Part shown: positions 1 to 51,125 of the stretch, piece by piece | How positions within the stretch are numbered: the stretch's first letter is position 1 | How the letters are laid out: every line of letters starts with the position of its first letter | From: a virus | Direction: 5' to 3' (one strand) | Virus record (IMG/VR): IMGVR_UViG_3300018416_000023 | Location: 1 to 51,125 of that record | DNA: 51,125 nt | Position numbers and translations under genes: made by a program | The notes under the pieces: generated by a model | What the model was told of the DNA's origin: nothing | What the model saw: the letters and a program-made list of their open reading frames with translations, nothing else | The model's database searches: none

Positions 1-471
1 AACGACCTTACTATCATTCGCAAACTCAATCGAGCCTTTGTTAAGAATTTTAACACCAGGCTGTAAGAAAAATGGAACAGACTCTAACATGGTTACGATA
101 CGTGCAATCATTTCCCTTGCAATTGCACCTTTGTTAGCAAGAACTGCAACTGTTATTTCAGGTTTAAATAATAAAAACCATAAGAGATATGCACAAGATG
201 TGATTGATTTACCACTCTGACGTGATGCAAGAACGACACTAAATCTATTGTCATTGTAGTGATTGATTAGATTTTCTTGATATCCACGAAGTCTAAAAGG
301 AACCATACCTTCATCTAGTGATATAATTTGTGTATAATTTTCGATAAAATGTGTAGGGTCTTCAGAACACTTCATGTATTCTTGCATCTCTTGTTGAGTG
401 TATTGTGTTTCAATACCTGCTCTTTTTACAAGAGTGTTACCGAGATATCCTTCGTTTTTATTGAGTGTCAT
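1..471 (-). CDS. gp17: Terminase large subunit gp17, N-terminal part (runs off the window)
   Basis: The large terminase is the ATPase/nuclease motor that packages DNA into the prohead. The gene starts at an ATG (469-471) and leaves the window at its left edge, so only 157 codons are visible. Residues 83-89 read SRQSGKS, a Walker A-type loop as in T4-like gp17. It is preceded by a region typical of these proteins (VPFRLRGYQ at 57-65) and followed by a hydrophobic helix and LANKGAIARE (111-120). The start overlaps the end of the gp16-like gene by 14 bases in another frame, the usual coupling of small and large terminase genes. The nuclease domain lies outside the window. Family and position in the order 13-14-15-16-17 agree. 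Confidence 0.9.
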   Translation of the reverse strand, partial: MTLNKNEGYLGNTLVKRAGIETQYTQQEMQEYMKCSEDPTHFIENYTQIISLDEGMVPFRLRGYQENLINHYNDNRFSVVLASRQSGKSITSCAYLLWFLLFKPEITVAVLANKGAIAREMIARIVTMLESVPFFLQPGVKILNKGSIEFANDSKVV

Positions 472-868
472 CTTTTTTAGACTTCTTCAGAAACTTCTGT
501 AGTTCTGATGTAGAACCAACATATAAATGATTATGTTGTGTTCCTATCTTCTGTTCGTCTTCCTTTTCTAAATCTTTAATTTTCTTTTGAACATCTAAGA
601 GTTTCTCTGCAACATCGGCAGTAGTCCTTAGAATCTGTCCAGCGACCTCATAAGCACGTGGATTTTCCATCTCTTTAGATAGTTCAAGGATTCCATCCAA
701 TGCATCCTGACCACGTTCTACGAGGTTGTAGAGGTTCTCTCGTGCATACTTGTAGTCCGTTTCGATGTTATCTGAACGGGAAGGGAGTTTAACAACCTTT
801 GCTTCTTTTTTGATTTCGCTGTCGATATCTAAAAGGTTATTTAATTGTTTGTCTATATCTTTTGGCAT
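458..868 (-). CDS. gp16: Terminase small subunit, gp16-like
   Basis: A 136-residue, strongly charged and mostly helical protein, without cysteine. Small terminases bind DNA and stimulate the gp17 ATPase. The central helical stretch (about 35-110, with NLVERGQDALDGILEL near 47) and a Lys-rich C-terminus fit T4-like gp16. The best evidence is position: it lies between the gp15-like gene (2 bases upstream) and the start of gp17, which it overlaps by 14 bases. T4 gp16 is somewhat longer (about 164 residues), so this is a short member. Sequence similarity within this family is weak, so the call depends on gene order. Confidence 0.75.
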   Translation of the reverse strand: MPKDIDKQLNNLLDIDSEIKKEAKVVKLPSRSDNIETDYKYARENLYNLVERGQDALDGILELSKEMENPRAYEVAGQILRTTADVAEKLLDVQKKIKDLEKEDEQKIGTQHNHLYVGSTSELQKFLKKSKKDDTQ

Positions 869-870
869 AA

Positions 871-1920
871 TTAACTTGAATCACTTGTTGTATCCTCAGA
901 GTATGTGGAATCAGCACCGTCATCATAAAAACTCACTGTTTCTGCAACCACAAACGTATCGGATGGGTCTACAGAACCTACAAATTTAAGTCTAGTGTTT
1001 GCATCTAAAGTTACAGCACTAGACAATCCAACTGTCAATCTATCTTCAGAGATACTTGAAACAGTAGGATTTGTCGATAAGTTTGTTCCGAATACTTCAT
1101 CGTTTACACTTATCTTACTATTTATTGCACTTGCAAAAGTCACACTTGTGTTATTAGAAACTGCATTTGATGTTTCTAAGAAAGCAGGTTCATAGTGTTT
1201 AACTTCTTTTACTAGACCACTGTTATCTATTTGTGTAGATGTAAATCCAGCATTAACACCATCTGTAATGTAATCTCTTTCAATAACTGAATTGATGATA
1301 CCACCAGTGTATACAGGGCCGAAGAAGTATAACTTCATATCAAACTCCATTGTATATGTTATCACTCTCCTTGTTAAAAAGTCTGATTCGTATTCATCAC
1401 TGTAAGATACACTTTTTAAAATGATTGGAACGTCTCTAGTGTCCGACATATCATCAATCATTTTCATTGCAACTGTATATTCAGGTTGGAAATATGGTAA
1501 AATTTGTTCGACAATTTGTAATGCATCATGCATATTTTTTGCAAGAATGTCTAATGTAAATGATAAATTGTAAGGTGCTGGATTGTATTGATACTTTCTA
1601 TTACTTCCACCCGTCTCTAAGGTTGTTTTACTATGTCTTATAAGTTTGTTTTGTTGTCTTGCTTGGTCATATTCAAACCCACTTAACTGAAATGCCATAC
1701 GTGGTAATGAGATTGCACTTCTATTACCATCATTTAGATTTGGTTCCTCTGCAAGTCTCTGTAGAAACTTTTGTTTTGGGCCGTATGAAATAGGAACTAA
1801 TTGTTCTGTTAGAACAGTTCCATCGTCTTTGATTTTTTTAACTTTGATATTATTAAAGAGTGTTCCAAAAATAGATACACTTCTTTTAATAGTTTCATTA
1901 TAAAAATGGGTTCCAAACAT
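871..1920 (-). CDS. gp15: Tail sheath stabiliser / tail terminator gp15
   Basis: In T4, gp15 caps the end of the tail tube and sheath and forms the joint to the neck. The N-terminus (MFGTHFYNETIKRSVSIFG) is characteristic of marine T4-like gp15, as is the central block around 95-200 (YNLSFTLDILAKNMHDALQI, then a segment about force/movement in the family's usual form). At 349 residues it is longer than T4 gp15 (272). The extra length is a Ser/Thr/Asp-rich C-terminal tail (about 210-349) that looks like an added beta-rich or low-complexity domain. The ATG at 1920 overlaps the stop of the gp14 gene (TAATG), so translation is probably coupled. Confidence 0.87.
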   Translation of the reverse strand: MFGTHFYNETIKRSVSIFGTLFNNIKVKKIKDDGTVLTEQLVPISYGPKQKFLQRLAEEPNLNDGNRSAISLPRMAFQLSGFEYDQARQQNKLIRHSKTTLETGGSNRKYQYNPAPYNLSFTLDILAKNMHDALQIVEQILPYFQPEYTVAMKMIDDMSDTRDVPIILKSVSYSDEYESDFLTRRVITYTMEFDMKLYFFGPVYTGGIINSVIERDYITDGVNAGFTSTQIDNSGLVKEVKHYEPAFLETSNAVSNNTSVTFASAINSKISVNDEVFGTNLSTNPTVSSISEDRLTVGLSSAVTLDANTRLKFVGSVDPSDTFVVAETVSFYDDGADSTYSEDTTSDSS

Positions 1921-2795
1921 TATGTAACCTCACCGAATGGATTTGTCTCTGAGAAGTCTAAGTAGTTATCTGCTTTTGTTTCAAAGTCTTTATTATCTGC
2001 TTGTGGGTCGTTTGTCATATCCATCACATCATCAATCGATGTAATTTCTCTTGCAGTTCCGTTTGCACCAGTAATCGTATCACCAACTTGAAGTGTTCTA
2101 GTGTTATCTTTTATCATAAGTTTTCTAGTTGAAGGTGTCCAACTTACAACCTCTCCAACCGTTGTAGTTACACTATCTATGACTGTTGTGATGTTTTCAT
2201 TGGCAAGATAATTACCGTCACCACCAGTGTAAGAACTTGCAAGTGTCACTCCGATTTGATATGCTTGTTGGTCTTCTATTAAATCTATATTGATATTTCC
2301 AGTATCGAAATCTTCTCCACTGTATTCGAACAATTCACATTGTAGTTTGAATACGAATAGTTTACCAACTTGATAGAAAGGATTCTCGTGTTCTACAAAT
2401 TTAATTTCGAACATAGAACCACTTAAAGGGAAGTAAATCAAGTCTCCTTCGTTTGGTCTTAGTGATGTTGCAAGGTTTGAATCTAAGGAAATGAACCTTT
2501 CCCATGAACGTAGAGATATTATAAAGGTTGCTTGGTCTCTTACTTCAATACCAAACTTAGACATGAGGTCTCCCTCACCCTCAAATCCTTCTGTATTTTC
2601 AATATACATTTCGACACTATATGAATCACCAAACTTAGATTGTATATCTTCTCCAAAGATGGAGTCTTCTTCTACAATCTCTCTTGGTAGATAAAAGGTC
2701 TCATGTCCATACATTCTCAAAGACTCAACTACTAAATCCTCGTAAAGGTGTTGTTCAGTTTGAACTGCATGGTTAAAAAATACGTTTGTTGGCAT
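1920..2795 (-). CDS. gp14: Neck protein gp14
   Basis: A head-completion/neck protein that, with gp13, closes the packaged head before tail joining. The N-terminus (MPTNVFFNHAVQTEQHLYED) and the segment YGHETFYLPREIVEEDSIFGED-like (29-50) are typical of gp14 in marine T4-like phages. The length (291 residues) is close to T4 gp14 (256). It sits 4 bases after gp13 and overlaps the gp15 start by one base. The C-terminal 100 residues include a small Gly/Thr-rich beta domain (about 190-265, GDTITGANGTAREITSID) absent from T4, which may be a decoration insert. Confidence 0.88.
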   Translation of the reverse strand: MPTNVFFNHAVQTEQHLYEDLVVESLRMYGHETFYLPREIVEEDSIFGEDIQSKFGDSYSVEMYIENTEGFEGEGDLMSKFGIEVRDQATFIISLRSWERFISLDSNLATSLRPNEGDLIYFPLSGSMFEIKFVEHENPFYQVGKLFVFKLQCELFEYSGEDFDTGNINIDLIEDQQAYQIGVTLASSYTGGDGNYLANENITTVIDSVTTTVGEVVSWTPSTRKLMIKDNTRTLQVGDTITGANGTAREITSIDDVMDMTNDPQADNKDFETKADNYLDFSETNPFGEVT

Positions 2796-2799
2796 AATA

Positions 2800-3615
2800 T
2801 TAACCCATCATGTCCATGACTGGCATTTCAAAATTCAGTCGGGACTCTTCTTCTAATCTTGTAATCTCTTCTTGTGCTTCCTGTTTCATTTGAGACCCAT
2901 CTAATGTTACACCCCCAGGCAACTGTATACCTTGGAATTTAGAAAGGTTTTCACCCCATTGATACTTGACTAATGCAGTGCAATATTTTTTCAACCACAT
3001 ATCATTGTAAATATCAGTGAAGTCTGTTGGGTCTAGTTTTCTATAACACTCGATAATGATATACTCATCTGCATTTATATTACGAGTGTTCATATCAAGA
3101 TACAATCTATTCATATGTGTATTATATCTGATAGGTTGTTGACCAACAAGCATTTGGTCTAACAAACTGATATGTTGTTGTATCATTGAGTATTGTAGAA
3201 TGTTTGTAGATGTTAAATCATAGATATCATTCAATCTTAGTTGATATCTAAGGTCAAACATGTTAAGATTGTGTTTGTCGTTGAACGGGAATATGTTTAT
3301 AACTGATAATACATATTCAGGTAAGACAATATAATTGTTTTGTTGTTTAAAAGTTTCATCAGTATACGCATGAGTTCCCGCTGCACTTTCAGTGAAGTCT
3401 TCATCACCTCTCATTGCAGTTAATTTATCTGACGTAAGTTGATGTTTGAGATACATTTTGATAGAACCATCATAATGATACTCACGGAAATATTGTAAAC
3501 CTTCGTCTATTCTGTCGTCAAATTGGTCGTCATCGACATTGATTTCAAGAACAGGGGCACCAAGTTTTCTCTTGATGTATTCTTTTAATCCTGCTTTGCT
3601 GTTTGGTTCTGCCAT
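2800..3615 (-). CDS. gp13: Neck protein gp13
   Basis: The portal-adjacent neck protein needed to complete the head. The N-terminal stretch AGLKEYIKRKLGAPV (8-22), followed by DDQFDDRIDEGLQYFREYHY, is the hallmark of gp13 across T4-like phages. The 271-residue length is close to T4's 309. The start is fixed by AGGAGA eight bases before the ATG. A perfect late box (TATAAATA) lies just upstream, and its predicted start point would leave a 13-base leader that still contains the whole AGGAGA. The gene leads the neck/terminase operon 13-14-15-16-17. Confidence 0.93.
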   Translation of the reverse strand: MAEPNSKAGLKEYIKRKLGAPVLEINVDDDQFDDRIDEGLQYFREYHYDGSIKMYLKHQLTSDKLTAMRGDEDFTESAAGTHAYTDETFKQQNNYIVLPEYVLSVINIFPFNDKHNLNMFDLRYQLRLNDIYDLTSTNILQYSMIQQHISLLDQMLVGQQPIRYNTHMNRLYLDMNTRNINADEYIIIECYRKLDPTDFTDIYNDMWLKKYCTALVKYQWGENLSKFQGIQLPGGVTLDGSQMKQEAQEEITRLEEESRLNFEMPVMDMMG

Positions 3616-3633
3616 AGTAAGTTCTCCTCTTAC

Positions 3634-3641
3634 TATTTATA
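3634..3641 (-). promoter_or_regulatory. Late promoter box before gp13
   Basis: The minus strand reads TATAAATA, a perfect T4-type late promoter element recognised by the phage sigma (gp55 in T4). By T4 geometry transcription would start near 3628 and give a 13-base leader carrying AGGAGA. The box is inferred to drive the neck/terminase operon. Confidence 0.8.
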
Positions 3642-3653
3642 CGTTTTTTGAAC

Positions 3654-3914
3654 CTATTCGAAGTATGTCTTAGTTTGAAGTTTGTCGATTTTCTCGTCTA
3701 TTCTCTGAATAGAGTTAAGAATTCTTTCGAAATCTTGTTCGACTTGGTCACGTGTTACGTAATCTTTAGCGATTTCTTCTCTTGTTTTATTAATAAGAAT
3801 GTCGATACGTTTCTGTTCTGCTAGAAGAGACCTCACAAGAAATCCTGCTGGAACCACTATGAGTGTGATAATAATATCCCAAAGTAAATGAGGTTGTAAA
3901 GTTATTTCTTCCAT
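3654..3914 (-). CDS. Small membrane-anchored coiled-coil protein
   Basis: An unrecognised 86-residue protein. Residues about 9-30 (LLWDIIITLIVVPAGFLVRS) form one hydrophobic membrane segment with few charges before it. The rest is a charged amphipathic helix (EQKRIDILINKTREEIAKD, then QVEQDFERILNSIQRIDEKI) predicted to be a coiled coil facing one side of the membrane. One anchor plus coiled coil recalls spanin, holin-regulator or tail-anchor proteins, but nothing decides between these. It has its own late-box arrangement with the ATG exactly five bases after the box and no Shine-Dalgarno sequence, so a leaderless late message is likely. It lies between the oxygenase cluster and gp13. Confidence 0.7.
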   Translation of the reverse strand: MEEITLQPHLLWDIIITLIVVPAGFLVRSLLAEQKRIDILINKTREEIAKDYVTRDQVEQDFERILNSIQRIDEKIDKLQTKTYFE

Positions 3915-3919
3915 ACAAC

Positions 3920-3927
3920 TATTTAGA
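3920..3927 (-). promoter_or_regulatory. Late promoter box (TCTAAATA), leaderless geometry
   Basis: The minus strand reads TCTAAATA, then GTTGT, then ATG at 3914. The five-base spacer places the predicted start point on the A of the start codon. The stop codon of the upstream oxygenase gene lies inside the box. Confidence 0.65.
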
Positions 3928-4624
3928 AGATTGGGTTCCCTCTCTCGTCCAAATCAAAGACAAATTCATCAGGATTGTAATTTTCTATTTCACCAGCATT
4001 TGCAGTAGGTGTATCATAGTGCATTTCTATATTGAATGATACACTATACCTATCCTTTTTAGTAGGATTAGGTTCTACCATATGCATAAGTCCACTAGGA
4101 AACAATACAAGTTCTCCACTTTTTGGGTCAAAGTCCCAACTTGTAGCACCTCTTGGAGAGTGTGGAAAGTCTGCAACTACCTTTGCATGTGTATCAACTG
4201 CTGTAAAACATCCTTCGTCACCATCTGCATGAATATAGAATACACCACTATACCAACAACCATTGTGTAAGTGTGGTTTGTTCCATGCAAGGAAATCGTT
4301 TATGTTTGCCCAACAATTACCTAATCTCATATGTGCGATTTGTGGATTCAAACCATGAAAAGGAAACACTTCATCATAAAATAAGTGTTCAATTCTATTG
4401 ATTAGTTTTTGAAATATCGGAGAGGACTCACAACCATCTTTAGATTGCCAACCAGTGTATGCATTTGAGAGTTGTCTACCCACTGGGTCTCTTTTTCTCA
4501 TTGCATCCATTTCATCTTTTAACATACCCAAGTATTCTTCAGAGACACCTCTACTATCATCCAATCCTTCTTGTAAAAGATTTCTATGAAATACGTGTGT
4601 TGGAAATAATAATCTAACTGCCAT
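3923..4624 (-). CDS. 2OG-Fe(II) oxygenase family protein (TIGR02466-like)
   Basis: A putative non-haem iron, 2-oxoglutarate-dependent dioxygenase of the kind common in marine phages. The sequence shows the family's second half: NKPHLHNGCWYSGVFYIH around 115-132 (iron-binding His and core strand), GELVLFPSGLMHMVEPN around 170-186 (distal His), then a basic residue in DRYSVSFNIE (about 189-198) that would bind the 2OG carboxylate. The start at 4624 is chosen over an in-frame TTG at 4723 because AAGGAG lies eight bases before the ATG, giving 233 residues. It overlaps the upstream gene by 11 bases. The substrate is unknown. A neighbouring second oxygenase and Pro-rich virion proteins make protein hydroxylation a reasonable guess. 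Confidence 0.8.
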   Translation of the reverse strand: MAVRLLFPTHVFHRNLLQEGLDDSRGVSEEYLGMLKDEMDAMRKRDPVGRQLSNAYTGWQSKDGCESSPIFQKLINRIEHLFYDEVFPFHGLNPQIAHMRLGNCWANINDFLAWNKPHLHNGCWYSGVFYIHADGDEGCFTAVDTHAKVVADFPHSPRGATSWDFDPKSGELVLFPSGLMHMVEPNPTKKDRYSVSFNIEMHYDTPTANAGEIENYNPDEFVFDLDERGNPIF

Positions 4625-5468
4625 CTTCTTCTCCTTGGTGGAAAGGACATTCGGGTGGTGGACTCTCTTCATTAAACATTTTACCTTTAGGTTTCCAATA
4701 TCCCTTTCCTCTATATGGCCCAAAGTTTCTTACAGTCTCCTCTTCCATTAATTGTCCCCATTCTTGCATCGATTTACTCGTAGGTGTGTCTTCAAACTCT
4801 GAGGAACCTGTCCCACGATTATCTGTCCATGACTTATGTGTCTTAACTGTATAAGTTGCATTCCATGTTTCTCTTTTGAATGGAATGATTTGCACTAGAG
4901 GTGTTCCTGATTTGATAACAAACGAATGGTCTACCTTAGGATAAAAAATTATTTGTGCATTGTCCATACCAACATTAAAGGTGTCGGTATCAATTATACC
5001 TTGCCATGTTGCAAAATATTTATTCTGAAATAAGAAAGGGTCTAGATAAAAACAAGAATAGCCTGGAGGTGTTTTTACATTCCATGCATTTCTCATTTTA
5101 AATGCATCCTTTATCTGACTTCCTTTACCTAAGTATTCGAATGCATCTGCAAATTGAGTTGTAGGATGACTACGTGAATGATAATCTTGACCACTAGGGT
5201 CGAATGCTGCAACTTTAGTTGTCTCTCCATCATCTTCAGGATTAGTTCCATTGATAACTTCTATATCTCTATTTGCAGTTATAATCCATCCACTCTTTAA
5301 CCAATCATCCATTGCTGGACAAGCACGAATTGTTTGTTGAACTTGTCCCTTGTTTAATTCTGCAACTTTAATATCTTTCCACCATTCAGGAACAATATTC
5401 TTCGCAAGAACTGGTTTAAAGTTCTTTACGGTGTCTGCATCATACGTGTGAAAATCTATCGTTGGCAT
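4614..5468 (-). CDS. DUF6065-like protein, possibly cupin-like
   Basis: A 284-residue protein of unknown function. The stretch VKTPPGYSCFYLDPF, then GIIDTDTFNVGMDNAQIIFY, and later SGTPLVQIIPFKRETW match my recollection of the DUF6065 family pattern (PPGYS...GivDtD...GtPlvqviPf+R). Alternating strands and Gly turns suggest a double-stranded beta-helix. I see no clear HxD...H iron triad. The start is the ATG at 5468, with GAGGAAG upstream. The frame also continues to a TTG at 5489 with no better signal. It overlaps the upstream oxygenase by 29 bases and the downstream one by 11, so all three are probably translated as a unit and may act together. An aromatic-rich N-terminus (EWWKDI) is also typical of the family. 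Confidence 0.6.
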   Translation of the reverse strand: MPTIDFHTYDADTVKNFKPVLAKNIVPEWWKDIKVAELNKGQVQQTIRACPAMDDWLKSGWIITANRDIEVINGTNPEDDGETTKVAAFDPSGQDYHSRSHPTTQFADAFEYLGKGSQIKDAFKMRNAWNVKTPPGYSCFYLDPFLFQNKYFATWQGIIDTDTFNVGMDNAQIIFYPKVDHSFVIKSGTPLVQIIPFKRETWNATYTVKTHKSWTDNRGTGSSEFEDTPTSKSMQEWGQLMEEETVRNFGPYRGKGYWKPKGKMFNEESPPPECPFHQGEEDGS

Positions 5469-6147
5469 AAAAAAATTCTTCCTCGTCAACTAGTCTTACT
5501 TCGTCTCCTCTTAAAACTAATGACCTTCTATCTATATATCTTGCAGACGGATGAGGTGCATCAGCACCATGTGGAATCCTACCATCAAACATAATTAATC
5601 TGTTTGGTTTAAATTCTATTTCTGCTATTTGATGATTCTTGACATGTTCATCACGTCCATCAATTCCTCTTTGATGTTCATCGTATAATCTCAATGAACC
5701 ACCCCACTTTGGATTCCAATATCTATTTGGATAATAAAGAAATGATATATTCCATTCATCATGGTCTTCACAATCCGAATGAGTAGTTCCTTGTAAACCT
5801 TGAGTTTGAGAATTAAGTCCCATATACTGAAATCTTACCCACTTAAAACCAAACTCAGTTTGAACTCTTCTATTGAAATACTTTGCAAATAAAACATCCG
5901 ACTGAGACATCCCGTCTTCTATTCTTCCATCACCTCTAAAATATGTTGCACCCCAAAACTGGTGATGAGGTAATCCAGTTGGACTGTCAGCATTTACTTG
6001 ATTAGTCTTTGACCATATACTACTTTCAGAAATCTGTTTATCAAAATGATGCCAAAGTTCAGGTGCAAGATAATCATCTAAAACATAGATGTCTTTTAAC
6101 GGCAACTCTTTTATTTTAAAGGGTTTGTCTAGATAGACGACTTCCAT
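5440..6147 (-). CDS. Prolyl-4-hydroxylase-like 2OG-Fe(II) oxygenase
   Basis: A 235-residue protein with the complete catalytic signature of 2OG-Fe(II) dioxygenases of the P4H/EGL-9 type. The HxD pair is in GTTHSDCED (about 121-129), the core strands in WNISFLYYPNRYWNPKWGG and GSLRLYD, the distal His in DGRIPHGAD (about 189-196), and the 2OG-binding Arg region in RRSLVLRG (about 204-211). This is the classical layout in which a small domain hydroxylates peptidyl proline or another side chain. The upstream gene ends 3 bases before its ATG and it overlaps the next by 29 bases. The actual substrate cannot be read from the sequence. The adjacent proline-rich repeat proteins are the obvious candidates (inference). 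Confidence 0.85.
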   Translation of the reverse strand: MEVVYLDKPFKIKELPLKDIYVLDDYLAPELWHHFDKQISESSIWSKTNQVNADSPTGLPHHQFWGATYFRGDGRIEDGMSQSDVLFAKYFNRRVQTEFGFKWVRFQYMGLNSQTQGLQGTTHSDCEDHDEWNISFLYYPNRYWNPKWGGSLRLYDEHQRGIDGRDEHVKNHQIAEIEFKPNRLIMFDGRIPHGADAPHPSARYIDRRSLVLRGDEVRLVDEEEFFYANDRFSHV

Positions 6148-6150
6148 TCC

Positions 6151-6708
6151 CTACCTCTCATGGTCGGGTAATGTCGTTGGAACTGGTAATTGATTTATAT
6201 AATCATCTAATGGTTTTAAATGGTCTTCTCTAGTTGCAAAAATTTCATTAACAAGTCCATCATAAATTACATATTGTGCATCAGCATATTCCATTACACG
6301 TCTTGCATTTGACCTATAAGGATGGTTAGAACCTTCCCTACCAGCAAATGTAACTTCAGTTAAATCATCAAAACCATACTTTTCAGTAAACTCTTTGATG
6401 TTTAATTTTACATTTTGATTCAAATCTGAAACAAATTGATTGTTAAGTGTTACACCGATTGGTGGTTCTGAGTTTGCAATGTATTGTTCAATTAATGTTT
6501 TTTCGCCATCTGTTAGAGGTCTTTTTTCGTTATCATCCCAACATTTGCTATAGTCATAATTTTCAATGACAACTTCAATATCATCGTATACCAATACGTC
6601 ATAATCAAAACCTAATTCAGGTTTGTCTACGTTTTCGTAATCCCACTCTAAACCGTTTGGTTTTCTGATAATTAATTGATTATTTTCTGTATAGATTAAT
6701 CTGTTCAT
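6151..6708 (-). CDS. Unknown acidic protein, possibly fibre-associated
   Basis: An unrecognised 185-residue acidic protein. The N-terminal half is rich in strands and Asp/Glu/Tyr (DVLVYDDIEVVIENYDYSK, about 37-55). A helix with KRPLTDGEKTLIEQYIAN follows (about 62-79). The C-terminal half ends in a pattern (IFATREDHLKPLDDYINQ, then PVPTTLPDHER) that recalls small phage proteins encoded beside tail-fibre genes, such as fibre chaperones. That resemblance is only in style and I would not name a family. It lies 3 bases before the P4H-like gene and 22 after the glycosyltransferase gene, so it shares their transcript. Confidence 0.55.
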   Translation of the reverse strand: MNRLIYTENNQLIIRKPNGLEWDYENVDKPELGFDYDVLVYDDIEVVIENYDYSKCWDDNEKRPLTDGEKTLIEQYIANSEPPIGVTLNNQFVSDLNQNVKLNIKEFTEKYGFDDLTEVTFAGREGSNHPYRSNARRVMEYADAQYVIYDGLVNEIFATREDHLKPLDDYINQLPVPTTLPDHER

Positions 6709-6730
6709 ACTTTATTATACCTCAATTTAC

Positions 6731-8314
6731 CTAAAAAGGCAACATTGTTTTAAATCTTTTATAGTGTTCTAAATTATTTATGTGACTAGAATCCATCCCA
6801 TCTATCCACGGCCCACCTCTTGTATAATGAATACCAGTGTAATCCCACTTCACTTCAGGGTCATCGTATCCTTCCACAAATATATATTTCTCAGGAATCT
6901 TACTTATTTTATCAGTCCATTCAAACTGATGTAATTGAGCACCAGTCCAAGTGTTTACAACTTCAGGTGTCAACTTCTTACAATCGGGATGACCATTATT
7001 AAAGAACATCATAGATGACCAAAGTTTACATGGATAGTCTATATTCACTTCACCATCAAACTTAGTTTCATCATGTTTCATTTGTGGATATTGAATACAT
7101 GCAACTGCATCATCAGGATTTAGGTAATAAAACATGGTCAAAGGATTCTTCTTAAATATGAAATCATCATCGATGAACAAACTAAACCCTTCATAGTTTT
7201 CTAAGTAGGGGATTAGAAATCTGCTGTATGTAAACCATGTAGATTGATTCTCATAAGGTCTAGTATATTCGGGAATCTTAGATACATCTAAAAATTTTAT
7301 CTCAGGGTTGAATGTGCTGTAGTCTACTAAATGACCACCACCAATAGACTTTTTAATAGTAAACTCTAAAGACCTCTTACATATTTCTTCTAGATTATTA
7401 TGATTACTATCGTATCCTATGTAAATGTTTAAGGGTTTACCTTTTGCAAGTCTTGTAACCTTTTCATTATGAGCATATACATATTTTCTAAAGTCTATAC
7501 TACTCATATCACATTGAAATTCTATAGTTTGATTAGTCCAACACAATGACATATTATCATGAGCAGAATTTTCTTTATTGTTTACTAACACTTTCCAACA
7601 TTCGATAGTTTCATCAAGTGTCATAGATTTTACATGTTCTAATTGATTGAAAGTATCCCATATCAACATTTCCATGTTTGGGTCTTCCATTTCTTCAAAG
7701 ACACCTGACCTTACACTGCCTGGATGAACTCTTAATTGTGTTTTACCACCAGCGTTTGTAGTGTAACCTTGAATAGGATTCCACAATCCATCTTTCTGAA
7801 TACTTTGAACTAACCAGTGTGCTTTTGCAGAGTGATAATACATTGACTGAACACTCTGTTCAAAATTATCTGCAACAAAATCACCTTCATTTAATTCTTC
7901 TCTAATAATATCTACCATGGTAACTTGTTCACCATCTAGATTAGAAGTTTTGAATTTTGCTGGAACTACTGAACCTGGCATATCAGGGTCGGGTTGACCT
8001 GAAGTGTATACTTGTGGTAGAAATCTATGATATGTATTACACTGAAACTGAAGACCGTTAAATGTGATGAGTTTATCATCTCGTCTCATTTGTTCAATGT
8101 CACCCCACTTTACCAAACGAAGTTTAGGCATTTGATTGAACATCCACTCCCACATTTTATATGTTTCTGAATCTTTTGTGAAAGTGTTTAGATTGAGAGA
8201 ACCTAAATGAAATTGTTCTGCAGAGTGTCTATGTTGATTTTCTGCAGACGTTAAATCAGGAAATCCATCGGGAAATTTGCCAATGAGTTCCTCTAAGGTT
8301 TTGATTTTATCCAT
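6731..8314 (-). CDS. GT8-like glycosyltransferase with ParB-like N-terminal half
   Basis: A two-part protein of 527 residues. The C-terminal half (about 290-527) looks like a GT-A glycosyltransferase of the GT8-like group: KPLNIYIGYDSNHNN (about 292-306) gives the nucleotide-sugar strand, and LFIDDDFIFKKNP (about 378-390) gives the DxD metal site after a helix of the expected type. The N-terminal half includes KAHWLVQSIQKDGLWNPIQG and then LRVHPGSVR near 195-200, a spacing that resembles ParB/sulfiredoxin-fold domains (helix, GxxxPI, then a basic xGxxR loop). The same HPG-S/T-VR motif appears in the 258-residue protein at 41879-42655. The start has GGAG upstream and a late-box-like CTAAATAA inside a hairpin at 8325-8343. 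The acceptor is unknown, and no signal peptide is present, so it acts in the cytoplasm. Confidence 0.72.
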   Translation of the reverse strand: MDKIKTLEELIGKFPDGFPDLTSAENQHRHSAEQFHLGSLNLNTFTKDSETYKMWEWMFNQMPKLRLVKWGDIEQMRRDDKLITFNGLQFQCNTYHRFLPQVYTSGQPDPDMPGSVVPAKFKTSNLDGEQVTMVDIIREELNEGDFVADNFEQSVQSMYYHSAKAHWLVQSIQKDGLWNPIQGYTTNAGGKTQLRVHPGSVRSGVFEEMEDPNMEMLIWDTFNQLEHVKSMTLDETIECWKVLVNNKENSAHDNMSLCWTNQTIEFQCDMSSIDFRKYVYAHNEKVTRLAKGKPLNIYIGYDSNHNNLEEICKRSLEFTIKKSIGGGHLVDYSTFNPEIKFLDVSKIPEYTRPYENQSTWFTYSRFLIPYLENYEGFSLFIDDDFIFKKNPLTMFYYLNPDDAVACIQYPQMKHDETKFDGEVNIDYPCKLWSSMMFFNNGHPDCKKLTPEVVNTWTGAQLHQFEWTDKISKIPEKYIFVEGYDDPEVKWDYTGIHYTRGGPWIDGMDSSHINNLEHYKRFKTMLPF

Positions 8315-8324
8315 AATATACTCC

Positions 8325-8343
8325 GTTCACTTATTTAGTGAAC
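8325..8343 (-). promoter_or_regulatory. Hairpin with embedded late-promoter-like box
   Basis: A perfect inverted repeat (GTTCACT, five-base loop, AGTGAAC) between the stop of the 276-residue repeat protein and the glycosyltransferase ATG. On the minus strand it contains CTAAATAA, one or two changes from the late box. It may act as both an end and a start of transcripts. No U-tract follows, so terminator function is uncertain. Confidence 0.45.
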
Positions 8344-8347
8344 TATT

Positions 8348-9178
8348 TTAAGATGATACTGGAGTTCCAGGCCACGATTGTGTTAAGGAACCATCCCATC
8401 TAATCACTGGTGTTCTACCTTGTCTTGCGTATGTAGCAGGTTGTCTGTTTTGATACGTGAAAGGATTCTGACCTTGTCTTGCATAAGTCGAAGGTTGTCT
8501 GTTCTGATATGTGAACGGTGTTCTACCTTGTCTATCATATGTGACTGGTTGTCTATGTTGATAAGTAAACGGTGTTTGAGCGTTTCTTATGTTAGGTTCT
8601 TGACCATTCACTGGGTTTCTATAGGTAAACGGTGACCTATGTTGATATGTGAATGGTGTTCGACCCGTTCTTTGATACGTAACAGGTTGTCTATGTTGAT
8701 ACGTAAACGGTGTTTGTCTATTACGTATATTTGGTTCTTGACCATTCACTGGATTTCTGTATGTAAACGGTGACCTATGTTGATACGTAAACGGAACCCT
8801 ATATGATACTGGATTCTGATAAATTACAGGTTGTCTGTTCTGATATGTGAACGGTGCCTGTGCGTTTTTAATTGTTGGTTGTCTACCATTTACAGGGTTT
8901 CTATAAGTAAACGGTGACCTAAAGTTATATGTAAACGGAACCCTATATGATACTGGGTTTCTGTATGTGAATGGAGACCTAAAGTTATATGTTGAAGGTT
9001 GTCTCGCATTCGCAATGTATGGAACCCTATAAGATGCTTGATAAGTGAATGGGTTTCTTGCGTTTGCAATATATGGAACCCTATAAGATGCTTGATAGGT
9101 AAACGGATTTCTAGCATTCCCGATTACAGGTTGTCTAGCATTTCCTATTACTGGTTGTCTTGCGTTACCTATTGCCAT
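8348..9178 (-). CDS. Pro/Tyr/Arg-rich repeat protein (family member 1)
   Basis: A 276-residue protein made almost wholly of degenerate 8-9-residue units of the form R-[QST]-P-x-[TI]-Y-[QN]-x (for example RQPVTYQH, RSPFTYRN, RTPFTYQN) joined by NPVNGQEPNIRN and RNPVSYRVP spacers. It uses very few residue types (P, Y, F, T, Q, N, A, R, S, V, I, G). It has almost no Asp, Glu, Lys, Leu, Met or Cys, so it is strongly basic. The C-terminus (VIRWDGSLTQSWPGTP) is the only non-repetitive part. Three relatives occur at 9484, 17212 and 17990. The location in the fibre block and the late-gene setting suggest a virion adhesin or fibre, but I know of no named family. AGGA precedes the ATG. Confidence 0.7.
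   Translation of the reverse strand: MAIGNARQPVIGNARQPVIGNARNPFTYQASYRVPYIANARNPFTYQASYRVPYIANARQPSTYNFRSPFTYRNPVSYRVPFTYNFRSPFTYRNPVNGRQPTIKNAQAPFTYQNRQPVIYQNPVSYRVPFTYQHRSPFTYRNPVNGQEPNIRNRQTPFTYQHRQPVTYQRTGRTPFTYQHRSPFTYRNPVNGQEPNIRNAQTPFTYQHRQPVTYDRQGRTPFTYQNRQPSTYARQGQNPFTYQNRQPATYARQGRTPVIRWDGSLTQSWPGTPVSS
8405..9175 (-). repeat. Degenerate 24-27-base coding repeats
   Basis: In-frame imperfect tandem repeats encoding the R-x-P-x-x-Y-x-x units. Blocks such as gtaaacggtgacctatgttg recur several times here and again in 9930-10700, 17395-17970 and 18430-19020. Unit length stays a multiple of three, so copy-number change would keep the frame open. Confidence 0.8.
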
Positions 9179-9193
9179 TTTTTATTCCTATGT

Positions 9194-9472
9194 TTATATT
9201 GCAACTCCAGTTTCAGGGTCTCTAAACCATTTTTCCATATTGTAATAATTTAAAATCCCTTGTCCTTGAGCATCTAAATGAGCCTCACATGCAGTTGCAT
9301 CAAAAACTCCACTGACAACAAAATTGTCCTTTAGCGTTTTTACTTCAATAGTTCTTGTTTCTCCCAAAAACTCGTAACTAAATTGTTTTATTGCCCACTC
9401 TACTGAATCGTTTACTTGTATATCGTCTCGGGGTTCTCCCGTATAAGTTGTTGTTTCGAATGTTAATGACAT
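9194..9472 (-). CDS. Small unknown protein between repeat genes
   Basis: An unrecognised 92-residue acidic protein, predicted to be beta-rich in the first two thirds (SLTFETTTYTGEP, then TIEVKTLKDNFVVSGVFD) with a short helical end (GILNYYNMEKWFRDPETG). It contains one Cys and no membrane segment. It lies between two repeat-protein genes, 15 bases before the start of the 276-residue one and 11 after the stop of the 454-residue one. A small, ordered, acidic partner of two basic repetitive proteins could be a capping subunit or chaperone, but this is inferred from context only. A weak TTAAATA box is 12 bases upstream of the ATG. Confidence 0.55.
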   Translation of the reverse strand: MSLTFETTTYTGEPRDDIQVNDSVEWAIKQFSYEFLGETRTIEVKTLKDNFVVSGVFDATACEAHLDAQGQGILNYYNMEKWFRDPETGVAI

Positions 9473-9483
9473 AATGTTAATAC

Positions 9484-9915
9484 CTATTTAATAAATTTAA
9501 TTGTAAAATCACCACCAGTTGGGTTGAAGGGACTAGGCCCTGTTGTTACCCATGTCGGTGCTGGGAAACTCATACTATGAGCTGCATTTGAATATGTTGC
9601 TAATGGGAAAGCGGTCTCCGATAATCCAGGCGAACTAATTTTAATTTTAGTAAACCCAGCACTTACTAATGGAGTTGGCCCTCCTGGCGATGCAAGGAAA
9701 ACATTCCAATTAGCGGCTATCATTGCAGGATATGATGGCCCATTTTTCCCTACCATTATTTTATTTGAACCACTGAATAAAGCTCCAGCAGTTGGTGATT
9801 GAGGACTTGAACCTAATCCTGATGGATTACCATAAGGAACACCATCAGTAAATCCTATGTAATATGCATATCCACTTGCTGAATAAAGAGTCATTTGTCC
9901 TGATAAAGTATAATG
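9484..9915 (-). repeat. Long dispersed repeat, copy A (tip-domain DNA)
   Basis: About 430 bases encoding the C-terminal domain of the 454-residue protein. They match 17990-18425 at roughly 88% by eye, in the same orientation and about 8.5 kb apart. Recombination between the copies would remove or exchange the fibre genes between them. Confidence 0.85.
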
Positions 9916-10848
9916 AACTGAGTCAAATGTATACGTATACGGTGACCTAAAACTGTAAGTAAACGGACTTCTAAATGAATACGTAAACGGTTGTCTTGCG
10001 TTAGCAGGATATGTAGCAGGATACCTTGCATTATACGTGAATGGTTGTCTCGCATTAGCAGGGTATGTAGCAGGATATCTTGCGTTGTATGTAAACGGTG
10101 CCTGTGCGTTCTTAATTGTAGGTTGTCTTCCGTTTACTGGATTTCTATATCCAGCAGGTTGTTGAGCATTTCTAATATTAGGTTGTTGAGCATTTACAGG
10201 GTTTCTATATGTAAACGGTGACCTAAAGTTATATGTCGAAGGTTGTCTAGCATTTGCAATATAAGGACTTTGTGCGCTACTTGGATTTCTATAAGCAGCA
10301 GGTTGTTGTGCATTCCTAATATTTGGTTCTTGAGCACTTACTGGATTCTGATATGTAAATGGTGACCTATGTTGATAGGTTGACGGTTGTCTCGCATTCG
10401 CAATATAAGGACTCTGAGCATTCGCAATATACGGATACGGTTGTTGAGCATTTCTTATATTTGGTTCTTGAGCACTTACTGGATTCTGATATGTAAATGG
10501 TGACCTATGTTGATACGTAGAAGGTTGTCTTGCCTGTGCAATGTATGGACTCTGAGCATTTGCGATATAAGGATAAGGTTGCTGTGCATCTGCGATATAT
10601 GGGGTCTGAGCATTAGCAATATATGGATAAGGTTGCTGTGCGTTAGCGATATAAGGTGTTTGACTATTCGCAATATAAGGATACGGTTGTTGAACACTTT
10701 GTTGACCTGATGCATCGTTCCACCCTGTAGGTGTTTTAACATAGATTTGGTCAACTGCTTTCCATGTGGATGATGCAGTTTTAACCCATGCACCCTGAGT
10801 TGAATTCCAACCAGCGGGTGTTTTAACTTTTTGTGAACCTGAAGCCAT
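9484..10848 (-). CDS. Pro/Tyr/Asn repeat protein with C-terminal globular domain (family member 2)
   Basis: A 454-residue protein in three parts. Residues 1-50 are a small domain with repeated K-TP-GWN and V-K-A/T motifs (VKTPAGWNS, YVKTPTGWND). Residues about 50-305 are repeats mixing PYPYIANAQ/PYIANAQ units with RQPSTYQHRSPFTYQ units. Residues about 310-454 form a Gly/Ser/Pro-rich domain beginning YTLSGQMTLYSASGYAYYIG and ending GGDFTIKFIK. That last domain is about 88% identical at DNA level by eye to the end of the gene at 17990, showing recent duplication or exchange. The layout (head, long repeat stalk, globular tip) resembles a fibre or adhesin. Its receptor is unknown. Confidence 0.75.
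   Translation of the reverse strand: MASGSQKVKTPAGWNSTQGAWVKTASSTWKAVDQIYVKTPTGWNDASGQQSVQQPYPYIANSQTPYIANAQQPYPYIANAQTPYIADAQQPYPYIANAQSPYIAQARQPSTYQHRSPFTYQNPVSAQEPNIRNAQQPYPYIANAQSPYIANARQPSTYQHRSPFTYQNPVSAQEPNIRNAQQPAAYRNPSSAQSPYIANARQPSTYNFRSPFTYRNPVNAQQPNIRNAQQPAGYRNPVNGRQPTIKNAQAPFTYNARYPATYPANARQPFTYNARYPATYPANARQPFTYSFRSPFTYSFRSPYTYTFDSVHYTLSGQMTLYSASGYAYYIGFTDGVPYGNPSGLGSSPQSPTAGALFSGSNKIMVGKNGPSYPAMIAANWNVFLASPGGPTPLVSAGFTKIKISSPGLSETAFPLATYSNAAHSMSFPAPTWVTTGPSPFNPTGGDFTIKFIK
9930..10700 (-). repeat. Degenerate coding repeats of the 454-residue protein
   Basis: An array of PYPYIANAQ-type and R-x-P-x-x-Y-type units. Longer super-units are visible: the block running from RQPSTYQHRSPFTYQ through SAQEPNIRNAQQP is repeated nearly unchanged, about 40 residues apart, which shows local duplication. 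Confidence 0.8.
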
Positions 10849-10874
10849 ATCCTATCTTATCCTTAATTAAGTAA

Positions 10875-10899
10875 TATACTCTTATTTATTAAGAGTATA
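10875..10899 (-). promoter_or_regulatory. Long perfect hairpin overlapping a stop codon and an AATAAATA box
   Basis: A ten-base-pair perfect stem (TATACTCTTA, five-base loop, TAAGAGTATA) that includes the stop codon of the 536-residue fibre gene. On the minus strand it carries AATAAATA, one base from the late box. It may end the fibre transcript and start that of the repeat gene at 10848. The lack of a U-run makes simple intrinsic termination uncertain. Confidence 0.5.
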
Positions 10900-12499
10900 A
10901 AATCCATAAATCACCAACTGCGCCATCACCTGAAGAAGGTGCTGATGTTGATTGATATATGTTTCTCGCTGTTCCACCACTATTTGTTGCGTTTGTGATG
11001 GTAATCGCTCCTGATGCAATCGTTCCTACTGAAATATTAGGTGTTCCAGTTAATCCACTTGCATTGGTTGCCAATGTAGCAGTTGCGGCGTTACCCGTGC
11101 AAGACCCTGAAGACCCTGATACGTTACCAGTAACGTTTCCAGTTAATGCACCTTCAAAAGAAGTTGCTTTTACGTTGTAAGAACCGAATGTCCATTCATC
11201 TTCTGACTCGTCCCAAAGTAATGATACGTTAGTTGAACTTCCTCTTTCGACTTCAATACCAGCATCCTCTGAAGGAGTTCCAGTCACATCGTTGTTAAGA
11301 ACAACAATGTTATCAGAGACATTAAGTGTTGCAGTGTTAACAGTTGTTGTAGTTCCGTTAACTGTTAGGTCACCTGAAAGTGTAAGGTCTCCAAAAGAAA
11401 CGTTATCTGATGTTCCAACTGCCTGTCCAATACTTACAGCACCTGAACTGATTGAAACACCAGTTCCAGCAGTAATATGTGCTTGGACTTCTGATGCACT
11501 TGGCCCTGTATATGTAATTACACCTGTTGATGAATTATATGCAAGTGAACCGTCTCCACCTGAATCTGTTACTGATACAAGTCCTCTAACTTCTGCATCT
11601 GTTCTTTCTGTAAATGAGAAAGCACCTGTTCCACTGTTGTATGATAAATCACCACCAGCAGATACTAAACCTCTGATGTCTGAATCTGATAAACCAGCAA
11701 GTGTAAGTGTTCCAGCAGCATCGTCATATGTTGATGTAATGTTTGTTCCACCGACTACTAAACCGTTTACGATATCTTCAATCTCTTCTTCTGTTTTACC
11801 TGAAGAGTTAATTGTAAGTGTTCCGTTTGCATCGTCATACGAAGTTGAAATGTTTGTTCCAGCAGTAATTAATGCGTTTACTCTGTCGTCAACTCTTTCA
11901 TTTGTAAAATATTGATTGGTTGACCCTTCTCCGATATCATCAGTGTCTAGGACAACTGCGGCACCAAGTGATACTGAGTTTGAGTTAACTGTAACAGCAC
12001 TATTAGTAAGTTTTGCGTTTGTGATAGAACCTGCTAACATAGCATTAGTAATACCACCTTCTTTTACTTGAAGTGTGTCTGAACTTGTTTCGATTGAACT
12101 ATCATCAACTGATACTGCAAGTGTTACATCACCTGTAGTTCCACCACCTGATAACCCGTCACCAGCAGTTACTGATGTAATATCACCAGTTGGAACCGAT
12201 GCGACTTGTGAGTCAACGTATGCTTTTACTGATTGTTGTGATGGAAGTGCAGTAGCACTGTTTGATGACATGTCATCTTCATCAGTGATTGGAACGTCAA
12301 TAACGATTGTATCTGAACCATCATCGTAAGTTGCAGTTGCAGCACCTGTTCCACTTATAATACCACCGATTTTATCTGCGATTGCCTCTTCTACTGCAGA
12401 ACCTACTGCAGCACCGACCAAATCACCTGATGAGTTGATAACCTCAACACCACCAACTGATAGACCGTTCTTAATATTAAAATTCTTTTCTCCTGCCAT
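10889..12499 (-). CDS. Tail-fibre-like virion protein, 536 residues
   Basis: A Gly/Ser/Thr/Asp-rich protein built of fibre-type motifs common in marine T4-like phages. It has repeated DDxxEGSTNQYFTNERVDDRV-like and AGTNISTSYDDANGTLTI-like units, QQSVKAYVDSQ (about 86-96), LTVNGTTTTVNTATLNVSDN (about 375-395, a known fibre-shaft motif), and a C-terminal APSSGDGAVGDLWILYS. Such proteins form beta-rich trimeric fibres. The N-terminus (NGLSVGGVEVINSSGDLVG) is shared with the 77-residue protein encoded just upstream, whose stop overlaps this ATG (TAATG). It is likely a side or short fibre. Which T4 fibre it replaces cannot be told. Confidence 0.75.
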   Translation of the reverse strand: MAGEKNFNIKNGLSVGGVEVINSSGDLVGAAVGSAVEEAIADKIGGIISGTGAATATYDDGSDTIVIDVPITDEDDMSSNSATALPSQQSVKAYVDSQVASVPTGDITSVTAGDGLSGGGTTGDVTLAVSVDDSSIETSSDTLQVKEGGITNAMLAGSITNAKLTNSAVTVNSNSVSLGAAVVLDTDDIGEGSTNQYFTNERVDDRVNALITAGTNISTSYDDANGTLTINSSGKTEEEIEDIVNGLVVGGTNITSTYDDAAGTLTLAGLSDSDIRGLVSAGGDLSYNSGTGAFSFTERTDAEVRGLVSVTDSGGDGSLAYNSSTGVITYTGPSASEVQAHITAGTGVSISSGAVSIGQAVGTSDNVSFGDLTLSGDLTVNGTTTTVNTATLNVSDNIVVLNNDVTGTPSEDAGIEVERGSSTNVSLLWDESEDEWTFGSYNVKATSFEGALTGNVTGNVSGSSGSCTGNAATATLATNASGLTGTPNISVGTIASGAITITNATNSGGTARNIYQSTSAPSSGDGAVGDLWILYS

Positions 12500-12732
12500 T
12501 AGATGGTTCCTCCATCAATCTGAACATTTGCAAGAGTTTTTGAAGCAGATGCATTTGATAAATGCGTATCTACTTTTCCTGTTGTGAAATACTGATTGGT
12601 TGACCCTTCAGAAATATCATCCGTGTCAATCTGCGATAATGCAGAAGCGACAATTTTACCTGATGATGTGATGACTTCCGTGGAACCAACTTCTAATCCA
12701 TATTCTATTACAAATTTGTTTTGTGTTGCCAT
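12499..12732 (-). CDS. Short fibre-like protein, partial paralogue of the downstream fibre
   Basis: A 77-residue protein matching the start of the next gene's product in pattern: a short N-terminal strand, then GSTEVITSSGKIVASALS, then DDISEGSTNQYFTTGKVD (about 39-56), ending IDGGTI. The same IDGGT-F/I ending closes the 521- and 82-residue fibre proteins. It could be a small subunit that joins or caps a fibre, or a remnant of a longer fibre gene. A Shine-Dalgarno AGGA stands before the ATG in a 36-base leader behind a late box. Its stop overlaps the next start. Confidence 0.6.
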   Translation of the reverse strand: MATQNKFVIEYGLEVGSTEVITSSGKIVASALSQIDTDDISEGSTNQYFTTGKVDTHLSNASASKTLANVQIDGGTI

Positions 12733-12773
12733 TGTTGTGTCCTATTAGGTTGGATTTGTTAAATCTATACTAC

Positions 12774-12781
12774 TATTTAGA
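12774..12781 (-). promoter_or_regulatory. Late promoter box before the 77-residue fibre gene
   Basis: TCTAAATA on the minus strand. The predicted start point (about 12768) falls on ATA instead of ATG, and the gene starts 36 bases later behind AGGA, so this is a conventional leader. The box abuts a small hairpin at 12780-12795. Confidence 0.6.
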
Positions 12782-12795
12782 AGATAGTGTTCTTC
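12780..12795 (-). terminator. Small hairpin after the 247-residue gene
   Basis: A stem of GAAGA/TCTTC with a six-base loop, just after the stop of the 247-residue gene. On the minus strand a T-run precedes rather than follows it, so it is a weak terminator candidate in that direction. It abuts the late box at 12774. Confidence 0.3.
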
Positions 12796-12802
12796 AAAAA
12801 AC

Positions 12803-13546
12803 CTATACTGTTAATAAATTTCTACTTAATTTAAAACTTGTCGAAGATGTTGAAGCAGGTGTAACTCTTAGTCTCACGTTACCTGAATTAGTGTCTACAG
12901 ATAGTGTAAACAATGAGGTATTTGTGTAGATATCACCGAACTGAGAGAAGTAAGCATTTGATGAATTATGAATTACCATGACTTCACATGCATGATAATT
13001 AGTTCCTTGTGATGCTTGTATATGATACTTTGCACTTCTATAACTTAAAAGAGGGAATGTATCTAAATTTACTTCTGTAGTTGCAGTTGTTGTCAAAGTT
13101 GCAGTTGCATCCATTCTCAAATTCTGTAATGAGAGTGGGCCGACTGCAGTAATTTGACCAGTTGATTCGATATCTCCTGCTTTAAAATCTGCGTATGCAA
13201 ATCCACTATCCGAAGTGTCTATAGTGTTTGATGGTTCTGTCTCCAACCCATCAAATAGTTTCCATGTTGAATCACTTGCATCTCTTACAAGGCCAGTGTA
13301 TTCTGTTGCACCATCTGAAAGACCATCATCATAATTTCCATAGAAACCAATATCTATAATATCACTTGAAGTGTTACCACTTGCAAGTTCCATCATAGAG
13401 TCTGTAATAGACATGGTAGTGGAATCAACAACTAAATTAGTTCCTTGAACCGTTAAATCTCCAGTAATTGTAAGATTTCCATCCACGGTTGAGTTTCCTA
13501 ATGATTGGAAACCTAAGTCCGTGAAAAATTTAGTTTTTGTTGCCAT
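12803..13546 (-). CDS. Fibre-tip protein, 247 residues (shared C-terminal domain, copy 1)
   Basis: The N-terminal part has the fibre-shaft motif DGNLTITGDLTVQGTNLVV (about 23-41) and a segment DSTWKLFDGLETEPSN seen in other phage fibres. The C-terminal 80 residues (about 168-247) match the ends of the 136- and 274-residue proteins: Y-R-S-A-K-Y...HACEVMVIHNSSNAYFSQFGD...SGNVRLRVTPAS...FKL. The shared domain is probably a receptor-binding or trimerising tip. The ATG lies exactly five bases after a perfect TATAAATA with no Shine-Dalgarno sequence, so a leaderless message is likely. A strong hairpin terminator stands upstream. Confidence 0.7.
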   Translation of the reverse strand: MATKTKFFTDLGFQSLGNSTVDGNLTITGDLTVQGTNLVVDSTTMSITDSMMELASGNTSSDIIDIGFYGNYDDGLSDGATEYTGLVRDASDSTWKLFDGLETEPSNTIDTSDSGFAYADFKAGDIESTGQITAVGPLSLQNLRMDATATLTTTATTEVNLDTFPLLSYRSAKYHIQASQGTNYHACEVMVIHNSSNAYFSQFGDIYTNTSLFTLSVDTNSGNVRLRVTPASTSSTSFKLSRNLLTV

Positions 13547-13551
13547 AATAC

Positions 13552-13559
13552 TATTTATA
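13552..13559 (-). promoter_or_regulatory. Late promoter box, leaderless geometry
   Basis: The minus strand reads TATAAATAGTATTATGG: box, five bases, ATG. The same 17 bases occur before the gp25 gene. A terminator hairpin ends about ten bases upstream, so this gene is a separate late unit. Confidence 0.75.
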
Positions 13560-13567
13560 CAAAAAGA

Positions 13568-13590
13568 AAGGGGGACATTACGTCCCCCTT
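13568..13590 (-). terminator. Intrinsic terminator after the 136-residue gene
   Basis: A perfect nine-base-pair stem (AAGGGGGAC/GTCCCCCTT) with a five-base loop, followed on the minus strand by TCTTTTTG. It is the strongest terminator in the window. The plus strand also has a T-run on its other side (ATGATTTTTT), so it may work both ways. Confidence 0.8.
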
Positions 13591-13610
13591 AGATGATTTT
13601 TTAAAATCGT

Positions 13611-14021
13611 TTAAGCGTCTACTGTAGTTCTATCGAACTTTATCACTGTAGATGATGATGAAGCAGGTGTTGCTAATAATCTTAGATTACTCCCACTTAT
13701 ATCTGCATCAAATGTTGCAAGACTTTTTGATTTCAAAGTGCCATACTGAGTTAACGTGACTGCAGAACCGTCATGAACAACAACAATTTCTGTAGAGTGG
13801 AAATCACTTCCCTCTGACATTGCAACAACATATCTTGCAGCTCTGAAATCTGCTTTCGCAAATGTGTCGAGTGCAAATTCATCTGTTGCAGTTTTTGTTG
13901 CGTCGCCTGATGTTCTGTCCTTCGATTTGACTTTCTTTGTAGTCGTAATTTCATCGTTGTCTACATCGAATTGTATTCCACGAATCAACTCAGCGATTTT
14001 AAATGCGTTAGTTTTCGCCAT
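13611..14021 (-). CDS. Fibre-tip protein, 136 residues (shared domain, copy 2)
   Basis: Almost the whole protein is the shared tip domain: FRAARYVVAMSEGSDFHSTE, IVVVHDGSAVTLTQYGTL, SGSNLRLLATPASSSST, about residues 55-136. The first 50 residues are a Lys/Asp-rich lead (IQFDVDNDEITTTKKVKSKD). It has no shaft motif, so it may be a stand-alone receptor subunit or a cap. AAGGAG stands before the ATG, and a strong terminator follows its stop. It is a paralogue of the proteins at 12803 and 14032. Confidence 0.65.
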   Translation of the reverse strand: MAKTNAFKIAELIRGIQFDVDNDEITTTKKVKSKDRTSGDATKTATDEFALDTFAKADFRAARYVVAMSEGSDFHSTEIVVVHDGSAVTLTQYGTLKSKSLATFDADISGSNLRLLATPASSSSTVIKFDRTTVDA

Positions 14022-14031
14022 GTTTTACTCC

Positions 14032-14856
14032 TTATGAAAGTCTAATTTGGAAGGTTTTGAATGTTGTATTAGTATTAGCAGGTGTTACTAACAATCTCAT
14101 GTTTCCACTATCTATATCACTTGAAAGTGAGAATAATGAAGAACTTGAGAATGCATCACCATACTGAACAAAATACGCATTCGAACCATCGTTAATCAAT
14201 AATACTTCGGCCGCATGAGTTCCAGCACTAGCATGAGTTGCCATTACGACATACTTAATTGCTTTATTGCCAGTTGCGTTTGAACTCAAGACTTGGTCGG
14301 ATGTAGTTGCAGTCAATTCACTTGTTGTGAAGAAACCTTGAACTAAATTCGAGATTGAAGTCTGAGCGACCACCTCTAAAACGTCCCCTGATACTGCATT
14401 CGCCTGTAATGTAAGTGAACTGGTAGAAGTTCTTGCATAGTCGTCTCCGACTACAAGTTTAATACCGTTCAAGTAAACCTGTTCTAAACCAAGTGTATAC
14501 GATAAGGATGCTCCGTTATCGTCATTACCTGAGAATAGTGTTTGGTTTCCAGTTACACTATATGTGAATGTTGTAACACCAGTTGATGGCGCATCGGTGA
14601 AACTTAATGTTCCACTACCGTTAGTTGATAACAACTGACCGTTTGTTCCATCACTAGTTGGGAAAGTGATTGCATCATTTATAGTTAGAGAGGTAGGGTT
14701 AGACCCCACTTCTACAACAGCAGCAGACCCATCATCCTTCTCAGTGTATAACCTACCGTGGTAAGTATTTACCGCTAATTCTCCAAGAGACAAATCACTT
14801 GTGCCTGGAGTTGCGTTCTGAGTAGAACTTCTTTTTAATTGGATTACTGATGCCAT
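14032..14856 (-). CDS. Fibre-tip protein, 274 residues (shared domain, copy 3)
   Basis: The N-terminus MASVIQLKRSSTQNATPGTS, then DLSLGELAVNTYHGRLYTEKDDG, is the widespread marine-phage fibre start, shared with the 521-residue protein. A middle domain (about 90-180) reads TFTYSVTGNQTLFSGNDDNG and EQVYLNGIKLVVGDDYARTS. The C-terminal 80 residues are the shared tip domain (IKYVVMATHASAGTHAAEVL, QYGDAFSSSSLFSLSSDIDS, RLLVTPANTNT). It therefore joins an attachment domain to the interchangeable tip. AGGAGA precedes the ATG. Confidence 0.7.
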   Translation of the reverse strand: MASVIQLKRSSTQNATPGTSDLSLGELAVNTYHGRLYTEKDDGSAAVVEVGSNPTSLTINDAITFPTSDGTNGQLLSTNGSGTLSFTDAPSTGVTTFTYSVTGNQTLFSGNDDNGASLSYTLGLEQVYLNGIKLVVGDDYARTSTSSLTLQANAVSGDVLEVVAQTSISNLVQGFFTTSELTATTSDQVLSSNATGNKAIKYVVMATHASAGTHAAEVLLINDGSNAYFVQYGDAFSSSSLFSLSSDIDSGNMRLLVTPANTNTTFKTFQIRLS

Positions 14857-14892
14857 TTTACTCTCCTATTGATTGGTTGAAATTAATTACTA

Positions 14893-16458
14893 TTAAAATG
14901 TCCCACCGTCAATAGCAGTAACTGTCACAGCACCTGATGATACTGTAAAGTTATCTGAGGAAAATGAAGCAATACCTTTTGCAGATGTTGTTGCATCATC
15001 GATAGCAACATCACCTGAAGTTACAGTGAAGTAACTACCTGAGAAAGATGCGATACCTTTGTTGGAATCTGTTGCATCTTCAGCAGCGATTGTTATTGCA
15101 CCGTCAGCATTAGTTACATCGATACCTTCACCAGCAGTTAAAGTTGCAAGTTCCATGTCTCCATTAGAACCATTACCAACCAATAACTCTCCAGCAGCAG
15201 GAGCAGCACCGTCTACAGAAGTGATTGAACCACTTAATGCAAGACCTGTTGCTTCTAAACCACCGAATACAGCACTCATTGCTGTTCCAGTAAATGTTGA
15301 TGAACTATCTGTTGCTGAACTTAATGCAACGAACTTACCTGATGAATCATCTAAACCAAAGAAACCAACTTTAGCAGAACCATCGTTATACTTAAATTTG
15401 ATACCTCTGTCTAGGTTGTCATCTGATGCATCGTCACCGATTTCAAATACTGGGTCAGCAACTGAAGTAGTTGTTGAGTTTACAGTAGTTGTTGTTCCGT
15501 TAACTGTTAAGTTACCTGAAACTGTTAAGTTACCTGAAGCAGATATGTTTGTTGATGTAATATCGTCTGATGTAAGTGTTCCATCAACGTCAACATTGTT
15601 AAATGTTACGTTGTCTGATGTTCCAACTGACTGACCAATTGCAAAAGTTGCTGTTTGACCTGAAACAGAAGTTGTTACACCTGTTCCACCAGTGAAAGTG
15701 ATTGATTGTGAGTCTAAGTCGACTGCACCTGTTCCACTGTCACCTGCCATGTCTAAGTCTTGAGCAGTTACTTGTGAATCAACATATGCTTTAACAGATT
15801 GTTGTGAAGGAACTTTAACATCTGAATCAGAAGACATGTCATCTTCGTCAACAAAGAAGTCAATCATACCGAGTTCAACGGCACTGTTTGCGATTGTTAC
15901 AGCACCACTTGATGCCATTGTTACGTCACCACTTAGTGATACGTTATCAAATGAATCACTTCCGTCATGAACAAGAATTTGTCCTGATGTTGGAGATGAA
16001 ATATCTGAGTCTGTTGCACCTGCTAGTGTTGATGTTGTTGATAAGAAAGAAAGGTTACCTGAACCATCTGTTCCTAATACTTGGTTTGCACTACCATCAC
16101 CTGAAGGTAATACGAAGGTCACGTCTGAAGCAAGTGTATCAGGAGATTTCAATGCAACGAAATTACTTCCATTGTCTGAATCTTCCATTAACTTTAATGA
16201 ACCACCTGAAGTTGAACCGTTACCAACTTTAAAGTCAGCAGGAGTTGCAGATGAACCATCTACGATATCAGTATAGTATTTACCACCGATTTCGTGTATC
16301 GCAGCTGCACCTAAAGAGTCTACAGATTCGATATAAAGTTTTGCACTAGCACCATCATTCGACCTATCTTGCACATACGCTAATTCACCTTCGCTCAAGT
16401 CTGAGACTGCTGGTGCCGTTGCTCCTGTGCTTCTTTTAATTTGAATTACTGTTGCCAT
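14893..16458 (-). CDS. Tail-fibre protein, 521 residues
   Basis: The protein begins with the fibre N-terminal module (MATVIQIKRSTGATAPAVSD, then LSEGELAYVQD). It continues with SLKLMEDSDNGSNFVALKSP and VLGTDGSGNLSF (about 88-135), QQSVKAYVDSQ, then LTVSGNLTVNGTTTTVNSTT (about 305-325). It ends in repeated DATDSNKGIASFSGSYFTV / DATTSAKGIASFSSDNFTV units and IDGGTF. All these are elements of Gly/Ser/Asp-rich phage fibres. It is preceded by an unusual 133-base leader with three hairpins behind a late box. The role (side or short fibre) is inferred. Confidence 0.75.
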   Translation of the reverse strand: MATVIQIKRSTGATAPAVSDLSEGELAYVQDRSNDGASAKLYIESVDSLGAAAIHEIGGKYYTDIVDGSSATPADFKVGNGSTSGGSLKLMEDSDNGSNFVALKSPDTLASDVTFVLPSGDGSANQVLGTDGSGNLSFLSTTSTLAGATDSDISSPTSGQILVHDGSDSFDNVSLSGDVTMASSGAVTIANSAVELGMIDFFVDEDDMSSDSDVKVPSQQSVKAYVDSQVTAQDLDMAGDSGTGAVDLDSQSITFTGGTGVTTSVSGQTATFAIGQSVGTSDNVTFNNVDVDGTLTSDDITSTNISASGNLTVSGNLTVNGTTTTVNSTTTSVADPVFEIGDDASDDNLDRGIKFKYNDGSAKVGFFGLDDSSGKFVALSSATDSSSTFTGTAMSAVFGGLEATGLALSGSITSVDGAAPAAGELLVGNGSNGDMELATLTAGEGIDVTNADGAITIAAEDATDSNKGIASFSGSYFTVTSGDVAIDDATTSAKGIASFSSDNFTVSSGAVTVTAIDGGTF

Positions 16459-16495
16459 TTTTATTTCCTATAAAAATTAATTAATTAATGTTTAT

Positions 16496-16578
16496 GACTC
16501 TGCACTATTCGAGTCGTGAACCATAATCTAAAATTCTATCCTCTCACTATGAGGGTCGGATTCTCACTGATTGAATCC
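16496..16578 (-). ncRNA. Three-hairpin 5' leader with AGTG loops
   Basis: In the 144-base gap before the 521-residue fibre gene three hairpins follow each other: GACTC/GAGTC (16496-16515), CCTC/GAGG (16540-16554) and GGATTC/GAATCC (16558-16578). The loops on the transcribed strand all contain AGTG (GAATAGTGCA, ATAGTGA, AATCAGTGA). With a late box at 16592 they would lie in a leader of about 128 bases. This may be a control element bound by protein or RNA. I do not recognise a known RNA family. Confidence 0.45.
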
Positions 16579-16591
16579 CTTGATATCCTTG

Positions 16592-16599
16592 TATTTATA
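16592..16599 (-). promoter_or_regulatory. Late promoter box before the fibre leader
   Basis: A perfect TATAAATA on the minus strand, 133 bases from the fibre ATG, far more than at other boxes in the window. It would place the three-hairpin region in the 5' leader. Confidence 0.65.
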
Positions 16600-16602
16600 A
16601 AA

Positions 16603-16851
16603 CTAAAACGTTCCACCATCTATAGAAGTGGTGGTTGTCCATTTGTCTGTTTCTGCATCGTAAGACAATAATCCATCGTCTGTTTCCGTTGCATTTACGT
16701 CTGCAAGTTCATTAATTGATTTAGCAGAAAGGTTTACATTTGATGAAGTGTTTCCAATTGCAACCTGTTTTGCACGTATATTTGTTGCACCTGCTACTCT
16801 AGCACCTACTGAACCTGTTGCTCTGTTTAATGTTCCTTTAATATTACTCAT
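16603..16851 (-). CDS. Short fibre-like protein, 82 residues
   Basis: A small protein with a basic, Ala/Gly-rich start (RATGSVGARVAGATNIRAK) and the fibre motif ELADVNATETDDGLLSYDAE (about 48-67), which recurs in many phage tail fibres. It ends in IDGGTF, as does the 521-residue fibre encoded next. It may be a joint between fibre segments. The start is 3 bases after the stop of the 110-residue gene. Confidence 0.6.
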   Translation of the reverse strand: MSNIKGTLNRATGSVGARVAGATNIRAKQVAIGNTSSNVNLSAKSINELADVNATETDDGLLSYDAETDKWTTTTSIDGGTF

Positions 16852-16853
16852 AA

Positions 16854-17186
16854 TTACCTCGTTACGCCTGGAGTGACAATTGCTTGTCCTTCTATAACTC
16901 TACTAGTTGCACCTCCACTACTAGTGATTGTCAAATCATAGACATATCTACCAGCAGATAAACCTGTTGTTTGGGTGTCTGTTAAAGATAATGTTACTTG
17001 TCCTGTTGCTTCTGCAATAGACGTTGAGAAAGTTTCAGAGACAGAAGAAGAACTATATGTCTTTCTTATTTGTGATGATGCAGAATAACCTGATAAGTTT
17101 AAAACATCACCAGCAGAATCAGTCACATCAACTGTTATACTGAAGTCTGTTCCTTGGTCTATATATAAGTTTGCAATAATCGCCAT
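16854..17186 (-). CDS. Beta-sandwich virion protein, BppU-N-like
   Basis: A 110-residue all-beta protein: IDQGTDFSITVDVTDSAGDV, LNLSGYSASSQIRK, QVTLSLTDTQTTGLSAGRYV, YDLTITSSGG, then VIEGQAIVTPGVTR. This order (polar-context strand, LTGYsa..qiRk, a Gly-x-Tyr-x-Tyr-Asp strand, V-x-P-G-V-T end) is like the N-terminal domain of phage baseplate upper proteins. I take it as an adaptor holding other fibres. The ATG lies five bases after CATAAATA with no Shine-Dalgarno sequence (leaderless geometry). Confidence 0.6.
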   Translation of the reverse strand: MAIIANLYIDQGTDFSITVDVTDSAGDVLNLSGYSASSQIRKTYSSSSVSETFSTSIAEATGQVTLSLTDTQTTGLSAGRYVYDLTITSSGGATSRVIEGQAIVTPGVTR

Positions 17187-17191
17187 ATAAC

Positions 17192-17199
17192 TATTTATG
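17192..17199 (-). promoter_or_regulatory. Late promoter box (CATAAATA), leaderless geometry
   Basis: The minus strand reads CATAAATA, GTTAT, ATG. One base differs from consensus and the spacer is exactly five bases. Confidence 0.65.
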
Positions 17200-17211
17200 C
17201 GTTTTTAATGT

Positions 17212-17979
17212 TTACTTACTGAATTGAGCAGTAGGAACCGATTGGTGAATCTTTTCTACTGTTCCACTATCATTTGTGTAAACTTCGTCAACTTTTCTAA
17301 CAGTTCCACCGTCATTTACATATACACCTTTAACTTTTGCAACTGGGCCAATAGGTCTTGTAGAAGTGTAATTGACCTGATATGTATAAGGTTGTGCAAT
17401 AGTGTAAGGAACCTGATAAGGGTTTTGATATATCGAAGGTTGTCTTGCTTGTGCAATATACGGTGTCTGTCTATTAACTGGATTCTGATATATAACTGGT
17501 TGTCTGTTTTGATACGTAAACGGTGTTCTACCAGTTACCTGACGTGTATAAGGTGCCTGATGTTGATAGGTTGACGGTTGTTGTCCTTGTCTTGCATACG
17601 TATTAGGTTGTCTATTTTGATATGTGAACGGTGCCTGTGCATTTGCTATATACGGATACGGTTGTTGACCATTAGCAATGTATGGATACGGTTGTTGAGC
17701 ATTAGCAGGATACGGTTGTCTTCCTTGTGCAATATAAGGTGATTGATAACTTGCTGGTTGTTGAGAAGTTATCTGATAACTTGCAATGTAAGGAACCCTA
17801 TACGATACTGGGTTTCTATATCCAGCAGGTTGTCTTGCCTGATATGTAGTCGGATGTTGATACGTATGTTGATATATCACTGGTTGTCTATTCTGATACG
17901 TAGAAGGTATCTGATTTTGATATATCACTGGATGCTGATAAGTAGCAGGATATGGTGTTTGTTTTTGTCCTATTGCCAT
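17212..17979 (-). CDS. Pro/Tyr repeat protein (family member 3)
   Basis: A 255-residue protein. Residues about 5-195 are R-x-P-x-x-Y and PYPYIANAQ-type repeats (YQNRQPVIYQ, QQPYPYIANGQQPYPYIANA). The C-terminal 55 residues are a separate module with a duplicated half: VKGVYVNDGGTVRKVDEVYT, then NDSGTVEKIHQSVP. That module contains the acidic residues the repeats lack. The start has GGAGG close by. The gene lies 10 bases after the stop of member 4, so the two are probably co-expressed. Likely a virion fibre or adhesin. The family is unknown to me. Confidence 0.68.
   Translation of the reverse strand: MAIGQKQTPYPATYQHPVIYQNQIPSTYQNRQPVIYQHTYQHPTTYQARQPAGYRNPVSYRVPYIASYQITSQQPASYQSPYIAQGRQPYPANAQQPYPYIANGQQPYPYIANAQAPFTYQNRQPNTYARQGQQPSTYQHQAPYTRQVTGRTPFTYQNRQPVIYQNPVNRQTPYIAQARQPSIYQNPYQVPYTIAQPYTYQVNYTSTRPIGPVAKVKGVYVNDGGTVRKVDEVYTNDSGTVEKIHQSVPTAQFSK
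17395..17970 (-). repeat. Degenerate coding repeats of the 255-residue protein
   Basis: In-frame units of 24-30 bases shared with the arrays at 8405, 9930 and 18430. PYPYIANGQQ/PYPYIANAQ copies are adjacent and nearly identical. Confidence 0.8.
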
Positions 17980-17989
17980 TCTCTACCTC

Positions 17990-18425
17990 CTACTTAATAA
18001 ATTTAATTGTAAAATCACCACCAGTTGGGTTGAAGGGGCTAGACCCTGTTGTTACCCATGTTGGTGCTGGAAAACTCATACTATGAGATGCATTTGAATA
18101 TGTCGCTAATGGAAATGCTGTTTCTGATAAATTAGGTGAACTGATTTTAACCTTAGTAAATCCAGCATCTACCAATGGCATTGGCCCTCCTGGCGATGCA
18201 AGGAAAACACTCCAATTAGAAGCTATCATTGCAGAATATGATGGCCCATTTTTCCCTACCATTATTGCATTTGAACCACTGAATAAAGCTCCAAGAGTTG
18301 GTGATTGTGGTGAACTACCTAATCCTGCTGGATTACCATAAGGAACACCATCAGTAAATCCTATGTAATATGCATATCCACTTGCTGAATATAAAGACAT
18401 TATTCCTGATAAAGTGTAAAATTCT
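17990..18425 (-). repeat. Long dispersed repeat, copy B (tip-domain DNA)
   Basis: The partner of 9484-9915 in direct orientation, about 88% identical by eye, with runs of 20 or more unbroken matching bases. It encodes the C-terminal domain of the 367-residue protein. Confidence 0.85.
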
Positions 18426-19093
18426 AAATCATATGTGTAAGTGGATGGGACACTTGCAATATATGTTGCTGTTTGTTGAGCAGATGCTTCATATGGAGTT
18501 TGTCTATTTGCAATATATGGACTTTGTTTGTTTGCTGGTTGTTGAGCAGTATACTGAGCATTTGCGATATATGGAACACGATAACCAACAGGGTTTCTAT
18601 AAGCAGCAGGTTGTCTTGCCTGATATGTAGCAGGGTGTTGATAAGTTACCTGATATATTACAGGTTGTCTACTATTATATGTAAATGGACTTTGTGCCTG
18701 ATATGTAAATGGACTTTGACCTTGTCTTGCGTATGTAAAAGGTGACCTACCTTGTCTTGCATAAGTCGAAGGTTGTCTTGCCTGTGCAATATAAGGTGTT
18801 TGACTATTCGCAATATACGGATAAGGTGTTTGTGCATTTGCAATGAACGGATAGTTCGCATTCACTGGATGTGGATACGGTTGTTGTGCATTTGCAATAT
18901 ACGGACTTTGTGCGTTTACTGGATTTCTATAAGTCGAAGGTTGTCTGTTCTGATATGTAAAAGGTGTTTGTGCATTTGCAATCGCTTGTCTTGTTGCTTG
19001 AACGTTTGCAGGCGTTTGACCAATAGCAGGTTGTTGTGCTTGGTATGGTTGTTGGAACGTAGTTCCTATATTTACATAGATTTCATCAGACAT
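17990..19093 (-). CDS. Pro/Tyr repeat protein with C-terminal globular domain (family member 4)
   Basis: A 367-residue protein. After a short start (MSDEIYVNIGTTF), residues about 15-220 are repeats (QARQPSTYARQGRSPFTYAR, ANAQQPYPHPVNANYPFIAN). Residues about 224-367 are the same globular domain as in the 454-residue protein (YTLSGIMSLYSASGYAYYIG to GGDFTIKFIK). The two domains differ by few residues, while the repeat stalks differ widely in order and number. That is the expected picture if the stalk varies by recombination and the tip is fixed or exchanged as a unit. The start overlaps no other gene. The stop of the upstream fibre gene is one base away. Confidence 0.75.
   Translation of the reverse strand: MSDEIYVNIGTTFQQPYQAQQPAIGQTPANVQATRQAIANAQTPFTYQNRQPSTYRNPVNAQSPYIANAQQPYPHPVNANYPFIANAQTPYPYIANSQTPYIAQARQPSTYARQGRSPFTYARQGQSPFTYQAQSPFTYNSRQPVIYQVTYQHPATYQARQPAAYRNPVGYRVPYIANAQYTAQQPANKQSPYIANRQTPYEASAQQTATYIASVPSTYTYDLEFYTLSGIMSLYSASGYAYYIGFTDGVPYGNPAGLGSSPQSPTLGALFSGSNAIMVGKNGPSYSAMIASNWSVFLASPGGPMPLVDAGFTKVKISSPNLSETAFPLATYSNASHSMSFPAPTWVTTGSSPFNPTGGDFTIKFIK
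18430..19020 (-). repeat. Degenerate coding repeats of the 367-residue protein
   Basis: The same unit types as the other three arrays, with tandem SPFTYARQGQ/SPFTYQAQ copies around 18660-18770. Confidence 0.8.
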
Positions 19094-19094
19094 A

Positions 19095-20507
19095 TCATAC
19101 TACAAACCATAAGTGACCAGTCGATGTAGAACCAGCACTTGAAGGTGCAGAAGATACTATTTCATAATCAAGAACTACATTGTCACTATCGGTTTTAACT
19201 CCGTTAGATGTATTTACAGAAAAACTTCCTGAACCACTTAATGTTAAACCGTCACCACCACTCAAATATGATTGAACATCTGAGTCTCCGTATTGAGCAG
19301 AACCATCTAGTGTTAATGTTCCAGCAGAGTCGTTATAAGTTGCAGTGATACCAGTTCCACCAACGATTAATGCACTGACTCTATCGTCAACTCTTTCGTT
19401 AGTGAAATATAAATTGTTTGAACCTTCAGTGATACTATCTGAGGTTGTTGAATTGTCAGCAGGTTCCCAATACTGATTTGCGTTATCCCATACTAGAATT
19501 TGACCTGCTGTTGGAGTTGTGGTATAATTAACATCATCAAAGAAGTTTAAATCTTTACCACTCATTCTTGAGTCTACCCTTGCATCAGTATAATACAAAT
19601 TACTGCCTTCTGTCAAGTCTCCTGTATCATGGTTTGCAATACTTGAAACTGTCCCCGTGACATCTCCAGTGAGGTCACCAGTGACATTTCCAGTGAGGTT
19701 ACCAGTAAATGATGTAGAGGTGATTGAACTAAATCCTGTTCCTGTTCCACCTGTAATAGTTGCAGTTCCATCTGTTAAACTTCCACCAGTTACAGCACCA
19801 CTGAATGTTGCCGCAACACCTGAACTAATAGTTCCTGAGTTGATAGATAAAGTTCCATCTGTAATTGTTGGAGCAGTAAATGTTCCACCCGTATTAAGTT
19901 TTAAATTACCATCTGCAAGTGTGTTACCAGCAAGTTCAATATTAAAATTAGACGAATCTGATAATGCAGTTGTTCTGTTACTTCCATCACCATTTAATAT
20001 TATACCACTATCGTTTGTATTATAGATGGATTGTGCAGCAGTGTTAGTAAAGAATCCTGATACAGCACCAGTGTCAACTACACCTAAGTAAGAACCAGTG
20101 TATGCATATACACTAAGTTTATCACCAGCACTTGCACCACCTGAATACGAACCTATAAGTGTAAGTGAACTATATGTGTTCCCACTTACAACTCCGAATC
20201 CACCAATAGAAAAGTCTGTATCTGCAACTAAGTGTTTATCATTTAGATACACTTGAACTCTTTTTGTTCTGAAAGACATAGTGTTTCCAAAACCATCAGC
20301 ACCACTAAACGATGTTTGACTAGCAGATGCAGTAAATATAAATTCTTGGAAGAAGAATGATTTATCTTCTAAACTATTAACTGCATCAACAATAGTCTCT
20401 TGATTTTCAGTTCTAAGACCACTGATATCGCCGACATCATTTGCAAGGTCATTATACCTAGTTCTGAATTGTTCTAATGTTGAATATTGGTCTACTGTTT
20501 TAGCCAT
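19095..20507 (-). CDS. Tail-fibre-like protein, 470 residues
   Basis: A Gly/Ser/Thr/Asp-rich fibre protein. The N-terminal 110 residues form a distinct attachment-like domain (DQYSTLEQFRTRYNDLANDV, FRTKRVQVYLNDKHLVADTD, SVYAYTGSYLG). The shaft includes NLTGNVTGDLTGDVTGTVSS (about 270-290) and two copies of a GSNxLYFTxxRVDxR motif. It ends APSSAGSTSTGHLWFVV, like the end of the 536-residue fibre. It is the first fibre gene after the giant structural gene and overlaps the 70-residue gene by 8 bases. It probably attaches to the baseplate through its N-terminus. Confidence 0.75.
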   Translation of the reverse strand: MAKTVDQYSTLEQFRTRYNDLANDVGDISGLRTENQETIVDAVNSLEDKSFFFQEFIFTASASQTSFSGADGFGNTMSFRTKRVQVYLNDKHLVADTDFSIGGFGVVSGNTYSSLTLIGSYSGGASAGDKLSVYAYTGSYLGVVDTGAVSGFFTNTAAQSIYNTNDSGIILNGDGSNRTTALSDSSNFNIELAGNTLADGNLKLNTGGTFTAPTITDGTLSINSGTISSGVAATFSGAVTGGSLTDGTATITGGTGTGFSSITSTSFTGNLTGNVTGDLTGDVTGTVSSIANHDTGDLTEGSNLYYTDARVDSRMSGKDLNFFDDVNYTTTPTAGQILVWDNANQYWEPADNSTTSDSITEGSNNLYFTNERVDDRVSALIVGGTGITATYNDSAGTLTLDGSAQYGDSDVQSYLSGGDGLTLSGSGSFSVNTSNGVKTDSDNVVLDYEIVSSAPSSAGSTSTGHLWFVV

Positions 20508-20712
20508 GAACTTTCTCTAATATAGTGTTTAACATTAATTTTATTTCGGAAATTTCTTCCTTTAAGTTATTTATCTCATTCACCTGAGACTTAAATACTT
20601 CTTTCCTTCTTCTTTGTAGTCTCCATGCATTTATATCTGTTGAAACTATTGCAGTGGATTCTTCATCTCTTAATAATGATGAATGTCCTTCCACCTTAAC
20701 ATACTCTGACAT
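20500..20712 (-). CDS. Small conserved virion-associated protein, 70 residues
   Basis: It begins MSEYVKVEGHSSLLRDEEST, a start I recognise as common in small proteins encoded between baseplate and fibre genes of marine T4-like phages (function unknown). The C-terminal half is a coiled coil (VNEINNLKEEISEIKLMLNT). The ATG at 20712 is preferred over one at 20730: AGGA stands eight bases before it and its A overlaps the stop of the giant gene (TAATG). The coiled coil suggests a trimeric or dimeric linker between baseplate and fibre, which is inference. Confidence 0.7.
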   Translation of the reverse strand: MSEYVKVEGHSSLLRDEESTAIVSTDINAWRLQRRRKEVFKSQVNEINNLKEEISEIKLMLNTILEKVHG

Positions 20713-23700
20713 TATGCAAGTCCTATACATCTCAATGCAGATACCGAAGGAACGACTGCAGTATTGGTTCCTTTACCTACAATCTTAACTGCGAAAGCAG
20801 TGAATTCAGGTAAGTCTTCTACTGTAAATTCATATTCCTTAAAGTTTCTTGCATCTGCTTCTATTGTTACATCGGGTGAACCATCTGTATTAAAGTATTT
20901 CCAATCTATATCATCAAAAGACGTTGAGATATCATTTTCTAATACTTTATACATGAACTCTACTTCTGTTGTAGGTGGTCTAAACACATCTGCAATCACT
21001 TTAATAGATGAAGCAGGTGTCTTCAAGTTAACTTTTCTTGTGCAATACACCATTACGTTGTTATCACCGTCTGCTTCTGTTGATGGAACATATGTAGTTC
21101 CTGTAACAACGTCACTTGATGAATCAATTTTATTTAATCTGTTTCCGATTGCAATCGCACCAATAGTTGCGATATCGATAACTGGTGACACGTTTGGATT
21201 CACTGACATTAACTGTAATATTGTTGTCATTGATTTTTCTGACTGTAGTAAGTGTGATGCACCTTCGTTAGTTGCAGAAGCAATAACGTGTGATGAATCA
21301 AAGAATACGTTATCATTCAATGTGATAAATTCGTTACTTGTTCTCTTACTGTATGCAGTTCTATTTGAATAACCTTCAGGCGAATTCATAGGTGTCATCA
21401 ATACGTTTCCACTTATTCTAGTCATTGCAAAAGTTAAATTTGGAATCATAGTGTGAAGTGTATCGAAGTAATAGTTTCTAGAACATGTTGCACTGTCACC
21501 ACCACCCAATACATTATCGTTTGCAGTGTATGATGAATCTAAATCGAATGATGTTAAATCAGGCGTTACTGTAAATGAATCAATATCTATATTTGATAGA
21601 TTTGTTCCTGAACCAGTATATGAACTGTTGATTGCACTTACTGGAATACCACCAAGTGTATCTCCTACTGAATCAATTGCAAGTGTTAAGTCTGAACTTC
21701 CACCATCAAAGTTTGAGTAAGTCAACGTATCAGAAGTCGAATAACCACTGCCTGGGTCTGTAATAGTTGCAACAATATCTGTTCCACTATTTGTGACTAC
21801 TACTTTAATATTTGCACCCGAACCATTACCTACATCTAATCCATCTCCTGATAGATTATATGTTCCGTCATTTGGTGTTGAACTTACACTAGGTGTTCCT
21901 ATTGTCAATACTCCATTTAATTTATCACCAGTTACACCATCAATTACGACTTGTGAATTTTCAGTATACATTCCGTGGAAGTAATTATATACTTTCACAT
22001 ATGTTTGACCATCGAATGTCTCGATTGGATTATCTTGTAAGTCTGCAACTGGTAATGATTTATTTTCAAAAGTAAGTTTTGGTTGTTTTGAAGTATCAAA
22101 TTGTGCATGTTTCATGTGGAACTTCAAGTCATCTTCTTGTGTTGCAGTCCATGTGGAAGCATTCTGAGACAAGAATAAAGAACCAGCATATGGTTGTCCT
22201 GAAATTGTTTGTTGTGTTGCAAGGTCTTTCTCACCCATTCTAGAAATCCAACACTCATAATTGTTTGAGTTTGAATATACTACGAATGCATATTCAACAT
22301 TTTCTTCAACATAAACTGGTGAATCGAATGTAAATGTAGTTGCAACTGAACCGTCTTGTGATACATTCACTTCTGATGGGTTCTTAGTAACTGTTGAGAA
22401 CGGTAAGATTGTCTTGCCTGGATATCCGTTATCCATAGTTCTAACTTCGATGGACACTGGTAGTGTTCCATCTTTTGCTTGGAAGTATAGGTCTATAGAT
22501 GTCATGAACATACCACCTGACTTTTCTACAATAAATGATTGTGCAAGTGGGTCACCCCAACCTCTATCTGAAATATCAATGAAATTAAATCTTCTTAATT
22601 CTCTATCAAACATTACAGGAGCACTACCCAATGCTGTAGGTGCAAATATAGGAGGTTCTGGCTCAGGTATCGGTAACCTTGGAGGTGGTGGCGGTGGTAA
22701 TACAGGCGCTATCGGTGGAACGAAAGGTAATTCAATTGTATCGATAGGTATATCAGGTGCCTCAAATATTGGTTCTTCAATAGCAGCAACGTTTATCGGA
22801 ATTGGAATATTTGGAATCGGTGGAGGTGGCATTATTATTTCAGGTGCGATAATATCGAACTCTTCTGCGTTCATTCTCTCACCTCTTCTGATAAAGTCCC
22901 TCTGACCTGATATTCTTTCCATAATTACTCTACCGTTTCTTGTAGAAGTAATTTCTGTTTGATTAGATTGTAATAGACCTTGTGCCTGATAAACACCTGA
23001 TGCTTGTGAATTTGGATTTGACAAGTCATAGAATGAAGATGTAATTCTTAATTCTCTTTGACCAGTTGCAAATCTTTGTGAGTTATTGTTAGGTAAATCG
23101 AAGTATCCTCTTAGTCTACCATTACCATCTGATTTAAGATTTGATGAAACTGTTGTTCCACCATCTTGTGAATAAGTTGTGTTATAAGGTCTTACGAATG
23201 CATTTACATTTATTCCGTCAAAGAAGAAGTAATGGTTTGTGCCTGGTTTTAAGTTAGTCGCATCAATCTCAATTGTTCTTGCTCTCATGAACGGTATAAT
23301 TGATACGGATACAACTCTATCGTTTCTTGTTTCTACGAAGTCTTCTACAACACTTGTTGTTACACCTGTTCTTGTTTGTGTCTCTACAGTTTCAGTGACT
23401 TCTCTTGATACTTGTATACCTGAAGTCCATTCACCACCTTGTGTTGGGTCTCCACTCCATGAACCGTTAGAAGTTGCTTGAACTTCTGTTGATACTACGT
23501 TAGGTTCTCCTGCCCATGTTGTTTGCCATGAGTTCCAAACTGTTCCTAATGAGTTTGTATTCTCAGCAAGAACTGCATCAAAGTTACCTTCTCTGTTGAT
23601 TCTAACTTCAGGTAATTGTTCTGAGTCATTCCATATATCATTCTCAGGTGTTAATTTAACTGTTCCAAAGAAGTTAAATACGTGATACGGGTTGACATTG

Positions 23701-26700
23701 ATATGTCTTGATGCCTTATCTTGATTTACATATGTTACTTGGTCATATGGTAAAGTAATTAAGTCTCCAGTCTTTTGGAAGTTTTGAGATAATGCAGAGT
23801 TAAACTCAATATCAAAGAATTGAGAATAAGACTTAGGTCTCATTGCACCAAGTTTTGTGTCGATTGCAACTTGATAATCGGGATGGTTTACATCACCAAC
23901 TCTATGTCCTCTGAAATTATCTACTAAGAAACCTGACTTGAATCTATCGAAACCATCAGCATCTAAAACCTGTTTTGTTTGTGTATCTCTTTCTAATAAA
24001 GATAAAGATGTAATTCTTTCTAAGTTTGTGACACGGTTATTAATCTTACCGATGTCTTTCATTGTAAATCTTCTATGGTCTTGTGACCTGACTCTAATAT
24101 CTTTTAACTTGTTTGTATAAGCAGGTATTTTAAGTTCAAATAATTCTATTGCTTCATCAACTGCGTTTGGTTTCGTTGGTGTTAATGAAGGTATGCCTGA
24201 AGATATTTGGAATGCACCTGATTTGTGTAAGAACACTTTGTCGATTCTTCCAACATAAAAACTGATATCACCTACTATACTACTTCCAGGCACTGGTGTG
24301 TCTTGTGCAACAGCACCATTCGAACTTGAGAAATCTCTACTTTCATATTTGAAAGGAGATACAGTAATACCACCTGAAAGCGAATCTGATATATCAACTG
24401 GTGAAGTTGGATTCATAGTTGCTGATTCAAAACCTGATGTTCCAATTATGTCTGCGACAACTGGTCTACAGTCAACTGCATCTGATAATTCGAATGTTCC
24501 ATCGGGTTCTAATCCACCTAAGTCTACTCTGTTTGGAGAGTATACTGGGATATCACCATAGTCGATTGATGAATATGATTCAACATCAAAGTAATCACCA
24601 GCACTAGATGTGAAGTAATCAAATAATATTAAGAGTTTACCTGTTGGTGTTGGAACTCCAGTCTTTCTTACTAGTTTACATAAGTCATAGTAACCATCTC
24701 TTTGACCATCATCAAAGGTAAAGTTGTTTTTGATATTGGGTGAACCTACTGCAATGTTTGAAAGTGTTGCAACACCTGAATTAGTTTCACCAACCACTGA
24801 TTCACCATCTGTAAATGTTCCACTAATGTAATAGTAGTAATATGTTGAACCACCTGAAGTGATTAGTTTTGCCCTTGCACCTGATGTTTGTCCTTTGACA
24901 ATTTCATGAACTGAGAATGAACCTGAACTTACTGTAAAGGTTGCACTTGCTGGTAATGGGTCAGCACCACCAACACCTTCATAAATTCCATGAATTTTAA
25001 ATACATCTGCAACACCTAATGATATTTCTTTATCATTGTATGCAGTTCCGTAGAAACCACCAGCACTTCTTGCACTTCCTACTTGTAATAATCTTGATTG
25101 GTTAAGTGTCTTTTGTCTTGATGTTTGTGTTGTTAAACTTGTTGTATTCTTCTGAACAGTATATGATACTAATAGTTTTGCATCATTGTTATCAGCAGGA
25201 ACAGTCAATGATAATGTCTGACCACTACCTGAAGAAGCAGGTGTTCCACTTAATGTTGTTACATCGATTAAGTCACCTTCTGCAAAAGATGTTCCAGCAG
25301 TATTTCCTGAATCTTGTTTGATACATGCAATGTTAAAATTATCAGTGCTTCTGTCACCGAATGTTGCATCATCACCTGTTGATAATGAGAATGCGTTTGA
25401 TGTTACTGTTACAATCTCTTGTCTTTTAACTGTTACAAAGTCACCACTATGTGTCTTAACATAGTCTCTTGGCCATGCGAAGATAGATGCAGTTTGGTCT
25501 TGGTCAATTAATCTTGCACGTCTTCTAACTGCGTTACCTGTAAATGCAACAGAACCATTTGAAGTTAATGTTAATGCTGTATCACTTGTTACTGAAGAAA
25601 CTATTCTTTCTGTTCCTCCACCGTCTACTATCACGTCACCTTCTTTTAATTCTTTTGTAAACTGAGTTGCGAAACCTGTAACAGATGTATTAGTTCCGAT
25701 GGTGACTGTTCCAGTTAGAACTTTATCTGAATCTAGAACAACATCTGCAGTAAAGTCTTCGTTTGAAGATGATGTAGCATTTTGTGCAACACCTCTTGCA
25801 CGGTCAATATTGTAATTTCTAACTGCAGTTAGTGTTGTTGTCCCTGAGGTTGCACCTTCAGTTGTAATTGTATCTCCACTTCCAAATGTTCCGACAACAT
25901 CATATACTAATATTGTAGAACCACTGTTTACTGTTTCTGCAATAATACCAGTTGCACCTGAATTACTTACAAGTTTATCTCCAGCAGTAAATATTCCACT
26001 TACTGTTCCTGATAATTTTGTATACATTTTGATATCAAATAGGTATACGTTGAATACTGATGAGTCTGCAAAGATACCACTTGATACAGAACCAGTTTCT
26101 AAATCAACACTTCTTGCACGTGCAACACCGATACGTCCACTTGTTGGAACTGTTCCACTTGTTGGAGTTGAATCTAAAAGATAGATTTCGTTATGTGGTG
26201 TTGGGCCTGTCTCATTTCCAAACTCAGGGAATGAGTGTGTATTTTTAACTTTTAATTTATTACCTAGTCTAACTGGTGTATTTGTATTTGCAAGTGATTG
26301 TGTTGACCTTGCTTTGTTTATTGATAAGTTAGTAGTTCCTACTTTATCAATTTCAAAACCTTTAACATATGCTTTACCAGGCGATACTTGGAATACAAAC
26401 TTGGATTCATCTCCACCATTTGCAAGGGAATAGAAACCTCTATTAATACCTGTATCTAAATGGTCTCTGATTGAATGTGTATATTGTCTTAATACAAAAT
26501 CACCATTCGCATCAAATGTTCTTCTTGCCATTGCATTCTGAATTTCAGAATACATAGGTTTACTAATTTTAACTTCTAAGATACCTTTGTTAACTCTTGC
26601 AAGTTCAATAAAGTCTGTATCTTCTGTTGAGTCTAGAGTATATTTTGCAAGTGTAAGACCCATTTTAAGTCTGTCAGCACCAGCAGCATTCTCGTTTGTT

Positions 26701-27440
26701 GTTCCTTGTGAATTATCTAATAGAGATGAGTCGTCTGCAGAAGATATAAGTGATTCTGAGATTTCTAAACCAACTCTATAAGAAGGTTTACCTGAATACT
26801 TTTCTAAAATTAATGTTTGTTCATCAACCTTACAAAAGAATCCTCTAACAAAGACAACACCTTCTGTTATACTTGCAATAGAAGCACGACCAATTGGTCT
26901 TTCTGTAGTTACTTCAACTGTAAACTCATTATTGTTACCACTGACTGGTGTAATTGTTCCATCTTCACCAAGTGTAACCTCTCTTAAATCTTCGTTACCA
27001 TAGAATACTGATGAGTTTGCTGAATCTGTTCCTTGAGATAGGAATTTAACAAATAGTGTTAACTTATCATCTGAAGTTTCTGCAGATGAGTTGAATACTT
27101 GTGCAACAACACCTGAAGATTTACCTTGAATAAATTTTTGGTGGAATGATGTTCTGTAAGACTCTACTGAAGAATCACCTGCTGAGTTTGGATTCGCACT
27201 TTTACACTTGACATAATACATTTCCATGTCTATGTCTGATTCAGCACCAGTTACTAATGAACCCTCCTCAAAAATATGTGAACCAAATCTTTCTATTTGG
27301 TTTTGTAAAATAGATTGAGTCTGAGTTAATTCTCTAGATTGTAAAGGACGACCTGCCCTAAAAAGAACTTTTTGAAATTTCTTATCTTCCGAGAAGTCAT
27401 CGTAATATGGTGATATGTTTAAATCAGTTTTCTCTGGCAT
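20712..27440 (-). CDS. Giant baseplate/fibre structural protein, DUF4815-type
   Basis: A 2242-residue protein, the largest gene in the window. The N-terminus (LNISPYYDDFSEDKKFQKVL, FRAGRPLQSRELTQTQSILQ, NQIERFGSHIFEEGS) is the DUF4815 signature of large virion proteins in marine T4-like phages. Later parts hold Ig-like or carbohydrate-binding-type stretches, then a proline-rich linker at about 1530-1610 with PPPPIPNIPIPI and PPPPPPRLPIPEPEPP. A conserved block follows (RGWGDPLAQSFIVEKSGGMF, about 1625-1645) with a jelly-roll-like domain. It stands where T4 has gp9-gp12 and may combine their roles as a baseplate arm and fibre hub. The start follows a short hairpin at 27460. Confidence 0.82.
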   Translation of the reverse strand: MPEKTDLNISPYYDDFSEDKKFQKVLFRAGRPLQSRELTQTQSILQNQIERFGSHIFEEGSLVTGAESDIDMEMYYVKCKSANPNSAGDSSVESYRTSFHQKFIQGKSSGVVAQVFNSSAETSDDKLTLFVKFLSQGTDSANSSVFYGNEDLREVTLGEDGTITPVSGNNNEFTVEVTTERPIGRASIASITEGVVFVRGFFCKVDEQTLILEKYSGKPSYRVGLEISESLISSADDSSLLDNSQGTTNENAAGADRLKMGLTLAKYTLDSTEDTDFIELARVNKGILEVKISKPMYSEIQNAMARRTFDANGDFVLRQYTHSIRDHLDTGINRGFYSLANGGDESKFVFQVSPGKAYVKGFEIDKVGTTNLSINKARSTQSLANTNTPVRLGNKLKVKNTHSFPEFGNETGPTPHNEIYLLDSTPTSGTVPTSGRIGVARARSVDLETGSVSSGIFADSSVFNVYLFDIKMYTKLSGTVSGIFTAGDKLVSNSGATGIIAETVNSGSTILVYDVVGTFGSGDTITTEGATSGTTTLTAVRNYNIDRARGVAQNATSSSNEDFTADVVLDSDKVLTGTVTIGTNTSVTGFATQFTKELKEGDVIVDGGGTERIVSSVTSDTALTLTSNGSVAFTGNAVRRRARLIDQDQTASIFAWPRDYVKTHSGDFVTVKRQEIVTVTSNAFSLSTGDDATFGDRSTDNFNIACIKQDSGNTAGTSFAEGDLIDVTTLSGTPASSGSGQTLSLTVPADNNDAKLLVSYTVQKNTTSLTTQTSRQKTLNQSRLLQVGSARSAGGFYGTAYNDKEISLGVADVFKIHGIYEGVGGADPLPASATFTVSSGSFSVHEIVKGQTSGARAKLITSGGSTYYYYYISGTFTDGESVVGETNSGVATLSNIAVGSPNIKNNFTFDDGQRDGYYDLCKLVRKTGVPTPTGKLLILFDYFTSSAGDYFDVESYSSIDYGDIPVYSPNRVDLGGLEPDGTFELSDAVDCRPVVADIIGTSGFESATMNPTSPVDISDSLSGGITVSPFKYESRDFSSSNGAVAQDTPVPGSSIVGDISFYVGRIDKVFLHKSGAFQISSGIPSLTPTKPNAVDEAIELFELKIPAYTNKLKDIRVRSQDHRRFTMKDIGKINNRVTNLERITSLSLLERDTQTKQVLDADGFDRFKSGFLVDNFRGHRVGDVNHPDYQVAIDTKLGAMRPKSYSQFFDIEFNSALSQNFQKTGDLITLPYDQVTYVNQDKASRHINVNPYHVFNFFGTVKLTPENDIWNDSEQLPEVRINREGNFDAVLAENTNSLGTVWNSWQTTWAGEPNVVSTEVQATSNGSWSGDPTQGGEWTSGIQVSREVTETVETQTRTGVTTSVVEDFVETRNDRVVSVSIIPFMRARTIEIDATNLKPGTNHYFFFDGINVNAFVRPYNTTYSQDGGTTVSSNLKSDGNGRLRGYFDLPNNNSQRFATGQRELRITSSFYDLSNPNSQASGVYQAQGLLQSNQTEITSTRNGRVIMERISGQRDFIRRGERMNAEEFDIIAPEIIMPPPPIPNIPIPINVAAIEEPIFEAPDIPIDTIELPFVPPIAPVLPPPPPPRLPIPEPEPPIFAPTALGSAPVMFDRELRRFNFIDISDRGWGDPLAQSFIVEKSGGMFMTSIDLYFQAKDGTLPVSIEVRTMDNGYPGKTILPFSTVTKNPSEVNVSQDGSVATTFTFDSPVYVEENVEYAFVVYSNSNNYECWISRMGEKDLATQQTISGQPYAGSLFLSQNASTWTATQEDDLKFHMKHAQFDTSKQPKLTFENKSLPVADLQDNPIETFDGQTYVKVYNYFHGMYTENSQVVIDGVTGDKLNGVLTIGTPSVSSTPNDGTYNLSGDGLDVGNGSGANIKVVVTNSGTDIVATITDPGSGYSTSDTLTYSNFDGGSSDLTLAIDSVGDTLGGIPVSAINSSYTGSGTNLSNIDIDSFTVTPDLTSFDLDSSYTANDNVLGGGDSATCSRNYYFDTLHTMIPNLTFAMTRISGNVLMTPMNSPEGYSNRTAYSKRTSNEFITLNDNVFFDSSHVIASATNEGASHLLQSEKSMTTILQLMSVNPNVSPVIDIATIGAIAIGNRLNKIDSSSDVVTGTTYVPSTEADGDNNVMVYCTRKVNLKTPASSIKVIADVFRPPTTEVEFMYKVLENDISTSFDDIDWKYFNTDGSPDVTIEADARNFKEYEFTVEDLPEFTAFAVKIVGKGTNTAVVPSVSALRCIGLA

Positions 27441-27459
27441 AATTCCTTAACCTGTTTTA

Positions 27460-27477
27460 GGGGACATAATTGTCCCC
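27460..27477 (-). terminator. Hairpin between gp8 and the giant gene
   Basis: A perfect seven-base-pair stem (GGGGACA/TGTCCCC) with a four-base loop directly after the gp8 stop. On the minus strand TAAAACAGG follows, so the U-tract is poor. The stem resembles the stronger terminator at 13568 (GGGGGAC/GTCCCCC). It may reduce read-through or mark an RNA-processing site. Confidence 0.5.
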
Positions 27478-27481
27478 AATA

Positions 27482-28948
27482 TTACATTTCGATAATTAGT
27501 TTAATATCTTCAATTTGGTCTGAAGCACGTGTTACAGCACCTCTGTTCTCAAGATACAACATGTTACCAGTAAATCTTTCCACTTCAGGGAAAGAAGCAC
27601 TTACTGAGTTAATTGTTCCAATTGAGACACCATTTTTGTAAGCAGTTCCACTTGAGAAGTTTACATACTCACCACCACTGTTTGCCTGTGGTAAAAACGA
27701 TACTACGTTTCCGTTGATTGAAGTAATGATACCTACTGCAACTGAATCACCGTTTGAAGATGCATCCATTACAGTATCATCTACTGATAAACCTGAAACG
27801 TTTGATAGTGTCATTTGACTTACTGCCGAAAGAGTTGTTCCTGTTGCAACTGTTGTTGTTCCTGCTGTGAATGGGTCTTGTAATAGACCAATTCTTCTGA
27901 AATCGTTATCTGTTGGGAAGTCACCTGAACCTTCGTTGAACTCGAATCTTGAGTTAACGATTACATAGTTTCCACCTAGTTCTTCAACTGCGTCAGCACC
28001 ATGTCCATTCATAGGTGAAATTACTGGAACAACTACTGCGTTTGAACCACTACCGATTCCTGAGATACTATCGATATCAATTGATGCACGTCTGTAACCT
28101 GAACCATAAGCAGGTGAACCACCAGCAGTCATTGATACTGAAGTAACAGAACCACCACCGACAACAACCTCACAAGTTGCACCTGAACCATCTCCGTCCA
28201 CTACAACTCCAGTGTATGTTCCGTTAGTGTAACCTGAACCACCGTTAGAAACTCTAACGTGATAAATTGCACCGTCAACTGCAGAATTCTCTACATCCCA
28301 CTGAGCAGAACCATCGTTAGTTGCAGAAGAACCTAACTCACCGTTAGTTCCTGAACCACCAACTCCTGTTTTTGCACCCAATGTTTTAACTGGGATAAAG
28401 TCTGAGGTAACATATTTAATTGTATCTGATGCAGAAACAGAGAACATATACTTCCAAATATAACCGTTGGCAGCGCCTGTATCTGAAGTATAAACTAAGT
28501 CTGTTGCACTTGTTCCTGTTGGTTTAACAGTTGATTCAACTGTTGCACCGTTTGAATCTCTACCAGTTCTAAGACATTTATAGACGTTATAGTCATCTGT
28601 CATTACATAGAACCTTGCATCCCATAAATTGTTTGAACTGTTTCCTGTTGAAGTGTTAGATGCACTGATATCATGACCGTATTCGTCATATGTTTGACCT
28701 GAAGTCCAGTCATATCTTGTGATACCATGTGATACATCAGAAATACCTACTTTCTTAAGTGAAAGCATGTCTGAAAATGCATCCATTTCCTCACTAACAC
28801 CGTTTACTGGTGTTGGGGGTGAAGTGTCATCCGTCCATGGATAAGACCTTCCTATAAAAATATACGTTGATGAAGCGGATTCACCAAAGTCCTCTCTGAA
28901 TTGTTTCGCATTGTGAGTTCGAAACTTCTCTGTTATGATTGCTGCCAT
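27482..28948 (-). CDS. gp8: Baseplate wedge protein gp8
   Basis: The start MAAIITEKFRTHNAKQFRED and the following SSTYIFIGRSYPWTDDTSPP are the signature of gp8 in T4-like phages, as are ARFYVMTDDYNVYKCL (about 111-126) and GYIWKYMFSVSASDTIKYVT (about 161-180). gp8 forms part of the baseplate wedge next to gp7. At 488 residues it is longer than T4's 334. The extra residues are Gly-rich inserts (SNGGSGYTNGTYTGVVVDGD, about 235-255) also seen in the giant protein. Two tandem late boxes and GGAG precede the ATG. The gene follows the gp7-like gene, as in T4. Confidence 0.88.
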   Translation of the reverse strand: MAAIITEKFRTHNAKQFREDFGESASSTYIFIGRSYPWTDDTSPPTPVNGVSEEMDAFSDMLSLKKVGISDVSHGITRYDWTSGQTYDEYGHDISASNTSTGNSSNNLWDARFYVMTDDYNVYKCLRTGRDSNGATVESTVKPTGTSATDLVYTSDTGAANGYIWKYMFSVSASDTIKYVTSDFIPVKTLGAKTGVGGSGTNGELGSSATNDGSAQWDVENSAVDGAIYHVRVSNGGSGYTNGTYTGVVVDGDGSGATCEVVVGGGSVTSVSMTAGGSPAYGSGYRRASIDIDSISGIGSGSNAVVVPVISPMNGHGADAVEELGGNYVIVNSRFEFNEGSGDFPTDNDFRRIGLLQDPFTAGTTTVATGTTLSAVSQMTLSNVSGLSVDDTVMDASSNGDSVAVGIITSINGNVVSFLPQANSGGEYVNFSSGTAYKNGVSIGTINSVSASFPEVERFTGNMLYLENRGAVTRASDQIEDIKLIIEM

Positions 28949-28967
28949 TTTAATTTATCTCCTCAGA

Positions 28968-28986
28968 TATTTATATACTATTTATA
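28968..28986 (-). promoter_or_regulatory. Tandem late promoter boxes before gp8
   Basis: Two perfect TATAAATA boxes on the minus strand, 28968-28975 and 28979-28986, eleven bases apart (one helical turn). The nearer box predicts a 14-base leader beginning at GGAG. Two boxes on one face of the helix may raise output or offer two start points. Confidence 0.7.
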
Positions 28987-28989
28987 ACA

Positions 28990-31900
28990 CTATGCAGACT
29001 TAATGTAAGAACTAAATGCAAAATTTGTTCTTTGATTCGCATGTGTTTCAAAAGTTGGTATGTATCTCTTCGGATACATATCGTTTAAATCGTAAATTCT
29101 TATTCCTTCAGGTATGGATTCTTCACTTAGAATGCTTCCATAACCATCTTCCATCAAAATATCATCCTCATCTGTTTCATCTTTGAGGTAATATGATATT
29201 CTGTATGTGTTTTGATTCTGTATTATATTTAGACTCTTCTTAGTAGACCCAAGAGGAGCATAACTTGCGTTTGAGTTCTCTGAACTATGTTCGTCAACGA
29301 TAGGACTTCCATCTTCTGCAATTAATCTATCTCCGTTTTCAAATAAAACGAATTTATCATTTACTTCGATTGAGTTTTCAGTTACAAAATAGAATATCTC
29401 TTCGTCTGTTGTTGCTGATTCTAATCTTACAGACTCACCATCTTCCATTTCAAAGAAGTCACCAAACACACCTTTGACCTCTGCGTTGATTCTAGGTTCA
29501 CCTCTTAGTAAACATATCTCATCTTCCAACTGAATTAGACCACCATCTTCTAAAATAAGTTTCTCATCGACTGGTGAATAACCATATTGTATCTTACCTT
29601 GGTCTGCTGCGATGAATTTTCTATTATGATAATCTAATACTTCGTCTGTATCTCTTAAATTGACTGAACCGATACTTCTTACTTCACCCCTTGCAATAGG
29701 AGTGTTGATAGGTGTCTCATCAAAAGACTGTATCTTAATAATATTAACGTGTCTGTTTCTATGTGATGAATCACCATACTCTGTTCTTGGTTCTGTAATT
29801 GAACCACCCGTTCTTGGGTCTGTATTTGCAGTTGGTTGACCTGCTTCATCTAATGATAAGAGTGCGAATCCACCTTCAGGCCCTGTTGATGTCATATCTG
29901 CATGAAGAATCCATGTTCTCCATGAGTTAGAGAATGCATCAGGCCCAGTGTTTAGAACTGGTTCTAATATAAAGATAACTGTTTTAATACTTGATATCTG
30001 ATTCTCTACAACTGTATTAATAGAGTTAGTGATACCAACCTCACCAAAGAATACATGTCCAGCAGGGTGAATCAAGTCTTTCAGTATAGACCTATACTTG
30101 TTAATAGACTCACCTACTTTTACAACATAGGAGTGTGTTTGATAATACGAACTATCTTGTAAATGTGCTGATTGAGCATTCAATGCACCTTTGTCGGTGA
30201 TAAATTGTTCTTGCATTTTACCCTCACCACCGAACTGACCTCTTGCGTTGTAAGGATTATTTTTAAGAACATCAAAGTTATCATTTGTATTAAACTTAAC
30301 ATTTTCACCTTCAAGGAAACAACCCTGTAGGTTTGTGTAAGTCATGATGTGTCTGTCTGCATCGTATCTTAAAACCTCTGCAGTAGTCCCTGAGACCTCG
30401 CCAGTGAGTGTCAAACCTTTAAAAGGTGTTGACGTTGGAGTTGTAATCAACATAGGATAGTAAGAGTCACTTGAAACAATACCGTTCATTGTGAATTTAC
30501 TACCTTGATTGTAAATGTTTACAGACCTTACACCACCAATGTTATCTGAATATGCAAATAGTTTTGCACCTGTTCCACTAGATACATTTGCTTGTAATAA
30601 TGCTCTTGTTGTGGTGGATGTCTGACCAACGATTGTTTCAGTTTGTTGGAAAGCACCTGTATCTGTATCTAATCTTTTTACAACTAATCTACTCTTATCT
30701 GATTCGACACGAATGATAGTAGCAGTTGCATTTGAGTCTTGTCCTTGAACAACTTCATCTTCTTGGAATCCTGATACATCTGCAAGATATAAGAATCCGC
30801 CTGGATTTACTTTAGGAACTTGTGTATATCCTCCACCACCGTTTAGTATTTTAACACTTCTAATGTTTCCTACAGTAGTTTCTAATGCAAGAGGGTCATC
30901 ATTCTCATATACAAGTCTATTGAAATCTGTAAAGAACTCTACACGTTCTCCACCCGACAATGCATTTGTAAATGTTACCCTGTCATTTTTTGAAGTGTAA
31001 TCACCTACACTATAAGAAGTTGAAGGAGTTTGTAAAATTCCGTCTACGAAAACTTTTAATTCATTATCATTAAAAATTATAAGTTGACCGAACTTATCTC
31101 TAACTCCAGGCCCACCATAAAGTGATTGACCATTGACACCATCGAATTCATAGTGACCAAATTGTGTTTGTGCTTCGAGTAATGCCTCATCACCAACAGC
31201 ACCAATGATTGCTTCTGCACCACCACCACTGGTTCCGTCATTATCAAAGACAATTAAATCTCCTGCCTCATAGTTTTGTCCACCATCTTCGATATAGATG
31301 TGTTGAACTTCACCTTTTGATAATCCGTCAACTCTTGTTCTACAATTTTCTGTAGAATTATTTGCGATGTCCTCTTTACTTCCTTGGAAATTTATGTTAT
31401 CATTAAAAGAGTATAGAGAACCAAGTGATGCATATTCTAAAAGAAGACCGCCACCATGATTTGCACTTTGTAATAGGTTTTCACCCGACAATGCAACTGA
31501 AGGATTTGCAGTCAATGTGATTTCATCATCACTTAAAATTTTATTTACTGTAACTGTATAAGTTGTATCTGATACAACATAAGTTAATATATCACCTTCT
31601 GATACTTCTGATAAGAACTTACTTCCTGAACCTGATAATGTTGTTGAATCTGTTGTAAGTGTAAGTGTTCCAGTTAAGAAATTATTTTCTAAAAGAATAT
31701 CTCCGTCATCATCGTGTGCAACGTATGTTGCTGAAGAGTCATTTGACACTCCATTGATAACACCTATAAGTGTTCCTTTGTATTCTGTTAAACCGTCTCT
31801 ATCGATAAACGTAACTTCACTTCCTTCAGTGAAAGTTCCAATATGATTCTCTGTAATTTCTAATGAATATCTTTTTTCTGAAACTGAATCAACGAATACA

Positions 31901-32754
31901 TTCTCTACAACTGCTTCTGCATCTATAATTGTAGAACTACCAGGCCTAAATTGAATCATTCTATCTGTTGCAACTGGTGGGCCTGAAGTTACTTGAACTC
32001 GAACCCTTCTGACTTCATTATAATCTGATTCAGAAACATAGATTGTTTCGTTGTCGGGATATCTTACTTCTGCATCTTGACCATACAGTAATTTCATTAA
32101 GAATTTTACTGAGTCTGCAGTTCCTTTATTTTGATAAAGGTCTTTAATGTGTTTGATTGTTAATCTTTTGTTTGCAGTATCACCAATATCCAATGAAGGG
32201 ATAAAGTCATTTTGGAAATACTGTAAAAACTCTTCAGACGTTGTATCAATATCTGAAGTTTGTAGTAATCTGTTGTTTGCTTCTAAAGCATTTTGTTTGT
32301 ATGAACCAATAACACCTATTTGATTCGACTCTCTACCAGTAATCTTTTCACCACTAGAGAATCCTTCACCTAATACGGAAGATATGTGTAAGGTGTTTCC
32401 GTGTATAACATTAATCTTCGCAACTGACTTCGATTTACTACCAACAATATATTCACCCTCTGTAAAAGGTGATGCAGTTTGATTGGTATTAGTAACTGTT
32501 GATTCGAATGCAATTCTTGAAGAGTCTTGGTCGGGTGAAGGTGAGACGGTGCTAGTTTCCAATACCATGGAACTAACACCATCTTCTAATAATAGAGTAT
32601 CAATCGTCTCTTGAGATTCAAGAGTGATTATTTCTGACTCTAAGTATTCGGTATATGCATTCAGAAAAGACTCAAAGACAGGCGCTTCCTCACGAATAAA
32701 ATCGGGAAGAATCGTTCCTAGTCTATCTTGAAGACTTTCTGAATCTTTATGCAT
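28990..32754 (-). CDS. Baseplate wedge protein, probably gp7 equivalent
   Basis: A 1254-residue protein between the gp6 and gp8 genes, the place of gp7 in T4 (1032 residues). The N-terminus reads LQDRLGTILPDFIREEAPVF, ESFLNAYTEYLES, then DFIPSLDIGDTANKRLTIKH and IKDLYQNKGTADSVKFLMKL (about 190-225), a set I know from large baseplate proteins of marine T4-like phages. The middle is Gly/Asp-rich repeats of beta type (KILNGGGGYTQVPKVNPGGF). It ends in short LLEDG/MEDG-type repeats (LILEDGGLIQLEDE, FEMEDGESVRLE). The identity with gp7 is by position and size. I cannot show homology by eye. Confidence 0.65.
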   Translation of the reverse strand: MHKDSESLQDRLGTILPDFIREEAPVFESFLNAYTEYLESEIITLESQETIDTLLLEDGVSSMVLETSTVSPSPDQDSSRIAFESTVTNTNQTASPFTEGEYIVGSKSKSVAKINVIHGNTLHISSVLGEGFSSGEKITGRESNQIGVIGSYKQNALEANNRLLQTSDIDTTSEEFLQYFQNDFIPSLDIGDTANKRLTIKHIKDLYQNKGTADSVKFLMKLLYGQDAEVRYPDNETIYVSESDYNEVRRVRVQVTSGPPVATDRMIQFRPGSSTIIDAEAVVENVFVDSVSEKRYSLEITENHIGTFTEGSEVTFIDRDGLTEYKGTLIGVINGVSNDSSATYVAHDDDGDILLENNFLTGTLTLTTDSTTLSGSGSKFLSEVSEGDILTYVVSDTTYTVTVNKILSDDEITLTANPSVALSGENLLQSANHGGGLLLEYASLGSLYSFNDNINFQGSKEDIANNSTENCRTRVDGLSKGEVQHIYIEDGGQNYEAGDLIVFDNDGTSGGGAEAIIGAVGDEALLEAQTQFGHYEFDGVNGQSLYGGPGVRDKFGQLIIFNDNELKVFVDGILQTPSTSYSVGDYTSKNDRVTFTNALSGGERVEFFTDFNRLVYENDDPLALETTVGNIRSVKILNGGGGYTQVPKVNPGGFLYLADVSGFQEDEVVQGQDSNATATIIRVESDKSRLVVKRLDTDTGAFQQTETIVGQTSTTTRALLQANVSSGTGAKLFAYSDNIGGVRSVNIYNQGSKFTMNGIVSSDSYYPMLITTPTSTPFKGLTLTGEVSGTTAEVLRYDADRHIMTYTNLQGCFLEGENVKFNTNDNFDVLKNNPYNARGQFGGEGKMQEQFITDKGALNAQSAHLQDSSYYQTHSYVVKVGESINKYRSILKDLIHPAGHVFFGEVGITNSINTVVENQISSIKTVIFILEPVLNTGPDAFSNSWRTWILHADMTSTGPEGGFALLSLDEAGQPTANTDPRTGGSITEPRTEYGDSSHRNRHVNIIKIQSFDETPINTPIARGEVRSIGSVNLRDTDEVLDYHNRKFIAADQGKIQYGYSPVDEKLILEDGGLIQLEDEICLLRGEPRINAEVKGVFGDFFEMEDGESVRLESATTDEEIFYFVTENSIEVNDKFVLFENGDRLIAEDGSPIVDEHSSENSNASYAPLGSTKKSLNIIQNQNTYRISYYLKDETDEDDILMEDGYGSILSEESIPEGIRIYDLNDMYPKRYIPTFETHANQRTNFAFSSYIKSA

Positions 32755-32755
32755 A

Positions 32756-33217
32756 TTATGCTACCGTTGCACCGTAGTTTGAAAGGACAAACCATCCACT
32801 TCCATCCCACATAAGGATACAAGCATCACCTTGTGTATTGAAGGTGATTGATGATAAGTGTGATTCGTATGAACTTGTGACATTCACAACAGCGTCATAA
32901 CTTCCTCTATCTTTCATCCAAATTGCTTTCAACTGACCAGTATCAGTTCCATCATCTAATGTGAAAGTAACTGAACCTGAGAAACCTGAACCATCAATTG
33001 CAGTTGCAAAAGAAGATGCAAGGTTACTTGCAGTTGCAGTTAATGTTGTAATGTCATCTACTGCAAGGTGAGTTGGAATGTTTTCAAAAAGTTGACCGAT
33101 AGTCATCTTTTTGTTGACGGGTGTTCCGCCAGGGTTATCTACAATATGTAGTAAGTCATCAGCACCGATTTCAGAATCTGCTACCGCTGTTAATGCACTA
33201 ATTTTTTTATCTGCCAT
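32756..33217 (-). CDS. Small virion structural protein
   Basis: A 153-residue protein, unnamed. The start (MADKKISALTAVADSEIGAD, DLLHIVDNPGGTPVNKKMTI, GQLFENIPT) is a module common at the head of marine-phage fibres and small virion proteins. The C-terminal 90 residues form a beta-rich domain ending CILMWDGSGWFVLSNYGATV, like tail-fibre head domains. It sits between gp6 and the gp7-like gene, where T4 has none, so it may be an added wedge or fibre adaptor. The stop is one base before the next start. Confidence 0.65.
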   Translation of the reverse strand: MADKKISALTAVADSEIGADDLLHIVDNPGGTPVNKKMTIGQLFENIPTHLAVDDITTLTATASNLASSFATAIDGSGFSGSVTFTLDDGTDTGQLKAIWMKDRGSYDAVVNVTSSYESHLSSITFNTQGDACILMWDGSGWFVLSNYGATVA

Positions 33218-33258
33218 TTTAGTTTACTCCTATAAAAACCAAGTTAATGGGATGCTAC

Positions 33259-33285
33259 TTCAAGCACGGAACCTACCGTCTTGAA
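33259..33285 (-). other. Bulged hairpin in the gp6 downstream spacer
   Basis: An inverted repeat TTCAAG/CTTGAA enclosing ACGG/CCGT with one unpaired G and a six-base loop (TAGGTT on the minus strand), 13 bases after the gp6 stop. No U-run follows. It may be an RNA-stability or processing signal. Confidence 0.4.
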
Positions 33286-33297
33286 TCACTTATTTCA

Positions 33298-35169
33298 TTA
33301 ATAAGAAGCACTAGATGTGGATTGATAACCAACTCCAGCACTTGATTCACCACTTGCGATGGTGTCAACTTCACCTTTGACCGAAATAGACTGTTGGTCG
33401 ATATCAATGAGAGCGCCTCTCGTTGCGACCACATCCGAACTACTTGGGACTACGGTAAAGTTAATAGAGTTATCTGCATTATCTGTCTCCGTAAAGAAGA
33501 TACTGTTGATAACAATTTTTCCAGTTGAATAATCTACTGTTCCAGCAGTATTATCCTGATAAATTCTAGTTGAACCTGACAAGTAATATCTTCTTAGATT
33601 TCCTTTTCCGTCATCATCGAAGAACTGTAGATTTACTGAATCACCTGAAACTTTAAAACCTGTTGTGGATACTATTCCACCTGAATTTGCATTGTGTCCA
33701 CTATGTGGATTGTATAATCCGTTTCCGAATTCTATTGTGACACCTCTTGAAGTGTCTGTCTTAACCTTTACTGCTCTTCTCAATCTAATGTTTGTAATAT
33801 TAGAGAGTATAGCACTATTTGAATCATCGATTGCACGAACAATGTTTGAGTGTCTAAAGATTGAGTCGAAGTTTTTTAAATTTGTTGAGTCAAAGTCGTT
33901 GATTGCATTTGTGACCACTGCTTCTAATTCTCCTTTAGAAAGTTCTGTTGCGTTTGCGTTATATTTGAATGTTGTTGAAACTAATATCTTAATGATTTCA
34001 GGGTCTACGATTGTAGGTCTTACTGTCAACATATTTAGACCCTTCAAACTATTTACTACTGTTTTCTTTTCTGTCTCTGATAGATAGTCTGAGTTCTTTG
34101 GTTTGAGTGCAACAAACACTTTACCATACTCGGGTGGGTCGTTATCTTCACCACCCCACACTGCAACTGCATCTGCGTTTGGATAGTATTCTGAAATCTT
34201 TGCTTTATAGTCGTTAAGTGTTACAAGTCTATTTTGAGAAGTGTAAAACTTTGTTGCTTTAAACTTGATTGATTCGATTGATTCTTTTTCTCCACCACCA
34301 CTTGCATTTGATACAGTTGTTACTACATCATTTGAAAAACCATTGACTGCATTTTGCATTATAAAGTTTTTAGCACCATTTGCATGGAAGTCGTTTACAA
34401 CAATATAAGTTACAGTGATAATATCACCGTCTAATAATTGATTTCCTAATACTCCATCACCAAAATAGATTTCTCTAAATCCATCTTCGTTTTCTTGTTC
34501 GTAAAATACTTTTGAAGTTGTTGTAATATTAGATACGTTTGTTGACAATGTATATGCAGAAGATACTCCACCTGAGTTAACTGCAACATTGATATATTGT
34601 TTATCAACTCTCTGATTAGATAATACAAATTTCTGATTCTGTATTTGTGAATCATATACGAATGTATCTGAAGCATATGTTCCTTGAACAAGATTGACAT
34701 CTGTATAGTTATATGTTGTTCCGTTTTGTGAAGGTTGGACTGAAGAAGGAACTACAAACTCGTATGTAGAACCATCGTATACTGTTGTGAATATATTACC
34801 ACGTGGGATAACCATTTCACTTGTTGTCGGGTAAGTTGAATCTGCATTTCTAACGTTTTTGATTTCGACATTGACAATTGCTTTTGAACCTGTTTCTGAA
34901 CCAGGCACAAAACCTAAATCTTTTGCACGGGATACAACGTTCTTTCTGATTTGAGCAGAATCTAAGAACAGTTCACTACCAGCAATATTTGTATTGACTG
35001 CAGAAACATGAGCAGCATAAGATAACATATCAATCAATACTGACATGGTCGACCCTTCGAAGTCGTAGTCTTTAAATTTATCTTGTCCTTTTAAATAATC
35101 TTTGATACCTAAAGCGATATCGTCAAAATCTGTATCTGTAACGTTGATTTGTGAACTCTTAATTGCCAT
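33298..35169 (-). CDS. gp6: Baseplate wedge protein gp6
   Basis: gp6 closes the inner ring of the baseplate and is conserved among contractile tails (gpJ-like). The N-terminus (INVTDTDFDDIALGIKDYLK, then GSTMSVLIDMLSYAAHVSAV, NTNIAGSELFLDSAQIRKNV) is typical. YFGDGVLGNQLLDGDIITV-like text at about 230-250 is the family core (FGDG...G). NRLVTLNDYKAKISEYYPNA (about 310-330) and KVFVALKPK follow, as in gpJ-type proteins. The length (623) is close to T4's 660. The stop of gp25 overlaps its start by one base. Confidence 0.92.
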   Translation of the reverse strand: MAIKSSQINVTDTDFDDIALGIKDYLKGQDKFKDYDFEGSTMSVLIDMLSYAAHVSAVNTNIAGSELFLDSAQIRKNVVSRAKDLGFVPGSETGSKAIVNVEIKNVRNADSTYPTTSEMVIPRGNIFTTVYDGSTYEFVVPSSVQPSQNGTTYNYTDVNLVQGTYASDTFVYDSQIQNQKFVLSNQRVDKQYINVAVNSGGVSSAYTLSTNVSNITTTSKVFYEQENEDGFREIYFGDGVLGNQLLDGDIITVTYIVVNDFHANGAKNFIMQNAVNGFSNDVVTTVSNASGGGEKESIESIKFKATKFYTSQNRLVTLNDYKAKISEYYPNADAVAVWGGEDNDPPEYGKVFVALKPKNSDYLSETEKKTVVNSLKGLNMLTVRPTIVDPEIIKILVSTTFKYNANATELSKGELEAVVTNAINDFDSTNLKNFDSIFRHSNIVRAIDDSNSAILSNITNIRLRRAVKVKTDTSRGVTIEFGNGLYNPHSGHNANSGGIVSTTGFKVSGDSVNLQFFDDDGKGNLRRYYLSGSTRIYQDNTAGTVDYSTGKIVINSIFFTETDNADNSINFTVVPSSSDVVATRGALIDIDQQSISVKGEVDTIASGESSAGVGYQSTSSASY

Positions 35170-35594
35170 TATCGTGCCCTACTTACTGTTAAACTTAACT
35201 CTTGATTCCTAGAACCATTTACTATACTATAAAAAATAGTCAATTCAAGAGTATTGGTATTCATACCTTCGTTATTGACTCTTACTGAAACATCTCTAAC
35301 TCTAGGTTCGAATGTTCGTATTGTTTCTGATAATTGTTCCGATACTTTTCTTAATCCCCTATCAGTGTCTAAATTGAATAATAGTCCAATCAAGTTTCCA
35401 CCGAAGCCTGGTTTAAAAGGTCTCTCATAATAGTTCGTCAATACAATATTTCTTATTGCTCTACGAACTGCATCTGTATCAGTTTTACGAGTCACATCAC
35501 CCGTGATTGGATGAGGAGTGAATTGCAAGTTCAAATCAGAATACAAATCCTTCTTTGCGACTGTTTTACCTTCGTTGACTACGTAATCTACCAT
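35169..35594 (-). CDS. gp25: Baseplate wedge protein gp25
   Basis: A 141-residue gp25/gpW-like protein. gp25 seeds sheath polymerisation from the baseplate and is found in phage tails and type VI secretion. Motifs: DLNLQFTPHPITGDVTRKTD (about 20-39), AVRRAIRNIVLTNYYERPFK and PGFGGNLIGLLF (about 43-75, with the family's ERPF.P.fG), then VRVNNEGMNTNTLELTIFY. The ATG stands exactly five bases after a perfect late box and has no Shine-Dalgarno sequence, suggesting a leaderless transcript. It precedes gp6, as in most contractile-tail clusters. Confidence 0.93.
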   Translation of the reverse strand: MVDYVVNEGKTVAKKDLYSDLNLQFTPHPITGDVTRKTDTDAVRRAIRNIVLTNYYERPFKPGFGGNLIGLLFNLDTDRGLRKVSEQLSETIRTFEPRVRDVSVRVNNEGMNTNTLELTIFYSIVNGSRNQELSLTVSRAR

Positions 35595-35599
35595 AATAC

Positions 35600-35607
35600 T
35601 ATTTATA
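35600..35607 (-). promoter_or_regulatory. Late promoter box before gp25, leaderless geometry
   Basis: The minus strand reads TATAAATAGTATTATGG, identical to the 17 bases before the 247-residue gene. The stop of gp5 (TAG) lies five bases upstream of the box. Confidence 0.75.
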
Positions 35608-35611
35608 CAAA

Positions 35612-36865
35612 CTAATCAGGTTTCTTTGTCTTTCCAGCAGAAGAACCTGAGGCAATTGTATGTGTATGTGTTGAAAGTTTGACACCCTTACCTGTAACTT
35701 CTCCACTTGCAGTAATACTACTTGAATTTGTCTGTTTACCACTGACATCTAATGTTGATTGTAAAGTAGTTGCATCTGATACTGTTAGTGTTCCAGTAAT
35801 TGTTGTGTCCGATATAATTTCTGTTGTGCTATTACCAGTAATTGTAATCTTACCTTCTGATAATACATCTGTTGTTCCTTTGAGAATATCTGCTTTAAGA
35901 TTTCCTTCTGTAATCTCTGAGGTGACATTACCTTTTAACACTTTCATATCTACATTACCAGTGTTAACATTGATTGTCACATTTCCTTTCTCTACTGTAA
36001 GGTCTGCATCTCCAGCAATATAAATTTTATCGTTCTTTGCAATGATTTGATAATTGTCGTTGACGATTCTTTGAACGACACTACCATCGGGATGAACTTC
36101 TTGGAATGTTCCTGACCTATGTTCGATTGCAAGTCTCTCTGCATCAAGTGTATCGTCCACTTCTATGACATGACCTGACTCAGTCTCTATAACTTTGTTA
36201 TAAGGATACACTGGTTTTGCAACAGAAGGAATACCACCGACTTCACTCACATCTCTCGGAGTGTAATCTGCTGTTCCTCTTGCATAAGTTGACAAATCTG
36301 ATTCATCGGTGTATAATGGATAGTAAGGTAAATCATCTACAGTCAACTCAGGATTGGTGATAGTAGAACCTGTTGCATCATATTTAATTTCTAATGATTC
36401 AGGTTTCTTTGGTGCTGTATCTAATGCAGTTGTTAATCCAAAAGTTCTAAGAGGATGTTCAACAGAGTTTGCACCATCGGGTTTATCTGTATAGTCATCA
36501 AGTGTCAATCCTCTTGGGTCATTAAACCCTTTACCGATTCCTCTTTCTAATAATTCATCAGTAATAGTTTCTTTATATCCTGCTTGTGATATACCAGTTG
36601 CAACACCAGTTACTACAAAGTCTTGCATGAATTCACTGTCTCTAAAGAATCCAATTACCGTAGACCCTTCTACGAGTCCGTGTTGTGTTCCAAAACCTGA
36701 AAGTCCACCAGCAGTTGTTGGTAGTATAACTTGTGACCACGATAAATCGGGAGTTGCAATTAATGATTTATTATCTGTATGGATACCATGAACCCTAACT
36801 CTCACTCTCCCAATCATGAGAGGGTCTTGTCTATCTTCAACTATTCCGTAAAAGTATTTCATCAC
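35612..36865 (-). CDS. gp5: Baseplate central spike gp5-like, without lysozyme domain
   Basis: The membrane-piercing spike base at the centre of the baseplate. Residues 1-125 form the OB-fold domain (VEDRQDPLMIGRVRVRVHGI, then QHGLVEGSTVIGFFRD). Residues about 265-405 are a triple beta-helix with short repeats (VEKGNVTINVNTGNVDMKVL, KGNVTSEITEGNLKADILKG). It ends in LSTHTHTIASGSSAGKTKKP, a His pair before the spike tip. T4 gp5 has a lysozyme domain between these parts. Here the middle (about 125-265) has no lysozyme signature. Cell-wall opening must then come from another protein. It overlaps the hub gene by 4 bases (ATGA). Confidence 0.88.
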   Translation of the reverse strand: MMKYFYGIVEDRQDPLMIGRVRVRVHGIHTDNKSLIATPDLSWSQVILPTTAGGLSGFGTQHGLVEGSTVIGFFRDSEFMQDFVVTGVATGISQAGYKETITDELLERGIGKGFNDPRGLTLDDYTDKPDGANSVEHPLRTFGLTTALDTAPKKPESLEIKYDATGSTITNPELTVDDLPYYPLYTDESDLSTYARGTADYTPRDVSEVGGIPSVAKPVYPYNKVIETESGHVIEVDDTLDAERLAIEHRSGTFQEVHPDGSVVQRIVNDNYQIIAKNDKIYIAGDADLTVEKGNVTINVNTGNVDMKVLKGNVTSEITEGNLKADILKGTTDVLSEGKITITGNSTTEIISDTTITGTLTVSDATTLQSTLDVSGKQTNSSSITASGEVTGKGVKLSTHTHTIASGSSAGKTKKPD

Positions 36866-38310
36866 ATTTCCTCAGGGCCTTCCATGTTTTCTTGTGGACT
36901 GATATCTCTCAAGTCTACTGCAAAACTTTCTTTAACACATTCCATAACTAGTTGACCTGTATTCGATGTTGGATTGGCATTGATTGCAATATCAGTAATC
37001 AAATATCTTTTGTCGTTTGCTTTATCATCATTTTGATTTCCTGTTTCAGGTTCAGGTATTTCTAACACTACAATAGTTCCAACTGATAAATCTGTTCTCA
37101 ATGGAATAGTCACTACAATTTTATGTTGTTGTAATATCTCTAACATTGCACGTCTTTCCAATCTTGCATTATCAGATGTTTTATGTCCTTCAAAGTTTTC
37201 TTTCTCTGTTATATCTGTTGAATTATCAAAAGGATGAAGTGTAGTGTAATCGTATAACACTATTGAATCAGGAACTTTGTTTGGTGCAAGGTCGACATCC
37301 ACTTCAGTTACTTCAGGTGATACTGTTCTATCTATTACTTCACCAGTTGTCAAAGTCTTTTCTAAAAATTCTTTTTTACCGTCTGTTAAAATCATAGGAA
37401 CACCTGATAAGTGTTTACCTCTATCGAAGGTTTCCTCCATATCATAGTATACATCTTCTTCTATTTTTCTAACTGGGTCATATACTTTCATACTCGATGC
37501 ATAAGCACCACCGATAGTTCCTCTAAGTGTATCAAAGATTTGTGGTTTGTAAAAATTTATAATTTGTGTATTCAAACCTTCAGCTGCGTTGATATCAATT
37601 TGTTCTGTATCGAGTGTTCCTGACCTTGGACGTTTTGAGAAGGTTAATGGGAACTCTGCCTCAAACATTTCATCAATTGATTTGAATCTAAATCCACCAT
37701 TAAGTGTTTGGTAAAAGAACATGCCGTTTCTATATGATGGATTGGGTGACTTATTTGCATTGTTTATAACATAATCCATGAAACTTGAAACAGTCCAATT
37801 AGGACAAATAAATTGCATATTCTCAGGAAGTGTTTTTTCCCAGTGGTCAAACTCTTCAGGTTGGATATGTGCTTCATCAATCAACATGTTTTGAAGCATT
37901 TGGTCATATGAACCTCTCAATACTTTACTAATTCTTTTTCTTCTTGTAAAGAACATACGTGGGTCGCATAAAGATAACACATAAGTGTTTAAACTTTCTT
38001 TTGGACTGTTAACGTTTTTTACTTTATATACTCTGAGAGTTTTATCAATCGAGAATTCATTTTCAGCACTGTCACCAACACCTTCCACTTGTTTCATATT
38101 GATACGGACATATTCTTGACCCGTCATCTTAAAGTTTTTGATTAGATTTAGACCGTCAAATATAGATACATCACCAGTAATAAATTTTTTGTATATACTT
38201 TCATACAGACTAAACCCAACACAAAGGTTAGTGATATCTGTAGACTCACCATCTTGATTTACCAATGTTAGGGCGTCTAGGTAAAAAGCACCCGCTTTAA
38301 AATTTTCCAT
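36862..38310 (-). CDS. Baseplate hub protein, gp27-like
   Basis: A 482-residue protein directly upstream of the gp5 gene. The start (MENFKAGAFYLDALTLVNQD) and LCVGFSLYESIYKKFITGDV (about 28-47), followed by SIFDGLNLIKNFKMTGQEYV, are the beta-barrel features of hub proteins of marine T4-like phages. gp27 forms the trimeric ring on which gp5 sits. Other conserved text: LRVYKVKNVNSPKESLNTYV (about 92-111) and WTVSSFMDYVINNANKSPNP. Position and fold pattern support gp27, while the sequence is far from T4. Confidence 0.75.
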   Translation of the reverse strand: MENFKAGAFYLDALTLVNQDGESTDITNLCVGFSLYESIYKKFITGDVSIFDGLNLIKNFKMTGQEYVRINMKQVEGVGDSAENEFSIDKTLRVYKVKNVNSPKESLNTYVLSLCDPRMFFTRRKRISKVLRGSYDQMLQNMLIDEAHIQPEEFDHWEKTLPENMQFICPNWTVSSFMDYVINNANKSPNPSYRNGMFFYQTLNGGFRFKSIDEMFEAEFPLTFSKRPRSGTLDTEQIDINAAEGLNTQIINFYKPQIFDTLRGTIGGAYASSMKVYDPVRKIEEDVYYDMEETFDRGKHLSGVPMILTDGKKEFLEKTLTTGEVIDRTVSPEVTEVDVDLAPNKVPDSIVLYDYTTLHPFDNSTDITEKENFEGHKTSDNARLERRAMLEILQQHKIVVTIPLRTDLSVGTIVVLEIPEPETGNQNDDKANDKRYLITDIAINANPTSNTGQLVMECVKESFAVDLRDISPQENMEGPEEM

Positions 38311-38313
38311 AGT

Positions 38314-39021
38314 TTACTTGGATATCACTCTTTCAAATTGTGATACTATCTGTCTTATGTAGTTTGGTTTAATAATTTTAATTGTTCTTTTCTTTTCGTT
38401 TTCTTCTTGTTCAACTTCGAAATTAGTAACTGCAGTATATCCCTCTGCTGAATCAGTTCTTTTAATACCATCAGAATTCTTATAATGATTTGGTGCATCG
38501 GATGGAGTCAATACAGAACTAACTGTAAATGATTTTGAACTATTTGAACCAGTTACTATATCTCCTATTGAGAATGTATCTACGTCTACTCTTATTCTTT
38601 TGTGTAAAGGTTCGACACTTAGAACGTGTCCTGATTTAGTTGAATTAGTTATCTTCTCTCCGACTAGAAACTTACTTGATGTAGTTATGATATCAGAAGT
38701 CTGAGAACCAACTAGGTATTGACCACTGTATTTTTTGGAGATATAATTATTAAAGGTTTCACTATCTTTATACCAATCATAATAATTATCTATTTCGTTT
38801 ACTAGAAAGAACACCCAGTGTAAATCACCATCACCATAAAGTTTGGTTGCTAATACATCAGGTCTCTCACCGTCACCCAAATCGTATAACTCATATTCAA
38901 TGATTGAATCTAATTTTGCAGAATCAATCTTTGCCTTACGAAAGTAATCTTTGACTGTAACAAGTTTATCATTTAACTTGTATTGTATTTCAGGTATATT
39001 TGCAAATAGTTTATTACTCAT
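38314..39021 (-). CDS. gp53: Baseplate wedge protein gp53
   Basis: gp53 joins wedge sectors in the baseplate. The N-terminal block IPEIQYKLNDKLVTVKDYFR (9-28), ELYDLGDGERPDVLATKLYG and DGDLHWVFFLVNEIDNYYDW (about 64-85) is the clearest gp53 signature (LA..LYGD..LHWvfflvN). At 235 residues the size is near T4's 196, with an extra beta-rich insert (about 115-175, SSKFLVGEKITNSTKSGHVL). The ATG overlaps the stop of gp48 by one base, and the hub gene starts 3 bases after its stop. Confidence 0.9.
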   Translation of the reverse strand: MSNKLFANIPEIQYKLNDKLVTVKDYFRKAKIDSAKLDSIIEYELYDLGDGERPDVLATKLYGDGDLHWVFFLVNEIDNYYDWYKDSETFNNYISKKYSGQYLVGSQTSDIITTSSKFLVGEKITNSTKSGHVLSVEPLHKRIRVDVDTFSIGDIVTGSNSSKSFTVSSVLTPSDAPNHYKNSDGIKRTDSAEGYTAVTNFEVEQEENEKKRTIKIIKPNYIRQIVSQFERVISK

Positions 39022-40124
39022 TATCCACCCGTCCTATTTGTATCGAGAAGACTGATTTGTCCTTCACCTATATCTTCAGGTGGAGAAATTCTATCAGATG
39101 TTCCACTTGCAGCAATCTGTTGATAGGTTTCTTGTGTCAATATCTTAATTTCAGTTACACCTAAATCCATAGTGACTGATACTGGTTGTCCGTCTTCAAA
39201 TGTTGCAAACTTTTCACCATACTTTACATTACAATCTGTAATAACACAAGGTAAGAAACCATCCATAGTTTTTGCAATATCACCATTCCATTTTATATCA
39301 ACTATATTTGGATAATTGAAATAGTTTTCTACGTCTGCTGAAGATTCATCTGAACCAAACGTATCAGGTAACATAGCAGTTTTGAAATTCCATATAATGT
39401 CATTTACTCTTGCAGCTTCTTTTTTAGACCTAGGATAAAATGAAAAATTAAAATTGAAAGACCTAAATTCAACTCCCTCTAACATTTGTTCTTTCATAGG
39501 GTTGACTGCCTGACCCTGTGTAAAGTTGACAAGGTCTCCAGTCATTTTATTTGCTAATGAATTTAATCCACTCGAAACAATTGCATTTAGACCGTCAAAA
39601 AATGCATTATCCTTCATGGACATTCCTACATTCTCACCACCTTCACCGATTGCACCTGTATTTCTTCCTATCAATGACCTTGCAGCAACACCAACTCCTT
39701 TTGCACTATACGATACTTTTGCATCGTTACTTATACCATTTGGAACATATAATAAAATGTCTGTTTGTTTATCACTTAATAAATTTTTACCGTTCTTAGT
39801 TCCTCTATTTCTTCTAGGTCTAATATTGAACTCGAGATAGTTATATAATTCTTCATCTAGTGGATATTTTAATTCTATAGTTTGTGCCTTTGGTGGTTGT
39901 TTTGCAACTCGTAAACTCTTTGCTTTGTTTGTAGCGTCTTGATTCTTCTGTAAACTTTGTCTACGTTTATCTAATTTTCTTTTTGCTTCTTCTGCCTGTT
40001 CAACCAACTTATCTACATTTGCAAGATATCCCTTACCCTGTATTTTGGATTTGATTCCTTTAACAGAGTTTATTGCAGATGTTGCTTGATTGATTTTCGA
40101 TAATAATTTGTTTATTGATGCCAT
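39021..40124 (-). CDS. gp48: Baseplate tail-tube cap gp48
   Basis: A tail-tube-associated baseplate protein of 367 residues (T4 gp48: 364). The N-terminal 75 residues are a Lys/Gln-rich helix or coiled coil (VDKLVEQAEEAKRKLDKRRQ). The conserved part includes EGVEFRSFNFNFSFYPRSKK (about 216-235) and EAARVNDIIWNFKTAMLPDT (about 236-255), typical of the tube-like domain, and YFNYPNIVDIKWNGDIAK, VTMDLGVTEIKILTQ. It is the first gene of the leftward baseplate operon, reading from a late box at 40159-40166. Confidence 0.87.
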   Translation of the reverse strand: MASINKLLSKINQATSAINSVKGIKSKIQGKGYLANVDKLVEQAEEAKRKLDKRRQSLQKNQDATNKAKSLRVAKQPPKAQTIELKYPLDEELYNYLEFNIRPRRNRGTKNGKNLLSDKQTDILLYVPNGISNDAKVSYSAKGVGVAARSLIGRNTGAIGEGGENVGMSMKDNAFFDGLNAIVSSGLNSLANKMTGDLVNFTQGQAVNPMKEQMLEGVEFRSFNFNFSFYPRSKKEAARVNDIIWNFKTAMLPDTFGSDESSADVENYFNYPNIVDIKWNGDIAKTMDGFLPCVITDCNVKYGEKFATFEDGQPVSVTMDLGVTEIKILTQETYQQIAASGTSDRISPPEDIGEGQISLLDTNRTGG

Positions 40125-40125
40125 G

Positions 40126-40133
40126 TATAAATA
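40126..40133 (+). promoter_or_regulatory. Rightward late promoter box for the gp4 operon
   Basis: A perfect TATAAATA. The predicted start point (about 40139) gives a 25-base leader to the gp4 ATG at 40164. It lies one base from the gp48 ATG on the other strand. Confidence 0.7.
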
Positions 40134-40158
40134 CCTATAATACTATGAAGGTTATATC

Positions 40159-40166
40159 TATTTATG
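40159..40166 (-). promoter_or_regulatory. Leftward late promoter box for the gp48 operon
   Basis: The minus strand reads CATAAATA, overlapping the gp4 start codon. The predicted start point (about 40153) gives a 29-base leader to the gp48 ATG. The two divergent transcripts would overlap by about 15 bases at their 5' ends. Confidence 0.65.
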
Positions 40167-40595
40167 TCATACAGTGGTAAGTTTAAACCGAAGAACTATA
40201 AAAAATACAAAGGAGACCCTACAAAGATATTCTATAGGTCACTTTGGGAACGTAGATTCATGGTTTATTGCGATAACAACGATAAAATTATTGAATGGGG
40301 CAGTGAAACAATAATCATTCCTTATGTATCTCCCGTGGACAAAAGACCTCATAGATACTTTCCCGACTTCTATATAAAATATGTCAACTCAAAAGGTCAA
40401 GTGATTAGAGAAGTCATAGAAGTCAAACCAAAACGACAACTCAGTCCACCCAAAGAACCAAAGAGAAGAACAAAGAGTTGGTTAAACGAAGTGAGAACTT
40501 ATATGGTCAATCAAGCAAAGTTCAAAGCTGCAGATGAATACTGTAAGGATAGAAAATACAGTTTTAGAATATTGACCGAAGACCACCTAACATGA
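40164..40595 (+). CDS. gp4: Head completion protein gp4
   Basis: A 143-residue protein of the T4 gp4 (50/65) family, required to finish DNA-filled heads, with a nuclease-like fold. The start MSYSGKFKPKNYKKYKGDPT and SLWERRFMVYCD (26-37) are family-typical. A PD-(D/E)XK pattern is present: E48, P67-D68 in RYFPDFYI, and E86-V-K88 in VIEVKPK. It may trim or hold DNA ends at the portal. It leads the rightward operon and overlaps the HAD gene by 4 bases (ATGA). Confidence 0.9.
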   Translation: MSYSGKFKPKNYKKYKGDPTKIFYRSLWERRFMVYCDNNDKIIEWGSETIIIPYVSPVDKRPHRYFPDFYIKYVNSKGQVIREVIEVKPKRQLSPPKEPKRRTKSWLNEVRTYMVNQAKFKAADEYCKDRKYSFRILTEDHLT

Positions 40596-41215
40596 AAAAA
40601 CTAATTGCATTTGATTTAGATGGAGTTTTAATCAACTCCATTAAGAATATGGAACACTCATGGAGTGTAGTATGTTCTCAACATAACATTAATGTCCCCT
40701 TTTCCGAATATAAAAAAGGTATAGGAAAACCATTCTTTGATATACTGGACGAGTTAGGACTAACTGACTCACAACAACAAATCAAAAATACTTATGATGA
40801 AGCATCAAACATGATTCTTGACGAAGTTGAGATATATGAGGGTGCAATTGAAACACTTGAAGAGATAAAACGAAAAGGATACAAGATTGCAATATGCACA
40901 TCGAAGGATATAACAAGAGTTAAGAAGGTTATTGCAAGTCTTATACTAGACGGAAAGAAATTTCCTAAGTTTGATTACGTCTGTTCACCTAAACAAGGTC
41001 TTAGAGGAAAACCTGCCCCTGACCAACTACTAAATACTATCGCATTCTGTAATGTAGACCCACACGAAACATACTATGTGGGTGATATGGAATCAGATAT
41101 GTATTGTGCAAACAGAGCAGGTGTAGATTTTATACATGCAGAATATGGTTATGGAGAAGTTGAGTGCGAAGTCTCAGTGAAGTCGATAAAAAATCTAATC
41201 TCGTTGTTGGATTAA
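40592..41215 (+). CDS. HAD-superfamily phosphatase
   Basis: A 207-residue HAD hydrolase with all four motifs: FDLDGVLINS (D8 nucleophile, D10), CTSKD with T103, GKPAPDQ with K140, and VGDMESDM with D165 and D169. The cap region (about 15-85) is helical, as in phosphoglycolate phosphatase or beta-phosphoglucomutase-like enzymes. Its gene overlaps the KdsB-like gene by 52 bases, so a role in making the same sugar (Kdo-8-phosphate or a nonulosonate-9-phosphate phosphatase) is plausible. KdsC lacks a cap while this enzyme has one, so nucleotidase or another phosphatase activity is equally possible. The substrate cannot be read from sequence. Confidence 0.8.
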   Translation: MKKLIAFDLDGVLINSIKNMEHSWSVVCSQHNINVPFSEYKKGIGKPFFDILDELGLTDSQQQIKNTYDEASNMILDEVEIYEGAIETLEEIKRKGYKIAICTSKDITRVKKVIASLILDGKKFPKFDYVCSPKQGLRGKPAPDQLLNTIAFCNVDPHETYYVGDMESDMYCANRAGVDFIHAEYGYGEVECEVSVKSIKNLISLLD

Positions 41216-41892
41216 TACCAGCAAGGTGGAAATCCACACGATTTGAAGGTAAACCCCTTGAACTTATAAATGGTATACCCATGATTCAAAGGGTTTACAA
41301 TCAAGCAAGTCTTGCAGAGACACTAGACACGATTGTTGTTTTGACGGATGACCATCGCATCTCCACATATTGTTCGCAAAATCAAATTAGATGCATTGTA
41401 ATTGACACTGAGTGTCGAACTGGAACTGATAGATGTGCAAAAGTATTAGATTTGATTGATGGTCATACCTTTGTAAACATACAAGGTGACGAACCAATCA
41501 TTGACCCTGAGAATATTGATGCAGTTGTCCGTGGATTGGATGATAATTTTAGTGTATCGAATGCATACACTAGGATACAAGAAGATTTTAAGTCGTTTGA
41601 TGAGAATGTTGTGAAGGTTTCACTCGGAAAAGACAACACAGCACTCTATTATTCACGAAAAAACATAAGTGAGTATCAACAATTGGGTCTTTACGCATTC
41701 AAAAGACACATGTTAGGTCTATTTCCCAACTTAATAGTAGGTGAAAACGAAAAAAGAGAGAAAGTAGAGATGTTAAGATACGTTGAGAACGGTTTTTATG
41801 TTAAAATGATTGAAGTAAACGATGCTGGACTCTCTGTAGATACTCCCCAAGACCTAAAACGAGTGGAAAAATATCTAAATGCTTTACATTAA
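41164..41892 (+). CDS. kdsB: CMP-Kdo synthetase (KdsB)-like cytidylyltransferase
   Basis: The enzyme couples CTP to a 3-deoxy sugar acid (Kdo in bacteria) to give the CMP-sugar used by transferases. Motifs: GLIPARWKSTRFEGKPL (16-32), TECRTGTDRCAKV (82-94), FVNIQGDEPIIDP (103-115), QLGLYAFKRHML in the middle, and GLSVDTPQDLKRVEKY at the end. These align in order with bacterial KdsB (PAR..STR..GKPL, SGTeR, NvQGDEP, vDTPeDL). At 242 residues the length is normal (about 250). The start is GTG, chosen because GGAG lies seven bases before it and no ATG precedes the first motif. It overlaps its neighbours by 52 and 14 bases. The sugar could be Kdo or another ulosonate. Confidence 0.85.
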   Translation: MRSLSEVDKKSNLVVGLIPARWKSTRFEGKPLELINGIPMIQRVYNQASLAETLDTIVVLTDDHRISTYCSQNQIRCIVIDTECRTGTDRCAKVLDLIDGHTFVNIQGDEPIIDPENIDAVVRGLDDNFSVSNAYTRIQEDFKSFDENVVKVSLGKDNTALYYSRKNISEYQQLGLYAFKRHMLGLFPNLIVGENEKREKVEMLRYVENGFYVKMIEVNDAGLSVDTPQDLKRVEKYLNALH

Positions 41893-42655
41893 CAAAAATA
41901 ACCTCTATCCACTTAAAACTCAGTTCTATGAAGTGTGTCAAGTGTCACAACCAAAGATAATTACACTTGGTGAAGCGAAAAACAAAAATTTCATACCTCC
42001 AAGATTCTTTCAGGTCAACGAAACTGGTTATTGGAGTTGTCATATGTTAAAACACATAGACATAGAACCTGTAACTGCAAAAACTTTTGGTGTTTTAGGT
42101 GGAGAACAACCACACGTCCATATGTTTCAAGCAATCAAGTTAATGTATCTTATACACTGTTTCAATACAGTCGGATTTTATTCATTACCTCAAGCAATAC
42201 TCAAAGATACTGGTGTATGGAAAGTCCATCCAGGCACTGTAAGAGTTAAAGTAAGTATACACACTGAAACTTACGACCAAAAGTTTATCTTTTGGGATAA
42301 AGATAATCTAATAGATTCTCCAGTCATGTCTTTTGATGAATGGTGGGGTGTGTTTAAAGATGTTCCACGAAGAATGTGGACTGATAAACTAGAAAACATT
42401 TTAGAATTACATGTTGAAGAAGATAGAGAAGATTATTATGAATGGAATGAAAGTGTTCCATCCATGTATGGATACAAACGTCCCTACTATCACGGTTCTG
42501 TTCCTGAAGAACTAAAAGATTGTTTCTCGGAATCACCTGATGTGCCTGTGCATGTCGAAGGTGATATTAAAAACAACATGAAACACTTCCTAGATTTCAA
42601 TCCAGTCAACAAATACTTTGAAAATGATAACATAAAAATCTATTGTAAAGTATAA
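41879..42655 (+). CDS. Unknown protein sharing an HPG-S/T-VR motif with the GT8-like enzyme
   Basis: An unrecognised 258-residue protein. Residues about 80-130 hold HMFQAIKLMYLIHCFNTVGF and then GVWKVHPGTVRVKVSIH. The GT8-like protein's N-terminal half has the same helix, then LRVHPGSVR, then an aromatic-Asp pair (IWDTF there, FWDKD here). A ParB/sulfiredoxin-type fold is possible. The C-terminal half is acidic and aromatic (DREDYYEWNESVPSMYGYKR). It overlaps the KdsB-like gene by 14 bases and is probably part of its pathway, perhaps binding a phosphorylated or nucleotide ligand. It has no membrane segment or signal peptide. The stop is inside the next gene's late box. Confidence 0.6.
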   Translation: MLYINKNNLYPLKTQFYEVCQVSQPKIITLGEAKNKNFIPPRFFQVNETGYWSCHMLKHIDIEPVTAKTFGVLGGEQPHVHMFQAIKLMYLIHCFNTVGFYSLPQAILKDTGVWKVHPGTVRVKVSIHTETYDQKFIFWDKDNLIDSPVMSFDEWWGVFKDVPRRMWTDKLENILELHVEEDREDYYEWNESVPSMYGYKRPYYHGSVPEELKDCFSESPDVPVHVEGDIKNNMKHFLDFNPVNKYFENDNIKIYCKV

Positions 42656-42658
42656 ATA
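42651..42658 (+). promoter_or_regulatory. Late promoter box, leaderless geometry (plus strand)
   Basis: The sequence TATAAATAGTTATATG: perfect box, five bases, ATG at 42664. This is the plus-strand example of the pattern. The TAA of the box is the stop codon of the preceding gene. Confidence 0.75.
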
Positions 42659-42663
42659 GTTAT

Positions 42664-43284
42664 ATGTCTGAAAATCTAACTATACTGGAACAATACGATT
42701 CTTTATCACCTTCAGAGTTAGAAGAGAAATCAGAAGAAGCATTAGATTGGTTTAGAGAATCACTGAGAAATATAAGACTTAGTCCAACCACTCTACAAGA
42801 CGAAGGTGTGTTGTTAAAACAGTCACAACCATTGATAGGAATGATGGTTATGTTTACATATGATGCAAAGACTAAAAAGAAATTACCCTATTGGGATAGG
42901 TTTCCAGTTGCAATCATAGTAGATGTTGATGAAGGGAATGATACATTTCTTGCAATGAACTTACATTACATTCAACCTCTACAAAGAGTTCAATTTTTAA
43001 GTGAACTATTTGAACTGGTAAGGGATTATGGTGAAGAAGACGGAGTTGAAGATATCTTCGCTAAAAGAATTTTCATCACATATGATTTCTTAAAAACAAG
43101 TTCACGTATGAAATATTTTAGACCATGTTTGAAAAGATACATAGGTGGTCGTATAGGAAGAGGAATTAGAGTTGTCCCATATAAGTATTGGGATGTTGCA
43201 GCAATGTTACCATCTCAACAATGGGTGGGTGCAACTGGGAATTCAGTATATGCAGATAGTAGGAGAATAATCGCAAATGCCTAA
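42664..43284 (+). CDS. Conserved T4-like phage protein, possible DNA-end protector gp2 analogue
   Basis: A 206-residue protein. The central part PYWDRFPVAIIVDVDEGNDT and FLAMNLHYIQPLQRVQFLSE (about 78-120) matches a pattern (yydrfPl...GF.glNLHYl.p..R) I associate with proteins of marine T4-like phages sometimes annotated as gp2-like DNA-end protectors. I am not certain of that link. The C-terminal part (about 150-206) is basic (KRYIGGRIGRGIRVVPYKYW), which would suit DNA binding. It lies between the sugar genes and the tail-tube-like gene, which it overlaps by 8 bases, behind its own late box. Confidence 0.5.
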   Translation: MSENLTILEQYDSLSPSELEEKSEEALDWFRESLRNIRLSPTTLQDEGVLLKQSQPLIGMMVMFTYDAKTKKKLPYWDRFPVAIIVDVDEGNDTFLAMNLHYIQPLQRVQFLSELFELVRDYGEEDGVEDIFAKRIFITYDFLKTSSRMKYFRPCLKRYIGGRIGRGIRVVPYKYWDVAAMLPSQQWVGATGNSVYADSRRIIANA

Positions 43285-44068
43285 CGAAAAGAATCAAGGA
43301 ACAATAGATTACTTACTTGGTAACTTCAAGTCTCCAGCAATGGGTAATCAATACGAGGTTAACTTTCACTGTCCTCCTTTAGGTTTAAAATTAGAAGGAG
43401 TAAGATGCACAAGTGTAAACATCCCAGGCAGAACAGTAGAAACACAAGCAGTATCAGAATACGGTAAAGAAAGATATATGCCTACTGGTAAAGTAGATGA
43501 TGGTGGTGCTGATTTCTCAGTATCTTTCATATGTGATAATGACTTCGAAGATAGACTTATTCTACAAGCATGGACTGATTTTATTTCCAACACCGATACT
43601 GCTGGAACATCGGATACACTTCCACAAATAAATTATTACAATGATTACATCGGTAGAATAGAAGTGTATCATCTTCGAAGAGACACAACAGAAACAATAA
43701 AAGCAACTTTAGAAGAAGCATTTCCTGTATCCTTTGATGCAATTGCATTATCCAATTCTGTAACAGAACCTTTAACGGTAACTATTAAGTTTCAATACAG
43801 ATATTTTACAACAGAATACGTTGACCATAAACCAATGGAAAGAGAAGAACATCCAGTTTATGACGGAGATAGACCATCTCCAAATGGTCTAAATAACAGA
43901 GGTAGAAACCAATTGAATGGAGTCTTAGATGCACTAAGTGTTGCATCAAGATTTAATAATAAGTCTAGAGATATTCTCGGTAGATTATCATCACTAGACA
44001 CAGCACTCTCTCAGGCCAAAAAGGTCAAGAGAAACTTCACCAACTTCCGTGGAAGATTTGGTGGTTAA
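43277..44068 (+). CDS. Tail-tube-like baseplate protein, gp54/gp19-type
   Basis: A 263-residue protein with the phage tail-tube fold pattern: MGNQYEVNFHCPPLGLKLEG (about 22-41), then CTSVNIPGRTVETQAVSEYG (about 45-64), and strands ending AVSLSNSVTEPLTVTIKFQY-like text (about 155-175). Tube proteins gp19 and the baseplate tube initiators gp48/gp54 share this domain. A basic, disordered C-terminus (about 200-263) is present. Because it sits with tail-assembly genes and gp48 is elsewhere in the window, gp54 (tail-tube initiator) is the best guess. A second gp19-like tube protein cannot be excluded. Confidence 0.65.
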   Translation: MPNEKNQGTIDYLLGNFKSPAMGNQYEVNFHCPPLGLKLEGVRCTSVNIPGRTVETQAVSEYGKERYMPTGKVDDGGADFSVSFICDNDFEDRLILQAWTDFISNTDTAGTSDTLPQINYYNDYIGRIEVYHLRRDTTETIKATLEEAFPVSFDAIALSNSVTEPLTVTIKFQYRYFTTEYVDHKPMEREEHPVYDGDRPSPNGLNNRGRNQLNGVLDALSVASRFNNKSRDILGRLSSLDTALSQAKKVKRNFTNFRGRFGG

Positions 44069-44087
44069 TATAATAATGGAGTAAATT

Positions 44088-44792
44088 ATGGCATTACCGA
44101 TACAGTCGACACCGACTTATAGGACAACTTTACCTAGTAATGGTCAAGAAATAGAATACAGACCTTTTCTAGTTAAAGAACAAAAGATTCTTGTTATGGC
44201 AAAAGAAGGTCAAAGTCAAGAAGAAATAATGTCTGCAGTTAAGAAAATGATAACTGCGACAACTTTTGAAAAATTAGAGGTTGATAACCTCGCAATGGTT
44301 GACTTGGAATGGTTATTTGTAAAAATCAGGTCAGCATCCATTGGTGAAACATCAAAGTTAGCATTTGGTTGTCCGAGTGAAGGATGCATGGAGACAGTCA
44401 AATATGACTTAAATTTAGAAGACATTAGTGTCAAAGGTGAATTGCCTGAAGACAATAAAGTTATGATTAATGATGAAGTAGGTGTAACACTTAGAGTTCC
44501 TAGTGTTAAAGATTTAGACAAGATTGATAAAATTGAAGAGGAGTTAAGACCCTTGGAAGTTGTCAAAAGATGTATTGTCAATATCTTTGATGCGAATGAC
44601 GTATATGAAGGTGTAGATTTATCACCAAGTGAATTGGACGAGTTTGTGGATAGTTTAACATTCGGTCAATTAGAATCATTAGGAAATTATTTTGATGACT
44701 TACCTAAACTTTCACATGAAATAGAATTTACTTGTGGGGGGTGTGGAACCTCAAACAAGAAAAAATTGGAAGGATTGCAAAGTTTTTTTTAA
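44088..44792 (+). CDS. gp26: Baseplate hub / tail chaperone protein gp26
   Basis: A 234-residue protein with the gp26 pattern of T4-like phages: LPSNGQEIEYRPFLVKEQKI (15-34), KKMITATTFEKLEVDNLAMV (about 47-66), DLEWLFVKIRSASIGE (about 67-82). A possible metal site is formed by two Cys in CPSEGCMETV and a Cys pair in CGGCG near the C-terminus. The gene sits upstream of the tape measure gene, the place of tail-assembly chaperones in other phages. It ends with eight T residues directly before the stop, and the -1 frame is open beyond, suggesting a frameshift product of about 295 residues. GGAG precedes the ATG. Confidence 0.82.
   Translation: MALPIQSTPTYRTTLPSNGQEIEYRPFLVKEQKILVMAKEGQSQEEIMSAVKKMITATTFEKLEVDNLAMVDLEWLFVKIRSASIGETSKLAFGCPSEGCMETVKYDLNLEDISVKGELPEDNKVMINDEVGVTLRVPSVKDLDKIDKIEEELRPLEVVKRCIVNIFDANDVYEGVDLSPSELDEFVDSLTFGQLESLGNYFDDLPKLSHEIEFTCGGCGTSNKKKLEGLQSFF
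44783..44790 (+). promoter_or_regulatory. Poly-T slippery site for -1 frameshifting
   Basis: Eight T in a row at the last two sense codons of gp26 (AGT TTT TTT TAA). A -1 slip on TTT TTT gives TTA ATA GGC and enters the frame ending at 44974. A second, less likely site is the six-G run at 44736-44741. Confidence 0.6.
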
Positions 44793-44974
44793 TAGGCCTT
44801 TCCCACGAGTCGGTATATAATTATTATAATACCAACTTTCAGTTAATGCAACACCACAAGTATTCATTAACTGAACTAGACGATATGATGCCGTGGGAAC
44901 GAGAAATATACATCAAGTTATTACTTGACCATTTGGAAGAGGAAAGGCGAAAGGCGGAACAATCTAAAAAGTAA
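44789..44974 (+). CDS. C-terminal -1 frame extension of gp26 (tail assembly chaperone T-like / gp51-like)
   Basis: A 61-codon segment in the -1 frame of gp26: LIGLSHESVYNYYNTNFQLM, QHHKYSLTELDDMMPWEREI, YIKLLLDHLEEERRKAEQSK. The PWERE-I/V-Y motif and charged helix are typical of the small proteins after gp26 in marine T4-like phages, which recall gp51 or the T part of lambda's gpG-gpT chaperone. The frame has no good start: the first in-frame ATG (44846) lies inside the conserved part and has no Shine-Dalgarno sequence. Expression by -1 frameshift at the T-run is therefore the simplest reading. The product would bind tape measure before tail assembly. Confidence 0.6.
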   Translation, partial: LIGLSHESVYNYYNTNFQLMQHHKYSLTELDDMMPWEREIYIKLLLDHLEEERRKAEQSKK

Positions 44975-44991
44975 CAAATAGAGGACACACT

Positions 44992-45381
44992 ATGAGTGAA
45001 GAAAAGAAAGTTAGTCAAGGAAACGTTGAGATAGACGTTGCCAAGTATACTGAAATGGTCTTGAAGTTAGATGAAGCTCAAGACAAAATTAAAGAGATGG
45101 AGAAGATATCTAAGGAATTGCAGATTGCAACTGCGGCTGCAAAACCTAAAGAGAGGTTCTCTATCGGTGCATTATTTAGAGATGAGAATGATATCAACGA
45201 GAAATCAATCATTGGTTTCATATCATTCTTCTTGATGGTAGTCTTTGGTGTATGTGATTTAATCACTGCATTTTGGGGACAAGACCTATTAATCTCTGAT
45301 ACCATTTACACATCATTTGTTGTTGTAACACTTGGTGCATTTGGTATATCAGAAGCAGGAAAAGCATTCGGAAAACAGTAG
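44992..45381 (+). CDS. Small protein with two membrane segments
   Basis: A 129-residue protein of unknown function. Residues 1-55 form a charged coiled coil (VAKYTEMVLKLDEAQDKIKE). Residues about 73-93 (SIIGFISFFLMVVFGVCDLI) and 104-122 (TIYTSFVVVTLGAFGISEAG) are membrane segments with a short loop. Two helices plus a coiled coil might be a holin, a small tail membrane protein or a tape-measure partner. It lies 10 bases before the tape measure gene, and GAGG precedes the ATG. Confidence 0.65.
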   Translation: MSEEKKVSQGNVEIDVAKYTEMVLKLDEAQDKIKEMEKISKELQIATAAAKPKERFSIGALFRDENDINEKSIIGFISFFLMVVFGVCDLITAFWGQDLLISDTIYTSFVVVTLGAFGISEAGKAFGKQ

Positions 45382-45391
45382 GATTCAATAA

Positions 45392-47596
45392 ATGGCAGAT
45401 GACGACATACGTAAACAACGGGAAGACCTTGCTAAAGAAATAAAGGACGTTGCAGATAAATTAAAACCTAAGTTTAGAAAACTTATCAAGAATATCGAAG
45501 ATGCAAATGCTCCATTAGCAAAACAAGTTGCTGATATAAGAGAAGCGAGTAAAGGAACGTATGCTGGAACTCTGCAGGCACAAAAACTAGCAAATGTTGG
45601 AGGGATAATTAGTGATTACATTAAAGACCTCGACACTTCCCTAGACACTAGTCAATTAGACCAACTCCAAAAAGTTTTGGGTGAAGAGTTTGACCTAGAA
45701 GGTTTTAGAGAATCATCTGTCAAAGTAAAACAATACGAAGAAGCAGTAATCGCTGCAACCGATGCCAGAGCAGAAAGACTTGCAATTGCAGAAAAGAAAG
45801 AAAATGCACTGGGTCAAATGGATGCTCAAATTGCAGACTTGAAAGAGAAACAAATGGAGCTCGATGGTAAGGCTCTTGTCAATGCAACAAAAGCACTCAA
45901 AGAAGCAGAAGAAGCAAGAGAAAAGAAGAAGAAAGATATTCTTGCTGGTTTCGATAGAGAACTTGAAGAAGCAAATTCTTTACTTGAAAAAGAAACAAAA
46001 ACACGTAAAGAATACAATGATGAAATCAATACTAAGTTTAAAGAGTTATCAGATGATGCTGGTAAACTTGGAGTATTCTCAGACGGTCTTAAAAAACTCA
46101 CTGGTTTTGACATCATGGGTCTTGCAGATGGTGTTGTCGAATCTGTCAATGCATTTGGTAAGGTTGTTTCTTTAGGTAAGAATCAAGATTTAGCAGGTGA
46201 TATACTTGCTGGTTTCCAAAGTTTACCTGATAAATTTAAAGGAGTAACAGAGGGAATCGGTAAAGGAATTTCTAATTTAGGTGAAGGAATGGGTGATGGT
46301 TTAAAATCACTCAAAGGTGGTATTGCTGGATTAGGTAAAGGTATTAGAAAAACTGCCTCAGGTATGATGGCGAGTGCAAAATCTATGGGTGGTAAGTTCA
46401 TAGGAATCCTTGGAAAAGGTGCAAAAATGCTTGGTGGATTTGTCAAAGGACTCGCAAGAGGATTTATGGCTGCAGGTAAAGCACTTATGGCCGCAATCAC
46501 TCCATTCATAGCTGCAGCTGCAGCATTTGTCGGTGGATTACTTATGACAGCAGGTTCTATGTTATTGGCTGCAGCTCCATACATTGCAATAGGTGTTGGT
46601 ATTCTCGCAGCCGCATACATGATGTATAAAGCATTTATGTATCTCTATGAAAACGTAGAGGGGTTCAGAGGATACATCGATACTGTTGTTGGTTTTATTA
46701 TGAACATAGGTCAATCACTTTTTGATATCTTCTTAGGATTTAAAGATATGATTGTGGGTATCTTCACTGGTGACTTTGATATGGTCATGGAAGGACTCAA
46801 AGGTATCTTTGGTGGTCTATGGGATTTACTCCTCGCACCGTTTAAGGCAATCGGTGACTTCTTTAAGAATGTATTTGACATAGACATCGGTAAGATGTTA
46901 AAAGACTTTGCAAAAAAGATTCTGCCTGGATGGTTAGTTAAAAGATTATTTGGTGATGAAAGTTCAGAACCCGACTCAGCACCTAAGGCCGCACAAAGAG
47001 CTCTCGAAGACGAGGACACTCAAGGACTCATCAACAGAAGAAAAGCAAGAGAATCGATGGCTGACAAAGCACAATCTATAATCGATAACCGTGAAACGGA
47101 AATAAATCGTGCTATGCAAGGGTCTATTGAAGTTAACGGTAGAATGTTAGAAGGTGATGAGAAGAGAGCATATCTAGAGAAACAAGCAGATACGGGTAGA
47201 TTTGATATAGACAAAGATGGTAGAGGTATAACTACTGAACAACTTCGAAATATCAAAGATAGACAAGATTTCAAAGCCATGGAAATCCAAGGCGAGTTAG
47301 ACACTAGAAGAGACTATCTTAAGAAAGGTGAATACGGTGACTTCACTATTGAAGAAGACATTACAGGTTATGGTGAAGACGTTAAGGTTTATGAAGACAC
47401 TGGCGATAGAGTTAAGACTGCAAGAGAAATGAAAGAAGAAGCAACTAAAGGTATGGATACGGGAATGGTAAACTCTGTAGTTAATCAAGTAAACAATAAC
47501 ACTTCTCAAAACAATAACACTACAATGTCGGGAACTCCAACTGCAAGTGACCCTGATAGCGGTAGTAAATTAGCAGGTGTTCCTGCTTTTGGTTAA
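45392..47596 (+). CDS. Tail length tape measure protein (gp29 equivalent)
   Basis: A 734-residue protein in three parts. Residues 1-250 are a long coiled coil (EQLAKEIKDVADKLKPK-like helices, EVRKEYNDEINTKFKELSDD). Residues about 260-430 are Gly/Ala/Met-rich and hydrophobic (GGFVKGLARGFMAAGKALMA, PYIAIGVGILAAAYMMYKAF), as expected for a membrane-inserting tape measure. Residues about 440-734 are charged and end in Asn/Thr/Gly-rich text (NQVNNNTSQNNNTTMSGTPT). T4 gp29 has 590 residues, so the tail should be somewhat longer than T4's if the same rule holds. The stop overlaps that of the opposite gene by three bases. Confidence 0.82.
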   Translation: MADDDIRKQREDLAKEIKDVADKLKPKFRKLIKNIEDANAPLAKQVADIREASKGTYAGTLQAQKLANVGGIISDYIKDLDTSLDTSQLDQLQKVLGEEFDLEGFRESSVKVKQYEEAVIAATDARAERLAIAEKKENALGQMDAQIADLKEKQMELDGKALVNATKALKEAEEAREKKKKDILAGFDRELEEANSLLEKETKTRKEYNDEINTKFKELSDDAGKLGVFSDGLKKLTGFDIMGLADGVVESVNAFGKVVSLGKNQDLAGDILAGFQSLPDKFKGVTEGIGKGISNLGEGMGDGLKSLKGGIAGLGKGIRKTASGMMASAKSMGGKFIGILGKGAKMLGGFVKGLARGFMAAGKALMAAITPFIAAAAAFVGGLLMTAGSMLLAAAPYIAIGVGILAAAYMMYKAFMYLYENVEGFRGYIDTVVGFIMNIGQSLFDIFLGFKDMIVGIFTGDFDMVMEGLKGIFGGLWDLLLAPFKAIGDFFKNVFDIDIGKMLKDFAKKILPGWLVKRLFGDESSEPDSAPKAAQRALEDEDTQGLINRRKARESMADKAQSIIDNRETEINRAMQGSIEVNGRMLEGDEKRAYLEKQADTGRFDIDKDGRGITTEQLRNIKDRQDFKAMEIQGELDTRRDYLKKGEYGDFTIEEDITGYGEDVKVYEDTGDRVKTAREMKEEATKGMDTGMVNSVVNQVNNNTSQNNNTTMSGTPTASDPDSGSKLAGVPAFG

Positions 47597-47796
47597 TCTA
47601 ACTTATCGTAGTATTTCGATTTTCTAGTATATTTTGTTTTGTCCGAATGGACTTTTGATACACCATGTTTAGGTGTTATGACTCGGGTCTTAATTTTAGG
47701 TTCAGGTTTGCCAAAGATTTTCTCCCAATTACTTGAATAGAGTTCTTCGTTTGAGTTCCTTCTTTTAGAACCCTTTCCACCATGCCAATTACTCAT
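47593..47796 (-). CDS. Small basic protein of unknown function
   Basis: A 67-residue, strongly basic protein with start [20 protein letters not shown] and a C-terminal run of Lys/Arg/Tyr ([13 protein letters not shown]). This start is one I recall from small conserved proteins of marine phages, without a known role. The basic charge and position after the bS21 gene (ATGA overlap) suggest RNA or ribosome binding, which is inference. Its stop lies on the tape measure stop in opposite sense (TTAA), with no terminator between. Confidence 0.65.
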
Positions 47797-48026
47797 CTTA
47801 CTTTTCTATAACCTTTGTTTTGTGATTTAAGTAAATCTAATTTCTTACGTCTCTTCAGTCTTTGATTCTTCTCGTTACGAATCGTTGCTGGTTTGATGTA
47901 ATATTTCCTATCTCTAACTTCTTGGACAATACCAGCACGTTCACACGACTTCTTAAACCTTCTCAACATCCTGTCGAAAGGTTCTACTTGGTTTGTCTTT
48001 TTGTTTTTTCTAGGTGTTACTTCCAT
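47793..48026 (-). CDS. rpsU: Ribosomal protein bS21 homologue
   Basis: A phage-encoded bS21, a small-subunit protein near the anti-Shine-Dalgarno end of 16S rRNA. Residues 15-42 ([29 protein letters not shown]) match bacterial bS21 in order (RRFKR..EKaGi...R.R.yyekP), then [20 protein letters not shown]. At 77 residues the size is normal. AAGGA lies seven bases before the ATG. bS21 is the r-protein most often reported in phages, including those of Pelagibacter. It could replace host bS21 and favour phage mRNAs. It follows a structured 186-base spacer after gp32 and overlaps the next gene by ATGA. Confidence 0.88.
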
Positions 48027-48048
48027 AATATAATCCTTTAAAATAAGT

Positions 48049-48198
48049 GTTAAGTCGCCCCGTCACTTTACAGCATTCCCGCTCTTAACCGATATTCCCG
48101 CCTTGACCCCGAATATCTTTCCCTTACTGAGTATCCCCAATTCCTCGACCTCAGTTTGATGATGACCATCACATGGACACATTATGTATATCATCATC
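48049..48198 (-). ncRNA. Candidate structured RNA between gp32 and bS21
   Basis: The 186-base spacer is G-rich on the transcribed strand, unlike its surroundings. It holds four successive inverted repeats: GATGATGA/TCATCATC (48158-48165 with 48191-48198), CTGAG/CTCAG (48127-48131 with 48150-48154), GATATTC/GAATATC (48091-48097 with 48111-48117), GTTAAG/CTTAAC (48049-48054 with 48084-48089). Loops contain GGGG and GCGGGAAT (twice). It may be a bS21 leader, a gp32 3' element or an independent RNA. It is not a tRNA, and I recognise no known family. Confidence 0.5.
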
Positions 48199-48212
48199 CC
48201 CGAATACAGAAG

Positions 48213-49112
48213 TTAGTCTTGTGCTAACTTCTTGAAGTAATCCATCGCATCATCATCCTCGGAACTACTTAGGGATGCTTCTGCTGATGAGATTACAGGT
48301 TCTTCTGCAACAGTCTCTTTGTTTACGTCTGACCATGGCACTTCGTCAAGGTCTTCTGCAACTGATTCTGCAGTAGAATTACTTACACTTCCAGTCAATC
48401 CTAACACTCTATCGAGTTTCTCTTTGAGTTCCTCGTAAGTTTTGAATTCACTAGGTGCAATTACATCTGACAAAGAATGAACTGAATTGTAGATTGTATT
48501 TAGTTTTTCCTCGTCATCGAACAATGGTGCGATACTATCGAACTCTGATTTATCATAGTTCCAGTAACCGTCCACTTTTCTGATTTTGATTTTGAAGTTC
48601 GCACCTTCCCTTAAATCAAAAGGATTGATTGCTTGTTCATCTTCAAAGGCAGGTGAGATAGCCTCTTTGAGTTGTTCAAAGATTTTTTTACCATATCTAT
48701 ACTTGAACACTTTACCTTCGTTGTCGGGATTCTTTGGGTCTGAAACAACATAGACGTTAGAAACATAATGCAATCTGCGTTTTTGTTTCCTTGCGATTTC
48801 TTTGTTTGCTTCAATACCAGTATTCCACAACTGAGTATTGTATTCTGACACTGGGTCTTTTTTGTTAAGAGTAGTCAAAGACTTCTCAATATACCAACCA
48901 CCTGGCCCTTGGAACCCGTGGTCGAAGTAAGATACCCATGGCATTTCTTCACCCTCAGGTGTAGGCAAGAACCTTACTACTGCATAACCGTTGCCAGTTT
49001 TATCCAACTCGGGTTTCCACATAGTATCGTCTTGGTATGATTTTTTTGCACCCTCGGATGAAGGTGATGCAGACTCCATTGCCTGTCTTAATTTATCTAA
49101 TGATGTTGACAT
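48213..49112 (-). CDS. gp32: Single-stranded DNA-binding protein gp32
   Basis: The T4-type SSB that coats single-stranded DNA and organises replication and recombination proteins. Residues 1-20 are the basic cooperativity region, and GNGYAVVRFLPTPEGEEMPW (about 40-59), GGWYIEKSLTTLNKKDPVSE (about 71-90) and KVFKYRYGKKIFEQLKEAIS (about 133-152) are core elements of the family. The acidic C-terminus (SSSEDDDAMDYFKKLAQD) would bind partner proteins. T4 gp32 holds zinc through Cys in a CPVC motif. Here that place reads KDPVSEYN and the protein has no cysteine, so the zinc site is lost. AGGAGA stands before the ATG. Length 299 (T4: 301). Confidence 0.92.
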   Translation of the reverse strand: MSTSLDKLRQAMESASPSSEGAKKSYQDDTMWKPELDKTGNGYAVVRFLPTPEGEEMPWVSYFDHGFQGPGGWYIEKSLTTLNKKDPVSEYNTQLWNTGIEANKEIARKQKRRLHYVSNVYVVSDPKNPDNEGKVFKYRYGKKIFEQLKEAISPAFEDEQAINPFDLREGANFKIKIRKVDGYWNYDKSEFDSIAPLFDDEEKLNTIYNSVHSLSDVIAPSEFKTYEELKEKLDRVLGLTGSVSNSTAESVAEDLDEVPWSDVNKETVAEEPVISSAEASLSSSEDDDAMDYFKKLAQD

Positions 49113-49150
49113 TGTATTCTCCTATTGTATTAACATTGTATTGCATCTTA

Positions 49151-49888
49151 TTATAATTCAGATTCTAGACCTAAACCTAGAACCCATCTATCTTCGATAT
49201 TGAATCGAGACATAATACTATTATACTCGATTTTATCGAATCCATCAATGGGGTTTTTGAAAAAAACTTCCACTTTTGGATACTCTTTATTTATGTATTC
49301 TAGGAGTGCGATGAATTGTGCTTTTTGCACTTTTCCAACTGCCTGAATACTTCCATAGTTCTCTCTATAGTTGTATTGTCCTTGGAATACATTATTGAGT
49401 TCGTCAAACTGTAGTGAGTCATAACCCACTAAACATATCTTCTCATATCCATGATGAACTGCATAACCTAAGGCATACATTCCTGATAAGAGATTCTTAA
49501 ATGTAGGATGAGGATATGTTATAATGTTTTCACTATACTGATTATTATATCCAGTAAAGTAAAACTTACCGTCTTGTTGTCCTGTTGTAAGTTCTGATTG
49601 TGCAACGAATGAATTACACTCTTCATCACGATACACTTCGATGGGTAAATGAACACCCATCATCATCATGTCCATTGCTTCGATTGGTAATTCATTCCAT
49701 TCACCAACAGACACTTTATTAGTTTTATAATATCCCGACTTTATAATTTCATGTTGAGGCCATACGTCACCACAAAAAACTATGTCGGGAGTGTGAGTAG
49801 TGTAAATCATATTGAATCCCCACCACTCAGGTAAAGATTCTAAATCAACATTCTGTCTTGATGGGCCGTTACCAACTAAGTAGAGCAT
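49151..49888 (-). CDS. GT42 / DUF115-like putative glycosyltransferase
   Basis: A 245-residue protein with the start pattern YLVGNGPSRQ (3-11, GNGPS at 6-10) and LSGMYALGYAVHHGYEKICL (134-152) followed by VGYDS (154-158). Campylobacter-type sialyltransferases (GT42) and the DUF115/MptE-like family share this order: GNGPS loop, then SGxxxxxxAxxxGYxxIxLxGxD. GT42 enzymes use CMP-sugars, and a CMP-Kdo-synthetase-like gene is in the same window. Catalytic residues of GT42 (a His near the C-terminus) are not clearly visible, so a 6-hydroxymethylpterin-type pyrophosphokinase fold cannot be excluded. It lies between gp59 and gp32, which are adjacent in T4, and overlaps gp59 by 13 bases. Confidence 0.6.
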   Translation of the reverse strand: MLYLVGNGPSRQNVDLESLPEWWGFNMIYTTHTPDIVFCGDVWPQHEIIKSGYYKTNKVSVGEWNELPIEAMDMMMMGVHLPIEVYRDEECNSFVAQSELTTGQQDGKFYFTGYNNQYSENIITYPHPTFKNLLSGMYALGYAVHHGYEKICLVGYDSLQFDELNNVFQGQYNYRENYGSIQAVGKVQKAQFIALLEYINKEYPKVEVFFKNPIDGFDKIEYNSIMSRFNIEDRWVLGLGLESEL

Positions 49889-50469
49889 AATTCTATAAGT
49901 TCCTTTTTATAAGTGTTGTGGTCATACGATATAAAAGATTTGTATTTGTTAATTTTCAACATCACATCAGGATACACAACTTTCTCTGATATAAGTCTAT
50001 CCCAATCTTTTGTAAAACCGATAATCTCATCCATGATACAAATAGTCTCTAACGATATCTTCTTCGCAAGAAACTCTTTAAGCAATATTGGATGTTGTCC
50101 GTTCTTTACTTCTAAAACTTTCTGAATGTTTCGTTTACGTAAGAGGTCACTTACCTCTGTATTAAACATGTATGATAACTTTTGATTTCTCTTCTTCCAT
50201 TCTATGTAGACTTTCTCACACTCATTGTCTAACAAATCACCTGCCCATTTATCTTTGAGTGATAGGTTTGCGATATAGAAATCTTGTAGTTCGTTTTTGT
50301 AAGTTCGATATAACTTACCAAAGTGATATTTGTCTTTTCGTTTGAGGAATGAGTTGATGTCACTCTTTACCTTGCCATTGTATTTTACAAAGTCATAATC
50401 CTTAGAATAGAAGTGTAACTTTATTCCAAGATAAAGAGTGTATGCATCATATCCCTCACGACTGGTCAT
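49876..50469 (-). CDS. gp59: Helicase loader gp59
   Basis: gp59 loads the gp41 helicase onto gp32-coated DNA. The start MTSREGYDAYTLYLGIKLHF and KYNGKVKSDINSFLKRKDKY (about 29-48), then HFGKLYRTY, is the conserved pattern of T4-like gp59. LKDKWAGDLLDNECEKVYIE and the long helical remainder fit its two-domain helical fold. At 197 residues it is near T4's 217. The stop of the 95-residue gene overlaps its start by one base. Order 33, unknown, 59, (GT), 32 resembles T4's 33-59-32 cluster. Confidence 0.9.
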   Translation of the reverse strand: MTSREGYDAYTLYLGIKLHFYSKDYDFVKYNGKVKSDINSFLKRKDKYHFGKLYRTYKNELQDFYIANLSLKDKWAGDLLDNECEKVYIEWKKRNQKLSYMFNTEVSDLLRKRNIQKVLEVKNGQHPILLKEFLAKKISLETICIMDEIIGFTKDWDRLISEKVVYPDVMLKINKYKSFISYDHNTYKKELIELCST

Positions 50470-50756
50470 TAAGTTACAATCTTAGAATCAGGTGTAATTA
50501 ACTCTCCAGTTGCTTCTTGGAATGCATTCTTTACATTCGTATTAGTAGGAACTACAAAAATGTATTCATTGAATAGAACTTCACTAGGACTCTCTTCACC
50601 TGTTACAGCAATTCCTCTTGCAAAACCCATTTCTCCATTCTCAGGATTCCTAATAATCATTCTAGGGTTAGTGATTGTAAGAGGTGAAAGTTCTTTTACT
50701 TTACCAACATACTCTCCACTTTGTGCCACAATTGTGACGATATCATTTACTTTCAT
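50469..50756 (-). CDS. Small conserved unknown protein between gp33 and gp59
   Basis: A 95-residue beta-rich protein: MKVNDIVTIVAQSGEYVGKV, KELSPLTITNPRMIIRNPEN, GEMGFARGIAVTGEESPSEV, LFNEYIFVVPTNTNVKNAFQ. The short strands and Gly turns in the first 60 residues suggest a small barrel such as an Sm-like or SH3-like fold (it starts with V-x-D-I-V and V-G-K-V). It is conserved in this position in marine T4-like phages as far as I recall, with no known function. An RNA-binding or transcription role is possible in a gp33-gp59 setting, but this is inference. No cysteine or membrane segment. Confidence 0.6.
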   Translation of the reverse strand: MKVNDIVTIVAQSGEYVGKVKELSPLTITNPRMIIRNPENGEMGFARGIAVTGEESPSEVLFNEYIFVVPTNTNVKNAFQEATGELITPDSKIVT

Positions 50757-50758
50757 AA

Positions 50759-50998
50759 TTAATCCTTATAAAAACTCGTGATTGTTCCTTGTGAGGTTTT
50801 ACCACGGTCAATTAAATTTAATTGTTGTGCTTCCGCCTGAAGTTTTTCTTTCAGGGGTTGCGATAACAATCTTTTTGCAGACTCAGGTTCTAAACCATTG
50901 TCTTCACAAACTCTTAAAATAGCACTCATAACATCGGAACCTTTTCCACGTGTTACAAGTTTCTCTACTGCATCGGTGAACTCTTGTTTACTTATCAT
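50759..50998 (-). CDS. gp33: Late transcription co-activator gp33
   Basis: gp33 bridges RNA polymerase and the sliding clamp for late transcription, alongside sigma gp55. The pattern FTDAVEKLVTRGKGSDVMSA, ILRVCEDNGLEPESAKRLLS, QPLKEKLQAEAQQLNLIDRG is that of the gp33-like protein of marine T4-like phages (79 residues; T4's is 112). The helical core with an acidic/hydrophobic C-terminal tail (GTITSFYKD) would serve for clamp contact, as F/Y residues near the C-terminus do in T4. The many TATAAATA boxes in the window are its expected targets. Its ATG overlaps the stop of the upstream gene (ATGA). Confidence 0.78.
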   Translation of the reverse strand: MISKQEFTDAVEKLVTRGKGSDVMSAILRVCEDNGLEPESAKRLLSQPLKEKLQAEAQQLNLIDRGKTSQGTITSFYKD

Positions 50999-51125
50999 AT
51001 TAAATTTATTGGAGCGTGTTGGACTTCCTCACCATCATCAAAGTTTTCAATCCAATCCATCATGACTCTATAGTATGCATAGTATGTTGGACTATGTCCA
51101 TTCATATCCATACCTTGTCCATCTT
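50995..51125 (-). CDS. C-terminal end of an unidentified gene (runs off the window)
   Basis: 43 codons including the stop are visible. The protein ends in DGQGMDMNGHSPTYYAYYRV, MMDWIENFDDGEEVQHAPIN, LI. No family is recognised. The frame is open to the window edge, and its TGA overlaps the gp33 ATG (ATGA), so it is a real coupled gene. The last residues are acidic and aromatic, with no membrane segment. Confidence 0.6.
   Translation of the reverse strand, partial: DGQGMDMNGHSPTYYAYYRVMMDWIENFDDGEEVQHAPINLI

Follow-up and report, generated by a model that had tools for sequence, protein, structure and literature searches.

Pro/Tyr-rich repeat genes occur in invariant order with a glycosyltransferase and a P4H-like oxygenase in a clade of marine T4-like phages

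In a clade of uncultured marine viruses of bacteria, we found that genes for Pro/Tyr-rich repeat proteins are present together, and in an invariant order, with genes for a glycosyltransferase (GT), a conserved 185-aa protein (U185) and a P4H-like 2OG-Fe(II) oxygenase (P4H), an arrangement that is new here. We started from a T4-like marine myovirus fragment of 51 kb in IMG/VR (the window), where the minus-strand gene order is REP2–U92–REP1–GT–U185–P4H–DUF–OX5–GP86–gp13. An earlier note on this DNA had proposed that the cluster hydroxylates and glycosylates virion proteins in the manner of extensins and collagens. A conserved unit of enzyme and repeat genes in the fibre/neck region is borne out by the present analysis; the extensin/collagen analogy and the naming of one gene as DUF6065-like are not. 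All open reading frames listed in that note were found at its coordinates, and U185 is a member of the cluster that it had missed. The features are as follows.

REP2, 9484–10848, minus strand: anchor-like N-terminal domain (GW/VKT), shaft of Pro/Tyr-rich repeats, and a C-terminal domain in common with REP4
U92, 9194–9472, minus strand: small open reading frame separating REP2 and REP1, carried by only part of the clade
REP1, 8348–9178, minus strand: Pro/Tyr-rich repeat protein, with the repeat over nearly its whole length
GT, 6731–8314, minus strand: GT-A/GT8-like glycosyltransferase (residues ~290–525) with an N-terminal domain without assigned function
U185, 6151–6708, minus strand: conserved 185-aa protein without assigned function
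P4H, 5440–6147, minus strand: P4H/PHD-like 2OG-Fe(II) oxygenase (PF13640) with invariant HxD...H...RxS
DUF, 4614–5468, minus strand: conserved protein (phrog_7084), for which a moderate-confidence model suggests a dUTPase-like beta fold
OX5, 3923–4624, minus strand: second 2OG-Fe(II) oxygenase (PF13759/phrog_81)
GP86, 3654–3914, minus strand: conserved protein of 86 aa, flanked by the cassette and gp13
gp13 neck protein, 2800–3615, minus strand: syntenic anchor
REP3, 17212–17979, minus strand: repeat protein; its C-terminal domain is anchor-like (phrog_13729)
REP4, 17990–19093, minus strand: repeat protein whose C-terminal domain is shared with REP2

Tail-fibre and structural families surround the cassette. 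An exact T4-type late promoter-like sequence, TATAAATA, is located at 3634–3641 by gp13, and upstream gaps carry further sites of this type. Immediately before the cassette, the candidates are one-mismatch sites only, at a frequency not above chance, and we do not assign a late promoter there.

The linkage holds from both sides. A repeat gene lies immediately upstream of the GT in 87 of the 87 distinct GTs that have upstream sequence; 85 of these were scored by script, and L196 and L273, which had appeared to lack a repeat gene, were added after inspection revealed over-extended GT starts with REP1 present upstream. U185, P4H, DUF, OX5, GP86 and gp13 are found downstream of every GT with 6 kb of downstream sequence (80/80). 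Approached from the repeats, a DNA word that does not depend on the cassette identified 50 repeat-bearing contigs, and P4H is present on 36 of them; the 14 apparent exceptions all end before the expected position of the cassette, leaving 36/36 among the informative contigs. The survey of co-occurrence that had been called for thus describes enzymes and repeat genes as one conserved unit. The 37 loci of the sister group contain zero repeats, GT, U185 or P4H, and the neck regions of the cultured relatives HTVC008M, Melnitz and Mosig have none of them either. This all-or-none pattern may go back to one origin within a single clade.

The earlier note regarded independent occurrence of oxygenases and repeat proteins in related phages as evidence against its proposal, and on this point the enzymes divide. 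A tie to the repeats exists only for GT, U185 and P4H, because OX5- and DUF-type genes also exist in relatives without repeats. Furthermore, the entire fibre locus is likewise conserved in the clade, so that co-retention of the cassette with the repeats is not specific. Co-variation separates the enzymes further. Of the distances compared, that of the GT shows the highest correlation with distance in repeat vocabulary (Spearman 0.62; gp13, 0.28; gp86, 0.21; U185, 0.15), and the GT tracks the repeats better than do the linked backbone controls gp13–gp15. The co-variation of P4H and OX5 with the repeats is not above that of the upstream fibre control F136, and the P4H signal is inseparable from linkage.

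The four repeat proteins (at 8348, 9484, 17212 and 17990) are indeed rich in Pro (11–13%) and Tyr (9–13%). Pro occurs once per 6–10 residues, with a regularity far from chance: the spacings are 2, 6, 8 and 10, and 94.6% of 12,296 spacings are even as compared with 46.6% after shuffling. Tyr and Phe share one face of the repeats, with about one Tyr per repeat, and 33% of the distinct repeat units have a length that is a multiple of three. Pro thus steps by two residues, not by three as in a PPII or Gly-X-Y helix, which speaks against the proposed likeness to extensin or collagen. This strict two-residue register leads us to reject a PPII shaft and argues that the shaft is probably beta-structured. 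The REP proteins are probably virion fibre or adhesin shafts. We found no DNA match and no credible protein match to them in cultured phages; weak tblastn matches of REP1 in Pseudomonas and Vibrio look like chance pairing of repetitive sequences.

The GT was recognized as GT8-like in the earlier note, and its AlphaFold2 model (pLDDT 87) matches the GT-A/GT8-type enzymes LgtC, glycogenin and UGGT. The window copy itself does not match Glyco_transf_8 (PF01501), which is matched by 26 of 39 homologues (best 5.3e-5). A D382-x-D384 pair is invariant and an HYTRGGPW motif is conserved. The GT domain alone is widespread in Alphaproteobacteria. Full-length GTs also occur in MAGs labelled Sphingobacteriales or Flavobacteriales, on contigs that bear terminase, sheath and neck genes; these contigs are therefore probably mis-binned phage, and we do not take them as a bacterial source of the cassette.

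P4H matches PF13640 (36.2 bits against a cut-off of 27; 1.2e-8), as do all 40 dereplicated homologues at E<=0.01, and the catalytic residues that had been noticed (H123-x-D125, H193 and R207-x-S209) are invariant among them. The homologues matched PF13640, PF13661 and DUF6445, with no match to TET_JBP. Prolyl hydroxylases rank first when the P4H profile is compared with the PDB (best 6t8m, 7e-5), a ranking that we treat as a lead to a putative peptidyl-proline hydroxylase. A beta-type shaft differs from the usual PPII-like substrate of a P4H.

The second oxygenase also stands, with the frame at 3923–4723 matching PF13759 (65.2 bits against a cut-off of 27; 7.8e-18) and with 3bvc and 2rg4 as PDB relatives, and we set aside a TET/JBP-type identity for either oxygenase. 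Homologue starts suggest ATG 4624 as the start of OX5 and ATG 5468 as that of DUF, in place of upstream TTG codons. The DUF6065 assignment fails: PF19541 finds nothing in the window at a cut-off as loose as E<=10, and one of 43 homologues matches at E=0.048. The DUF model, of moderate confidence (pLDDT 68), resembles dUTPases (best E 9.6e-4). This resemblance is a lead only, as none of the 43 homologues matches PF00692 (dUTPase) and hhalign against the viral HF2 dUTPase is negative (probability 0.1). In haloarchaeal viruses, DUF relatives have a thymidylate synthase gene next to them or a ribonucleotide reductase gene nearby, which points to a role in nucleotide chemistry in this family at least; in S-RIM44, a DUF relative adjoins oxygenases and tryptophan halogenases. 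Pfam, PHROGs and cultured phages offer no credible match to U185, whose PDB matches are noise.

Among the closest parallels is the Skp1 pathway, in which a cytoplasmic PHD-type oxygenase (DdPhyA/TgPhyA) makes protein hydroxyproline and so enables glycosylation (PMC7864055), cytoplasmic glycosyltransferases taking the next step. The best PDB match of P4H, 6t8m, comes from that work, and the fold matches of the GT include a galactosyltransferase of the pathway (6mw5). The Skp1 system is eukaryotic and regulatory and acts on a single Pro, whereas here the chemistry is predicted and would involve many repeats of a probable structural protein in a phage. The GT fold is also matched by a capsid glycosyltransferase (2p73) of the chlorovirus PBCV-1. 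This is an algal virus, and we know of no linkage of its P4H and GT genes to a repeat fibre gene. PMC9301287, citing Eriksson 1999, credits PBCV-1 with its own P4H and notes evidence that viral proteins contain hydroxyproline. In Mimivirus, according to PMC9546862, a virus-encoded hydroxylase and glycosyltransferase act on collagen-like repeat proteins; the target there is hydroxylysine of Gly-X-Y collagen, whereas the phage repeats are non-collagen with a two-residue register. Plant extensins and other hydroxyproline-rich glycoproteins share the Pro-/Tyr-rich repeats and the combination of P4H and GT. Extensins adopt PPII with Ser-Hyp runs, whereas the even Pro spacings of the phage proteins fit a beta strand. 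Finally, T4-like cyanophages and pelagiphages carry 2OG oxygenase islands in the same slot upstream of gp13, which include the OX5 family, but we found no GT, U185 or repeat genes in those of HTVC008M, Mosig and S-RIM44.

Because the same enzymes always adjoin the repeat genes, they probably decorate the virus's own fibres. On balance, we favour the view that GT, U185, P4H, DUF and OX5 act on the repeat proteins encoded directly upstream. The cassette would be expressed late; P4H would hydroxylate repeated side chains, with Pro as the first candidate; GT would place a sugar on the new hydroxyl, or on Tyr or Thr; OX5 could provide a second oxidation, and U185 and DUF may be helpers. That the repeats undergo prolyl hydroxylation and then glycosylation is plausible but unproven. 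Action of P4H on Pro within the repeat proteins is a tentative assignment, and a sugar on hydroxyproline in the style of the Skp1 pathway is rather unlikely. The repeats might instead be glycosylated without hydroxylation, GT acting on Tyr (as glycogenin does) or Thr and the oxygenases on other residues. We regard this variant as possible if doubtful: it fits the single face with about one Tyr per repeat, the glycogenin match of the GT model and the GT having the strongest co-variation with the repeats, but P4H is linked as strictly as GT.

Other targets fit less well. It is unlikely that the enzymes modify a host-surface glycan, lipid or small molecule, for instance to block superinfection. 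GT8 enzymes such as LgtC do use lipooligosaccharide, many 2OG oxygenases have small-molecule substrates, and the window encodes a CMP-sugar synthetase-like protein as well as a HAD phosphatase; yet the enzymes are strictly coupled to repeat genes, whose vocabulary follows the GT more closely than it follows the backbone controls. We judge DNA or nucleotide modification quite improbable. Modelled on base J and TET-linked phage hypermodification, it would have an oxygenase hydroxylate a base, GT glycosylate it and a dUTPase-like DUF tune the pool, with the repeat genes as mere neighbours. The base J pathway does combine an oxygenase with a glycosyltransferase, and both the DUF model and its haloviral neighbourhoods lean this way. 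However, P4H members match PF13640/PF13661 and never TET_JBP, their nearest solved structures are protein prolyl hydroxylases, the cassette sits in the fibre-neck region, and the DUF fold evidence has the limits given above. Very unlikely, finally, is a role of the oxygenases as metabolic helpers that use 2-oxoglutarate during infection at an insertion hotspot by gp13. A link between 2OG and nitrogen stress has been proposed for cyanophages (PMC3037559), and different oxygenase islands lie upstream of gp13 in marine T4-like Mosig, HTVC008M and S-RIM44, but this account leaves GT, U185 and the invariant repeat linkage unexplained, and several T4-like phages have no island at that slot.

The fullest form of the fibre-decoration reading is speculative: the phage would hydroxylate and then glycosylate Pro (or Tyr) along beta-structured Pro/Tyr-rich fibre shafts, and this would be a particular case of a broader function that oxygenase/halogenase islands next to fibre genes would have in marine T4-like phages. 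Such chemistry would resemble that of mussel adhesives or hydroxyproline glycoproteins, in a virion. Our literature search turned up nothing specific on phage tails that are glycosylated or contain hydroxyproline. We know of no earlier phage cassette for fibre hydroxylation and glycosylation, and this one would be the first if the reading is true. Phage 'prolyl hydroxylases', whose role has so far been unexplained, gain a concrete and testable candidate substrate, and with this substrate and a sugar transferase strictly linked to the oxygenase, the question is open to direct test by co-expression and mass spectrometry. If true, the reading suggests that in marine T4-like phages the oxygenase islands serve to modify virions, not host metabolism.

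The 51,125-base IMG/VR record belongs to a T4-like marine myovirus, and the nearest cultured match of its gp13 is from Pelagibacter phage HTVC008M (52% identity). ORFs and synteny give the following minus-strand order of transcription, shown with the T4 late promoter-like sites.

Minus-strand genes in order of transcription, and late promoter-like sites in the window
Fibre region (-)
17990-19093 (-), REP4, Pro/Tyr-rich repeat protein
17212-17979 (-), REP3, Pro/Tyr-rich repeat protein
Further fibre genes (-)
9484-10848 (-), REP2, Pro/Tyr-rich repeat protein
Small ORF (-)
8348-9178 (-), REP1, Pro/Tyr-rich repeat protein
6731-8314 (-), GT, glycosyltransferase
6151-6708 (-), U185, conserved 185-aa protein
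5440-6147 (-), P4H, 2OG-Fe(II) oxygenase
4614-5468 (-), DUF, conserved protein (phrog_7084)
3923-4624 (-), OX5, 2OG-Fe(II) oxygenase
3654-3914 (-), GP86, 86-aa protein
2800-3615 (-), gp13, neck gene
3634, 13552, 28968, 28979, 35600, 40126, 42651 (coding strand), exact TATAAATA sites, just 5' of gene starts, in gaps

The fibre neighbours of the five-gene cassette (GT to OX5) match families named 'structural protein', 'tail fiber protein' and 'L-shaped tail fiber protein assembly'. One exact TATAAATA site (3634) lies 19 bases before gp13. Late expression is suggested by the position of these sites, since their count in the window is not above chance by number alone.

The earlier note had placed the enzyme genes directly beside repeat genes, and this arrangement is general: a repeat gene lies directly 5' of GT in 87/87 distinct GT genes with upstream sequence (85 scored by script; the remaining two are start-codon artefacts with the repeat gene present). 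U185, P4H, DUF, OX5, GP86 and gp13 follow downstream in 80/80 with at least 6 kb of sequence. Starting instead from the repeats, a word scan independent of the cassette supplied, among the matches listed, the 50 repeat-bearing contigs that were tested; 36 carry P4H and the other 14 end before its expected position. Repeats, GT, U185 and P4H are absent from 37 HTVC008M-type loci whose sequence extends upstream of gp13 by more than 3 kb, and from the neck regions of HTVC008M, Melnitz and Mosig; OX5-family genes occur in 7 of the 37 and a DUF relative in 1. Thus, in the kind of co-occurrence survey that the note proposed, GT, U185 and P4H are tied to the repeats; OX5 and DUF also occur without them and are not exclusive. 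The link may reflect one clade and one gain; surrounding fibre genes are likewise conserved in this clade. In a divergent subgroup (L413 9687-10337; L117, L130), DUF and OX5 are separated by an additional ORF or a gap, and a single repeat gene is adjacent. MAG contigs L412, L413 and L414, labelled Sphingobacteriales/Flavobacteriales, are phage contigs of the same clade; the labels are probably mis-binning, or hint at Bacteroidota hosts.

Across 77 loci, repeat-vocabulary distance correlated with gene distance (Spearman, kinship-uncorrected) at 0.62 for GT, 0.45 for OX5, 0.43 for P4H, 0.34 for DUF, 0.28 for gp13, 0.21 for GP86 and 0.15 for U185. When GP14 and GP15 were included (60 loci), all bootstraps placed GT above the gp13 and gp14 controls, while P4H was above them in 89% and OX5 in 93%. 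Against upstream fibre genes (25 loci) these figures were 89% for GT, 52% for P4H and 24% for OX5, so in these kinship-uncorrected statistics the GT-repeat tie alone rises above linkage.

Successive prolines in 309 distinct repeat ORFs lie an even number of residues apart in 94.6% of 12,296 spacings (46.6%, sd 0.3, after shuffling), counts that are not independent because the repeat copies are homologous; the value is 88% when every distinct unit is counted once. The commonest spacings are 2, 6, 8 and 10. Odd offsets from proline hold mainly Tyr, Ala, Ser and Phe, and even offsets mainly Gln, Arg, Thr, Asn and Ile. This two-residue alternation fits a shaft of two-faced beta strand, not the PPII or collagen helix implied by the extensin- and collagen-like fibres of the earlier note.

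P4H matches PF13640, and H123-x-D125, H193 and R207-x-S209 are invariant among 40 dereplicated homologues, bearing out the complete HxD...H...R signature first noticed. Against solved structures, its family profile ranks prolyl hydroxylases at the top (6t8m, 7e-5), with TPA1 and PHD2 next and much weaker. PHROG phrog_274 and several RefSeq entries call P4H relatives 'DNA endonuclease V' (window 5440-6147; S-SSM4, L498; S-RIM44, L411), whereas the family matches of P4H and its homologues are to 2OG oxygenases; the label looks like a propagated misannotation. The second proposed oxygenase, OX5, matches PF13759; judged by the starts of homologues, it probably begins at the ATG at 4624.

GT (527 aa) looks GT8-like, as first noticed: Glyco_transf_8 is matched by 26/39 homologues, though not by the copy in this window, and from residue ~290 on its AlphaFold2 model (pLDDT 87) matches GT-A enzymes, among them LgtC, glycogenin, UGGT, the PBCV-1 capsid GT and the Skp1 pathway enzyme 6mw5. 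D382-x-D384 and HYTRGGPW are conserved. For U185, neither Pfam nor cultured phages offer a convincing relative. Elsewhere, genes for a HAD phosphatase and a CTP_transf_3 (CMP-sugar synthetase-like) protein (40592-41892) suggest that the phage may produce activated sugar. The gene beside the latter (41879-42655) and the N-terminal half of GT have in common a region with an HPGxVR motif (BLASTP 5e-5), which may point to a ParB/Srx-type fold. The 49151-49888 protein had no match in a Pfam search; its GNGPS start is suggestive of DUF115/sialyltransferase-like enzymes.

We think that the cassette would modify the repeat proteins in late infection, P4H (and OX5) oxidising repeated side chains and GT attaching sugar. 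If hydroxyproline is the acceptor, the route would resemble the cytoplasmic Skp1 pathway (PMC7864055), a nearer model than extensin because it is cytosolic and uses a PHD-type enzyme. Tyrosine recurs about once per repeat unit, on one face. Since the GT8-type enzyme glycogenin uses tyrosine, this recurrence makes a tyrosine acceptor a serious alternative. Nucleotide chemistry is a rival role for the whole cassette, kept mainly because of DUF, whose moderate model (pLDDT 68) most resembles dUTPases (E 9.6e-4) and whose relatives in haloarchaeal tailed viruses lie beside thymidylate synthase or near ribonucleotide reductase. Profile tests of DUF as a dUTPase fail, and the DUF relative of cyanophage S-RIM44 adjoins 2OG oxygenases and tryptophan halogenases. 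Profile search also ruled out the DUF6065 likeness first suggested.

Phage oxygenases have been assigned to 2OG metabolism (PMC3037559) or repair (PMC2984593), or called 'cryptic' with mention of collagen-like tail fibres (PMC9301287); the last cites Eriksson 1999 for a virus-encoded P4H and hydroxyproline in viral proteins of PBCV-1. We found no report of a comparable phage system among the open-access papers searched. Other oxygenase islands occupy the slot 5' of gp13 in some marine T4-like phages (Mosig, HTVC008M, S-RIM44), and many such phages examined have none. In S-RIM44 (L411, 6732-14420) the island lies between tail-fibre genes and gp13 and holds two tryptophan halogenases, the DUF relative, 2OG oxygenases and a ferrochelatase-like gene; halogenation of fibres there is an idea worth attention.
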